NCBI GenBank assembly: GCA_013298595.1
Contig: JAAFIG010000040.1
Location: 1-44,635, forward strand
Origin: Deinococcales bacterium
GTDB taxonomy: Bacteria > Deinococcota > Deinococci > Deinococcales > JAAFIG01
Length of the DNA stretch: 44,635 nucleotides
Reading direction: 5' to 3'
Below the pieces are notes generated by a model. The model was not told the origin of the DNA, did not search any database, and was given only the letters and a program-made list of their open reading frames with translations. A program made the translations under genes and the position numbers. Shown here in pieces: positions 1-44,635 of this stretch (its first letter is position 1; every line of letters begins with the position of its first letter).

Positions 1-2
1 AT

Positions 3-121
3 TCCCCCGTGTTACTAGCCACATGGTCCCACCCCACTCCATCCCGAACTGGGTCGTTAAACGTGTGAGCGCCGATGGTACTTAAGTCTACGATTTTGGA
101 AGAGTAGGTCGATGCGGGGGG
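3..121 (+). rRNA. rrf: 5S ribosomal RNA
   Basis: About 119 bases with the terminal stem TCCCCCG / CGGGGG closing the ends and the conserved internal block CCATCCCGAACTGGG typical of bacterial 5S rRNA. It lies at the left edge, so the 23S gene may lie just outside. The 3' stem runs into GGGGGGTTTTT, which could serve as its own terminator. Confidence 0.92.
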
Positions 122-264
122 TTTTTATTATCTCGAGAAAGCTCGAGAAAAGAACAAAGAAACAAAAACATAGAAGTAAGATTAGTTGAAAAACAACCAC
201 ACAAGCAGTACAATTAAAGCTCGAGAACACCAAGAACTCGAGAAGAACAAAAAGAATATGGAAT

Positions 265-340
<76 letters not shown>

Positions 341-349
341 AAAACAAAG

Positions 350-370
350 ACCCCTCGAGCAATCGGGGGT
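350..370 (+). terminator. Possible terminator after tRNA-Gly
   Basis: ACCCC-(T)-CGA pairs with TCG-GGGGT around a GCAA loop. The T tract that follows is poor (TTGCTTT), so it is a weak candidate. One CTCGAG lies in the 5' arm. Confidence 0.4.
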
Positions 371-420
371 TGCTTTGCATTGTACCTTTGGTAGTATGGG
401 GCGCAAAGCTGGAGGTTCAA

Positions 421-705
421 GTGTTGATTCTTCTTTTTGGTCTGTATTGCCTTGTTACGGGAAAGTGCAGTGTTAGCCGCACAATCGCTCTCAATAAAAT
501 AGGTGCGCGGCTTGCTGGAGTTGCGTGTATTTTGATGGGTCTCGGATTTTTCTCTATAATTTCAGTTCCCATAGCAATGTTAGCAGGACTCATTGGTTTG
601 AACGGGACAGGTATTGGCATAATCAACTTCTTAACTCAACTTATAGTTATGTTTATCATTATTTATCTGCTTAGCAAAAAATATAGAGAGACAAACTTAC
701 AGTAA
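421..705 (+). CDS. Small integral membrane protein, unknown function
   Basis: The protein has about 94 residues and three hydrophobic segments: the extreme N-terminus, a middle segment around ACILMGLGFFSIISV followed by a Gly/Ile-rich stretch, and a C-terminal segment before a basic SKKYRE tail. I chose the GTG at 421 because a good Shine-Dalgarno GGAGGT sits at 411-416; the open frame extends upstream to a TTG at 370 without such a site. The gene contains no CTCGAG and is AT-rich, unlike the core genes, so it may be accessory DNA. I do not recognise the family. Confidence 0.55.
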   Translation: MLILLFGLYCLVTGKCSVSRTIALNKIGARLAGVACILMGLGFFSIISVPIAMLAGLIGLNGTGIGIINFLTQLIVMFIIIYLLSKKYRETNLQ

Positions 706-814
706 ATACTCAACAAGTTATGGTGGTATAAAGCCTGTACGTCAGGCTTTGTCTCGACTTTTCTTGCTCAAGCTTGCGCCTTGGCTTCTTCTCGAGACTT
801 TGCGGGTTATCTGC

Positions 815-820
815 TACACT
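815..820 (+). promoter_or_regulatory. Leaderless -10 element TACACT
   Basis: TACACT is followed by six bases and then the ATG at 827. This TANNNT-to-start spacing recurs before many genes in the window and is typical of leaderless transcripts in Deinococcus and Thermus. No good -35 is visible. Confidence 0.55.
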
Positions 821-826
821 AAACCC

Positions 827-961
827 ATGACCGTCACTTTGCCAACTCAACTCGAGCATTGGGTTTCTTCACAAATCCAAGATGGCATGTATGCCGATAC
901 CAACGAAGTTCTGGTTGATGCCCTCGAGTTACAAAAAATCTTTGGAGATAAAAATTTATGA
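827..961 (+). CDS. ParD-like antitoxin, short or truncated
   Basis: A 44-residue protein starting MTVTLPTQLEHWVSSQIQ and continuing DGMYADTNEVLVDAL. This matches the ribbon-helix-helix ParD/CopG pattern: a beta strand with alternating residues, then W-V-x-S-Q-I, then a G-x-Y-x-(S/D)-x-x-E-(V/Y)-(L/V)-x-(D/E)-A-L block. Typical ParD proteins have 80-90 residues with a C-terminal toxin-binding helix, which is missing here. The stop overlaps the next start (ATGA at 958), so the two genes are translationally coupled, but the partner is an NTF2-like protein and not a ParE toxin. I infer that the toxin-binding half was lost. Confidence 0.6.
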   Translation: MTVTLPTQLEHWVSSQIQDGMYADTNEVLVDALELQKIFGDKNL

Positions 962-1326
962 AACAAAATACCAATGTTTTGATGGAGATGTTAGCGGCTT
1001 GGAACGAAAGAGACTTAAATCAAATCCGAACGCATATCGACCAATCAATTGCCGAAAATGTTGTCTTTGCCGATCCGACAAATTTTATTCACGGGCGAGA
1101 TGCTTTTGAAGAAATGATTAAAGAATTTCGGCTAGAAAATCCCAAAGCGATTCTTAGACCGACGAGTGGCGTGGATTCGCACAACAACCGCTATCGTTAT
1201 AGTTGGGGAAATTATGTTGGCGGAACGCTGACCGTCAAAGGTTTTGACGTGGTGACATTGAATGAAAACGGATTAGTTGAAAGAGTTGACGGATTTTTCG
1301 GCGATTTGCCGCCATTGGAAAGCTAA
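958..1326 (+). CDS. NTF2-like / SnoaL-like domain protein
   Basis: A 122-residue single-domain protein. The order is an N-terminal helix (LMEMLAAWNERDLNQIRTHID), then FADPTNFIHGRDAFEEMI, a central RYSWGNYVGG strand and a final GLVERVDGFFGDLPP segment. This is the usual SnoaL/NTF2-like layout, in which the cone-shaped fold holds a small ligand or acts as an enzyme; no substrate can be read from the sequence. It overlaps the ParD-like gene by four bases. There are no CTCGAG copies inside, in contrast with the two other NTF2-like genes in the window (9319 and 22316), which suggests a recent arrival. Confidence 0.7.
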   Translation: MKQNTNVLMEMLAAWNERDLNQIRTHIDQSIAENVVFADPTNFIHGRDAFEEMIKEFRLENPKAILRPTSGVDSHNNRYRYSWGNYVGGTLTVKGFDVVTLNENGLVERVDGFFGDLPPLES

Positions 1327-1432
1327 AAAAATTATGAGATTTTCTGCGCCTCAGAGCATCGTGGGTGATGAAAGTCAGGGATGGTGTGGCTAGTTCTCGT
1401 ATAACAATGTCAATTTGGTTTTGGGCGCAGTT

Positions 1433-1543
1433 TCACGGCGTAAAATCTCGAGGAATGTATTCTTCGGGGCTGCTGTGTTTTTGATTGGCAAGTTGTTTTA
1501 TTTGATTGGCTAGGTTTGGTTCTAATTCGAGTTGTAATTTCAT
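1433..1543 (-). pseudogene. Ribbon-helix-helix antitoxin-like fragment
   Basis: A 36-residue frame, MKLQLELEPNLANQIKQLA followed by NQKHSSPEEYI, has the N-terminal strand and first helices of a CopG/RHH antitoxin but stops early. A strong Shine-Dalgarno (GAGGAGG) precedes the ATG. The 15 bases GAGGGCATCATGAAA around its start are shared exactly with the higA start at 24214. It is probably the remaining N-terminus of a decayed antitoxin gene. No toxin is recognisable downstream. Confidence 0.45.
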
Positions 1544-1562
1544 GATGCCCTCCTCAGTTTGG

Positions 1563-1668
1563 TTAGATGCGTTTGGCTTTTGCTTGTGCCTTGGCTTCTT
1601 CTCAAGGCTCGAGCAATATTTAAGCAAAGGCTTCCTCGAGCGAGATCGTTTCACCACGCCGAATATTT
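1563..1668 (-). pseudogene. Eroded antitoxin-like coding debris
   Basis: Read on the minus strand, one frame gives RRGETISLEEAFA, stop, ILLEP, stop, EEAKAQAKAKRI, stop. The charged, Ala-rich tail looks like the C-terminus of small antitoxins, and two in-frame stops mark it as dead. Related DNA, sharing the core GCCTTGGCTTCTTCTC at 776-791, lies near 771-796, and a more diverged copy lies near 2413-2466. This suggests three decayed copies of one element. Confidence 0.3.
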
Positions 1669-1913
1669 CTTATTTGTATTTGCCAGAGCAACTTAGAGCA
1701 TTTGGTTTCTCGAGAGCAGTAACTGCTCGAGGTCTCCCAGATTGTAATGCTATCTAAACTCTGTGCTACTTGCAATTCAACGTGGAATAGCAGCACATAG
1801 CCTGGTTCAGGCAGTTTTTTCAGTTTGAGCTTTTGAGCTTACGAAGTGGCTATTGCCGATCTTTTTTGCATTTCCAAGAAAAATTCCTCAATGGGTTTGG
1901 GTTTTCTTTCACT

Positions 1914-2009
1914 ATGCCATTGAAAGAAAAGGCTTTTTATTATATGGTTTGGACAGATTTAAAGAAGATTTATGTCGGTTCTACGCTTCAACTTCTTATA
2001 GGCTTTTAA
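1914..2009 (+). pseudogene. GIY-YIG nuclease N-terminal remnant
   Basis: A 31-residue frame from an ATG at 1914 reads MPLKEKAFYYMVWTDLKK followed by IYVGSTLQL and then a stop. YYMVWTDLKKIYVGST fits the GIY-YIG catalytic signature (the two Tyr-containing strands and the Y-V-G-S-T turn) of the small single-domain YhbQ-type nucleases. Those proteins have about 80-100 residues and need a downstream Arg and Glu, which are missing here. The sequence shifts frame and runs into the DUF1801 gene. I call it a truncated, inactive copy. Confidence 0.5.
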
Positions 2010-2026
2010 GTAAATTGGTGATTAAC

Positions 2027-2386
2027 ATGGCAATAAAATCGGTTCAGACACTTGTTGAAGATTTTCGTTTGGTTAGCGAATTAAATTTTGAAATAGTTGA
2101 ATTCGTCAGAACCTTAATAAAACAGCAGTTCAATGGCGTATCAGAAGAAGTCAAGTATGGCGGTATTCTTTTTACTTCTGAAGTCCAATTCTGTGGTGTT
2201 TTTGCCTACAAAGAGCATGTCTCGGTTGAGTTTGGAAATGGAGCAAGTATCATAGATGCATTTGGTTATCTGGAAGGTTCAGGAAAGGGTCGTCGACATA
2301 TCAAGCTGCATTCTTTAGCAGATATCAAGACTAAAAAGTTAGCGGAATATTTATCACTTGCGCTTCAGGCAACAATAAAATCCTAG
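2027..2386 (+). CDS. DUF1801 domain protein
   Basis: About 119 residues. The segment VRTLIKQQFNGVSEEVKYGGILF followed by FCGVFAYKEHVSVEFGNGA and HIKLHSLADIKTKKLAEYL matches the DUF1801/YdhG pattern of a compact alpha-beta domain that looks like an iron- or ligand-binding fold; the biochemical role is not known. I chose the ATG at 2027 because the open frame upstream (from 1853) covers the GIY-YIG remnant in another frame. The whole 1720-2430 stretch contains no CTCGAG and is AT-rich, which points to transfer from a genome without the motif. Confidence 0.6.
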   Translation: MAIKSVQTLVEDFRLVSELNFEIVEFVRTLIKQQFNGVSEEVKYGGILFTSEVQFCGVFAYKEHVSVEFGNGASIIDAFGYLEGSGKGRRHIKLHSLADIKTKKLAEYLSLALQATIKS

Positions 2387-2576
2387 TTATTTTCAATTAG
2401 AGTGCCGATTATTTCTGCTTGTGCTTTGGATATTCTCGAGGCTTTAAGCACATGTTTCCTCGAGTGAACTTATTACCTGCAATATTTTTTCATAGCATTG
2501 CAGTGGTTCAAGGTTATTTTATACTTTTCGTACTGACCCAAAAAACTCGAGGTTGGGTTGTTATTCAAGGAGTGTG

Positions 2577-3107
2577 ATGCGTTTGTCTTTTGCAGAAATG
2601 TTAACTGGTAGACATCCAAATTCGCTTGGTCGCACTATCGAAGTGGTGGATATTGTTTTGGCTGCACCCGAAAAACTCACCGAGCTTTATCAGTGTTATT
2701 TTAGCACCGATGAAATTGTGCGTTTACGAACTTCTAATGCCCTGAAACGTGTTTGTGCCGAGCATCCCGATTGGCTTGTACCTTTTTTGGATGGTTTGAT
2801 TTCGGATGTTTCACAGATTCAACAAGCTTCAACGCAATGGACATTAGCGCAACTTTTTCAATCACTCTCGAGTTATTTAAGTGCTGCTCAAAAAATCAGT
2901 GCTGTTACGATTTTGCAAGATAATTTAGCTAAAAGCAATGATTGGATTGTGCTGATTAACACGATGCAAACACTGAGCGAATGGGCTATGACAGATCAGG
3001 ATTTGCAAGTATGGCTCGAGCCGCATTTGGTAGCACTTGCTAAAGATGAACGTAAATCCGTGTCTGGTCGGGCAAAAAAACTGCTTGCAGTATTGGCAAA
3101 AGCGTAA
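2577..3107 (+). CDS. HEAT-like helical repeat protein
   Basis: The protein has 176 residues and is almost entirely helical. Units such as VRLRTSNALKRVCAEHPDWLVPFLDGL, IQQASTQWTLAQLFQSL and WIVLINTMQTLSEWA followed by KSVSGRAKKLLAVLAKA look like HEAT/armadillo-type repeats of 35-40 residues. Such proteins usually act as binding scaffolds, and no enzyme motif is present. The start was taken at the ATG at 2577, just after AAGGAG (2567-2572). It converges on recO, with 19 bases between the stops and no clear terminator. Confidence 0.5.
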   Translation: MRLSFAEMLTGRHPNSLGRTIEVVDIVLAAPEKLTELYQCYFSTDEIVRLRTSNALKRVCAEHPDWLVPFLDGLISDVSQIQQASTQWTLAQLFQSLSSYLSAAQKISAVTILQDNLAKSNDWIVLINTMQTLSEWAMTDQDLQVWLEPHLVALAKDERKSVSGRAKKLLAVLAKA

Positions 3108-3126
3108 ATTGCTCTCCCCTATTTGC

Positions 3127-3849
3127 CTAAATTCTATTCTCGAGTAAACGCATTGCAGTGGTGGCTTGGAGTTGTCCAACATGTGCGGCGATGTATTGCT
3201 CGAGGGCTTTCCAGAGGGCTGTGCGGGTGTGTATCTCGAGTGGTTCGAGCAGATTTTCACGGACGGTTTCGCTGGCAATGCGCCGTAATTCCCAGATGGC
3301 TTCTTCGCCAATGACAATTCCTTTGTGGCTGCTGACAGCTCCGCGTTCAGGGTCAAAGCGGGTTAAGCCGTCTATTTCGCCACTGTCTGGGCAACTCGAG
3401 ACTCTGGGAAATAAACCATGTGCTCCGAGTAATTTCCATGCCATAATCATAGCGACTCGGTTGGGGTCGGTGTGGCGGGCTACGCCACGTAAACCACCGC
3501 TGACCAATTCAAAACCTGCTTGTCCGACATGATCGTCTTCTTGGTAAAGTTTATCGGCAAGTTCGGCAAGCCAGTGTGCGTATGGGTACACATCGGGGTG
3601 CGTTAATCGGTCAAGTGCACCTTCAAGAATAATTTCGGAGAGCACAGCCATATCGTTCCCTGGGCGTTGATAAACCTGCACTGTTAAATGATGAAACAAA
3701 TTAACTTTAGCCGCTAAGCCATTTTTTGCACCTGCTCGAGCAATTCCGCGCAATTTTCCCTCTGGGGTTAGTAGTGATAAAACCACATCTCCTGCTGGAG
3801 TATTTTTGCGGCGCAGGACGATACCACTACGGGTTTTGTATCGGTTCAC
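3127..3849 (-). CDS. recO: DNA repair protein RecO
   Basis: A 240-residue protein with the RecO order: an N-terminal OB fold (GIVLRRKNTPAGDVVLSLLTPEGKLRG, then ARAGAKN) and a helical C-terminal domain with a helix-hairpin and a cysteine near SCPDSGE. RecO promotes annealing and loads RecA on SSB-coated DNA in the RecFOR pathway, which is the main recombination route in Deinococcus because RecBC is absent. The start is GTG. A -10 hexamer TAAAAT lies six bases before it (3856-3861 on the minus strand), which suggests a leaderless mRNA. Confidence 0.9.
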   Translation of the reverse strand: MNRYKTRSGIVLRRKNTPAGDVVLSLLTPEGKLRGIARAGAKNGLAAKVNLFHHLTVQVYQRPGNDMAVLSEIILEGALDRLTHPDVYPYAHWLAELADKLYQEDDHVGQAGFELVSGGLRGVARHTDPNRVAMIMAWKLLGAHGLFPRVSSCPDSGEIDGLTRFDPERGAVSSHKGIVIGEEAIWELRRIASETVRENLLEPLEIHTRTALWKALEQYIAAHVGQLQATTAMRLLENRI

Positions 3850-3901
3850 AAGATTATTTTACACTGCTTTTCTTTACTTTTAATCCGCCAAACAGCCCAT
3901 C

Positions 3902-3935
3902 AAAAAAGCGAACCCGATTTAGGTTCGCCTTTTTC
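3902..3935. terminator. Bidirectional intrinsic terminator
   Basis: GCGAACC (3908-3914) pairs with GGTTCGC (3922-3928) around a 7-base loop and is flanked by A and T tracts. It ends the E2-like gene transcribed from the right. Confidence 0.8.
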
Positions 3936-3949
3936 ATACAACAAGTTTT

Positions 3950-5815
3950 TTACACGATCAAACCGACAGGATTCTCGAGTAACTCTGCGAGTTTATTGAG
4001 GAATTCTGTGCTTTGTAGTGGTGGTAAATTACCAGATAAAGTTAATGTGCCGCGTCCGATAGCAGTGCGTCCAAGGGCTAATACACCATGTGCGCCAGGA
4101 ATCACTAAATCATCAGCACCAAGTCTCGAGGCATCCACAACCAATAAGCCTTGAGCCTCGCCTGGTGTGGCTCGAGCCACGCCTTGCATGGCTTCTAAAA
4201 AGCTGTGTTGCAAACCTGTGATGTTATACGGTTGTAAACCGTTGGATTCCAAACGAGCAACGGTGTATTTTTCTACGCCAAGCAAATGAATGGCGCGTCC
4301 TACAGCTCGAGCTAAGAAAAGTTCGTTGCTAATTTCGCGGTTATTTAAGCTGATACCAAGTTGCACACGAATATCCTCAAGTGATTTGTTATCAAATTGA
4401 CGACGCGCTGCAAATAATTGGAAGAAATCGTTAACAACACCACTGCCTGTTGGTGTGAAACTCGAGGCTGCTACAGCAATTGGGGCGGCTACAGCGGCGG
4501 CAATAACGGCTGGTTCAACCACTGGTGGCACATATACGGGTTCTGGTTCGGTGATTGGTGCTGGTTCTGGAATCACTACAGGAGGTGAAACCACAACGGC
4601 TGGTTCTGGAACGAATACTGGTTCTGGTGGGGCAACAAATACAGGTTCTGGTTCTGGTACAAATACAGGTTCGGGTTCTGGTACAAATACAGGTTCGGGT
4701 TCTGGTACAAATACAGGTTCTGGTGGTGTAACGACCACTGGCTCAGGGGCAATAAAAATAGGCTCGGGCGGTATAAAAGCAGGGGCTGGTGGTGCGACAA
4801 AAACTGGTTCTGGTTCGTTTGTGAATGCTGGTTCGGTAAAAATAGGGGCTGGTGGTGTAAATACTGGTGTTGGTGGAGCAGCAAAAACTGGTTCTGGCTC
4901 GTTAACAAATGAGATATCTGGTTCGGGCATTGTTATTGGCGTTGATTCTTGAACAACAATAGCTTCTGGCTCGGTAAACATGGGTGGTGGTGTGAATGCA
5001 GCAACAGGTTCAGGCACCACAAATGCAGGCTGAGGGGCAGCCCAGAGTGGTTCGGCTGGCGCTGTGAATGCAGGTTCTGGTGGTGCTGTGAATGCAGGTT
5101 CTGGTGGTGCTGTGAATGCAGGTTCAGGGGCTGTAAATGCTGGAACAACAGGTGCTGGAGGTGCCACAAAGGTTGGTTCTGTAAAGACAGGTGCAGGCAC
5201 ATCCATTAATGTCGGAGTCTCAAAGACCAAGTCTGGGGCACTTTCTTCTGGGTCGGTAAAGTCATCTAAATCCAGTTCAAACACAGGTTCTTCATTGGAA
5301 GTATCCATCACTGTGGGCATTTCAAAGCGCGGTGCAGCCACGACAGGTTCAGGAATCACAACAGGTTGAATAGGAGCGACAACAGTCTCAGGAATAGCTG
5401 CTGGTGGCGCAACAAACACGGGTGGTGCAGCTTCAAATGTTGGTTGAACAACAGGGGCAGCAGGCTCGAGTGAACCAAAATCCATTGGTGGCAGTGCACC
5501 AAGGCTACTGGCTGGGCTGGGCGAACCGATTAAGGCACTTAAATCCACGCCTTCTTTGGCTAAACCAGCACTGGCGGCTGCAAAATTGGGAATATTTCCA
5601 GGAATTGCCGCTGGCAAACCAGCTGGTGCCAATGGTTCAGAAGCATCTGGTTCTGCGGGCAAATCAGCTTCGCCTGACATAATACGTGCTAAGTACGTCA
5701 GGATGTCGCGTTCAATGACTCGACCTTCTGGTCCTGTACCCCGAATTTTACGCCAGTCAATCGAGTTTTCCTCGGCTAACCGCTTAGCTAATGGCGATAT
5801 CTGGACATCACTCAT
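3950..5815 (-). CDS. E3-binding-domain protein with Pro-rich repeats and degenerate acyltransferase domain
   Basis: The product is 621 residues from the ATG at 5815, which follows GGGGGGGAACACC; an upstream in-frame ATG adds five residues. Residues about 4-42 form a peripheral-subunit-binding domain of 2-oxo acid dehydrogenase E2 (SPLAKRLAEENSIDW, GTGPEGRV). A Pro/Glu/Phe/Val-rich low-complexity linker of about 330 residues follows, with PEPEPVFV repeats. The last 170 residues resemble the E2 catalytic domain (ISLNNREISNELFLARAVGRA, a VLALGRTAIGRGTLTLSGNLP stretch, LAELLENP). The HxxxD active-site block that should follow TLS is replaced by GNLPPLQS, and there is no lipoyl domain. It is therefore unlikely to be a working acyltransferase and may act as a scaffold. 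It stands alone, without E1 or E3 genes. Confidence 0.7.
   Translation of the reverse strand: MSDVQISPLAKRLAEENSIDWRKIRGTGPEGRVIERDILTYLARIMSGEADLPAEPDASEPLAPAGLPAAIPGNIPNFAAASAGLAKEGVDLSALIGSPSPASSLGALPPMDFGSLEPAAPVVQPTFEAAPPVFVAPPAAIPETVVAPIQPVVIPEPVVAAPRFEMPTVMDTSNEEPVFELDLDDFTDPEESAPDLVFETPTLMDVPAPVFTEPTFVAPPAPVVPAFTAPEPAFTAPPEPAFTAPPEPAFTAPAEPLWAAPQPAFVVPEPVAAFTPPPMFTEPEAIVVQESTPITMPEPDISFVNEPEPVFAAPPTPVFTPPAPIFTEPAFTNEPEPVFVAPPAPAFIPPEPIFIAPEPVVVTPPEPVFVPEPEPVFVPEPEPVFVPEPEPVFVAPPEPVFVPEPAVVVSPPVVIPEPAPITEPEPVYVPPVVEPAVIAAAVAAPIAVAASSFTPTGSGVVNDFFQLFAARRQFDNKSLEDIRVQLGISLNNREISNELFLARAVGRAIHLLGVEKYTVARLESNGLQPYNITGLQHSFLEAMQGVARATPGEAQGLLVVDASRLGADDLVIPGAHGVLALGRTAIGRGTLTLSGNLPPLQSTEFLNKLAELLENPVGLIV
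4644..4715. repeat. 24-base tandem repeat inside the E2-like gene
   Basis: Three consecutive near-identical 24-base units (4644-4667, 4668-4691, 4692-4715) encode PEPEPVFV on the minus strand. Similar but shorter Gly/Thr-rich-looking units on the plus strand are the complement of the same linker. Copy number may vary between strains. Confidence 0.85.
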
Positions 5816-6012
5816 GGTGTTCCCCCCCATGAAACATTGGGTAATAAATCTTCATCATCTAAGAACAGTCTAGCAGACCTCGAGCCTAAGCAAAGGTCGT
5901 TTTTCGCATTGACGCACCAAGTTGGTTTCATAGCTGTTAAAGTACATTGTCAGACACACAAAAATCAAGTCTCTTAAAGCCATTTTCCAAAACTCGAGGT
6001 AGACTGCTCTTT

Positions 6013-6759
6013 ATGTGGCAAAGCAGCCCTTTACTCAAAGCAGTGCATGGTTTTAGTAATCGCCTTGGCGGAAACAGCGTTGCAGTCTATCAGGGACTCA
6101 ATTTATCCACTCGAGTTGGTGATCTGGAAAGCACTGTGCTCGAGAATCGTCGTATTGCTTTAGCAGCCTTGAATTTACAACCAGAACAAGTGGTGTTGCT
6201 GCGCCAAATTCATTCCAGTACCGTTTTTGTGGCAGGTGCTGTGCCTGCTGAACCACCGATTGCTGATGCCGTAGTAACTGCTCAAAAAGGGATTGCTTTA
6301 GTGATTGAAACCGCTGATTGTTACCCTGTTCTACTCGAGGATAAAACCGCTGGGGTAATTGCAGCGGCGCATTGTGGTTGGCGTGGTACTGCTGGTCGGA
6401 TTCTCGAGCAAACAGTGCAAAACATGGTGACTTTAGGTGCCAGCACAACGCGTATTCAAGCAGCCATCGGACCTGGTATTTGCGCGGCTCAATACGAAGT
6501 TCGCATGGATGTGCTTGAACGTTTTTTAGAAATGGGTTTTCCTGAAACCAGCTTTATGCAAAGCGAAGATATGTCCGAGAGTGGCTCGAGATTATTTCAT
6601 TTGGATTTAGCCGCTGCTAACCGCTGGTTGCTCGAGAAAATTGGTGTTCCCAAGAAACAAATTTGGGTTTCTGGGCAATGCAGTACCGAAACACCTTTTT
6701 TTTCTTATCGCCGCGATCATGGGCAGACTGGGCGAATGTGGAGTTTGATTTCGCAATAA
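6013..6759 (+). CDS. pgeF: Peptidoglycan editing factor PgeF (YfiH/LACC1 family)
   Basis: A 248-residue protein with the family landmarks: HGFSNRLGG near the N-terminus, VLLRQIHSSTV, DAVVTAQKGIALVIETADCYPVLL with the catalytic Cys, AAAHCGWRGTAG with the conserved His and Cys, and AIGPGICAAQYEV. These supply the metal-binding Cys/His set. The family hydrolyses misincorporated peptidoglycan precursors (for example L-Ser in place of L-Ala); earlier it was called polyphenol oxidase. The open frame begins at a TTG at 5947, but I chose the ATG at 6013 from family length and GAGGT at 5994-5998. The gene is monocistronic and ends in a terminator shared with infC. Confidence 0.85.
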   Translation: MWQSSPLLKAVHGFSNRLGGNSVAVYQGLNLSTRVGDLESTVLENRRIALAALNLQPEQVVLLRQIHSSTVFVAGAVPAEPPIADAVVTAQKGIALVIETADCYPVLLEDKTAGVIAAAHCGWRGTAGRILEQTVQNMVTLGASTTRIQAAIGPGICAAQYEVRMDVLERFLEMGFPETSFMQSEDMSESGSRLFHLDLAAANRWLLEKIGVPKKQIWVSGQCSTETPFFSYRRDHGQTGRMWSLISQ

Positions 6760-6791
6760 AAAAACGCGCACTACAACAGTGCGCGTTTTTT
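6758..6791. terminator. Bidirectional terminator between pgeF and infC
   Basis: ACGCGCACT (6764-6772) and AGTGCGCGT (6778-6786) form a perfect stem with loop ACAAC, flanked by A and T runs. It serves both convergent genes. Confidence 0.92.
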
Positions 6792-6801
6792 ATTTGTTTA
6801 A

Positions 6802-7434
6802 TTAAGCTTCTGGGCTAGGGCTTGTTTCTTCGGCTTGAATGGTGTCATCGTGATCTTCGATGTCATCATCCTCTTCAGGAGGTAAAGGATCACTGGCTTT
6901 GAGTTTCATGGTGGCAGCTTTGAGTGTCGGAGCAACCATCATGTTCATATCCATACCAGCCAACAAAGGCGGGCTTTCAATCAAAGCGTAATCTCCGAGG
7001 GATTCTGCAACTCGAGTCAATAAACGCTCACCGAGTTCGGGGTGCGTGCGTTCACGTCCACGGAACATAATGGTCACTTTGACTTTATGTCCATCTTTTA
7101 AGAAGCGTTTGACATGGTTGAGTTTTGTATCGAAATCGCCATCACCAATTTTGACACGCAACTTAATGGATTTCACTTCTTGAGAACGAGCGCGCTTACG
7201 AGCCTCTTTTTCTTGTTGTTGTGCTTCAAAACGGAATTTACCGTAATCCAGCAAACGACACACAGGCGGAACTGTATTTGGCGAAACCATCACCAAATCC
7301 AAATTTTTTTCTTGTGCCATCCGAATTGCTTCTTTAGTGTCAATAATACCGATTTGACCACCCGCATCATCAATTAAACGTACTTGACGAACTCGAATTT
7401 GATCGTTGATCTTGTGTTCCTTAGCTACAGTCAT
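6802..7434 (-). CDS. infC: Translation initiation factor IF-3
   Basis: About 210 residues from the chosen ATG (MTVAKEHKINDQIRV). The N-domain contains VRLIDDAGGQIGIIDTKEAI, the linker LDYGKFRFEAQQQEKEARK, and the C-domain KLRVKIGDGDFDTKLNHVKRF and VTIMFRGRE. An acidic tail of about 30 residues (PPEEDDDIED) extends past the usual end. IF-3 binds the 30S subunit and checks the start codon and initiator tRNA. The start context is odd: GGAGGTGATG puts a near-perfect anti-Shine-Dalgarno match directly against the ATG, only two bases away, so initiation may be weak or regulated. A TATACT -10 (minus strand, 7456-7461) implies a 5' leader of about 15 bases. rpmI and rplT do not follow. Confidence 0.93.
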   Translation of the reverse strand: MTVAKEHKINDQIRVRQVRLIDDAGGQIGIIDTKEAIRMAQEKNLDLVMVSPNTVPPVCRLLDYGKFRFEAQQQEKEARKRARSQEVKSIKLRVKIGDGDFDTKLNHVKRFLKDGHKVKVTIMFRGRERTHPELGERLLTRVAESLGDYALIESPPLLAGMDMNMMVAPTLKAATMKLKASDPLPPEEDDDIEDHDDTIQAEETSPSPEA

Positions 7435-7555
7435 CACCTCCGAGGTGTTCAAACCAGTATAGCCTATTCTTTACCAACAAAGAACCCATAAACCCTACAT
7501 AAACTAGCTTATCCCCAATCATACTTACTTCGCAGCAGCAATTAGCTACGTCTGA

Positions 7556-7561
7556 TAGAGT
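7556..7561 (+). promoter_or_regulatory. Leaderless -10 element TAGAGT
   Basis: TAGAGT lies seven bases before the ATG at 7569 with no Shine-Dalgarno between, so the mRNA should start at or next to the start codon. Confidence 0.6.
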
Positions 7562-7568
7562 ATGGATT

Positions 7569-7784
7569 ATGAAATTAACCGTCCGCGAAAATGGCTCGAT
7601 TTTGGTCGAAACCAACGGAAGCTACGTTCTACGCATTGGCGATCAAGAACAAACCCTCGAGAAAGCCCGATTTAGTTTGTGTCGCTGTGGTCATAGTGCT
7701 CAAAAACCATTCTGTGATGGTGCCCATAAAGCCGCTGGTTTTGAAGCTCCTGCTTGCGAAATCGAATTCCAACCATTGCCTTAA
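7569..7784 (+). CDS. CDGSH iron-sulfur domain protein
   Basis: A 71-residue protein with one CDGSH motif, CRCGHSAQKPFCDGAH: three Cys and one His in C-x-C-x(8)-P-x-C-D-G-x-H order, ligands for a 2Fe-2S cluster as in mitoNEET-type and bacterial CDGSH proteins. The N-terminal half (MKLTVRENGSILVETNGSYVL) is the small strand-rich extension seen in bacterial relatives. The redox or cluster-transfer partner is unknown. It is divergent from infC and just upstream of the GGDEF gene, whose ATG at 7793 lies nine bases after its stop. Confidence 0.85.
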   Translation: MKLTVRENGSILVETNGSYVLRIGDQEQTLEKARFSLCRCGHSAQKPFCDGAHKAAGFEAPACEIEFQPLP

Positions 7785-7792
7785 TTTTTGCC

Positions 7793-8743
7793 ATGATTAA
7801 ACGCCTTTTCTACCAACCTTTCTGGTTTATCGCATGGGGGATCACTCTTGGCGTATCCGCTGGTGGTTGGTTAGCGCAACCAGCGAACATCCTCGAGACC
7901 CTAATTTTTTTAGCGATTCAAGCAGGTTTAGCCTTGGTTTTTGTGCGATGGTTCAAACAAGCCCCTGACCATGTGACTGGCATCCAAATGCTGGTAGCAC
8001 TGGCACTGAGTTTGGCATTTACACTGTACTCGAGTGCTACTTGGCAACGCTTAGGTATTCATCCTTTGCCTTTACTAACACCATATTTTTTAGGTATTAC
8101 CGTTGCCTGGGGATGGACTGGTGTGTTACTCAACACTGTCATGGCGCTGGTATTACCCCAATTATTTAGTAACACCCAGCCAGCTCTGCTATTTTTTTTA
8201 GTTACCTTACACAATATTCTAGGTATTACCCTACATTACTTTTTTCGCAGATATGAAGCTCGACATAACGAACTCGAGCGCTCTGTGAGTACCGATATGC
8301 TGACCAAAATTGGTAATCGCCGAGCTTTACTCGAGGATTTTACGAAATTCCAAGCAACCGCACAAAAACAAGGGTTGCCTTTACTGCTGACCAGTTGGGA
8401 TGTGGACGGCTTAAAACGCATTAACGACAGCAAAGGACACCAAGCTGGCGACGAGTACATCCTGAGTTTTGTCAAAGCCCTGAACGATACTGTACGCACA
8501 GGTGATGGCTTATACCGCACTGGTGGCGATGAATTTGTTGGCTTACACCTTGGGCTTGCCAGTGGCGGCAAGTTATACGAACGTATCCGCGAACTTTTCC
8601 CACATGTATCAGGTGGCTGGTCTCGAGCTACCAATATCAGTTTAGACCAAGCCTTAACCGAAGCTGATGTGCAAATGTACGCCGAGAAACGCGTACACAA
8701 AGCTAAAATCACCAGAATTATTGGCGAATCGCAAATGCGTTAA
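7793..8743 (+). CDS. Membrane diguanylate cyclase (GGDEF)
   Basis: 316 residues from the ATG at 7793. The first 155 residues contain about five hydrophobic helices (PFWFIAWGITLGVSAGGW, TLIFLAIQAGLALVFV, and so on). A GGDEF domain follows from SVSTDMLTKIGNRRALLEDF through DVDGLKRINDSKGHQAGDEY to the intact active site RTGGDEFVG and the terminal ADVQMYAEKR. It should make cyclic di-GMP at the membrane. An RxxD inhibitory site is not obvious before GGDEF. The frame extends 13 codons upstream into the CDGSH gene, but this ATG fits better. It overlaps the convergent TlpA-like gene by four bases. Confidence 0.85.
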   Translation: MIKRLFYQPFWFIAWGITLGVSAGGWLAQPANILETLIFLAIQAGLALVFVRWFKQAPDHVTGIQMLVALALSLAFTLYSSATWQRLGIHPLPLLTPYFLGITVAWGWTGVLLNTVMALVLPQLFSNTQPALLFFLVTLHNILGITLHYFFRRYEARHNELERSVSTDMLTKIGNRRALLEDFTKFQATAQKQGLPLLLTSWDVDGLKRINDSKGHQAGDEYILSFVKALNDTVRTGDGLYRTGGDEFVGLHLGLASGGKLYERIRELFPHVSGGWSRATNISLDQALTEADVQMYAEKRVHKAKITRIIGESQMR

Positions 8744-9273
8744 GGGGTGAGAATATTGTTCACACCCGCTTGTAAACGCAAAGGGCTGTACCCTGTAATG
8801 ACATCTTTGACTAAACCATCACGCCCAACCATAAATGTAAAAGGAATGGCATACCGCCCATCTGTACGACCTTCCCACATTGAAATCAGTGGGGCTAAAC
8901 GCTGATTTTGTGCATCCTCGAGCAGAATTTCGTACTTCACAGGATTTTGTTTAATAAAATTTTGCACTGTCGTCATCGGCTCACCAACACCAATACCCAA
9001 CACCACTAAACCATCGGTTCGGTATTTTTCTTGTAATGCTGATAAATCTGGCATTTCGGCACGACAAGGCGGACACCAAGTTGCCCAGAAATTAACCACC
9101 ACAGGTTTACCTTTGTAACTCGAGAGATTGATACCTTGGTTATTTAGCGTACTTAAACGCAACTCAGGCATCGGCATTCCTGCTTCAAGTGCTCGGTTGG
9201 TATTTATACTTGGCGCACAAGCAACAAGACTCGAGAAACCCAGCAGCAAAATCATTTTAGTAAAAACATTCAT
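8740..9273 (-). CDS. TlpA/ResA-like thioredoxin lipoprotein
   Basis: 177 residues from the ATG at 9273. The N-terminus MNVFTKMILLLGFSSLVAC ends in a lipobox with Cys19, so it is a lipoprotein on the outer face of the inner membrane. The thioredoxin fold follows: PMPELRLSTLNNQGINLSSY, VVVNFWATWCPPCRAEMPDL with the redox pair WCPPC, and IPFTFMVGRDGLV with the cis-proline. Relatives reduce disulfides during cytochrome c maturation or envelope repair. A TACCCT -10 seven bases before the ATG (9281-9286, minus) suggests a leaderless transcript. Confidence 0.85.
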   Translation of the reverse strand: MNVFTKMILLLGFSSLVACAPSINTNRALEAGMPMPELRLSTLNNQGINLSSYKGKPVVVNFWATWCPPCRAEMPDLSALQEKYRTDGLVVLGIGVGEPMTTVQNFIKQNPVKYEILLEDAQNQRLAPLISMWEGRTDGRYAIPFTFMVGRDGLVKDVITGYSPLRLQAGVNNILTP

Positions 9274-9318
9274 GCAAGTTAGGGTACATCTCTTAACCCT
9301 AACTTGGCGTGATATCAA

Positions 9319-9714
9319 TCACAAATTAATTTGTTCAAGCCATACATTCAAATTATAATGATTGCTGACTCGAGTAATTTTATCATTCTGCACTTCAAAA
9401 AAAGCCCCAACTCGCAAAGTGTACTTCTGCCCTCGAGCTTCTGGGAAATCACCATCGGTTTTTAAGTACACACCTTCAAGCATAAATTCTGCCGCTGCTC
9501 GAGCACCATTGACCATCACCACCAAATCCAGCACTGTTTCTTTGTAACAAGCATTCATATGCTCGAGGAAAGCTGCAAAAGCTGCTTTGCCAACTTCCGA
9601 ACCACCTTGTGAAATGTCATGCACCACATCTTCCGACAAGCACTCGAGCATCGCAGTGATGTTCTGTGCATTAAAAGCTGCGTAGTAATTTTCGATCAGC
9701 AAATGGGTATTCAT
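9319..9714 (-). CDS. SnoaL/NTF2-like (ketosteroid-isomerase-type) protein
   Basis: 131 residues from the ATG at 9714: MNTHLLIENYYAAFNAQNIT, MLECLSEDVVHDISQGGSEVG, FAAFLEHMNACYKE, then VYLKTDGDFPEARGQKYTLRVGAFFEV and KITRVSNHYNL. This order (helices, D-V-x-H-D strand, long sheet, final strand with Asn-His-Tyr) is the ketosteroid-isomerase-like SnoaL type. The ligand is unknown. TAAACT seven bases upstream (9722-9727, minus) marks a leaderless start and rejects the longer TTG-initiated frame. CTCGAG is frequent in it (six copies). Confidence 0.75.
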   Translation of the reverse strand: MNTHLLIENYYAAFNAQNITAMLECLSEDVVHDISQGGSEVGKAAFAAFLEHMNACYKETVLDLVVMVNGARAAAEFMLEGVYLKTDGDFPEARGQKYTLRVGAFFEVQNDKITRVSNHYNLNVWLEQINL

Positions 9715-9787
9715 ACCCTCGAGTTTACCTGACAAAATGCTCAGACTGAACAGTCACTTTGGCTAGTCATGTTAAACTGCCTGAAAT

Positions 9788-10210
9788 ATGATTGAATTTT
9801 CTGATTTCAACTTCAAGCTCTGTGTCATTCAAGAACTGATGTACGACAAAGAGATTCTGCAACCCGCTTTTGATGCCCATGAATTTGCCGAAAACCACGC
9901 AGCTCGAGCCATTGATATTGACGAAGAAGGCTACGATGTGATTGCTGAATGCAAAACCTTTTTCGAGGAACTCGAGTTAACCCCGGAATTGCTGGCACAA
10001 GTTAAAGAAATTACACTCAGCCTCGGTGGGCAAACCATTGCCCATCAAATCATTCCGTTCTGGGATGGCGAAGATGATGTCTTTAATGTTGCCGCAACAG
10101 CCGAAGATTTTGCCCACTTACCGAATCTTGAAGTTGTTTTTGATGATGTGGGTATTCTCGAGGATGATATTCAATCTTTGCTAACAGAACGCGGCGTTCG
10201 TATCAAATAA
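9788..10210 (+). CDS. Small acidic conserved protein (DUF6892-like)
   Basis: 140 residues, rich in Asp and Glu, with no membrane segment. It begins MIEFSDFNFKLCVIQELMYD and contains FDAHEFAENHAARAIDIDEEG, QTIAHQIIPFWDGEDDVFNV and FAHLPNLEVVFDDVGILEDD. This resembles the DUF6892 family, whose members often sit with leucine-rich or immunity-type proteins; I rely on overall pattern only. A TAAACT hexamer ends nine bases before the ATG. The PLP decarboxylase follows 14 bases later, but with its own -10. Confidence 0.45.
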   Translation: MIEFSDFNFKLCVIQELMYDKEILQPAFDAHEFAENHAARAIDIDEEGYDVIAECKTFFEELELTPELLAQVKEITLSLGGQTIAHQIIPFWDGEDDVFNVAATAEDFAHLPNLEVVFDDVGILEDDIQSLLTERGVRIK

Positions 10211-10212
10211 GA

Positions 10213-10218
10213 TAGAAT
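10213..10218 (+). promoter_or_regulatory. Leaderless -10 element TAGAAT
   Basis: TAGAAT is followed by six bases and the ATG of the decarboxylase gene; no Shine-Dalgarno is present. Confidence 0.6.
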
Positions 10219-10224
10219 GTCGTC

Positions 10225-11637
10225 ATGACCCCTGATGAATTCCGCATTTTTGGACACAGCCTAATCGATTGGATTGCTGATTACCGCGCTGGTATCCGCA
10301 CCCGCCGAGTCTGGAGTGATGCCAAACCCAACGCTGTCCTTGAACAACTACCCTCCTCTCCTCCATTCGACCCTGACAGCCCACAAAATTTACTTGCAGA
10401 CCTCGAGCAAATTATTCTGCCCAATATTTCCAATTGGCAACATCCGATGTTCTACGGGTACTTTCCTGCTAACTCGAGTTTAGAAGCGGTACTTGGCGAT
10501 CTGGTCTCGAGTGGACTGGGGCAACTGGGTTTGAACTGGGCTGCCAGCCCAGCTTTAACCGAACTCGAGCAACGAATGCTTGAATGGATGCAGCAAATCT
10601 CGGGTATTCCAAACCACATGAAAGGCGTGATTCAAGACACTGCCAGTACTGCCACAATGGTTGCTTTAATGAGCGCTCGAGAACGCAGCACCGATTATGC
10701 GCTGGCTCGGGGCGGCTTACAAGCCGAAAGCCAAGCACAAATGATTTACTTTTCTGCTCAATGCCACTCGAGTATCGAAAAAGGTGGTTTGCTGGCTGGT
10801 TTTGGTAAGGATAATTTGCGAATCGTTCCAGTGGATAAGAACTTTGATTTAATCCCCGCTGAACTTGAAAAAATGATTCTCGAGGACATCACACTTGGCA
10901 AAAAACCATGCGCCATTGTTGCCACAGTTGGCGGCACAACCACCACTGCTTGCGACCCACTGCCTGAAATAGGGCGAATTGCTCGAGAATATAAACTCTG
11001 GTTTCACGTGGATGCTGCCATGGCAGGCACAGCCATGATTCTGCCCGAAAAACAACATTTATTCGCAGGACTCGAGGGAGCAGATTCGCTTTGTTTGAAT
11101 CCACATAAATGGCTAGGCGCGACCTTTGATTGCTCGCTTTATTATGTGTCCGACCCTGAACACCTGGTGCGAGTGATGAGTACCAACCCAAGTTACCTGC
11201 AAACCAGCACTGATGGTCAAGTGGTGCAATACCGAGATTGGGGCGTACCACTCGGACGGCGAATGCGAGCGCTTAAACTCTGGTTTTTACTCAGGCTCGA
11301 GGGAGTAACCAAACTACAAAGCCGAATTCGTCGAGACTGTGAAAATGCCACTTGGCTCGAGGAACAAATCAAAAACTCGAGTGAATGGAAAGTGCTAAAC
11401 CCAGTGCGGCTGCAAACCCTGTGCATTCGCCACGTACCAAACGGACTCGAGGCAGTAGAACTCGACAAGCACACCTTGGCTTGGGTCAACGAGATCAACT
11501 CGAGCGGCGCGGCATACATGACACCTGCCATGCTCGACGGACGTTGGATGGTGCGGGTATCCATCGGCGCACTCGAGACAACTCGAGAAGATGTCATGCA
11601 GTTATGGGCATTGATGCAAGAAGCAGTTCAAAGGTAA
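10225..11637 (+). CDS. PLP-dependent aromatic-L-amino-acid decarboxylase (group II)
   Basis: 470 residues, the normal size of aromatic amino-acid decarboxylases. It opens with RIFGHSLIDWIADY and contains HPMFYGYFPANSS, MKGVIQDTASTATMVAL, the cofactor-stacking CHSSIEKG, ATVGGTTTTACDPL, HVDAAMAG with the Asp that contacts the pyridine nitrogen, and the Schiff-base lysine in NPHKWLG. RVSIGALETTREDV lies near the C-terminus. It should decarboxylate Tyr, DOPA or Trp-like substrates to amines; the exact substrate cannot be read. About 15 CTCGAG copies make it one of the densest genes. Confidence 0.88.
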   Translation: MTPDEFRIFGHSLIDWIADYRAGIRTRRVWSDAKPNAVLEQLPSSPPFDPDSPQNLLADLEQIILPNISNWQHPMFYGYFPANSSLEAVLGDLVSSGLGQLGLNWAASPALTELEQRMLEWMQQISGIPNHMKGVIQDTASTATMVALMSARERSTDYALARGGLQAESQAQMIYFSAQCHSSIEKGGLLAGFGKDNLRIVPVDKNFDLIPAELEKMILEDITLGKKPCAIVATVGGTTTTACDPLPEIGRIAREYKLWFHVDAAMAGTAMILPEKQHLFAGLEGADSLCLNPHKWLGATFDCSLYYVSDPEHLVRVMSTNPSYLQTSTDGQVVQYRDWGVPLGRRMRALKLWFLLRLEGVTKLQSRIRRDCENATWLEEQIKNSSEWKVLNPVRLQTLCIRHVPNGLEAVELDKHTLAWVNEINSSGAAYMTPAMLDGRWMVRVSIGALETTREDVMQLWALMQEAVQR

Positions 11638-11640
11638 ACT
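11635..11640 (+). promoter_or_regulatory. Leaderless -10 element TAAACT
   Basis: TAAACT overlaps the decarboxylase stop codon and lies six bases before the gatC ATG. Confidence 0.6.
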
Positions 11641-11646
11641 TCAAGC

Positions 11647-11934
11647 ATGACCGTCACCCCAGCCGAAATGGAACACCTGAAAAAACTAGCCAGACTCGAG
11701 ATGAATGCCTCTGAAACCGAAGCCGCTGCTAAGGACATCAATAATATTCTCGAGAGCTTTAAGGCATTACAAAACCTTGATTTAAGTGCGTACCCTGAAA
11801 TGCCCAGACCCGTACCAATGAAAAACATTATGCGCGAAGACATTGCCATTCTTGGACTCGAGCAGCACGAAGCTATGGCAGTGGCGATAGAATCTGAAGA
11901 TGGTTTTTTCAAAGTGCCTCGCACTGTTGAATAA
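11647..11934 (+). CDS. gatC: Asp-tRNA(Asn)/Glu-tRNA(Gln) amidotransferase subunit C
   Basis: 95 residues. MTVTPAEMEHLKKLARLEM, DINNILESFKALQNLDLS and PRPVPMKNIMREDI are the usual GatC pattern: a helical N-terminus followed by an extended belt segment that clamps GatA to GatB. GatCAB converts misacylated Asp-tRNA(Asn) and Glu-tRNA(Gln) to the amide forms. gatA and gatB are not next to it, so the complex is encoded at scattered loci, as is common. The unknown gene at 11938 starts three bases after its stop. Confidence 0.92.
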   Translation: MTVTPAEMEHLKKLARLEMNASETEAAAKDINNILESFKALQNLDLSAYPEMPRPVPMKNIMREDIAILGLEQHEAMAVAIESEDGFFKVPRTVE

Positions 11935-11937
11935 ACT

Positions 11938-13044
11938 ATGCAAACTGATTCTGCTCGAGACGATGGTAACGAATTTTGGGAAGTAATTCAGACTGCTAAA
12001 CCAAATGTTCAAATCGAATTTGATGGAAAAAATGAAGGCTACTCGCCTCGTCGTTATACACTCACTTTCAACCAAAGAAAATGCACTGTACAGCGGATTG
12101 CAACCTTTTGGCAGGATAAATACAGTTTTAGAGTTGAATTCTGTTTCAATAATCAAATTCAAGCTACTGATCACACATTTTTAGGAAATACCACCACTAA
12201 CGCAATCATTGACTGGTTATCAGAAAGTACCCTCCAAGAACTGTACAGAAAATATGAATTTGTAGACAGACATAAACGTGCCTTAGAAACAATATTACAA
12301 ACTGTGCCTGAACTCGCACGGTATGCAAATATTGCTTCCAATGAAAAAGTTTATATGTTGATTGAAGACACTAGTGGCGCTTTCAATCAGTTTTCTTCAA
12401 TTAATCGCATAGTCGATATACAGACTTTAGGTAATGATCCACCTGTCAATATTGATTTTTATTGGGATGGTTGTCGTATTTTTTGCATAGCAACAGAAGA
12501 TAATTACTTACTTGCCCATGCCATAAAAGCATGGATTTGCGAAAATGCGCCACCTTCAAAATTAATTGCTAATTTCCCATTCTTTACAACAAATACAATT
12601 GCCGAGTATTACGAACTAGGAAAAGGTATTGAAGGCGAATTTATAAATAGTTGGGATCAAATGGAAACATATTTTAGTGATCCACAATCTATACTCAATT
12701 ATTCAGAAAAAGCTGCACGATTTATCAGGATGTTACGAGCCAAAGGCTACGATCATTATTTTCGCGCTGGACAAGTTGTTACATCTTTTAGACTTTCCCG
12801 CTCGAGAAGACACGGTTTAAGAAACGATCAGCCATATATTGCTCTTGACTTTCAGTCAGACTACATAGCTATTGGCGCACATTTCCCCCATAAAATACAA
12901 TTTCACTTCAAGCAGCTCTTACGCAAAAACCTATTCAACCTCAATGGTTTATTTCGTAAGAGGCAATTTAGTCTCAAAAATTATGAATACACTTCTGAAC
13001 TCGAGAATCTTTTGCAAGAATTGATGACATATCCTATTGATTAA
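11938..13044 (+). CDS. Unknown protein, AT-rich and motif-poor
   Basis: A 368-residue soluble-looking protein that I do not recognise. It is rich in Phe, Tyr, Asn and Ile, with no signal peptide, membrane helix or obvious catalytic motif. Notable segments are RRYTLTFNQRKCTVQRIATFW, VNIDFYWDGCRIFCIA, and a C-terminal part with RLSRSRRHGLRNDQPYIALD and a possible helical end, ENLLQELM. The start lies three bases after the gatC stop, so it should be cotranscribed with gatC. Only three CTCGAG copies occur in 1.1 kb, against about eight expected here, and the gene is AT-richer than its neighbours. I infer acquisition by transfer behind gatC. Confidence 0.6.
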   Translation: MQTDSARDDGNEFWEVIQTAKPNVQIEFDGKNEGYSPRRYTLTFNQRKCTVQRIATFWQDKYSFRVEFCFNNQIQATDHTFLGNTTTNAIIDWLSESTLQELYRKYEFVDRHKRALETILQTVPELARYANIASNEKVYMLIEDTSGAFNQFSSINRIVDIQTLGNDPPVNIDFYWDGCRIFCIATEDNYLLAHAIKAWICENAPPSKLIANFPFFTTNTIAEYYELGKGIEGEFINSWDQMETYFSDPQSILNYSEKAARFIRMLRAKGYDHYFRAGQVVTSFRLSRSRRHGLRNDQPYIALDFQSDYIAIGAHFPHKIQFHFKQLLRKNLFNLNGLFRKRQFSLKNYEYTSELENLLQELMTYPID

Positions 13045-13082
13045 CTCGAGTCTTAGTCTGGTACTACGTTTAACGAATGCGG

Positions 13083-13088
13083 TACAAT
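13083..13088 (+). promoter_or_regulatory. Leaderless -10 element TACAAT upstream of serS
   Basis: TACAAT is followed by TCAACC and then ATG at 13095, the same 6-base spacing as at other leaderless starts. The -35 region is poor. Confidence 0.55.
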
Positions 13089-13094
13089 TCAACC

Positions 13095-13187
13095 ATGAGC
13101 GCTTTACTCGAGATTCCAACTCAACTCGTCTCGAGTTTTGTTGTGTCTTCCCCTGAGGGGGATTATTTTCTCGAGTTGGTTAGCTAA
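13095..13187 (+). CDS. Ser-rich small leader ORF upstream of serS
   Basis: A 30-residue frame begins MSALLEIPTQLVSSFVVSS and ends ELVS. Six of 30 residues are Ser, including two Ser-Ser pairs (codons TCG AGT and TCT TCC). It sits 65 bases before serS and has a leaderless-type -10. A short hairpin CCCC-TGA-GGGG followed by ATTATTTT overlaps the second Ser pair. By analogy with amino-acid leader peptides, it could sense seryl-tRNA charging. One Ser-Ser pair, however, is created by a CTCGAG copy, so chance is possible. Confidence 0.4.
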   Translation: MSALLEIPTQLVSSFVVSSPEGDYFLELVS

Positions 13188-13206
13188 TTTGTATTGAAAT
13201 TGTAGT

Positions 13207-13224
13207 GGCGAGGCACGCCTCGCC
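13207..13224. repeat. REP-like palindrome (copy 1)
   Basis: GGCGAGGC-AC-GCCTCGCC is a perfect hairpin followed by TTATG. Two relatives occur at 25925-25950 and 26853-26876. It lies in the serS 5' leader, about 15 bases before the Shine-Dalgarno. Confidence 0.7.
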
Positions 13225-13252
13225 TTATGTACCCACGTAAGGAGTTAAACCC

Positions 13253-14524
13253 ATGTTAGACATTAAATTTATTCGTGAATTCCCCGATCTTGTCCGTGAT
13301 GCCATTGCTAAAAAGCATTTGACCGTAAACTTGGATGAGTTGCTGGCACTTGACTCGAGTATTGCAACTAAAAAGCGTGAAACCGAGGATTTTCAAGCCG
13401 AAGCCAATCGTGTGGCAAAAGAAATCCCCAAAGCAAGTCCTGAAACCCGACCTGAACTTATTCAGCGCGGTAAGGATGCTAAAGCCAGTTTGACCACCCT
13501 CGAGCCTGAACTGCGTGAACTCGAGGCGCAACTGAAAACACTGATGTTTCAAGTGCCGCAAATTCCGTGGGATGGCGCACCTGTTGGAGCAGATGAAACC
13601 TCGAATCTCGAGACTTTAAAAGTGGGTTCGCCGCGAGTTTTTGATTTTGTGCCACTTGACCATGTGGCTTTGCTCGAGAAGAATCGTTGGGCTGAAACCG
13701 AGCGCGTGGCGCGAATTGCGGGGACACGTTCGTATAGTTTGCGTGGCGATTTGGCATTGCTCGAGATGAGTGTTTTGCGGTTTGCTGTGGATTTTATGGT
13801 GCAACGTGGTTTTGAACTAATTACTGTGCCAAGTTACGCTCGAGAAGAAGCTTTTTATGCTCATGGGCAATTCCCAAGTGCCAGAGATCAGGTGTTTGCT
13901 GTTGAAGGCGAGGATCGGTTTTTGGCGGGTACTGCTGAGGTGCTGCTGAATAGTTTGCACAGTGGCGAGTTGCTTGAGGAAACCGATTTGCCTAAACTCT
14001 ATGTTTCGATTTCGCCTTGTTTTCGGGCTGAAGCTGGCGCGGCTGGCAAAGACACTCGAGGTTTAACTCGCGTACATCAGTTTAATAAGGTCGAGCAGTA
14101 CGTACTTGCCCCTGCGGATAAAAATAAATCTGATGAATTATTCGAGACAATGCTTGGTAATAGCCGTGCGATTCTCGAGGCATTAGAATTACCATATCGT
14201 TTGCTCGAGACAAGCACTGGCGACATGGGCACAGGTAAGTACCGTATGGTGGATGTGGAAAGCTGGGTGGTTTCGGAAGGTCGTTACCGCGAAACGCATT
14301 CGTGCAGTGCGTTGCATGATTGGCAAGCCCGCCGAGCCAATTTGCGTTACCGAGACTCGAGTGGCAAGCCACGTTTTTGTTTTACGCTGAATAACACAGC
14401 TTTGGCAACGCCTAGAATTCTGGTGATGTTGCTCGAGAATCATCAGAATGCCGATGGCACAGTGAACATTCCTGCGGTGCTGCAACCTTATATGAATAAG
14501 AAAGTGCTCGAGCCAAGCAAATAG
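13253..14524 (+). CDS. serS: Seryl-tRNA synthetase
   Basis: 423 residues. The N-terminal tRNA-binding coiled coil spans about residues 1-110 (MLDIKFIREFPDLVRDAIAK, and two long Glu/Lys-rich helices). The class II core follows: motif 2 around SPCFRAEAGAAGKDTRGLTR and motif 3 near FTLNNTALATPRILVMLLEN. It charges tRNA-Ser with serine. The ATG at 13253 follows AAGGAG at 13239-13244. The 5' region carries a Ser-rich small ORF and a REP-like hairpin. A four-base gap separates its stop from the convergent oxidoreductase. Confidence 0.95.
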   Translation: MLDIKFIREFPDLVRDAIAKKHLTVNLDELLALDSSIATKKRETEDFQAEANRVAKEIPKASPETRPELIQRGKDAKASLTTLEPELRELEAQLKTLMFQVPQIPWDGAPVGADETSNLETLKVGSPRVFDFVPLDHVALLEKNRWAETERVARIAGTRSYSLRGDLALLEMSVLRFAVDFMVQRGFELITVPSYAREEAFYAHGQFPSARDQVFAVEGEDRFLAGTAEVLLNSLHSGELLEETDLPKLYVSISPCFRAEAGAAGKDTRGLTRVHQFNKVEQYVLAPADKNKSDELFETMLGNSRAILEALELPYRLLETSTGDMGTGKYRMVDVESWVVSEGRYRETHSCSALHDWQARRANLRYRDSSGKPRFCFTLNNTALATPRILVMLLENHQNADGTVNIPAVLQPYMNKKVLEPSK

Positions 14525-14527
14525 TTT

Positions 14528-15631
14528 TTACTTTGGAAATGCTCTGTCGTACTGCACTGCCCAGACATTTTCCTTAACACCTAAAGCTCGAGCAGCACTG
14601 TATGCCCAGAATGGGTTACTCAGTAAGGCTCGAGCAAGGAATATCAAATCGGCTTGGTTTGAACGCAGGATTTGTTCGGCTTGTTGTGCTTCGGTTATCA
14701 TGCCAACGGCTCCTGTGGCTAGGTTTGTTTCGCGGCGGACTGTGGCAGCAAATTCAACTTGGAACCCTGCTCCGACGGGTATTTTGGCATTTGCTGTACT
14801 GCCTCCACTCGAGCAGTCGAGTAAGTCTACGCCTAGGTTTTTGATTTCTCGAGCAAATTGAATGGTGTTCTCGAGTGTCCAACCACCTTCTGCCCAGTCT
14901 GTGGCGGAGATTCGTACCAAGAGTGGTAAATGTTCAGGAATCACGGCTCGAGTGGCTTTAACAATTTCGAGTGGCAAACGCATTCGGTTTTCTAAATTGC
15001 CACCGTACTGGTCGGTGCGAGTATTGGACAATGGCGAGAGGAAAGAATGCAGTAAGTACCCGTGTGCCATGTGCAGTTCGATCACGTCAAAACCTGCTTT
15101 TAAGGCTCGAGTGGTGGCGTTCACAAAAGCGGTTTTGATTTGCTCGAGTTCGCCTAATTCGAGGGCTTTTGGTTCTGGGTACTGTTCGGAAAAAGTGATG
15201 GCACTTGGTGCAACAGCTTGCCATGAAAACGCTGGGTGTTCGGATTGCCACGGGCGACTCGAGCCTGCTTTGCGTCCTGCGTGCGCTAATTGGATGGCAG
15301 CAACTGCGCCATTGGCTTTGATTTGCGTGGTTAGTTTTTGTAACCCTGCAATGTGGTCATCTGACCATATTCCAAGGTCTTCAGCAGAGATTCTGCCTCG
15401 AGCTTCGACGGCTGTGGCTTCGACCATGACCATACCAACACCACCTAAGGCTCGAGTGGGATAATGCAGTAAATGCCAATCGGTGACAGCACCATTTTGC
15501 GCTGAGTATTGACACATGGGTGACATGACAATACGGTTTTTTAATTTGATGCTGCGTAACTCGAGTGGCGAGAATAATAAACTCATTGGTGTATTTGAAC
15601 ATATTGCTTGAGTAGAAGGAGTTAGCTGCAT
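14528..15631 (-). CDS. Old yellow enzyme family NADH:flavin oxidoreductase (YqjM/NamA-like)
   Basis: 367 residues, or 352 if the second Met ([12 protein letters not shown]) is the start. The TIM-barrel signature includes [11 protein letters not shown] with the Cys typical of the YqjM class, [25 protein letters not shown] with the paired His, NTRTDQYGG and the C-terminal [15 protein letters not shown]. It should carry FMN and reduce activated alkenes with NAD(P)H. The -10-like TAGAGC six bases before the first ATG supports the longer form weakly. The gene is motif-rich. Confidence 0.9.
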
Positions 15632-15677
15632 AACGCGGCTCTAGGTTTTGCGTCTTGGATTCTCATTTTGCGCTTCG

Positions 15678-15683
15678 TAAACT
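15678..15683 (+). promoter_or_regulatory. Leaderless -10 element TAAACT
   Basis: TAAACT stands seven bases before the GTG start of lepB, without a Shine-Dalgarno at proper distance. Confidence 0.55.
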
Positions 15684-15690
15684 CTGAGGT

Positions 15691-16371
15691 GTGTCTGATG
15701 AAGTTCCAGAAAAAACCGAGGTTACACCAATCACAAAAGCTCGAGCCAAACCGTGGTGGCAGCGTTTGCTGCGCGAACTTCTGCTCGAGACATTACTTCC
15801 TGCTTGGTTAGTGGTGACTTTTCTGGTTATTCCTGTAGGTGTGCGTGGCGAGAGCATGAGTCCGACTTTGGAAACAGGGGATTATTTAATTGTTTATAAA
15901 CTCGAGCGTTGGTTTGCTGCGTGGGGAATTCGCAGAAATTACATTCAACGCGGCGATATTATTGTGGTTAAACCACCTGCCGATAATCCCAATAGTCTCG
16001 AGCCATTATCGCAGTATCTCGAGGCATTGCCGTTAGTCAATATTTTGGCGTGGCGCATTCCTGATTCTTGGACCTTCAGACCGTATTTGGTGAAACGAGT
16101 GATTGGTGTGCCTGGCGATACGATTGAAGTGATTAGTGGTGAAGTCTTTATCAATGATGTGAAATCTCGAGAGTTTTATATTTCTGAAGCGCAAGGGTCG
16201 GATAATGCGACTAAAACTGTGGTCAAACCCAATACGTACTATGTGATGGGTGACAATCGGCGTTTAGGTGCAAGTTTAGACTCGAGAGCTTTTGGTTTGG
16301 TCAACGCTGAGGATGTGGCAGGTCGGGCAACGTGGCGCTTATTTCCGTTTTCTAAATTTGGTGGGTTGTGA
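15691..16371 (+). CDS. lepB: Signal peptidase I
   Basis: 226 residues with a GTG start. One N-terminal membrane anchor (LLPAWLVVTFLVIPVGV) precedes the catalytic Ser in GESMSPTLETGDYLIV. The general-base Lys lies in VKRVIGVPGDTIEV, and box E is YYVMGDNRRLGASLDSR. It cleaves signal peptides of exported proteins on the outer face of the inner membrane. The insertion between boxes B and D (PLSQYLEALPLVNILAW) is moderately long. It is divergent from the oxidoreductase gene. Confidence 0.92.
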   Translation: MSDEVPEKTEVTPITKARAKPWWQRLLRELLLETLLPAWLVVTFLVIPVGVRGESMSPTLETGDYLIVYKLERWFAAWGIRRNYIQRGDIIVVKPPADNPNSLEPLSQYLEALPLVNILAWRIPDSWTFRPYLVKRVIGVPGDTIEVISGEVFINDVKSREFYISEAQGSDNATKTVVKPNTYYVMGDNRRLGASLDSRAFGLVNAEDVAGRATWRLFPFSKFGGL

Positions 16372-16409
16372 TTAGATTTTATAGACAAATCATTTTCATT
16401 GCCTAAAAT

Positions 16410-16440
16410 AGGGTGCGAACCTTATGTTCGCCCTGTTTTC
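16410..16440 (+). terminator. Terminator after lepB
   Basis: AGGGTGCGAAC and GTTCGCCCT form a stem with a one-base bulge and a CTTAT loop, followed by GTTTTC. Confidence 0.6.
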
Positions 16441-16505
16441 GATCATTTTGTACTTAAGTTTGCTGGTTGGTACATTTTCTCGAGCATGTTGAAGTTATGG
16501 CATAA

Positions 16506-16538
16506 AGCAAATTGGATACGTACTGTATCCAATTTGCT
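16506..16538 (-). terminator. Terminator of the ddrA-like operon
   Basis: AGCAAATTGGATAC (16506-16519) and GTATCCAATTTGCT (16525-16538) form a perfect 14-base stem with loop GTACT. On the minus strand it is followed by TTTATG. Confidence 0.75.
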
Positions 16539-16553
16539 GATTAGACAAATTTT

Positions 16554-17480
16554 TTAGAGCGAAACTGCCATTGCCGCGCCACCGCTCGAGAGTTGACGGT
16601 ATGTTTTGCGTAATTCGCTGTACAGGGCACGTTTGTCGGTGTCGGTACTGGCGTGCCAGCGGTTGCGGCGGCGCATTAAACGGCGTAACTCGGATTCGCC
16701 TCCGGGTAATTCTCGGACAGCCCGAATTAAATCGGTGATCAGTTTTTCATTTTGCCGAGCTGCTGCAATATTTTGGCTTGGCACAGTTTGAATAATTTGT
16801 GGGGTCGGAGCAGCGACTGCCCAATCTGGTAGAACGGGTGGCTCGAGTGGGCGTTGATGGGTGTCATCCCAGTCTACCCATGTGCCTACGATTCGCTCGA
16901 GGGCACGTCCAACACCAAATTTAGCAGCGGCTCTCACCAAGGCATCTGGGTAAGCAAGTTCTGGCTCGAGGGCAGCACTGATGGCTTCTTTGGTCACGCC
17001 TAGAATGGTTAAACGGCAGGCAACCCGCCCGCCTAGTAAAGAGGTATATAAATCGCTCCAACCTGCGGTGCTGACAACTGTATCAAGACGATCTGTGACA
17101 GTTTTGGCATTGAGTGCTGGGCGGACTAAGGCGCGTAGGTTATCTCGAGAGCGGCTTTCGAGTCGCCATTCGATTTGATCGGCAGGGAAACTTTCGGTGA
17201 GTTTTTCAAAAGCAGTTTGGCGTTCGAGCATTTCGCGTTCTAAATGCTGGATTCGGGCAATTTCAAATGGGTTTGGCGTGCTGGTTGCTGCACTGACTTC
17301 GATGGTCTCGAGGGCGGCTTTAGCGAAGCGTTCGCGGCGGTCTTCGGCTCGGTCGGTTAAACTTGGTATTTTTGGGAGTGGGCAACCAACTCGTCCAGCT
17401 TGGGCTGGGCAACGAAAATTGTTTTTTAAGCGGCACCAATTTCCAATTGGGCTTAGATGTGGGCAGGTTGGATCGGGCAT
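16554..17480 (-). CDS. DdrA-like Rad52-family single-strand annealing protein with Cys-rich N-terminus
   Basis: 308 residues. Residues about 85-225 match the DdrA/Rad52-22 core: TESFPADQIEWRL, the hallmark TVTDRLDTVVSTAGWSD, VACRLTILGVTKEA, YPDALVRAAAKFGVGRALER and TWVDWDD followed by PPVLPDWA. DdrA binds 3' single-stranded ends and protects DNA after radiation or desiccation. The usual protein is about 200 residues. Here an N-terminal extension carries Cys6, His8, Cys16, Cys24 and Cys33, which could hold a metal or Fe-S cluster, and the C-terminus has a basic helical tail (RRLMRRRNRW). The ATG follows AAGGAGT. It is the second gene of an operon starting at 17844 that faces ddrO. Confidence 0.75.
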   Translation of the reverse strand: MPDPTCPHLSPIGNWCRLKNNFRCPAQAGRVGCPLPKIPSLTDRAEDRRERFAKAALETIEVSAATSTPNPFEIARIQHLEREMLERQTAFEKLTESFPADQIEWRLESRSRDNLRALVRPALNAKTVTDRLDTVVSTAGWSDLYTSLLGGRVACRLTILGVTKEAISAALEPELAYPDALVRAAAKFGVGRALERIVGTWVDWDDTHQRPLEPPVLPDWAVAAPTPQIIQTVPSQNIAAARQNEKLITDLIRAVRELPGGESELRRLMRRRNRWHASTDTDKRALYSELRKTYRQLSSGGAAMAVSL

Positions 17481-17502
17481 GAGCAGACTCCTTGGTGGTG
17501 GG

Positions 17503-17844
17503 CTATGAACTGTGGGCTAAGAGTTTGGTTTGAAAGACTGGTTGACGACTAAAGCGCAATACTTTTTCGCGGATATTCATTGGGCGTGGTGCTGCCAGAA
17601 TTGGTGCAACTTGTCCGTATTGCTCGAGGTAAGCTCGGGTGCTATCAAGCCATGCAATTGCGATGTTGGTGGCAGGGTCTTGGCGTTCGCGCATGGCTCG
17701 AACTAAGCGGGCTAAACGGTACTCGAGGTCGGCAAGTGAGCCGATGCCAGCGTTGTTTTCGAGGTTAATCAGGGCGTTGAGTACGTTTGTCGGGTGAATG
17801 GCTTGGGTCTTTAGGCTTTGGGCGATGGTCTCGAGAATTCGCAT
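17503..17844 (-). CDS. Unknown 113-residue protein in the DdrO-controlled operon
   Basis: A helical soluble protein of unknown family: MRILETIAQSLKTQAIHPTN, LADLEYRLARLVRAMRERQD, IAIAWLDSTRAYLEQYG, then a Pro-rich stretch and IREKVLRFSRQP. No catalytic motif is seen. It starts after GGAGG (17852-17848 on the minus strand) and is the first gene behind the operator/promoter region shared with ddrO; the DdrA-like gene follows 22 bases later. The position suggests induction by DNA damage and a role linked to the annealing protein. That is inference from context only. Confidence 0.6.
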   Translation of the reverse strand: MRILETIAQSLKTQAIHPTNVLNALINLENNAGIGSLADLEYRLARLVRAMRERQDPATNIAIAWLDSTRAYLEQYGQVAPILAAPRPMNIREKVLRFSRQPVFQTKLLAHSS

Positions 17845-17868
17845 GGTGTCCTCCGAAAAAATCTTTGT

Positions 17869-17909
17869 GATTATGATAATAGCATAATTTCGTCATTTCA
17901 TCAAGTCGG
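17869..17909 (-). promoter_or_regulatory. DdrO-type operator and promoter of the ddrA-like operon
   Basis: The palindrome TTATGATAATAGCATAA (17871-17887) has perfect TTATG/CATAA arms around seven bases, as in the radiation/desiccation response motif of Deinococcus. On the minus strand it overlaps the -10 of a promoter that reads TTGATG, 17 bases, TATTAT with an extended TGC. A repressor bound here would block RNA polymerase directly. Confidence 0.7.
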
Positions 17910-17917
17910 CGGTCGGA

Positions 17918-17953
17918 TTACGTCTTGACCGAAATTAAACTTTGTGCTAACCT
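17918..17953 (+). promoter_or_regulatory. ddrO promoter with a weak operator-like site
   Basis: TTGACC (17925-17930), a 17-base spacer and TAACCT (17948-17953) with an extended TGC form the plus-strand promoter. TTACGTCTTGACCGAAA (17918-17934) resembles a degenerate operator (TTACG / CGAAA arms) over the -35, which would fit autoregulation by DdrO. The transcript would carry about 110 untranslated bases. Confidence 0.5.
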
Positions 17954-18066
17954 CGTCACAAGCAGAATCATCGCACCATATTTTACGTGCGACGAAACTC
18001 GAGACCTTACGCCCTGCCAACCTGCCCGGGCAAATTTAACCAAGACCTCGAGATTAGGAGGAAATT

Positions 18067-18456
18067 ATGAAACTACACGAACGCCTCCGCGAACTCCGCT
18101 CTGAACGCGGACAACGCCTCAAAGATGTTAGCGAAATCGCTGGTATCAGCATCCCGTACTTATCAGACTTAGAACGTGGACGCACCAACCCTAGCCTCGA
18201 GACACTGCAAACCCTTGCAGGTGCTTATGGCATCACTGTGCACGACTTATTAAACCCAGTCGAATTTTATGGTGAACAAAGCCAACAAGCCTTGCCTAAA
18301 GGTTTAGCCGATCTTGTCTCCGACCCTGTACTTGGCGGACAAATCACCCCAGATTGGGTTTCTAGCCTTGCCCGCATCGAATTGCGTGGTAAACGCCCAC
18401 AAACCAAAGAAGATTGGTACGATATTTACCGCAACTTAAAGCGTATCCTCGAGTAA
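18067..18456 (+). CDS. ddrO: DdrO, DNA-damage-response repressor
   Basis: 129 residues, the exact DdrO length. An XRE-type helix-turn-helix occupies residues 1-65 ([56 protein letters not shown]). The DdrO C-terminal domain follows, with [21 protein letters not shown] and [21 protein letters not shown]. In Deinococcus this protein represses repair genes at RDRM palindromes and is cleaved near its C-terminus by the metalloprotease IrrE after damage. AGGAGG precedes the ATG by five bases. IrrE is not in the window. Confidence 0.93.
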
Positions 18457-18473
18457 TCTTAGGTAATATTCTT

Positions 18474-18502
18474 AAAGCCGTCAGTGAAAAACTGACGGCT
18501 TT
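18474..18502. terminator. Bidirectional terminator between ddrO and recQ
   Basis: AAAGCCGTCAG and CTGACGGCTTT pair perfectly around TGAAAAA; the recQ stop codon lies at its edge. Confidence 0.88.
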
Positions 18503-20456
18503 ATTCGTTTTCAATCAACAACCGCGCTGCTTTTAACTCGAGCTTAGAAAAGGCTGGCAGTGCTGCTGCTAACTTAGCCAATGGCGAAAAGCCAATATCC
18601 TCGGCTACTACCCGAATTTTCTTTAAATTTGCTTTAGAAACACAAACCGTTGGCTCAAGTTCACCACGCTCTAAAGCTCGCTCGAGACGTTTTTCAATAG
18701 CCGCTGCATTGACTCCACTGCTTTGGGCGATGACAGCAATGCTTTGCCCTGCAATAAAATGCTCGAGTACCGAATCTGGAATTTCTGGCAGAATTTCTTT
18801 GGGCGCTTGGATTGGTTGTTCAATCAGTTCAAGGGCTTGACTGGTTAAGCGCTGATTACTATCGATAAAGCCATGAATTCGTAACCACTCGAGTAGACGT
18901 TCAACTTCGGCAATGCTAAAAGCTGGGTTGACTTCGCGGGCTAAACGCACCCAATTGGGTTTTTTCAAAAAATCCGATTTCAAACCTTGCAAATGTTGCA
19001 AAGTACGCCTTGCCCAAATTGGCAATGGATTCGGCTGGCAGATATCACATTCGCCGCAAGCTGCAAAACTTGGGGTTTCACCAAAATACTCGAGAATAGC
19101 TCTACGCCGACAAGTTGTACCACCCGCAAAACCCAGCATTTGCTCGAGCATCGCTGTTTTACGGCGTTTAAGTTCTTCAAGGGCTTTGACTTTAAAGTCT
19201 GGGGCAACCTCGGCAATGCGTGCCCGAAAAAAACCGCCCTGAGCTGCTAATCGGTCTAAAGCACCAATCGTTTCTAAGTGCTGATACGCCACTCGCAATT
19301 TGTTACTTGGCACTTGCAAATTGCGTTCCAAATCAAAAATCCGTAAAGAAATCATGCCCGTATCATCTCGAGCCGCATGTAAATACGCCCATAAACGCTT
19401 TAACTCGAGTTGGCTTGGGGTACTGGTTTCAATAAAATGGGCTTGTAATTCTTTGTCTTTCACATCAAATAACAACCAGCATTGCGAAGCTAAACCATCA
19501 CGCCCAGCCCGCCCCGCTTCTTGGTAATACGCCTCGAGTGTGCCAGGAATGCGGTAATGCACCACAAAACGCACATTCTTTTTATCCACTCCCATACCAA
19601 AAGCATTGGTGGCAACCACCACTTCGACTTTGCCTTTTTGAAACGCATCTTGCACAGCGTTGCGTGTTGTCACATCAAGAGCCGCATGATAACAACTGGC
19701 TTTGATACCCCAGCCTTGTAACTCGAGAGCCAAATCCTCAGCTTCTCGGCGCGTTCCAGCGTAAACCAAACCAGGTTTAGGTAAACGCAACATCAATTCT
19801 TTTAATGCTTCGAGTTTAGACGCATCCCCATGCACCTCGAGCACACGATACGCTAAATTGGGACGATCAAAACCTGTCACCAAAGTAAAAGGATTTCTCA
19901 GCTGCAAAGACAGCGCAATATCTCGTTGTACTTCGATGGTCGCAGTGGCTGTGACCGCTGTGACAGGCGGATTACCCAGTAAAGCTCGAGCCTCGTGAAG
20001 CAACTGGTAATCTGGTCGAAAATCATGACCCCATTGCGAAACACAGTGGGCTTCGTCCACCACTAACCTCGAGACTTTGAGGTGCTGTAAACGCTCGAGT
20101 ACCACTTTGGAACGCAGTCGCTCTGGTGATAAGTACAACATTTTGACACTCGAGGCACGCAGTAACACCTTTTCTTGTTCTTCTTCAGATAACCCAGAAT
20201 GCAATGCCACTGCCAGCACACCCAGTTTCTCGAGGCTTGTTACTTGGTCGCGCATCAGAGCAATCAAGGGCGAAACAACCACGGTTAAACCATTTGCCAG
20301 TACTGCTGGCATCTGATACGTCAGGGATTTCCCAGCCCCTGTTGGCATCACACCCAGCACGTCCTGACCAGCCGCAGCTGCTTCTATAACTTCACGTTGT
20401 CCTACCCGAAAACTCGGTAACCGAAAAACCTTCTGTAAAACCGAGTCAATATCCAC
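18501..20456 (-). CDS. recQ: ATP-dependent DNA helicase RecQ
   Basis: About 651 residues from the GTG at 20456. Motifs are Walker A GVMPTGAGKSLTYQMP, DEAH box VVDEAHCVSQWGHDFRPDY, TATIEVQRDI, the motif VI region YYQEAGRAGRDG, and a RecQ zinc site (CRRRAILEYFGE and CGECDIC). A winged-helix follows, then a long C-terminal part with helix-turn-helix-like AVIAQSSGVNAAAIEKRLE; no clear HRDC repeats are seen, unlike D. radiodurans RecQ. It unwinds 3'-5' and works with RecFOR in resection. The open frame extends 169 codons further upstream, but that part is the complement of phzF. A TATACT -10 at 20466-20471 (minus) supports the start. Confidence 0.88.
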   Translation of the reverse strand: MDIDSVLQKVFRLPSFRVGQREVIEAAAAGQDVLGVMPTGAGKSLTYQMPAVLANGLTVVVSPLIALMRDQVTSLEKLGVLAVALHSGLSEEEQEKVLLRASSVKMLYLSPERLRSKVVLERLQHLKVSRLVVDEAHCVSQWGHDFRPDYQLLHEARALLGNPPVTAVTATATIEVQRDIALSLQLRNPFTLVTGFDRPNLAYRVLEVHGDASKLEALKELMLRLPKPGLVYAGTRREAEDLALELQGWGIKASCYHAALDVTTRNAVQDAFQKGKVEVVVATNAFGMGVDKKNVRFVVHYRIPGTLEAYYQEAGRAGRDGLASQCWLLFDVKDKELQAHFIETSTPSQLELKRLWAYLHAARDDTGMISLRIFDLERNLQVPSNKLRVAYQHLETIGALDRLAAQGGFFRARIAEVAPDFKVKALEELKRRKTAMLEQMLGFAGGTTCRRRAILEYFGETPSFAACGECDICQPNPLPIWARRTLQHLQGLKSDFLKKPNWVRLAREVNPAFSIAEVERLLEWLRIHGFIDSNQRLTSQALELIEQPIQAPKEILPEIPDSVLEHFIAGQSIAVIAQSSGVNAAAIEKRLERALERGELEPTVCVSKANLKKIRVVAEDIGFSPLAKLAAALPAFSKLELKAARLLIENE

Positions 20457-20474
20457 GATGTCCACAGTATACGC

Positions 20475-20503
20475 TTGACAGGTGGTATACCAAACGGTAC
20501 ACT
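20475..20503 (+). promoter_or_regulatory. Promoter of the lysine operon
   Basis: TTGACA (20475-20480), a 17-base spacer and TACACT (20498-20503) form the best sigma-A promoter in the window. It lies back to back with the recQ -10, and the spacer contains the palindrome GGTATACC. The predicted start is near 20510, four bases before the leader-peptide ATG. Confidence 0.75.
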
Positions 20504-20513
20504 GAAACTTGAG

Positions 20514-20558
20514 ATGAACGACGCACAGAAAAAACCGAACTTGGGGCACTCGAGCTAA
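20514..20558 (+). CDS. Leader peptide with Lys-Lys pair
   Basis: A 14-residue frame, MNDAQKKPNLGHSS, ends in TAA. It would be translated from a nearly leaderless mRNA, since its ATG is ten bases after the -10. The adjacent lysine codons AAA AAA (20529-20534) would let ribosomes report lysyl-tRNA supply. It lies upstream of an intrinsic terminator and a long operon holding lysT, lysU, lysW and lysX. To my knowledge, leader-peptide attenuation has also been reported for the lysine cluster of Thermus thermophilus. Confidence 0.55.
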   Translation: MNDAQKKPNLGHSS

Positions 20559-20582
20559 GACACTCGAGCCGATTTCAATGCC

Positions 20583-20612
20583 CCCGACCTCAAGACTGGT
20601 CGGGAATTTTTT
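20583..20612 (+). terminator. Attenuator-type terminator in the lysine operon leader
   Basis: CCCGACC (20583-20589) and GGTCGGG (20598-20604) form a strong stem followed by AATTTTTTT. It lies between the leader peptide and the phzF Shine-Dalgarno, where it would stop transcription before the first gene. GGGGC at 20543-20547 can pair with GCCCC at 20580-20584, which would break the terminator stem; this is a possible antiterminator. Confidence 0.7.
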
Positions 20613-20631
20613 TGTTGCACAAAGGAAAACC

Positions 20632-21519
20632 ATGAGCCTCGAGATTTTCACATACAACGCATTTACCAGCAATACCAAAGGTGGCAACCAAGCTGCTGTT
20701 GTCTTTGGGCTTGACCTCGAGTCTGAACAAAAAATGCAGGAACTTGCCAGTAGTATCGGTGCGCCTGCCACGGTTTTTGTGGGTATTAGCCAAACACTTT
20801 TCAAAGCTGAGTCTCCCCTACCATTAAGACTGCGCTTTTTTACCCCCGAACTCGAGGAAAATATTTGCGGACATGGCACGATTGCTGCATTACTAGCAAT
20901 ACAAACTCGAGATGGGATAAATGGTTGGTCTATGCCGAATACAGCTTTTGAAATCGAAACCAACCTTGGTATTCAACGCGCTGAACTGCAAAACAATACC
21001 GCTTGGCTCGAGTACCCTGACCCCACAGCTTGGCAAGTAGACCTTGAATGCAGCGATATTGCTGATGCCTTAGGACTCGAGGAATCCGATTTACACGAGG
21101 ACTTACCAACTATGGGAGCAGGTGTTGGGCGCAGCAAATTGGTTTGCGCGGTGCCAAGTACTGTGCTCCTTGATGCCATTGAACCAAATAACGAGCTAAT
21201 CCGAGCTTTATGTCTCGAGACCAGCACCACTGGCATTGTGATTTTTACGTTTCCTGCTCGAGGTGGTTGCTTTACAGATACTCGGCATTTTTCTGTGCAA
21301 CACAGTGTACTCGAGGATAGCGCCACAGGTAATGCCCATGCTGCACTGGCAGCGTACTTAGCCGCCAATAATTTCTTTGATAATGGCAAACGCAGTTTTA
21401 GTGGTGCTCAAGGCTACGCCATGCAGCAACCCTCGAGAATCGAAGTGCGTTTTGACGTGCAAAACAACCTTGTCTCGAGCTTATGGATTGGTGGCAAAGC
21501 CAGCGAGGTCAAACCATGA
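20632..21519 (+). CDS. PhzF-family isomerase/epimerase-like enzyme
   Basis: 295 residues from the ATG at 20632, preceded by AAAGGAAA. It has the two-lobed diaminopimelate-epimerase-like fold: MSLEIFTYNAFTSNTKGGNQ, then the active-site loop FFTPELEENICGHGTIAALL with the catalytic Glu and CGHG, and in lobe two LEDSATGNAHAALAAYL. Members isomerise small metabolites, including phenazine precursors. No phenazine genes are present. It is the first gene of the lysine operon, so a link to an amino-acid intermediate is possible but not shown. Confidence 0.8.
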   Translation: MSLEIFTYNAFTSNTKGGNQAAVVFGLDLESEQKMQELASSIGAPATVFVGISQTLFKAESPLPLRLRFFTPELEENICGHGTIAALLAIQTRDGINGWSMPNTAFEIETNLGIQRAELQNNTAWLEYPDPTAWQVDLECSDIADALGLEESDLHEDLPTMGAGVGRSKLVCAVPSTVLLDAIEPNNELIRALCLETSTTGIVIFTFPARGGCFTDTRHFSVQHSVLEDSATGNAHAALAAYLAANNFFDNGKRSFSGAQGYAMQQPSRIEVRFDVQNNLVSSLWIGGKASEVKP

Positions 21520-22319
21520 AGTACTACGATGTGTTCAGAGCAGGAGACAATGGTGGCAAACGATTTGCTGTTGTGACTGATGTTATTCCTGAATCGGTGA
21601 TGCCAGAAATTGCGCTCTCGAGCCAAGCCCCAATCACTGCTTTTGTCTCGCCCGAACCCCGCAAAAAACAATGCACTGTCCGATTTTTTACTCGAGCAGG
21701 CACAGAAAAACTCGAGTCTGATAGCGGTGCCTTGGTGGTTGCCCACTTTCTTGGCTCGAGTTGCTTGGTACAAATGCAAAACGGCAATCTGGCAGTCACC
21801 CTCGAGGATGGTTACGCATGGACAAGCCAACCTGACACGCATATTTTGCCGCTGCCCAGCCCTGAAACGCCGTGGCTCGAAGCATTGGGTTTACAAACAT
21901 CCGATCTCGAACCAGAATTAACCATGCTCTGCGCGGGAACCCTCGAGAAACACAATCTGATTGTGCCAACTCGAGAACACAGTCTAAACTTCACCCCAGA
22001 CTTTGCAGCACTAAGCAACTTATTAAAGCAATACCAATTTAACGGTTGTATTGCCGTGTGCTTCACCTCGAGTCGAGCCAATCTCGAGTACCGATTTTTT
22101 GCCCCACACAAAGGTTTACTCGAGGATAACGCAGGATCATTTTCCCTTGCCAGCATCTGCGGTTACAAAGCTGCTCATACACCCAGTGGCATGCACGATG
22201 TGATTGCGGCTCAGGGGTACACGATGAATAAACCCTCAGAGTTACGCGCTAGATTTATAACTCGAGATAGCACAGCATTAGCCATGCGCGTTGGTGGGAT
22301 TGTTACGGAGGTTGTATGA
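21516..22319 (+). CDS. Second PhzF-like protein, active site degenerate
   Basis: 267 residues. The start overlaps the previous stop as ATGA. The fold is recognisable from MKYYDVFRAGDNGGKRFAVV, VRFFTRAGTEKLESDSGALV and LEDNAGSFSLASICGYK, and from the shared end (RVGGIVTEV compared with WIGGKASEV). It lacks the Glu and the CGHG loop: the matching segment is LESDSGA. It looks like a tandem paralogue of the upstream gene that lost catalysis, perhaps forming a heteromer with it. Confidence 0.65.
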   Translation: MKYYDVFRAGDNGGKRFAVVTDVIPESVMPEIALSSQAPITAFVSPEPRKKQCTVRFFTRAGTEKLESDSGALVVAHFLGSSCLVQMQNGNLAVTLEDGYAWTSQPDTHILPLPSPETPWLEALGLQTSDLEPELTMLCAGTLEKHNLIVPTREHSLNFTPDFAALSNLLKQYQFNGCIAVCFTSSRANLEYRFFAPHKGLLEDNAGSFSLASICGYKAAHTPSGMHDVIAAQGYTMNKPSELRARFITRDSTALAMRVGGIVTEVV

Positions 22320-22672
22320 GCTTAAAAGAAACATTTGACCAATTACTGAGAGCCCTCAACGAACAAGATGCCAGTGTGCTCGAGGAAATCCTCGCCGAGA
22401 ATTATCGGTTCACAGGCACAGCCGCTCAACACCAAACCAAAGCCAGCCGAGTCAAAGGGATTCTCAAAAACCCTGTCTTTAAGCAACTACGTTTTCGCAA
22501 CATCGAATTTGAAATGCTCGAGAATACCTGCTTGGTCTTTAGTGAATTTCAATACCCAGGACACACCGACTCGAGTTTATGGTTTGGTCGTAGCACTTTT
22601 GTGTTTACAAAAATAGGTGATGCGTGGAAGCTTGTAGCACAACACAATAGCCATGTTTCAGAAGAAAGGTAA
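22316..22672 (+). CDS. NTF2-like protein in the lysine operon
   Basis: 118 residues: LKETFDQLLRALNEQDASVLEEIL, ENYRFTGTAAQHQTKASRVKG, a sheet with CLVFSEFQYPGHTDSSLWFGRSTFVF, and WKLVAQHNSHVSEE at the end. This is the DUF4440/SnoaL-like arrangement. It overlaps the upstream gene by four bases (ATGA) and precedes lysT by three bases, so it is cotranscribed. The ligand is unknown. Confidence 0.7.
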   Translation: MSLKETFDQLLRALNEQDASVLEEILAENYRFTGTAAQHQTKASRVKGILKNPVFKQLRFRNIEFEMLENTCLVFSEFQYPGHTDSSLWFGRSTFVFTKIGDAWKLVAQHNSHVSEER

Positions 22673-22675
22673 ATC

Positions 22676-23908
22676 ATGAAACCGCAAACAATGGCAGAAA
22701 AAATTCTTTCAAAAAAAGGTAACAAAACAGTCTACGCACTCGATCTCGCTGTGGTTGAAGTAGACAACGTCATGATTGTGGACAGCATCGCCGAAAGCGT
22801 GATCGAAATTCTCGAGCAAGAACTCCATGCCACCCCCAAATATCCTGAACGTGTCAGCATTGTCATCGATCATGTTGCCCCAGCCTCGAGTGTCAATGTG
22901 GCAAAATCGCATCAGGTTAGCCGTCAGTTTGCCGCAAACACAGGAGTCAAACTTTTTGATGTTGGACGCGGCATCTGCCACCAAGTGCTGATCGAAGAAC
23001 GCCTCGCTTTCCCAGGAGCCATTGTGCTTGGCTCGGATTCGCACAGCACCACATACGGCGCTGTTGCTGCGTTTGGAACTGGCATGGGCGCAACCGATAT
23101 CGCCCTTGCTGCAGCTAGTGGCAAAACATGGTTAAAAGTACCCGAAAGTGTGAAGGTTACTCTCGAGAATAAGCCCAGCCAAGATGTCAGTGCCAAAGAC
23201 ATTGCCCTCGAGATGATCCGAATACTCACTGCCGACGGCGCAACCTACATGAGCATCGAAATTCATGCGGGCGATCAATTCTCTCGAGGCGAACGCATGA
23301 CCTTAGCCAACTTATGCGTCGAAGCAGGCGCAAAAGCAGGCATGGTCGTACCGGGTGGCGAAATACTGACCATGTACGACGTACCAGATTGGGTTTACCC
23401 AGATGCAGGCGCAACCTATGTCAAAGAAATCACCATTGACTGCGCTGCCTTAACCCCACGCATGAGCGTCCCCAGTTACGTAGATAACGTCGAAAGTGTC
23501 TCGAGTTTACGGGGCAAACGCGTAGACCAAGTATTCATTGGCACCTGCACCAACGGGCGACTCGAGGATTTACAAATTGCCGCTGCGATTCTCAAAGGAC
23601 ACAAAGTTGCCAGCCATACCAGACTGCTTGTTATTCCTGCCAGTTCAGAAGTACTCGAGGCAGCCATGCAGGACGGCACACTCTTAACCATTATCCAAGC
23701 AGGCGGCACGCTTTCCACGCCCGGTTGCGGTCCGTGCATGGGCAGACACCAAGGCGTACTTGCCCCAGGTGAAGTTTGCGTTTCCACCAGCAACCGAAAT
23801 TTTATTGGGCGCATGGGCGATAAAGATGCCGAGATTTACTTAGCAAGCCCTGCCGTAGCAGCAGCCACAGCCATTATGGGAAGTATTGCCTTACCATCAG
23901 ATTTGTAA
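22676..23908 (+). CDS. lysT: Homoaconitase large subunit
   Basis: 410 residues of the aconitase/LeuC superfamily, in the short form typical of archaeal and Thermus-type enzymes. It starts MKPQTMAEKILSKKGN and contains VIDHVAPASSVNVAKSH, GSDSHSTTYGAVAAFGTGMGATD, the Fe-S ligand Cys in IGTCTNGRLEDL, and the paired ligands in STPGCGPCMGRHQGVLAPGE. Together with LysU it converts homocitrate to homoisocitrate in lysine synthesis by the alpha-aminoadipate route. LeuC function cannot be excluded from sequence alone, but lysW and lysX downstream favour the lysine role. GAAAGGT precedes the ATG. Confidence 0.88.
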   Translation: MKPQTMAEKILSKKGNKTVYALDLAVVEVDNVMIVDSIAESVIEILEQELHATPKYPERVSIVIDHVAPASSVNVAKSHQVSRQFAANTGVKLFDVGRGICHQVLIEERLAFPGAIVLGSDSHSTTYGAVAAFGTGMGATDIALAAASGKTWLKVPESVKVTLENKPSQDVSAKDIALEMIRILTADGATYMSIEIHAGDQFSRGERMTLANLCVEAGAKAGMVVPGGEILTMYDVPDWVYPDAGATYVKEITIDCAALTPRMSVPSYVDNVESVSSLRGKRVDQVFIGTCTNGRLEDLQIAAAILKGHKVASHTRLLVIPASSEVLEAAMQDGTLLTIIQAGGTLSTPGCGPCMGRHQGVLAPGEVCVSTSNRNFIGRMGDKDAEIYLASPAVAAATAIMGSIALPSDL

Positions 23909-24214
23909 TGTTCTTTCCAGTGTTTCACGACGATGAATGATAGGGGTGTAATCGATGTCTTTCTGGCTTAAACGCAACCGATACGTTGTCTCGAGGTTTA
24001 ACCAAAATTCAGCAGGGATGTCGAAAGCTGCTCCTAACTCGAGCGCTGTTTCTGGTGTGATTCGTTTTTTGGCATTAATAATTTCATTAACCATTTGTTT
24101 AGGACGACCTAAAACCGTTGCAAGTTGGCTTTGTGTCCAACCTCGAGCCTCGAGTTCGCGTTCAAGAATTCGTCCGGGCGGTATCAGTCTGCTTGGTTGT
24201 AATTTGTTTTTCAT
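23897..24214 (-). CDS. higA: HigA-type antitoxin (XRE family)
   Basis: 105 residues. IPPGRILERELEARGWTQSQLA, LGRPKQMVNEIINAKKRITPET and LGAAFDIPAEFWLNLETTYRL form the HigA/VapI signature: helix-turn-helix plus the WLNLQ-like end motif. It represses its own operon and neutralises HigB. It lies antisense to the lysine operon and its 3' end overlaps the lysT stop by 12 bases. The antitoxin follows the toxin, as is usual for higBA. Confidence 0.85.
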   Translation of the reverse strand: MKNKLQPSRLIPPGRILERELEARGWTQSQLATVLGRPKQMVNEIINAKKRITPETALELGAAFDIPAEFWLNLETTYRLRLSQKDIDYTPIIHRRETLERTLQI

Positions 24215-24222
24215 GATGCCCT

Positions 24223-24519
24223 CTAGTGATAATCTTCGATGTCGAGAATAACGAGAAATTTGCCTTCTTGATCTTTTTCTAAGCTAACGATTAAACGCCA
24301 TTGATTGTTTAAGCGGATACTTTGTTCGGAACTGCGTTTACCTTTAAGACGTTCAAAATGTAAACCTTTAATTGCATATAAGGAGCGTTCATCTGGAGCT
24401 GATTCAATAATCACCATCACTTCAAAAAAAGCTTGAATTACTGCTTCTGGATAGGCTTCTGCACCGCGTTCGTGTGTGTATAGTGCCTCGAGTTTGCGGT
24501 TCTTAAACTGGAAGTCCAT
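24223..24519 (-). CDS. higB: HigB-type RelE-family toxin
   Basis: 98 residues: MDFQFKNRKLEALYTHERGA, LHFERLKGKRSSEQSIRLNNQWRL and a DIEDYH end are the plasmid-maintenance/HigB (RelE fold) pattern, a ribosome-dependent mRNA nuclease. The conserved central segment F-x-x-L-K-G and the final D-Y-H are intact. TACTCT seven bases before the ATG (24527-24532, minus) suggests a leaderless transcript. higA starts eight bases after its stop. Confidence 0.85.
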   Translation of the reverse strand: MDFQFKNRKLEALYTHERGAEAYPEAVIQAFFEVMVIIESAPDERSLYAIKGLHFERLKGKRSSEQSIRLNNQWRLIVSLEKDQEGKFLVILDIEDYH

Positions 24520-24566
24520 TATAAAAAGAGTAACACAAAATCACCCTAAGGGTGAAAGGAAGCAAA

Positions 24567-24887
24567 ATGCTCGAACTCGAAAAAATACCTGTACTCGCCG
24601 AAGCCTTACATCAGCGTTTTGATAGTCGTGACCCTTTTCAAATCACTACACGTTTACTCGAGGAATGCGGCGAACTGGCACAAGAAGTCAATCATTTTGC
24701 AGGTTCTGAAACGAAACTTGCTAAGCATGGGGTGCCAAGTAAAGAAAAATTTGCCAAGGAAGTGCTGGATGTATTGCGCTTGGTCTTTCAACTTGTGCAG
24801 TACTACGATCTCGAGCCTGAACTTCGGCAGCGAATCAACAATACCTATCAGCGGTGTTTAGCAGAAAATTTAATCAAGGAAGGTTAA
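24567..24887 (+). CDS. MazG-like NTP pyrophosphohydrolase
   Basis: 106 residues from the ATG at 24567, after AAAGGA. The MazG metal-binding pattern is visible: LLEECGELAQEVNH (E-x-x-E) and KEKFAKEVLDVLRLVFQL (E-x-x-D). The family hydrolyses non-canonical or regulatory nucleoside triphosphates. It lies three bases before lysU, in the lysine operon. A small hairpin TCACCC-TAA-GGGTGA precedes it at 24541-24555. Confidence 0.75.
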   Translation: MLELEKIPVLAEALHQRFDSRDPFQITTRLLEECGELAQEVNHFAGSETKLAKHGVPSKEKFAKEVLDVLRLVFQLVQYYDLEPELRQRINNTYQRCLAENLIKEG

Positions 24888-24889
24888 GC

Positions 24890-25381
24890 ATGGCTCGAGT
24901 TTGGAAATTTGGTGATTCAATCAACACTGACGATATTCTACCCGGTAAATACGCACCATTTATGGCTGGCGAGGGTTTCTACAAGTATGCTTTCGCCCAT
25001 TTTCGCCCTGAATTTGCGGCTGAAGTGCAAAAAGGTGATTTGTTGGTGGGTGGGAAAAACTGGGGTTTGGGTAGCTCGAGGGAATATGCGCCAATGGCAT
25101 TGAAAAAACTCGAGATTGGTGGCATTATCGCGCAGAGTTTTGCGCGGATTCATTATCGCAATTTACTCAATCTTGGTATTCCCGCTTTTGATGATGCGAT
25201 GATTCCAAGCCTGCTCGAGGATGGCGAACTGGTTGAGTACAACCGCGACGAAGGTATTATCACTCGAGCCAGTGGCGAGGTACTGCGTTTACCACCACCT
25301 CCAGAATTTTTGCGTGAAGCCTTAAAAGAAGGCAGTATTCTCGAGTTTTACAAGAAATACCAGAAGTTTCCAGGAGAGTAA
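24890..25381 (+). CDS. lysU: Homoaconitase small subunit
   Basis: 163 residues of the aconitase swivel-domain family. MARVWKFGDSINTDDILPG, LLVGGKNWGLGSSREYAPMAL (substrate loop with GSSRE), AQSFARIHYRNLLNLG and GEVLRLPPPPEFLREAL are characteristic. It supplies the fourth domain to LysT for homocitrate isomerisation. The start at 24890 follows AAGGAAGG and excludes an upstream in-frame codon that lies inside the mazG-like gene. Confidence 0.88.
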   Translation: MARVWKFGDSINTDDILPGKYAPFMAGEGFYKYAFAHFRPEFAAEVQKGDLLVGGKNWGLGSSREYAPMALKKLEIGGIIAQSFARIHYRNLLNLGIPAFDDAMIPSLLEDGELVEYNRDEGIITRASGEVLRLPPPPEFLREALKEGSILEFYKKYQKFPGE

Positions 25382-25445
25382 TGTTGTTTTATCAGCAGAC
25401 AAAAATCGCTGAGGATTTCTTTGAGAACATGGTAGAAAGAATCAC

Positions 25446-25724
25446 ATGAACGTCCTTGTTGTCACTTGCCCAGATTGCTTTGAAGAACTCGAGATTAGCA
25501 CCTCGGACTGGAAAGAATTCCAGTTAGGCGATATTCTGGGTTGTAATTCCTGCGGAGCCGAACTCGAAGTGACTAGCCTCGAGCCTCCCGAATTTGAACC
25601 GCTTGGGTACAGCACCGAATGCCCAAAATGCGGCACGTTATTCCCCCTTTCCGAGGCTGATCTCGAGAATACTCGAGTCACCTGTCCAGACTGCGCCTTT
25701 TCTTTTGCGCTCGAGGACAATTAA
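25446..25724 (+). CDS. Four-CxxC zinc-ribbon protein, LysW-like
   Basis: 92 residues with CxxC pairs at Cys8/11, 33/36, 59/62 and 80/83, i.e. two zinc ribbons. The first half (TCPDCFEELEI, LGDILGCNSCGAELEVTSLEPP) is very close to the classic zinc-containing LysW layout and to the neighbouring lysW (GAEFEVVSLEPP). It lacks the C-terminal EDWGE tail that carries the growing amino acid. The second ribbon (TECPKCGTLFPLS to CPDCAFSF) is extra. It sits 22 bases before lysW. It could be a helper that presents or stabilises LysW; that is inference. The Shine-Dalgarno is weak. Confidence 0.65.
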   Translation: MNVLVVTCPDCFEELEISTSDWKEFQLGDILGCNSCGAELEVTSLEPPEFEPLGYSTECPKCGTLFPLSEADLENTRVTCPDCAFSFALEDN

Positions 25725-25746
25725 AATACGATGTAGGAGTAAACAC

Positions 25747-25920
25747 ATGGCAAAAATTAAATTTGAGAACCCAGAATCCGGAGCAATTATCGAACTCGAC
25801 AACCCTGAACTTGGTGAAATCGTTATTGATGATGAAACAGGTGCAGAATTTGAAGTTGTTTCCCTCGAGCCACCTCGCCTTGAAGCCGCCCCTCAAGAGG
25901 GCGAGGACTGGGGAGAGTAA
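25747..25920 (+). CDS. lysW: Amino-acid carrier protein LysW, cysteine-free
   Basis: 57 residues ending in the diagnostic EGEDWGE. The final Glu is joined to alpha-aminoadipate by LysX and protects its amino group during lysine synthesis. LELDNPELGE-like segments (IELDNPELGEIVIDDETGAEF and VVSLEPPRLEAAP) fit LysW. The four zinc-binding Cys of the Thermus protein are all absent: the corresponding positions read N, S, D and T. TAGGAG precedes the ATG. It should depend on another way of holding its fold, or on its zinc-ribbon neighbour. Confidence 0.9.
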   Translation: MAKIKFENPESGAIIELDNPELGEIVIDDETGAEFEVVSLEPPRLEAAPQEGEDWGE

Positions 25921-25924
25921 CTCG

Positions 25925-25950
25925 TAAGGGCAAGGCGTGCCTTGCCCTTA
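25925..25950. repeat. REP-like palindrome (copy 2)
   Basis: A 12-base perfect inverted repeat, TAAGGGCAAGGC-GT-GCCTTGCCCTTA. Compared with the other two copies, a G:C pair of the stem is changed to A:T on both arms, so the hairpin is kept. It lies between lysW and lysX. Confidence 0.75.
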
Positions 25951-25962
25951 TGCGTTTAATTT

Positions 25963-26802
25963 ATGGCTGACCTTGCCTTGATTTATGATCGTGTCCGCGA
26001 GGACGAGAAAATGTTATTTGCTGCGCTGGATGGTTTAGGTGTGGCTTACGATAAAGTTTATGCACCACATCTGAGTTTTGATTTTCATGGCGATGCACCA
26101 CCTTGGAAAGTGGTCATAGAACGTTGCGTGTCGCAATCTCGAGGGTACGCAATTGCTGCCAGTCTCGAGGCTTGGGGTGTGGAAGTGGTCAACCCGAGCC
26201 ATGTGATTGCCAATTGTGGCGATAAGCTGGTAACCAATGCGTTGCTGGCAAAGCATAAAATTCCAACACCGCGCACCCAAGTGGCTTTTGATACCGAAAA
26301 AACCCTCGAGGTGATGGATGCTGCTGGGTATCCGATAATCATGAAACCACCCGTGGGTTCTTGGGGGCGTTTGCTGAGTAAAATCAACGACCGCGATGCT
26401 GCTGAAACGGTGCTCGAGCACAAAGAAGTTCTTGGTGGGTATCAGCATCAAATTTTTTATATGCAAGAAATCATTGATAAACCTGGGCGGGATATTCGGG
26501 CTTTTGTGGCTTCTGGCAAGTGCATTGCAGCAATTTATCGCAACTCGAGCCATTGGATTACCAATACAGCTCGGGGTGGTAAAGCCGAGAATTGTGAAGT
26601 CACCGCTGAACTGGCAAGCCTCGCTGAACGCAGTGCCGTAGCGGTTGGTGGTGCGGTGGTTGCTGTGGATTTGGTCGAAGACCCAGCCCGTGGTTTATTG
26701 GTGATCGAAGTCAATCACACCATGGAATTTAAGAACAGCGTGACAACAACAGGTGTCAATATTCCGCAAAAAATTGCTGAGTACGCTATCTCGAGATTAT
26801 AA
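25963..26802 (+). CDS. lysX: Alpha-aminoadipate--LysW ligase
   Basis: 279 residues of the RimK/ATP-grasp family. [66 protein letters not shown] (ATP-grasp loop), [17 protein letters not shown] and the metal-binding [14 protein letters not shown] are the LysX signature; the N-x-T-x-E-F-K-N run distinguishes it from RimK. It attaches alpha-aminoadipate to the terminal Glu of LysW. It is the last lysine gene here. The ATG lies shortly after the palindrome at 25925-25950, without a strong Shine-Dalgarno. Confidence 0.93.
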
Positions 26803-26852
26803 AAAATACGAGGCTACATCTTTGATGATGCAGAAATTCCTTGTTTTGTTGC

Positions 26853-26876
26853 AGGGGCGAGGCATGCCTCGCCCCT
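26853..26876. repeat. REP-like palindrome (copy 3)
   Basis: AGGGGCGAGGC-AT-GCCTCGCCCCT, a perfect hairpin followed by ATGG. It lies downstream of lysX. Confidence 0.75.
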
Positions 26877-26951
26877 ATGGATAATGTCATAGAAACATTC
26901 TTCGAGAAATCCACTTTTAGTGCAATACCTCAATGACAAAACACAATCACC

Positions 26952-26982
26952 AAAAGCTCGAGATTAATCTCGAGCTTTTTTG
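26952..26982. terminator. Self-palindromic terminator built from two CTCGAG copies
   Basis: AAAAGCTCGAGATT is followed directly by its exact complement AATCTCGAGCTTTT (26952-26979) and more T. Both arms hold the iterated motif. It ends the lysine operon just before the next gene. Confidence 0.8.
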
Positions 26983-26997
26983 GTATACGCTGCTTGT

Positions 26998-27339
26998 ATG
27001 GATGTTAAAACTTCACATCATGTGGATGCGTCTGAACCTGATGCTCGAGGGAAATACGAGTGGCGGTATGCGTACACAATTTATGAATTTTCTGATGAAT
27101 CTGGTACTCGGTTTATAGCGCGTAGCTATGATGATGATCCAACTCGAGCCAGTTTTCTCAGTGCGATAAGAGCAGATGGTTCAGAGGAATTTTACACGGC
27201 TGCTTGGTACGATTCGGCGTTGTTCCTCGCTGCTGCTCGGTATTTGTTACTCGAGGCTAAGAAAAAGAAGATCAGTATTTTAACCGCCCAAGGGTATGCC
27301 AAGTTAGCGCGTTGGGTATACACTTCAGCCAAGAAATAA
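26998..27339 (+). CDS. Unknown small protein
   Basis: 113 residues, soluble: KYEWRYAYTIYEFSDESGTRF, ARSYDDDPTRASFLSAIRADG, ALFLAAARYLLLEAKKKKI, and AQGYAKLARWVYT at the end. I do not recognise a family. Start at the ATG at 26998; TATACG lies 8 bases upstream, just after the palindromic terminator, and could be a poor leaderless -10. The next gene begins 23 bases after the stop. Confidence 0.55.
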   Translation: MDVKTSHHVDASEPDARGKYEWRYAYTIYEFSDESGTRFIARSYDDDPTRASFLSAIRADGSEEFYTAAWYDSALFLAAARYLLLEAKKKKISILTAQGYAKLARWVYTSAKK

Positions 27340-27362
27340 ATAGTGTATTCTCTGTGTTATTC

Positions 27363-28433
27363 ATGGAAAGACGCGAAATCGAGGACATTCTGGCTGCGGC
27401 TCGAGTAGCAAAAGCTGCTGGTGTGCGGGTTGCCTTGGCAACAGTGGTGCGGGTGCGTGGCAGTGCCTATCGGCGTGAAGGTGCAAAAATGCTAATTCGT
27501 GAGGATGGCGATTATGTTTGTATGCTGTCTGGTGGTTGTCTCGAAGCTGAAGTGGTTGAAGTGGCTCGAGAATTGATTGCTGCGAACACCTCGAAAGTGG
27601 TGTCTTACGATTTGTCTGAGGATGCCATGTGGGGCTTAGGTATTGGTTGTGGTGGTAGCGTAGATATTCTCATCGAACCGCTCGAGGGGAATGCTTTGCT
27701 CGAATCTTGGCTTGGTTTTCTCGAGCGTGGCGAGTTAGCCGTAGCAGCGATTGGTTTGGATGGTTTTCAGCGGGTGATTGTGCATACCGATGGTTTACTC
27801 GAGGGCATTGCTGATCCTGTGATTATGCAAAGTATTCACAGTTCTGGTTTGGCAATGATGAATTCTTTGTACCCAAGGGCTGAAACCAAAACCATCGAAA
27901 CACTGCGTCATACCTCAGAATGGTTTTTTGACACGTGTAGCCCAGCCCCTGAATTGCTAATTTTTGGCGCAGGACATGATGCTATTCCGCTGGCAGCCCA
28001 AGCTGTAGCTTTGGGTTGGACAGTACGAATTGTTGATGCCAGAACAGCATTTTTAAACGCAACCCGTTTTCCCAATTGCCAATTAATAGATGCTCGAGCC
28101 GAGGAATTATCAGAAAAACTTGAGGTAAATTCTCGGACATTTGCAATTATCATGAATCATCATCTCGAGCGTGACACAGCTTGTCTAGCGTGGATTTATA
28201 AACAAGATATTGCTTATCTTGGTGTGCTTGGTCCAAAAATGCGTTTTGAAAAAATGCGTTCAAGTGCAATGGGAAACTTGGCTCAGGTACGTAACCCGAT
28301 TGGTTTAGATATTGGCGCAGAAAGCCCCGGCGAGGTTGCGCTGGCAATTATGGCAGAGTTAATTGCAGTACGACGAGGTTTTAAGGGCGGTTTATTAAAT
28401 GGCAGACAAGGCAGAATCCATGATCCTGTGTAA
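27363..28433 (+). CDS. XdhC/CoxI family protein
   Basis: 356 residues from the ATG at 27363. The N-terminal XdhC_CoxI domain has ALATVVRVRGSAYRREGAKML, VCMLSGGCLEAEVVEVAREL and WGLGIGCGGSVDILIEPL. The C-terminal Rossmann-type domain has ELLIFGAGHDAIPLAAQA, FAIIMNHHLERDTACLAWI and YLGVLGPKMRFEKM, ending in IGAESPGEVALAIMAELIAVRRG. Relatives insert or sulfurate the molybdenum cofactor of xanthine dehydrogenase-type enzymes. No molybdoenzyme gene is nearby in the window. Confidence 0.85.
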   Translation: MERREIEDILAAARVAKAAGVRVALATVVRVRGSAYRREGAKMLIREDGDYVCMLSGGCLEAEVVEVARELIAANTSKVVSYDLSEDAMWGLGIGCGGSVDILIEPLEGNALLESWLGFLERGELAVAAIGLDGFQRVIVHTDGLLEGIADPVIMQSIHSSGLAMMNSLYPRAETKTIETLRHTSEWFFDTCSPAPELLIFGAGHDAIPLAAQAVALGWTVRIVDARTAFLNATRFPNCQLIDARAEELSEKLEVNSRTFAIIMNHHLERDTACLAWIYKQDIAYLGVLGPKMRFEKMRSSAMGNLAQVRNPIGLDIGAESPGEVALAIMAELIAVRRGFKGGLLNGRQGRIHDPV

Positions 28434-28469
28434 TTTGTCTTGAGTACTTACCATGACTGCTCAGAACAC

Positions 28470-29042
28470 TTAACGAAGTACACTCGAAACTTTGTCACTT
28501 TCGGCTCGAGCTGCATCGCTGCTGTTGTAATTACCAACCAAAACTCGGTAAATTCCATCTTCGCCTTTGCTGACTCGAGCCTTTAAACCACTGGCTTGGA
28601 TTTTGGCTTGCAGGGATTCGGCATTGGTTTGAGTACGAAACGCACCTGCTTGTAAACGCCATGTGCCTGCGTCTTGGCGCACTGTTAGGCTGGGTGCACT
28701 TGGTGGCTGGCTTGCCGTAGGTTCTACCGAGGTTGTGGTGGTTTCTGGTATGTCTACAGCTCGAGGCGGTGGTGTTTGGGCGACTTGAGGTGGCTGAGGT
28801 TCTGGAATGCTATTCGCAATTTCTTTGGCAGCTGGGATATTGACTCGGGATGGAATTGGGCGTGGTCTGATCGGTTGAGTTGGTTTAGGCGCAACCGTTG
28901 GTTTAGTCATAACTGGTGAGGGATTATTTTTTGGTATAACCACTGGTTGTAATTTCACAGTTTGTGCTGCCGTTGGGCGCACCACAAAATATGCTGCTAC
29001 AGCAAACCCCAACAGAGCTATACCTGTAAACACCCACTTCAT
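28470..29042 (-). CDS. SPOR-domain membrane protein
   Basis: 190 residues from the ATG at 29042. A single N-terminal membrane helix (MKWVFTGIALLGFAVAAYFVV) is followed by a Pro/Thr/Val-rich linker and a C-terminal SPOR domain: WRLQAGAFRTQTNAESLQAK, GLKARVSKGEDGIYRVLVGNY. SPOR domains bind denuded glycan strands at the septum. TAGAAT seven bases upstream (29050-29055, minus) fixes the start and rejects an upstream frame that covers the neighbouring gene. Confidence 0.85.
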   Translation of the reverse strand: MKWVFTGIALLGFAVAAYFVVRPTAAQTVKLQPVVIPKNNPSPVMTKPTVAPKPTQPIRPRPIPSRVNIPAAKEIANSIPEPQPPQVAQTPPPRAVDIPETTTTSVEPTASQPPSAPSLTVRQDAGTWRLQAGAFRTQTNAESLQAKIQASGLKARVSKGEDGIYRVLVGNYNSSDAARAESDKVSSVLR

Positions 29043-29079
29043 AAGCTTAATTCTACTGCATTCAGATGTGGCAAATATT

Positions 29080-29508
29080 TTAAGCAAATTCTTGCCAATG
29101 AGCAGGGTTGTTCTTAGCGGCTCGGAATTTCTCGAGTTGTTGCCGATCCCATTCAATCAGAGTTTGGTCGTTGGCTTGACTCTCGAGGTGATGCTGTAAT
29201 TCGTGGGTTAGTACTTCCCAAAGTTGTTCATCCCAATCAAAATTGGGGTTACCTTGAGCCACTGCTACAAAACTTCCGTAATACATATTGATATGCCGTC
29301 CGATGTGCACTCTTGAATCCATAAAACTTTCAAAACCAGGGTCTAGGTATTCGCCCATACGTACCAAGCTGTGTTCATGAGGGTCACCTTTGCGTTCGGG
29401 GAAGCAATGTACACCTTGTAAGTTCTTCCAGTACCGCTCTGGAATCAGTTCGATAAACTCGAGTAGGCGTTGTTCAAATTGTTCATAGGTCATGGCAGGC
29501 TGACTCAT
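29080..29508 (-). CDS. Zincin-like metallopeptidase family protein
   Basis: 142 residues. MTYEQFEQRLLEFIELIPERYW and LWEVLTHELQHHLESQAND place it in the small zincin-like family (PF06262 type), with the zinc motif HELQHH as HExxH and a third ligand probably in the following ESQAND segment. The middle region is rich in aromatic and Gly residues (MYYGSFVAVAQGNPNFDW). Substrates of this family are not known. A TACACT -10 lies six bases before the ATG, inside a hairpin TGAGTCTGATACACTCA. Confidence 0.75.
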   Translation of the reverse strand: MSQPAMTYEQFEQRLLEFIELIPERYWKNLQGVHCFPERKGDPHEHSLVRMGEYLDPGFESFMDSRVHIGRHINMYYGSFVAVAQGNPNFDWDEQLWEVLTHELQHHLESQANDQTLIEWDRQQLEKFRAAKNNPAHWQEFA

Positions 29509-29629
29509 TACCTGAGTGTATCAGACTCAGGTGAGTTGAGTCTGTACGCGAAGATGCTTAGGCTTCATATGATCAAACAAGTAGTGGGTAAAAAGGCTAT
29601 ATTCTAACAAAAATACCATAAGGAGTTTT

Positions 29630-30202
29630 ATGAAAATCTCGAGATTAGCTGTTCCAGAAAGCCAAACACTCCCAGAAGATGTCCAAGCATTATTTAGCAA
29701 AGCCGAAGATAAACTTGGCTTTATTCCCAATGTGATGCAAATTTTTTCTTTACGCCCACAACATCTGATGGCATGGCGTAACCATTACGAACTTTTAATG
29801 CGCGGCGAATCCGAGTTAACCTTGGCGCAACGCGAAATGATTGCAGTGACAGTCTCGAGTGTCAATCGTTGTTACTACTGCTCGACTACGCACCCAGCTT
29901 TTTTACGGCTCGAGTTAGCTAAAGAAAACCGTGATTCTCACATTGCTACCGAATTACAATTCGCACCACTTGATGCTGAAATTACAAGTGCCGAAAAAGC
30001 CATGCTCGAGTTTGCTATTCAAGTCACAAAATCCAGCGATACACTTTCCTCGAGCGATCTTGAGCCATTACGAGCACATGGTTTTTCGGATGCTGCTATT
30101 TTTGATATTGCCGAAGTCGCAGCCATGTTTAATTTTACCAATCGTTTGATGAATGCCCTTGGTGGTAAACCCAATCTCGAGTATCAAAATATGGGACGTT
30201 AA
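29630..30202 (+). CDS. AhpD-like peroxidase-related protein (carboxymuconolactone decarboxylase family)
   Basis: 190 residues. The CMD/AhpD core contains KLGFIPNVMQIFSLRPQHL, ELTLAQREMIAVTVSSVNRC and the redox CxxC with His in RCYYCSTTHPAFL, ending in EVAAMFNFTNRLMNALG. This matches the peroxidase-related enzyme group (alkylhydroperoxidase D-like). It may remove peroxides or recycle a thiol reductant. TAAGGAG precedes the ATG by normal distance. Confidence 0.85.
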   Translation: MKISRLAVPESQTLPEDVQALFSKAEDKLGFIPNVMQIFSLRPQHLMAWRNHYELLMRGESELTLAQREMIAVTVSSVNRCYYCSTTHPAFLRLELAKENRDSHIATELQFAPLDAEITSAEKAMLEFAIQVTKSSDTLSSSDLEPLRAHGFSDAAIFDIAEVAAMFNFTNRLMNALGGKPNLEYQNMGR

Positions 30203-30211
30203 TTCAATGAA

Positions 30212-30241
30212 AAAGCAGTCAGCCCATACGCTGACTGCTTT
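30212..30241. terminator. Terminator between the AhpD-like gene and carD
   Basis: AAAGCAGTCAGC and GCTGACTGCTTT pair perfectly around CCATAC; it serves both convergent genes. Confidence 0.85.
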
Positions 30242-30253
30242 AGAGTCTTAGGC

Positions 30254-30748
30254 TTAATCGAGTGAACGCCCAATACGGGCAATGGCTTCCTCGAGCGGAA
30301 TATCCAGTGCTAACGCAATTTCGGTTGCCACCATATGGCGGGCATCTTCCATCATTTTATGTTCGGTGGCGGATAAAGCTTTTTCGATATCGCGTCGTGC
30401 CAACGTACCAACCATGCGGGCAATCCGAAAAATATCGCCTTCAGCTAGAATTTGTTGTTCTTTACGATGACGTGGAGTCCAACCCACGGGTAAATCCAGA
30501 TCAGGTGGGCGCAAACCCTCGAGTAATTCTGGGACTCGGCTTTCATCTGTAATTCGCCGTAAACCAATGCGTTCGCCTTGTCCAACAGGAACCAAGACTT
30601 TGGTGCTGCCTTTGACCAGTTCAATCTCGAAGTAATGATTGGTTTGACCAGCAACAATTCGTTCGACTTGTCCAACGATTCGACCTGCACCTTGAGTTGG
30701 GTAAACCACACTATCGCCGACCTTAAATGCTGCACTTGGTGTTGTCAT
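30254..30748 (-). CDS. carD: CarD-family transcription regulator
   Basis: 164 residues. The N-terminal RNA-polymerase interaction (Tudor-like) domain is FKVGDSVVYPTQGAGRIVGQ, YFEIELVKGSTKVLVPVG and LRRITDESRVPELLEGL; the helical C-terminus is RIARMVGTLARRDIEKALSATEHKMMEDARHM and so on. CarD of Thermus and Mycobacterium stabilises open complexes, mainly at rRNA promoters. GAAGGGGA precedes the ATG. It has its own promoter at 30816-30844. Confidence 0.93.
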   Translation of the reverse strand: MTTPSAAFKVGDSVVYPTQGAGRIVGQVERIVAGQTNHYFEIELVKGSTKVLVPVGQGERIGLRRITDESRVPELLEGLRPPDLDLPVGWTPRHRKEQQILAEGDIFRIARMVGTLARRDIEKALSATEHKMMEDARHMVATEIALALDIPLEEAIARIGRSLD

Positions 30749-30815
30749 TGATTCCCCTTCGTGAATTGAACGGCGACCATGCGGCTTTTCGCCCTAAGCT
30801 CTTGCTAGAAACCCC

Positions 30816-30844
30816 AGTTTACGCTACAATCCTAATCTTTGCAA
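30816..30844 (-). promoter_or_regulatory. carD promoter
   Basis: On the minus strand TTGCAA (30839-30844), a 17-base spacer and TAAACT (30816-30821). A plus-strand promoter TTGCTA-17-TACAAT (30802-30830) overlaps it. Confidence 0.6.
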
Positions 30845-30919
30845 CAAAAAAGCTGTGATTTACATTGAAAATGACCCTTAATAAGCCATTTAGACAATGT
30901 CGAGTACACCTGCCTTGAT

Positions 30920-31747
30920 CTATCCTTTGATTTTCTGATTGCTGGATGCCTCGAGTAAACCTGCTTGTGCAAATAAGCGTTCTTGATCTATACGATGAAT
31001 TTTTTGCCAATCCTGATTGGTCACAGCGCCATACAAGGAAAGCAATAAACTCCTTGAAGGTGTTGTTCCAGTCTGAACCAACACCTGATAAGCCTCGAGT
31101 GCCCCAAACGTCTCGAGATCAGCTTGGGTGTGAATACCAATCCCTGCCAGTAATTTAGCACTGCGAGCACCAAGGTTACGCACCCTCAAGATAGGTGTTT
31201 GACTTGGGTCTTTGGGCTGTTGCCACGGTAACTCGAGATGATCACCTTGGGCAAACCATACACATCCAAGCACACTCATCGCCATCAGTGCTGCACCAAA
31301 CAACCAAACCACTGTAGCAAGAAAGGTATCGGCGGGTAGTACATTCAATGCCGATAAAATGTAATGCCAATCGTGGATTGAATTTTCACCAAATAATAAA
31401 GGCAGAACCCTAGCTCGAGCATCACCAATATAAATCGCGGTATCAAGTAAATTATACGCCACCCAAAACAACGTGGCATACACCGCAAATTTTTGCCGAG
31501 TCCACCAAAATTGCAGCACAAACAATGATGGCAGCACGCACTGTGTCAGGCTGCCACCTAACACCATTAAAAATTCAGGAGCCAAAGCAAAAACAAAATA
31601 ATGCCCACCTTCATGAATGGCTAAACCCACACCATGCAACCACGAAGACATCACTGCACTGGGGTTAAAAACCAAAACCACGCCATATAAGCCAAGGATC
31701 GCTGCAAACAGCAAACGCCCGACCTCAAAACGCCCGAATTTGACCAT
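30920..31747 (-). CDS. HEGGH membrane protein fused to a TfoX C-terminal domain
   Basis: 275 residues. The N-terminal 175 residues hold about five membrane helices; helix two region has GLAIHEGGHYFVFALAPEF, i.e. an HExxH zinc motif (His45, Glu46, His49) of the site-2-protease/M50-like type, with a possible third ligand in later NLLDTAIYIGDARA. A soluble C-terminal part from about residue 187 is a helix-hairpin-helix TfoX-C-like domain: RVRNLGARSAKLLAGIGIHTQ, ADLETFGALEAYQVL. TfoX-C domains usually sit in competence-related proteins. A leaderless -10 TAAACT lies six bases before the ATG (31754-31759, minus). Confidence 0.6.
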   Translation of the reverse strand: MVKFGRFEVGRLLFAAILGLYGVVLVFNPSAVMSSWLHGVGLAIHEGGHYFVFALAPEFLMVLGGSLTQCVLPSLFVLQFWWTRQKFAVYATLFWVAYNLLDTAIYIGDARARVLPLLFGENSIHDWHYILSALNVLPADTFLATVVWLFGAALMAMSVLGCVWFAQGDHLELPWQQPKDPSQTPILRVRNLGARSAKLLAGIGIHTQADLETFGALEAYQVLVQTGTTPSRSLLLSLYGAVTNQDWQKIHRIDQERLFAQAGLLEASSNQKIKG

Positions 31748-31763
31748 ACCACCAGTTTAGCCC

Positions 31764-31792
31764 TTTACAGTCTGGGAATTGTCTGCTATATT
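31764..31792 (+). promoter_or_regulatory. Promoter of rplJ-rplL
   Basis: TTTACA (31764-31769), a 17-base spacer, and TATATT (31787-31792) with an extended TGC. It is a strong sigma-A-type promoter. Its upstream edge nearly touches the leaderless promoter of the divergent membrane gene. Confidence 0.75.
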
Positions 31793-31798
31793 CCCAAC

Positions 31799-31996
31799 CG
31801 TTGCCGATTTTGGTAACACTCGAGCCAGCCTCGAGCGCAGGTGTTTCACCTGTGGGCATTGGAGACAGCGGGGGCTGCCAAGCTTAATGATCCCGCCGAG
31901 ATGCGAGCATAAATAAGATTTTATTTTGCCGCGTTTTAGAGGTTGCAAGTCTAACCAAACGCGGTCTTTGTTTGGTTGTACGTAAGGAGAAAGAAC
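31799..31996 (+). promoter_or_regulatory. Structured 5' leader of rplJ
   Basis: About 200 untranslated bases with hairpins CAGGTG-TTT-CACCTG (31838-31852) and a long stem in which CCGCGTTT (31929-31936) pairs with AAACGCGG (31957-31964), enclosing GGTT/AACC. The second is followed by TCTTTGTTTGG. L10(L12)4 commonly binds such leaders to control its own synthesis; that role is inferred from position. Confidence 0.55.
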
Positions 31997-32494
31997 GTGG
32001 CGAATCCTCGTAATACAGAAACACTCGCCTCGCTTAGGCAAGCCCTCGAGGGGCAGTCGAGCTTCTACGTTGTAGATTACCAAGGTTTACCCAGCAATCA
32101 AATCGGCGCGTTACGCAAAGAATTGCGTAGTGTCGGCGCAACGATTCTGGTCGCCAAAAACACATTGATGAACAAAGCTGTATCGGAACGCGGTTTCGAT
32201 ATGAGCAGCATCTTCAATGGTCCTAGTGCACTTGTACTAGTTGGCGAAGACAGCATCACACCTGTCAAAACCTTGTCCGAATTTGCAAAGAAGAACGACA
32301 AAGGTATTCCAAAAACAAAAGGTGGAATCCTCGACGGTACAATGCTTGACGCTAAGAAACTCGAAGCGCTCAGCACCATGCCAAGCAAGGACGAATTACG
32401 CGCTCAAATCGTGGGCGTACTCAGCAGCAAGCTCCAAGAGTTTGTTGGCATCTTAGAAGCAAAAGTCGCAAAAGACGAAGGCGCAAGCGCCTAA
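31997..32494 (+). CDS. rplJ: 50S ribosomal protein L10
   Basis: 165 residues with a GTG start after TAAGGAG (an in-frame codon seven residues upstream is rejected). ANPRNTETLASLRQALEGQ, FYVVDYQGLPSNQIGALRKEL, ILVAKNTLMNKAVSERGF and LVLVGEDSITPVKTLSEFAK are the L10 core; the C-terminal helix (DELRAQIVGVLSSKLQEFVG) binds L7/L12 dimers. It anchors the ribosomal stalk. Confidence 0.95.
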   Translation: MANPRNTETLASLRQALEGQSSFYVVDYQGLPSNQIGALRKELRSVGATILVAKNTLMNKAVSERGFDMSSIFNGPSALVLVGEDSITPVKTLSEFAKKNDKGIPKTKGGILDGTMLDAKKLEALSTMPSKDELRAQIVGVLSSKLQEFVGILEAKVAKDEGASA

Positions 32495-32509
32495 TCTCGG
32501 AGGTAATTT

Positions 32510-32884
32510 ATGGCATTAGATATTGCAAGCATCAAAGAACAACTCTCGGGCGCAACCGTTCTCGAGTTGAAAGCCTTAATTGACGATCTCAAAGAAACCT
32601 GGGGCGTAACTGCTATGGTTGCTGCAGGTCCAGCAACAGGTGGCGCTGGTGCAGCAGCTCCAGTCGAAGAACAAACTGAATTTGACGTTATCCTCAAGAG
32701 CGTAGACGCAGCCAAGAAGATCGGTGTGATTAAAGAAGTTCGCGCTATCACAGGCTTGGGTCTGGCAGAAGCCAAAGCCCTCACCGAAAACGGTGGCAAC
32801 ATCAAAGAAGGCATCGGCAAAGACGACGCTGCTAAGCTCAAAAAGCAACTCGAAGATGCAGGCGCAGTTGTCGAAGTTAAGTAA
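32510..32884 (+). CDS. rplL: 50S ribosomal protein L7/L12
   Basis: 124 residues. An N-terminal dimerisation helix pair ([20 protein letters not shown]), an Ala/Gly-rich hinge ([18 protein letters not shown]), and the C-terminal factor-binding domain ([36 protein letters not shown]) are intact. It recruits elongation factors. GGAGG precedes the ATG. Only one CTCGAG occurs, as in other highly expressed genes here. Confidence 0.97.
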
Positions 32885-32896
32885 TATGGTATCCTG

Positions 32897-32921
32897 AAAC
32901 TCGAGTTCATTCTCGAGTTTT
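32897..32921 (+). terminator. Hairpin with CTCGAG arms after rplL
   Basis: AAACTCGAG-TTCATT-CTCGAGTTT followed by T. It is short but built from two copies of the iterated motif, like the terminator at 26952. It could end or attenuate the rplL mRNA before tRNA-Val. Confidence 0.55.
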
Positions 32922-32996
32922 GGGCGGATAGCTCAGCGGTAGAGCAGCCGCCTTACAAGCGGCGGGTCGCAGGTTCAATCCCTGTTCCGCCCACCA
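32922..32996 (+). tRNA. tRNA-Val (anticodon TAC)
   Basis: GGGCGGA/TCCGCCC acceptor stem, GCTC/GAGC D arm, GCCGC/GCGGC anticodon stem with loop CTTACAA (anticodon TAC), T arm GCAGG-TTCAATC-CCTGT, discriminator A and encoded CCA. Confidence 0.95.
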
Positions 32997-33027
32997 AAAA
33001 GAACCCTGTTTATAACAGGGTTCTTTT
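32997..33027 (+). terminator. Terminator after tRNA-Val
   Basis: AAAAGAACCCTGTT pairs with AACAGGGTTCTTTT around TAT, followed by ATTTTTTT. Confidence 0.92.
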
Positions 33028-33064
33028 ATTTTTTTGGTTTAGTTTCATGCTATCCTCGAGGTTC

Positions 33065-33760
33065 ATGAATTCTTGGCAGATCTTATCTATTGAAGATGAC
33101 CCCGCCGTCGCTAAGTCTTTGCAAGAAGGTCTGCAACGCGAGGGGTACCGCGTCGAGTGGTGTGCCTCTGCCATACAGGGTATCGCCTATGCTCAGACAC
33201 ATCAGCCACATCTCATCATTTTGGATGTTCGTTTGCCTGACTTCTCAGGACTTGATGTGCTGCGGCGATTGCGTGGCTTAGGTCTGAGACAACCAATCCT
33301 GATACTGACTGTGCAAAACGAAGAAGTGGATAAGGTATTGGGCTTAGAATTGGGCGCAGACGATTACCTCCCTAAGCCTTATGGTATGCGTGAGTTACTG
33401 GCTCGAGTTCGTGCTCTTTTGCGTCGCAGTTACGGCGAACTCTCGAGCCAAGATGCAGACCTTCTTTACGCCGCAAATTTGCGAATTGACCGTAAGCGCA
33501 CACAAGTCTGGCGGGACAACGAAATCCTGAACCTCACCCCAACTGAATTTAAGCTGCTGGTCTATTTGGTGCGAAATACTGGTTATGCGCTATCTCGAGA
33601 GCAAATTATTGTTGAGGTGTGGGGCGCAGGCAGCGACCTCGAGGATGACCGCACGATCAATGTTCACATTCGCCGTTTGCGTGAAAAAATTGAACCTGAC
33701 CCAAGCAAGCCCAGCCTGATTCTGACTGTGCCTGGAGTCGGGTATCGGTTCAAAGGTTAA
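33065..33760 (+). CDS. OmpR/PhoB-family response regulator
   Basis: 231 residues from the ATG at 33065. The receiver domain is SIEDDPAVAKSLQEGLQ, HLIILDVRLPDFSGLDVL with the phospho-Asp, LTVQNEEVDKVLGLELGADDY and LPKPYGMRELLARVRALLRR with the conserved Lys. A winged helix follows: NLTPTEFKLLVYLVRN and VWGAGSDLEDDRTINVHIRRLREKI. TATCCT eight bases before the ATG may be its -10. It is 70 bases upstream of the serine hydrolase gene; the kinase gene lies beyond that. Confidence 0.92.
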   Translation: MNSWQILSIEDDPAVAKSLQEGLQREGYRVEWCASAIQGIAYAQTHQPHLIILDVRLPDFSGLDVLRRLRGLGLRQPILILTVQNEEVDKVLGLELGADDYLPKPYGMRELLARVRALLRRSYGELSSQDADLLYAANLRIDRKRTQVWRDNEILNLTPTEFKLLVYLVRNTGYALSREQIIVEVWGAGSDLEDDRTINVHIRRLREKIEPDPSKPSLILTVPGVGYRFKG

Positions 33761-33770
33761 TTACAGTTTC

Positions 33771-33798
33771 GTAACCTTATTGCAACCGTACTGCAACC
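33771..33798 (+). promoter_or_regulatory. Three 11-base-phased GYAACC repeats, candidate response-regulator sites
   Basis: GTAACC (33771-33776), GCAACC (33782-33787) and GCAACC (33793-33798) recur every 11 bases on one face of the helix, as OmpR/PhoB-type direct repeats do. They lie directly after the regulator gene and 34 bases before the hydrolase ATG. Confidence 0.6.
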
Positions 33799-33831
33799 TC
33801 CCTTGTACATACTCAAGCTTGGAGGTTATTC

Positions 33832-35253
33832 ATGAACAGATTAATTTTTATTGTTATGGCATTTTTGGGAGCTGCGTTGGCTCAGGTACAAGTTCCAGAC
33901 ACAGCCGTTGGGAAGTGGTTAAAAGAGTTTCTCGAGGTATACAACCGCTTTGACGCTAAGGAATACAGCAAGTTTCATGGTGATCGGTTTGACCCGAAAC
34001 TGCTCGAGCGGCTTGGTGGTGCAGAAGAAGCAGTCAAGCAATTGGGATTTTTATACGCCACCCAAGGGAGATTAGCACTCCACTCTTTTAAAGCTAAAAA
34101 TCCTAATCAACTCCAAGCTTACGCTCAAGGCACAATCACCAAAACGTGGGTCATGTTTGAACTTGGTGTTGATCCAGCCAATCCTCGTCAGTTGCTCTCT
34201 TTAGGCATTCGAGCGGGTGCTGCCCCTGAAGGAGTCAAAACCGCTCGAGTCGAAGGCGATACCGCATTTAGCAAAGCATTGGGCGATCACCTCGAGCGAC
34301 TAAGCCAGAACGGGTTCTTTTCTGGTGTGGTGATGGTTGCCAAAAACGGAAAACCGATTTTCAAAAAAGCTTACGGACAACGCAACGAAGCAAATGAGCC
34401 ACTCGAGGTCTCGAGCAAATTCCCCTTATCCTCGATGGGTAAAATGTTCACAGCAGTTGCAATTGCCAAACTGGTCGAGGCTGGCAAACTGGCATACACC
34501 GATCTGGTCAGCAAATACCTGCCTGACTACCCAATTGAGCGCATTCGAGGCATGACAATTCATCACTTGCTTTCGCATACCTCAGGGATAGGTCATTTCA
34601 ACCTTGGAGACATTATTTCCATGACCACCGTCAAGGAAATGCTTGGAGTGTCCGTTGAACCCAATATGTTTAAACCCGGTGAGCGTTTTGCTTACACCAA
34701 CACAGCGTATTTGTTACTGGGCGCAGTGATCGAACAGGTCAGCTTTGAAGACTACTTTGAACATGTGCAGCGCAATATCTTTGCACCCTTAGGCATGAAC
34801 AACACAGGCAATTTTGCCCTGAGTGAAACCACCCCTGGTTTTGCGACGGGGTTTGTTCCAGATGTAGACCGTTGGTTCACCACTGGGAAACTCGAGTGGG
34901 TCAGCAACAAAAACACCCGTCTTGGACGCGCTAACCCATCAGGGGATATGATTTCCACGGCTACAGATTTGCTGCGTTTTGGCAATGCCCTGCGCGAGGG
35001 AAAGCTGGTCAAACCCGAAACGCTGACGCTCTTGACCACCCCAAAAAGCCCTATCCCTTACGGTTACGGGTTTGAATTGCTGCCAGGCAATCGCATCGGT
35101 CATAACGGTGGCGCTCCGGGGCAAAGTACCGCTTTTGCGTTTGATCTGAAAGACGGCTACTCGGTCATTATCCTGTCGAATCAGGACAGAGCCGCAGATA
35201 CAGTGATGCACTATGTCTTTGGGCTGATGGGATTCACCATGAATCGTCCATAA
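33832..35253 (+). CDS. Secreted serine beta-lactamase-like hydrolase (class C/S12 family)
   Basis: 473 residues. A signal peptide (MNRLIFIVMAFLGAALAQ) and an N-terminal NTF2-like/DUF3887-type region of about 130 residues precede the beta-lactamase fold. Catalytic elements are SSMGK (S-x-x-K), YTN (Y-x-N) and HNGG, which replaces the usual K-T-G. The rest matches the family: AKLVEAGKLAYTDLVSKYLP, IHHLLSHTSGIG, GYGFELLPGNRIGHNGG. It may be a peptidase or esterase acting on peptidoglycan or peptides, not necessarily a lactamase. GGAGG precedes the ATG. Confidence 0.85.
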   Translation: MNRLIFIVMAFLGAALAQVQVPDTAVGKWLKEFLEVYNRFDAKEYSKFHGDRFDPKLLERLGGAEEAVKQLGFLYATQGRLALHSFKAKNPNQLQAYAQGTITKTWVMFELGVDPANPRQLLSLGIRAGAAPEGVKTARVEGDTAFSKALGDHLERLSQNGFFSGVVMVAKNGKPIFKKAYGQRNEANEPLEVSSKFPLSSMGKMFTAVAIAKLVEAGKLAYTDLVSKYLPDYPIERIRGMTIHHLLSHTSGIGHFNLGDIISMTTVKEMLGVSVEPNMFKPGERFAYTNTAYLLLGAVIEQVSFEDYFEHVQRNIFAPLGMNNTGNFALSETTPGFATGFVPDVDRWFTTGKLEWVSNKNTRLGRANPSGDMISTATDLLRFGNALREGKLVKPETLTLLTTPKSPIPYGYGFELLPGNRIGHNGGAPGQSTAFAFDLKDGYSVIILSNQDRAADTVMHYVFGLMGFTMNRP

Positions 35254-35286
35254 ATCGCAACTTTGTTGCTTTAGAATGACAAGAAC

Positions 35287-36705
35287 ATGAAATCTACGCT
35301 GGGGATCCAATTGCCGCTCAGTTATTTGCTGATTGCTCTGCTCACGGCTGTAGTTTTGGGTATGGTGCTGCTTGGCAGTTTGCGTTGGTACTACGCAGAT
35401 CAGCAAGCGCGGTATCTCGAGCAGAGTGGGCAGGTAATCACAGCCAACCTCTCGCAGTTTCTTGCCACAAAACCGACACCCCAAGCTGTACAGAGCCTTG
35501 TGAAACGTTTGAATCAAGAAAGCCCTACCAAAGTGCGTGTCTTCAGCCCTCAGAACACCTTGTTAGCTGGACTCGAGACCAAGCAACTGTTGCTCGAGAA
35601 GCGTCCATTGGAGTCCTTGCCTACCTTACCACCGCCGCCCTCATTTGCCCCTGAGTTTAATTCGGGAGATTCTGGACTGGCTCGGCTCTTTGCCGTTTCC
35701 ACACTCATCATGCTTTCGGTAAATCATCCTCAGACTGGGCAATTGCTTGGTTTTGTCGAGCTTTCGAGCAATTCAAATGCGGGCGACATCTTAGCGGGTA
35801 TAGCTGTGGCTTGGGGTGTGGCAACGCTGCTGGCACTGTTGGTCGCAGCGGCGGCTGGGGCTTGGATGAGTCGCCGCATTGTGCACCCGATGCTCGGGCT
35901 GTCACAAGTGGCTCGAGCCATGCGTCAAGGCGATTGGGCAGCTCGAGCCAAGGTGCAGAGCAATAACGAAATCGGCAGTTTAGCTGAGGATTTCAACCGC
36001 ATGGCAGAGCAAATCGAGTCCACGGTGCAAACGCTACGCCGTTTTGTTGGTGATGCCGCCCACGGGCTGCAAACGCCGCTAACTGCTCTGCGGAGTTACC
36101 TCGAGTTGGCGAGCAGCGAATACCACCCGCCTAAGCATCAAGAGTATCTGACCCAAGCCGAAGCCCAGATGCAGCGTTTACAAATTTTGGTTTCGGATCT
36201 GTTACAACTATCAAAGCTCGAACATCCTGACACCCTACCCACGCTGTTTGACCTTGTTCAAACCTTAGGTCAAGAAGCCGAAGTTTACGCCTCCCAAGCC
36301 GAGCAATCTGGTCTGCGCTTTGTATTAGGATTACCTAATCAATCTCTGATATTGACTGGGCAAGAAATGCAAATCCGCCTTGCTGTTCGCAACCTGCTGG
36401 AAAACGCCCTCAAGTTCACTGCCAATGGGACAATTTGTTTGTCACTCGAGCAACAAGGACAGCAAGCTCGAGTGATGGTCGAAGACACAGGTATTGGCAT
36501 CCCACTCGAGGATCTTCCAAATATTTTCGAGCGGTTCTACCAAGGGCGTGGAGCAGGGATTTACGGAGGCAGTGGACTTGGGTTAGCCATTGTGCAAGCA
36601 GTGGCGCAGACACACAGGGGGTTGGTCACAGCAGAAAACACCTCAGATGGGGCTATGTTTTGCCTTTACCTACCACTCGAGTTGCCCAATGAAGTCACAC
36701 GCTAA
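35287..36705 (+). CDS. Sensor histidine kinase
   Basis: 472 residues. A first membrane helix (LSYLLIALLTAVVLGMVLLG), an extracytoplasmic domain of about 130 residues, a second helix (AVAWGVATLLALLVAAAAGA) and HAMP-type linker are followed by the dimerisation helix and an ATPase domain (NLLENALKFTANG, DTGIGIP, YGGSGLGLAIVQA). The phosphoacceptor box reads GDAAHGLQTPLTALRSYL: the His is present, but the Glu that normally follows it is Gly. The neighbouring response regulator is the likely partner. TAGAAT ends nine bases before the ATG. Confidence 0.88.
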   Translation: MKSTLGIQLPLSYLLIALLTAVVLGMVLLGSLRWYYADQQARYLEQSGQVITANLSQFLATKPTPQAVQSLVKRLNQESPTKVRVFSPQNTLLAGLETKQLLLEKRPLESLPTLPPPPSFAPEFNSGDSGLARLFAVSTLIMLSVNHPQTGQLLGFVELSSNSNAGDILAGIAVAWGVATLLALLVAAAAGAWMSRRIVHPMLGLSQVARAMRQGDWAARAKVQSNNEIGSLAEDFNRMAEQIESTVQTLRRFVGDAAHGLQTPLTALRSYLELASSEYHPPKHQEYLTQAEAQMQRLQILVSDLLQLSKLEHPDTLPTLFDLVQTLGQEAEVYASQAEQSGLRFVLGLPNQSLILTGQEMQIRLAVRNLLENALKFTANGTICLSLEQQGQQARVMVEDTGIGIPLEDLPNIFERFYQGRGAGIYGGSGLGLAIVQAVAQTHRGLVTAENTSDGAMFCLYLPLELPNEVTR

Positions 36706-36858
36706 ACCGTACCTTGAATGGCTCAAAAAGTCTGATTAACCTTCATTACAACCTTGATTTCTTAGTGGGTTTTAGCTGCAAAATCTCGAGAGGTGCTTGT
36801 AAAAACTTGGTTAATCCTGACTGTTCGAGTTGTGACGCTGTTACTATTTTTTCAGCAG

Positions 36859-37389
36859 CTATTCGTGCAAAGCAACAAAAACAAAGTCATCACGGATAGG
36901 TAATTGGGGGAATGTATTCGCGCTAGTTTCAGTGATGTACATTGCCAGTATTTGCACTTGCGGCTCGAGTATTTTTTGGCAGGATTCAATCAATTCAGAT
37001 GCCCTGAGAGGTGTTACTGGTATGATAAATACCAACATTTTTTCATTATCAGCAAGTTTTTCTTGACCCGAGAAACCCTGCACTGGTTTTAATAAAAGTA
37101 CGTTATCTGAATCAATCATTGTGGCATTTGCAGCTTCGCGGTGCGCTTGCCAAACAGCTCCGTTATAAAAATACTCGAGGGATTCTTGTCGCGCTACCAT
37201 GTTTGGGAAGGCTCGAATCCATGTAAAGTCATTGGGTTTATCTAAATCTTGAAATTGCCCAATGATGTGCATACCCGCTTTTTCTTGTCCAATAATAAAT
37301 TCACGTTCAAAAAGTTCGATCAGAACATCACGTTGACCCTGATGTAACTTGTACTGCCTGAGTTCAATAATGCTTGACTCGAGATTCAT
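36859..37389 (-). CDS. NIPSNAP-family protein
   Basis: 176 residues from the ATG at 37389 (11 codons shorter than the open frame). Two related ferredoxin-like halves: IIELRQYKLHQGQRDVLIELFE, FTWIRAFPNMVARQESLEYF, then a second half ending in FVALHE. Small NIPSNAP proteins bind ligands or act as monooxygenase-like enzymes; the role is unknown. The start overlaps the previous stop (ATGA), so it is cotranscribed with the gene at 37865. 36706-36858, upstream of its stop, holds no recognisable gene. Confidence 0.75.
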   Translation of the reverse strand: MNLESSIIELRQYKLHQGQRDVLIELFEREFIIGQEKAGMHIIGQFQDLDKPNDFTWIRAFPNMVARQESLEYFYNGAVWQAHREAANATMIDSDNVLLLKPVQGFSGQEKLADNEKMLVFIIPVTPLRASELIESCQKILEPQVQILAMYITETSANTFPQLPIRDDFVFVALHE

Positions 37390-37865
37390 AGGGTTTCTTT
37401 GCGGGTGTGCTGCATCACCCAATTAATTTCCCATGTTGCGCCATTATCTGTGGAGAAAGCTTGTTCCCACTTAGCCGAATTGGCTGTGATCTCTGACCAC
37501 GTAAAACGCACTCGAACGGCTTGTCCCTCTTGGATATCATCGCATTCAAAAATACCCACACCATCTTTGAATGCACCAATTACGGGTGGCTCGAGTGTAC
37601 CAACACTGGTTTGGTTGCTTGCCCAATAGAGACTCCATTGTTTGGTACTTGGGTTAAATAAGCGCAATGTCATGCCGATATAATCTGGTTTCCAGTCTTG
37701 TGCGATAAAATCGTCAATGTTGCCCATACCGCCAAGGATTGGGACAGCAGTACAGACTGCTTGAAATGTTTCCCACTCGGTACAACCTTGTAAACGCTTT
37801 TTTAAGCGTTTGTTTTCTGTGACCCACATGCCAAACCAAAAATCGAAATCGTGTTTTGTACTCAT
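37386..37865 (-). CDS. DUF1579-like conserved protein
   Basis: 159 residues from the ATG at 37865, preceded by GGAGGT. FDFWFGMWVTENKRLKKRL, FQAVCTAVPILGGMGNIDDF, GMTLRLFNPSTKQWSLYWAS and WEQAFSTDNGATWEINW are the calycin-like DUF1579 pattern. It forms an operon with the NIPSNAP gene and is divergent from a WYL regulator, a pairing often seen with YafY-type regulators. Confidence 0.7.
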   Translation of the reverse strand: MSTKHDFDFWFGMWVTENKRLKKRLQGCTEWETFQAVCTAVPILGGMGNIDDFIAQDWKPDYIGMTLRLFNPSTKQWSLYWASNQTSVGTLEPPVIGAFKDGVGIFECDDIQEGQAVRVRFTWSEITANSAKWEQAFSTDNGATWEINWVMQHTRKETL

Positions 37866-37939
37866 GATTGTTACCTCCAAGCACAGCCTAAACCTTATTC
37901 CCGTCAGATTTCGGCGGCAATTTATGGCAGACTACAAAA

Positions 37940-38905
37940 ATGTACAACCCGACCTTACGCTTACTGACTTTGCTGGAAATTCTTGAGTCCAGAGAAAAAA
38001 TTGGTGGCACAGAACTTGCCAAAAAACTCGAGGTGAGTCTTCGCAGTGTGCAACGCTATGTTGCCCAATTACAAGATTTAGGCATTCCTGTGCAATCAAC
38101 ACCTGGCGTTGGTGGTGCGTATCAACTCAAACCAGGATTTCGTTTACCACCGCTGATGTTCTCGAATGATGAAGCCCAAGCCATGACCATTGGCTTACAA
38201 AGCCTCGAGCCTCTTGGTTTAGCTGCCTTTGCCCCAGCTCGAGCACTGGCATTAGCTAAACTCGAGCGAGTCCTGCCGCGCAGCGTGGCTGAGCAAGTCA
38301 AAGTGGTGCAAGATGCCATTCAACTCGAGCCTTCACCGTGGTTAGTACCCACCAACTCGGAGCAATTTGTTGTCTTGGCAAAAGCCGTACAAACTCGAGT
38401 GGCTATTGCTTTTGCATACACTGCTTTTGATGGTTCAAACTCGGTGCGAGAAGTCGAACCATACAATATTTTGCATCAGGATGGACGTTGGTATGTGATT
38501 GGGTATTGCCGATTACGCAATGCCACACGATCTTTTCGATTGGATCGAATGCAAGATGTACAACTGCTTGAAGGGCATTTTGTTCGTCCGAAGGATTTTG
38601 ATGCTCGAGCTTTTCTTAGGCAATCTCTACCATTTGCACCTGCCCCTTGGAAAATCGAAGTTTGGTTAAACTTACCGCTTGAGGAAGCAAAGTGGCGAGT
38701 TTTACCCCATAAAATGCTCCTCGAGGCAGAAGATCATGGCACATTACTGCGTTGTGGTAGCGCTGATCTCGAGTGGATTGCAGCGATGCTTTTAAGTTTA
38801 AACTGCGAATTTCGGATTCGGCAACCCACAGAACTTATCAAAGCTTTTGAAGCTCTAGCCACTCGAGCGACTAAGGTTGTAACAGAACATCAACGCGTTT
38901 TATGA
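37940..38905 (+). CDS. HTH-WYL transcription regulator (YafY-like)
   Basis: 321 residues. A DeoR-type winged helix (TLRLLTLLEILESREKIGG, LEVSLRSVQRYVAQLQDLGI) is followed by a WYL domain (AIAFAYTAFDGSNSVREVEPYNIL, GRWYVIGYCRLRNATRSFRLDRM) and a WCX end. WYL domains sense ligands, often nucleic acids. It is divergent from the DUF1579-NIPSNAP operon 75 bases away, its likely target. The gene overlaps the end of the minus-strand DUF5693 gene by 16 bases. Confidence 0.9.
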   Translation: MYNPTLRLLTLLEILESREKIGGTELAKKLEVSLRSVQRYVAQLQDLGIPVQSTPGVGGAYQLKPGFRLPPLMFSNDEAQAMTIGLQSLEPLGLAAFAPARALALAKLERVLPRSVAEQVKVVQDAIQLEPSPWLVPTNSEQFVVLAKAVQTRVAIAFAYTAFDGSNSVREVEPYNILHQDGRWYVIGYCRLRNATRSFRLDRMQDVQLLEGHFVRPKDFDARAFLRQSLPFAPAPWKIEVWLNLPLEEAKWRVLPHKMLLEAEDHGTLLRCGSADLEWIAAMLLSLNCEFRIRQPTELIKAFEALATRATKVVTEHQRVL

Positions 38906-40707
38906 CTACTCTTTTGTTCTTGCTCGAGCCATTGTGTAAAGAATCGTTTCCCAAACCAAACAACAACCAGAATAACAAAACCTATTGCACCACCAAAAGC
39001 AATACCATTAACCGAACGCAACAAACTAATCAAAAATGGGGTGTGGAAATGGGTAAAACTACCCATCAGACTGGCTTGTCCAATAACTGTTGCCATCAAT
39101 AAAATATTGTTCAGCCAAGCTGGAAATAACCCAGCTAAGCCCACAATACCAGGCGCATGTAATGCCAATTCTTTGCTGCGTGGTCGAATGATGCTGTCTT
39201 GAACAGCAACTCGAGCTTTGGCTTCGGCTTCGGTGATACCAGCACCAGTATCGTTACCACGCCGTAAGACAATTAAGGCAAGCGCTGCACCTGCAAATGC
39301 CATTAAAGCAATTAAACCAAGGCTGACAGGCGTATTCCAGATTTCACGAATGGTCTTACGAATGTCTTGCTGTGGAATCATGGTTAGACCCAACAACACT
39401 GGTGGTAATACCAACAATAAACCCACACCCGCAAATGGCTCGATAGCCAGCACTTCGTTGCGGCTAACCCCCAAAGCAGATACAAAAAATGCCCCCATCA
39501 GTGTAATCCCCGTAGCTCTTGCCCAATCCAGAATTTTAGCTCGAGCCAGAGCAAAACCAAGCACCGAAAAAACCAGTGCTGTACAAAGGGCTAAACCTTT
39601 AGCATTAAACCCAGCCAAAACCAAACTGATACCCAGAACGCCAATAGCTGTACCCGCACCAAGCCACCACCATGGAAACAAGGTGGCAAATAAAGCTAAA
39701 CCAAACAAAGCCCCAAAAAACGATAATCTATGCAGCAAACCACTTTGCCTAAACTCGAGCGCAGTTGGTTGCCCAACAACTAAATCGGCTCGTTCAAGCC
39801 CAGCTGTAATGGCTTTAAAAAACGTTTCGGTATCATCAATGCGCTGATATGGACGCAAATACAACAAACGATGATTACGCTCTCGAGCTGCTAAAATAAA
39901 TTTACTTGCCGATTCTTCTGGCACCAGTTTCTTTTGCCAAGCTGCTGGAATAGCAAAAACCCGCACTGTTGGATTGACCTTGATAATCTCCTCGAGTCCG
40001 TCTTGGTCAACACTTTCAATCATCCCAGTGATCGTATTTTTGGTACGTTCAACCATCAACTGACGGTTTTGATCGGTGCTGTTGCCCGTAATTTCATCAC
40101 CTGCAAAAACGATAAATGGCACTTTAGGAAAATCTGCTCCAGGATTACGCAAAGCCCCTGCTTCAAAGGGGCGGTAAACCACGTAAAAACCAAGTTTCTC
40201 GAGTTCAGCTATTTGCTCGAGATCAGGTCCGGCTGGTAATGCCAGAATGTTCAGTGGGAACGCTGTCCAAGTATCGCCATCAATTTTGACTTTACGACTT
40301 GGGTATTGGTACTTAGCAATAAATTTTTCGGCAGTACCTGTTTTTAAGGAACGCAAATAATACTCTTTTGATTCGATCTGCGAGACATCTAAACGTAAAG
40401 AAAGCCGTTGGTTACGCCACTCAGAACCTTCACGGTACAAGACCATATCGTTTTGGACTAATCGACCAAGGCTTGGTTCGTAAATCGAAACTCCATTGAC
40501 CCCCAAAGCCTGATAGCGTTTGAGTAACACATTTGTCTCGAGACCATTTTCTCTGGCTTGTTGAACAACATCGCCATAATCGATGGTTAAACCAACCACA
40601 TTGTAAGCCCGATCAAAGGCAATGCGTTGCCAAGCAAGAATCAGCGCTGGAATCAGACTGATGGTTAATAAGATTGATAAAATAAATTGTAATTGCTTTT
40701 TTTGCAC
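38890..40707 (-). CDS. DUF5693 polytopic membrane protein
   Basis: 605 residues. One N-terminal helix (LQFILSILLTISLIPALILA), a soluble region to about residue 330 (GLTIDYGDVVQQARENGLET, GVNGVSIYEPSLGRL, FVVYRPFEAGALRN-like segments), then about eight membrane helices. This fits DUF5693, found in firmicutes and Deinococcota, role unknown but possibly cell envelope. The start is GTG, six bases after a TAGAAT -10 (40714-40719, minus), a leaderless arrangement with a GTG codon. Confidence 0.7.
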   Translation of the reverse strand: MQKKQLQFILSILLTISLIPALILAWQRIAFDRAYNVVGLTIDYGDVVQQARENGLETNVLLKRYQALGVNGVSIYEPSLGRLVQNDMVLYREGSEWRNQRLSLRLDVSQIESKEYYLRSLKTGTAEKFIAKYQYPSRKVKIDGDTWTAFPLNILALPAGPDLEQIAELEKLGFYVVYRPFEAGALRNPGADFPKVPFIVFAGDEITGNSTDQNRQLMVERTKNTITGMIESVDQDGLEEIIKVNPTVRVFAIPAAWQKKLVPEESASKFILAARERNHRLLYLRPYQRIDDTETFFKAITAGLERADLVVGQPTALEFRQSGLLHRLSFFGALFGLALFATLFPWWWLGAGTAIGVLGISLVLAGFNAKGLALCTALVFSVLGFALARAKILDWARATGITLMGAFFVSALGVSRNEVLAIEPFAGVGLLLVLPPVLLGLTMIPQQDIRKTIREIWNTPVSLGLIALMAFAGAALALIVLRRGNDTGAGITEAEAKARVAVQDSIIRPRSKELALHAPGIVGLAGLFPAWLNNILLMATVIGQASLMGSFTHFHTPFLISLLRSVNGIAFGGAIGFVILVVVWFGKRFFTQWLEQEQKSSHKTR

Positions 40708-40739
40708 CCATAAATTCTAACGCCTTGCAAGATGAGAGG

Positions 40740-41339
40740 CTACTCAAGAATCACCAAACCACGTGGTGTCTCGAGGGTCGCTATCAATTTCGGCAATGGT
40801 GCAAACAGCACAACACACTCGAGCGGTAATACCTGCAAATGTGCTTGCACTCGAGCTGGTTGTGGATGCCATAATTCGAGTTTTTGCAAAACCAAGCCAC
40901 GTTCCTCGAGCATCGAACTGGGGTTAGCACTCTGCCATTCAATCAATGTTGGAATGACACCACCCAGCGGTAAAGAGCCATCTTGTGGAATGGTAATACG
41001 CCATGAAAAATCACCTCGAGTAATTGGTGTGATCTGCCCAAGTGGCTCGAGCATTGTGACTGCTTCGAGATTACTACACCGCACCACCCAATGAATCAAA
41101 CGCGGCTCAAGGATAGGTGCATCTAAACCAAACCAACGCGCTCGAGCAGGCGGCGCAGCTTCAGGGTCAAGACTGATAATCTCGAGATACGTATCCGCAC
41201 CAAGTTTGACCAATAAATTATGCGTGCCCATCAGAGTATGTTTACCACCAAGTTGTGGTAACACCCCTGTTTTTGCCTCAAACCATGCTGCACCAATCTC
41301 GAGTGACGGCGCGGCAATCACCAAATGATCGAGCTGCAT
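40740..41339 (-). CDS. Glyoxalase-like (VOC superfamily) protein
   Basis: 199 residues from the ATG at 41339. MQLDHLVIAAPSLEIGAAWFE, GVLPQLGGKHTLMGTHNLLVKLG and YLEIISLDPEA are the PF13468-type glyoxalase-like domain: a paired beta-alpha-beta-beta-beta fold with a His and Glu that could bind a metal. Substrate unknown. TATGCT six bases before the ATG (41346-41351, minus) marks a leaderless start and rejects the longer frame. Confidence 0.75.
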   Translation of the reverse strand: MQLDHLVIAAPSLEIGAAWFEAKTGVLPQLGGKHTLMGTHNLLVKLGADTYLEIISLDPEAAPPARARWFGLDAPILEPRLIHWVVRCSNLEAVTMLEPLGQITPITRGDFSWRITIPQDGSLPLGGVIPTLIEWQSANPSSMLEERGLVLQKLELWHPQPARVQAHLQVLPLECVVLFAPLPKLIATLETPRGLVILE

Positions 41340-41357
41340 GGGTTTAGCATACACAGA

Positions 41358-41966
41358 TTAGGTTTTAGCAACTCGAGCATACCGATTGAGGTATACCCAA
41401 ATATTGCCTTCCTGTCCTATTTTACCGAGTCCAGCCGCTTTTGCCCAAGTATCTGTTTGTTGCGATAAAACATATTCGGGTTCAAAAAGTTCTTGGCTAA
41501 TAATAATTCGTCCACCAGGTTTTAAGGCTTTAACACAAGCTTTCAAAGCTTCAACAGGTTGCGGAATTTCGGGTAACACAGAAATCAGCACAATCACATC
41601 CGCCACCGCTTCTAAACCCAAAGCACAAACATCACCTTGCAGAAATTCAACATGGGGTAAATCGGTGGTTTTAGCTCGAGTTTCTGCCAAGTATTTTGGC
41701 TCGAGGTCTTGGGCAATTAACCGCGCACATTGGGCAGCTAAAGCTCGAGTGAACAAACCAGAACCACAACCAATCTCGAGCACTGTATCGGTTGGTTTAA
41801 TACCACACTGCTTGGCTGTAAGCTCGGGGTTACGGTAGGTTTTGCGCCAAGGATTCTCGAGTAACCATGTCCAACCAAATGGTATGGGTTGTGGTTTGAT
41901 CCGAAACCAAATCCGAATGCCAACTTGAAAAATCAGAAAAGCAAAAATTATATTCACCAGAGGCAT
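41358..41966 (-). CDS. SAM-dependent methyltransferase with N-terminal membrane helix
   Basis: 202 residues. MPLVNIIFAFLIFQVGIRIWF is a membrane anchor; the class I core has motif I VLEIGCGSGLFTRALA, Asp in AQDLEPKY, VEFLQGDVCAL and LKPGGRIIISQEL. Membrane-attached relatives modify lipids or quinones; the substrate is not shown. A TATACT -10 is six bases from the ATG (41973-41978, minus). Confidence 0.8.
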   Translation of the reverse strand: MPLVNIIFAFLIFQVGIRIWFRIKPQPIPFGWTWLLENPWRKTYRNPELTAKQCGIKPTDTVLEIGCGSGLFTRALAAQCARLIAQDLEPKYLAETRAKTTDLPHVEFLQGDVCALGLEAVADVIVLISVLPEIPQPVEALKACVKALKPGGRIIISQELFEPEYVLSQQTDTWAKAAGLGKIGQEGNIWVYLNRYARVAKT

Positions 41967-41993
41967 GTTAGGAGTATACGCGCAATAAAGAAA

Positions 41994-42020
41994 AAAGGAC
42001 GAAGTTTCAACTTCGTCCTT
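41994..42020. terminator. Terminator after rplA
   Basis: AAGGACGAAG and CTTCGTCCTT pair around TTTCAA with A and T tracts on both sides. Confidence 0.9.
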
Positions 42021-42037
42021 TTAATTGCAATTAAAAA

Positions 42038-42727
42038 TTAGCGGCTAACAACTGTAGCAACTTTAACACTTGGACCCATTGTGGTGGTCAAGTACAAGCT
42101 TTTCACAAACACACCTTTAGCGGTGCCTGGTTTAGCAGCTTCAAGTGCAACTTGGAAAGCTTTGAGGTTTTCCTCGAGCTTGCTCGCGTCAAAAGATGCC
42201 TTACCAATTGGCGCGTGAACCACACCTGTTTTGTCGTTACGGAATTCAATTTGACCAGCTTTTAAGCTTTTGACCAAATCGCCAATGTTGATACCAACTG
42301 TGCCACTTTTTGGGTTTGGCAACAAGCCACGAGGTCCAAGTACGCGACCAAGTTTTGAACCAATAGCTGCCATCATATCTGGGGTAGCCACAACAGCATC
42401 AAAATCGAGCCAACCATCAGCAATTTTAGCGATCATATCGTCGCCACCAACAAAGTCAGCGCCTGCTGCTTCGGCGGCAGGGATACCCTCGCCTTTGGTT
42501 AATGCCAAAACACGAACTGTACGACCTGTACCGTGTGGCAATGCCACTGTACCACGCACATTCTGATCGGACTTACGTGGATCAATACCTAAACGAGCGT
42601 GCACTTCGACGGTTTCGTCAAATTTTGCACTTGCCAGTGTTTTTACTAAAGCTGTGGCTTCAGACGCTTCATAATTTTTGGTCGAATCCACCTTAGCAGT
42701 GAGTGCCTTATAACGCTTTCCGCTCAT
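42038..42727 (-). CDS. rplA: 50S ribosomal protein L1
   Basis: 229 residues: [78 protein letters not shown] and the C-terminal [15 protein letters not shown] are all L1. It binds 23S rRNA at the L1 stalk and in many bacteria represses its own operon. The ATG overlaps the rplK stop (ATGA). Confidence 0.97.
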
Positions 42728-43158
42728 GATGGTCTCCCTTCAACAGTCACGCCCATGCTGCGAGCAGTGCCAGCAACGGTATTCGCAGCGGCATCAATAT
42801 CAGCAGCCGTCAGGTCTGGCATTTTGGTTTTAGCAATCTCGAGCACTTGTGCCCAACTTAATTTGCCAACTTTGGCTTTATTTGGTGTGCCTGAACCCTT
42901 AGCGATACCTGATGCTTTACGAATCAAGTAGCTCATTGGTGGGGTTTTGTAAATCAGGGTGAAACTGCGATCTGCGTAAATGGTAATTTCCACAGGCACA
43001 ATTGCATCGCCTTGACCAGCGGTAGCAGCATTAAATTGCTTGCAGAACTCCATGATATTCGCACCATGTTGACCAAGTGCCGGACCCACGGGTGGGGCTG
43101 GCGTAGCCTTGCCTGCTGGAAGCTGAAGCTTCACGAAACCAGTAACTTTCTTTGCCAT
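42724..43158 (-). CDS. rplK: 50S ribosomal protein L11
   Basis: 144 residues: [59 protein letters not shown] and [16 protein letters not shown]. It forms the GTPase-associated centre. AAGGAGG precedes the ATG at normal distance. It overlaps rplA by four bases. Confidence 0.97.
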
Positions 43159-43235
43159 AAAATCCTCCTTCGCTCCCCGCTGCTCGAGAATTTGCGCTCG
43201 AGATGGGTGCTTAACGCGAAGTTTGTTTTGAACCT

Positions 43236-43297
43236 CTAGCCACTAGCTTCTAGCGACTAGCTTAAAACCTTTTTGAGAGCTTCTAGTCATTGACTAG
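43236..43297. repeat. CTAGCCACTAGCTT microrepeat (nusG-rplK gap)
   Basis: Two tandem 14-base units CTAGCNACTAGCTT (43236-43263) are followed at 43283-43297 by the palindrome CTAGTCA-T-TGACTAG. A related tandem lies at 44319-44350. The rest of the 182-base nusG-rplK gap shows no gene. Confidence 0.6.
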
Positions 43298-43340
43298 TTT
43301 AAGATATAACCCCGAGTACACATCTTTTTCGAGCCAGAAA

Positions 43341-43928
43341 TCAGCTTTTGGCAACTTGTGAAAACTCAAGTTCAACTGGGGTTTCACGTCCGAAAATACT
43401 GACCAGCACTTTTAACTTGCTACGCTCGAGGTTGACTTCTGAAACCACACCCGTGAAATCGGCAAATGGTCCGGAAGTAACTTTAACTTGATCGCCTTCT
43501 TTAAAGCTGGCTTTGACAACGGTTTTCTTGACTTTGGTCTGCTCGATAATACCCACTTGTTTGAGAAGATTATTGACTTCATCAATGGTCAGTGGAAATA
43601 AATCGGTTGGACGTTGCGGGTTTTTTGTGCCCACAAAACCAGTCACACCTGCCGTGCCACGCACTGTTTCCCAAGCCTCGTTGAGTTTATCGGGTTCTTC
43701 TGGGTCGACAACATCCATTTGCACAAAAACATAGCCTTGATAGGTTTTTTTGCGCTCGGTGACTTTCTTCCCATCTTTACCCATTTCAACGGTTTCTTCG
43801 GTTGGAATCAGTACTTGAAAAATTTTATTACCAAACATGCCCAAAGCTCGAGCGCGTTGCTCGACATTGGTGGACACCTTGTCTTCCTGCCCAACGTAAG
43901 TGTGAACGGCGTACCACTCAATAGCCAT
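43341..43928 (-). CDS. nusG: Transcription elongation/antitermination factor NusG
   Basis: 195 residues. The NGN domain ([57 protein letters not shown]) and the KOW motif ([20 protein letters not shown]) are intact. It couples transcription with translation and Rho. It begins three bases after the secE stop with GGAGG upstream. Confidence 0.96.
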
Positions 43929-43931
43929 AAC

Positions 43932-44123
43932 TCAGCCTCCCGAAGCCAAACGGAACAAACCATTTGTCAGCGCTGTGCGGAATATCGTGTCCATAGCCCA
44001 GAACAACAAAGTCATTACCAGCACATACACCAGAACGGTTTGTGTACCTTGAATAACTTCGTCTCGAGTTGGCCAGGAAACGCGTTTTAATTCTTCCCAC
44101 GCTTCGCGGAAGTAATTCATCAT
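43932..44123 (-). CDS. secE: Preprotein translocase subunit SecE
   Basis: 63 residues: a short amphipathic helix (MMNYFREAWEELKRVSWPTR) and one membrane segment (VLVYVLVMTLLFWAMDTIFR), the minimal single-span SecE of this phylum. It stabilises SecY in the translocon. It starts just after the rpmG stop. Confidence 0.94.
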   Translation of the reverse strand: MMNYFREAWEELKRVSWPTRDEVIQGTQTVLVYVLVMTLLFWAMDTIFRTALTNGLFRLASGG

Positions 44124-44124
44124 G

Positions 44125-44292
44125 TTAAATCTTCTGCTCTTTGAAAGTCACGTGTTTACGAGCCACAGGATCATACTTTTTCAACTCGAGCTTAGCCGTT
44201 GTGTTACGACGGTTTTTCTCTGAAGCATAAAAGTACCCTGTACCAGCGGACGACATCATTTTGATGATAATACGAGGACCATCTTTTGCCAT
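44125..44292 (-). CDS. rpmG: 50S ribosomal protein L33
   Basis: 55 residues: [20 protein letters not shown] followed by [17 protein letters not shown] and [17 protein letters not shown]. This is L33 of the Cys-free type: the zinc-binding positions read A, S and others. It lies between tuf and secE, as is usual in Deinococcota. GGAAGGAG precedes the ATG; no CTCGAG except one in the C-terminal part. Confidence 0.94.
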
Positions 44293-44318
44293 AAAAACTC
44301 CTTCCCTCCCCCGTGGGA

Positions 44319-44350
44319 AGCCACTAGCTTCTAGCCACTAGCTTCTAGCT
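44319..44350. repeat. CTAGCCACTAGCTT microrepeat (tuf-rpmG gap)
   Basis: Two and a part copies of CCACTAGCTTCTAG in tandem, matching the units at 43236-43263. Confidence 0.55.
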
Positions 44351-44391
44351 TTGGGGTGTGTCGGGTTAAATACCGACTAACGGGCTGTGGG

Positions 44392-44397
44392 ATTGTA
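44392..44397 (-). promoter_or_regulatory. Probable -10 of the rpmG-secE-nusG transcript
   Basis: TACAAT on the minus strand in the 218-base gap between tuf and rpmG; the -35 is weak. Confidence 0.4.
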
Positions 44398-44468
44398 CTA
44401 CATTGTCTTGAGTTTTGCACAGGGCAAATCTCACTTGGTTACGCTACCCAAATTTTACTCGAGCAAAA

Positions 44469-44494
44469 AGCTCCTAGTTTGAAGACTAGGAGCT
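44469..44494 (-). terminator. Terminator of tuf
   Basis: AGCTCCTAGT (44469-44478) and ACTAGGAGCT (44485-44494) form a perfect stem; on the minus strand it is followed by TTTTTGC. Confidence 0.88.
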
Positions 44495-44510
44495 AAGAAT
44501 GAGCAAACTT

Positions 44511-44635
44511 TTACTCAAGGATTTCTGTGACAACACCAGCACCGACAGTACGACCACCTTCACGAATTGCGAAACGCAACTCTTTCTCCATAGCAATCGG
44601 TTTAATCAATTCAACTTCAAAATTAATTTGATCAC
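44511..44635 (-). CDS. tuf: Elongation factor Tu, C-terminal end
   Basis: The last 40 residues only: [20 protein letters not shown] followed by [16 protein letters not shown] and stop, the invariant EF-Tu end. The gene continues beyond the right edge. It carries aminoacyl-tRNA to the ribosome. This piece contains no CTCGAG. Confidence 0.95.

Follow-up and report, generated by a model that had tools for sequence, protein, structure and literature searches.

Does the short leader ahead of a phzF gene and a set of lys genes in an uncultured member of the Deinococcales sense lysine, and if so, by which mechanism? The window, meaning the whole stretch of 44,635 nucleotides that was analysed, is a contig of a 4.58-Mb genome (G000); among named genomes, uncultured "Deinococcales bacterium" assemblies are closest to it, followed by Thermus and Meiothermus. 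The initial annotation had placed here a strong promoter, a 14-residue peptide with a Lys-Lys pair, a possible antiterminator pairing and a perfect terminator, and had read them as a lysine-codon attenuator.

Leader elements and operon content

Rereading the sequence recovered every one of these elements, from promoter to terminator, in front of phzF and the lys genes. The features of the region are as follows.

20475..20503, plus strand: sigma-70-type promoter, -35 TTGACA, 17 nt, -10 TACACT (read from the sequence)
20483..20492, no strand: TGGTATACCA palindrome in the -35/-10 spacer, probably the operator for an FCD-type GntR regulator (from site distribution)
20514..20558, plus strand: leader peptide MNDAQKKPNLGHSS, nearly leaderless (ORF read from the sequence and from relatives)
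20529..20534, plus strand: control codons AAA AAA, Lys6-Lys7 (AAAAAA in 33/33 leaders)
20543..20548, plus strand: antiterminator 5' segment GGGGCA (the terminator arm's best complement in the leader, windows starting 11-14 nt past Lys6)
20549..20568, plus strand: hairpin CTCGAG/CTCGAG whose loop contains the leader stop codon (fold prediction)
20579..20584, plus strand: antiterminator 3' segment UGCCCC (folding), with a 2-nt overlap with the terminator 5' arm
20583..20613, plus strand: intrinsic terminator, 7-bp stem, 8-nt loop, AA, T7 (read from the sequence)
20632..21519, plus strand: PhzF-type isomerase gene, first structural gene (homology)
21519..22319, plus strand: second PhzF-type gene (homology)
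22316..22672, plus strand: DUF4440/SnoaL-like protein (homology)
22676..23908, plus strand: lysT, homoaconitase large subunit (named from homology and operon context)
23897-24519, minus strand: toxin-antitoxin pair (HigB-like toxin, HTH antitoxin) in antisense orientation within the lysine operon, between lysT and lysU
24890..25381, plus strand: lysU, homoaconitase small subunit (homology)
25446..25724, plus strand: LysW-like zinc ribbon protein (homology)
25747..25920, plus strand: probable lysW carrier protein, C-terminal EDWGE (predicted from sequence)
25963..26802, plus strand: lysX, LysW-alpha-aminoadipate ligase (homology)

The promoter has 10/12 consensus matches (-35 at 20475-20480, -10 at 20498-20503), and the leader ATG at 20514 lies only 10 nt past the -10 box, so that the 5' untranslated region would be about 3-4 nt long if the start site is normal. 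GGGGC at 20543-20547 pairs with GCCCC at 20580-20584, as had been proposed, and the pairing lengthens to 6 bp through 20548:20579. The terminator stem, CCCGACC/GGTCGGG (20583-20604), is paired in 7/7 positions and is followed by AA and seven T residues (20607-20613), with an AAGGA ribosome site at 20622-20626 ahead of the phzF ATG at 20632. Three elements had been overlooked: the TGGTATACCA palindrome, the CTCGAG hairpin (arms 20549-20554/20563-20568), which nests inside the antiterminator, and the fact that the antiterminator takes only 2/7 of the terminator pairs. The earlier wording that all parts of classical attenuation are there is slightly too strong; the elements are present, but a classical 1:2 pause hairpin inside the leader ORF is not evident. 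The leader RNA folds with z = -3.3 (1/200 shuffles equally stable), and the Rfam search of the window gave no lysine riboswitch or T-box match at the gathering score.

CTCGAG itself is strongly over-represented: the window has 311 copies where shuffles predict 5.9, and G000 has 27,159, compared with 15 copies of GAGCTC, its reversed form; three family relatives (G001-G003) carry 26,600-28,200 copies, an abundance that resembles the cyanobacterial HIP1 palindrome. Elsewhere in the window (31863-31979), a ribosomal protein L10 leader was matched at the Rfam threshold (44.4 versus 44 bits) ahead of L10/L7-L12-like genes.

The lysine-biosynthesis genes lie downstream of the leader in the same direction and form a LysW-type (alpha-aminoadipate) lysine operon, in the order phzF, phzF, DUF4440/SnoaL, lysT, the antisense HigBA-like pair, an ORF, lysU, the genes of the LysW-like proteins and lysX. 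The homocitrate synthase gene hcs, normally the first of this operon, has left it in the window's genus, which lacks the usual type of hcs, and the attenuator there stands in front of phzF-phzF-lysT. A homocitrate-synthase-like gene of the Meiothermus type is instead found relocated to another contig of the window's genome (C54), behind a leader of its own, MQNYGKHWHGGSS (L098:2850-2985, minus strand; 30 bits by covariance model), in which His-Trp-His follows a single Lys codon at position 6. In two other members of the window's family, G002 and G003, the order is leader-hcs-phzF-phzF-lysT, with one or two further genes in between. Since a Meiothermus genome (G059, matching a M. granaticius contig) also has phzF between hcs and lysT, we consider phzF an old member of the lysine operon. 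We also considered whether the leader is tied to phzF itself and rejected this, as G001, a genome of the window's own genus, has phzF without the leader, and in G002 and G003 hcs stands between the two. In G001, no leader was found ahead of phzF, the preceding gene being presumably nspC, while its hcs has a weaker leader, ...DKRKAGGSS, scoring 17.8 bits with the covariance model.

A shared leader with a strict codon choice

Comparison with the leaders of relatives, which the initial annotation had suggested as a check, showed that the lysine operons of Thermus, Meiothermus, Marinithermus-type genomes and the window's family are preceded by equivalent leaders (these names were assigned to our genomes from named loci and sequence likeness). 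We scanned 947,923 bases on both strands for a TTGAC-type box, a short ORF with Lys-Lys at the right distance and a terminator. After removal of alternative starts, the scan returned 33 lysine-operon leaders, one leader from a Chloroflexi lys region and a single unrelated match, on the minus strand of the window near 6848. The common plan is a promoter (-35/-10 spacing of 17-18 nt in all relatives' leaders), an ATG 7-11 nt past the -10 box (33/33), usually 14 codons with Lys-Lys at codons 6-7 in nearly all leaders from Thermus to the window's family, and a terminator; the nearly leaderless arrangement noted before is therefore common to the relatives. Hairpins around the leader stop codon are likewise predicted in many of them. 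Such leaders precede hcs in Thermus (MLARAKKLGRRGVG), Marinithermus-type genomes (MARFAKKPGAGGAT), G003 (MISASKKQLSGDLG) and G002 (MFSAKKPSSEDASA, with Lys-Lys at 5-6), and a non-orthologous hcs in Meiothermus (MILSAKKSSAGGLV).

A covariance model (R1) built from 20 leaders, all from outside the window's family, matched the window with 33 bits (E 3.2e-8), G003 with 47 bits and G002 with 43.5 bits. The first filter required Lys-Lys and passed over the hcs leaders of G000 (K-H-W-H) and G001 (K-R-K), both of which the covariance model recovered. In the whole-genome search 150 candidates were scored per genome and the G000 hcs leader slipped through, so that silence elsewhere does not amount to absence. 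A Lys-Lys leader ahead of hcs was found in none of the f2 genomes examined and was missing from most of the f3 genomes.

The Lys-Lys pair is written AAAAAA in 33/33 leaders, its position having been a criterion of the scan and its codon not. The 12 Thermus hcs genes use AAG for all their Lys codons (AAA, 0/185). Many of the 33 leaders are closely related and do not represent 33 independent events, yet the contrast within Thermus is still strong. Rare codons sharpen sensing in leu attenuators, and the use of AAA may mean either that a rare codon sharpens the sensor here or that the A6 run itself matters, through slippage.

Similar leaders were seen beyond the lysine operons of this lineage. G008 has a like architecture (L147:1501-1627; MIASALENRGDRD) with a single CTA Leu codon and a predicted antiterminator and terminator, ahead of a gene which we take to be leuS. 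In lys regions of Chloroflexi (Anaerolineae), Lys-rich leaders follow a promoter at L129:3440-3610 (MNQNVFVKKAKKTQPDSTTLFG, whose ATG lies about 10 nt after TATAAT) and L139:3621 (MNNQFNSISLTKKAKTNIF), which suggests, from sequence, an independent or an ancient lysine attenuation.

Antiterminator placement and strength of the predicted switch

For 21 leaders, the window's included, we located the ten-base segment with the best complementarity to the terminator arm. Its start lies 10-14 nt downstream of the first Lys codon in 19 leaders and 18 nt downstream in the other two, a position that corresponds to the edge of a stalled ribosome. Pairing of each arm with its own segment averaged -17.25 kcal/mol, compared with -15.31 kcal/mol after permutation, and 0/20,000 permutations were as good; the permutation ignores relatedness, and the covariation comes mostly from the Thermus and Marinithermus-type leaders, most Meiothermus leaders pairing no better with their own segments than with those of other leaders. 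The window's antiterminator reaches -17.8 against a null mean of -11.3 with a shuffled spacer (4/200 as good), and the pairing in the window itself is of moderate strength.

Folding with the ribosome at the first Lys codon predicts the nested antiterminator, while folding with the ribosome at the stop codon predicts essentially only the terminator. In equilibrium energies, which do not include cotranscriptional kinetics, the probability of the outer terminator pair in the window rises from 0.44 for a ribosome at Lys6 to 0.99 for one that has reached the stop codon; placing the second Lys codon in the A site gives 0.61, a smaller predicted effect. As the antiterminator overlaps only 2/7 terminator pairs in the window, compared to 5/8 in most Thermus leaders and 2/7 in several Meiothermus leaders, the switch is predicted to be soft, and in these models the small overlap is the weakest point of the attenuator reading.

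From the sequence elements, their conservation and their covariation we infer a transcription start, ribosome stalling, termination and lysine response of the following kind. RNA polymerase would start about 3-4 nt before the leader ATG, and a ribosome would load on the nearly leaderless end and follow it. When lysyl-tRNA is scarce, the ribosome would stall at AAA AAA with its leading edge just short of GGGGCA, which could then pair with UGCCCC, leaving the CTCGAG hairpin of the stop codon inside the pairing and disturbing the base of the terminator, so that the polymerase would read through into phzF-phzF-lysT-lysU-lysW-lysX. With plentiful lysine, the ribosome would reach the stop codon, cover the segment (as a typical ribosome footprint implies) and melt the CTCGAG hairpin; the 7-bp terminator would then form and transcription would stop near 20607-20613.

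We give a rough probability of 85% to this reading, a ribosome-mediated transcription attenuator sensing charged lysyl-tRNA, because of the shared leader, the R1 match, the placement and covariation of the segment, the predicted shift of the outer terminator pair between the two ribosome positions, the AAA codons, the operon content and the negative riboswitch and T-box searches. What counts against it is the 2/7 overlap, the value of 0.61 at the second Lys codon, the equilibrium nature of the energies and the G001 phzF without a leader. The small overlap, the relocation of hcs with a leader of its own and the missing leader in G001 could also be explained if the attenuator was inherited with the operon and, after hcs left, mostly lost its switch and decayed to a weak constitutive terminator. 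We consider such decay unlikely, as every element is intact, including AAA AAA, the segment placement and the terminator, and as several Meiothermus leaders have an equally small overlap and yet a strongly conserved sequence.

The palindrome and a candidate amino-acid regulon

A probable second layer of control, besides the attenuator, is a GntR-type repressor that would bind the operator within the promoter spacer. The TGGTATACCA motif was defined from the lys promoter before any other site was inspected. It has 13 copies in G000, against 4 for the reversed control. Five of the 13 fall within longer ORFs; the remaining eight are adjacent to an FCD-type GntR gene or to amino-acid genes, namely at the lys leader, aroG, asd, hom, ilvB, ilvC and an O-acetylhomoserine sulfhydrylase-type gene. 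Meiothermus sites are also found at leuC and asd, and at another gene that is presumably of the chorismate-mutase/DAHP-synthase type. Relatives of the GntR protein (42-89% identity) occur in the window's family and in Meiothermus, mostly with the palindrome at their own start. In the tested genomes of Thermus, f2, f3 and f4, all GntR proteins are more distant than this and TGGTATACCA has 0-1 copies, except for three in G012 and in G047. A promoter-like site facing a divergent recQ-like gene (20466-20493, minus strand) shares the palindrome, so the operator could act both ways.

This distribution points to a probable undescribed amino-acid regulon in the window's family and/or Meiothermus, stacked on attenuation; a literature search found no published Meiothermus GntR amino-acid regulon. 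The fuller proposal, to which we give about even odds from the sequences, is that TGGTATACCA is the binding site of an undescribed general amino-acid regulator of the FCD-type GntR class, which acts on the lys leader, aroG, asd, hom, ilvB, ilvC, leuC and its own gene in Meiothermus and the window's family, and that a nearly leaderless attenuator reading the rare AAA codon adds lysine-specific control, kept while the gene behind it was exchanged. That TGGTATACCA lies within the lys promoter and beside numerous amino-acid genes would also fit the repressor being the real regulator and the terminator only trimming expression. This seems very improbable, as the Thermus leaders are conserved without the operator and the rule linking Lys-Lys and the segment would need a separate explanation. 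Chance association of an unrelated short ORF with a terminator is practically negligible, for although each element by itself turns up often (2 kb should hold 1.6 promoters and 2.3 terminators), the leader is matched by a model from other families (E 3e-8) at the orthologous operon position, and the scan, the R1 match and the segment permutation already contradict it.

Tsubouchi and colleagues reportedly described, in J Biol Chem in 2005, how a leader peptide attenuates the lysine gene cluster in Thermus thermophilus. Pathway and phylum are the same, and the Thermus leaders, with 14 codons, Lys-Lys at 6-7, segment and terminator, are orthologous to the window's. The window differs in having phzF as the first gene and no hcs behind the leader, in the predicted GntR-type operator in its promoter, and in its antiterminator, which has another sequence and a different overlap with the terminator. 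At the sequence level, the comparison supports a putative attenuator like that of T. thermophilus in all respects but the strength of the switch, and the proposal of the initial annotation is upheld by the conservation across the lineage, the segment placement and covariation, the AAA-only codons and the lysine genes behind the leader. As in the enterobacterial trp, his and leu attenuators, a stalled ribosome would select the antiterminator over the terminator; unlike them, the window's leader has a nearly leaderless start and no evident 1:2 pause hairpin in the ORF, and its antiterminator segment lies inside the coding region, where a ribosome at the stop codon would mask it. Lysine riboswitches and T-box leaders likewise control lysine genes through premature termination, and neither was matched by Rfam in the window.

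One lysine attenuator design would be common to much of an order, including the placement of the segment at the ribosome edge, and would stay in front of the operon even where the gene behind it is replaced or disappears. Its nearly leaderless peptide may serve as a model of how attenuation works when there is no ribosome-binding site, its codon rule is strictly AAA in genomes that avoid AAA, and the regulator of the TGGTATACCA sites would be a candidate general amino-acid regulator of Deinococcota that can be tested.
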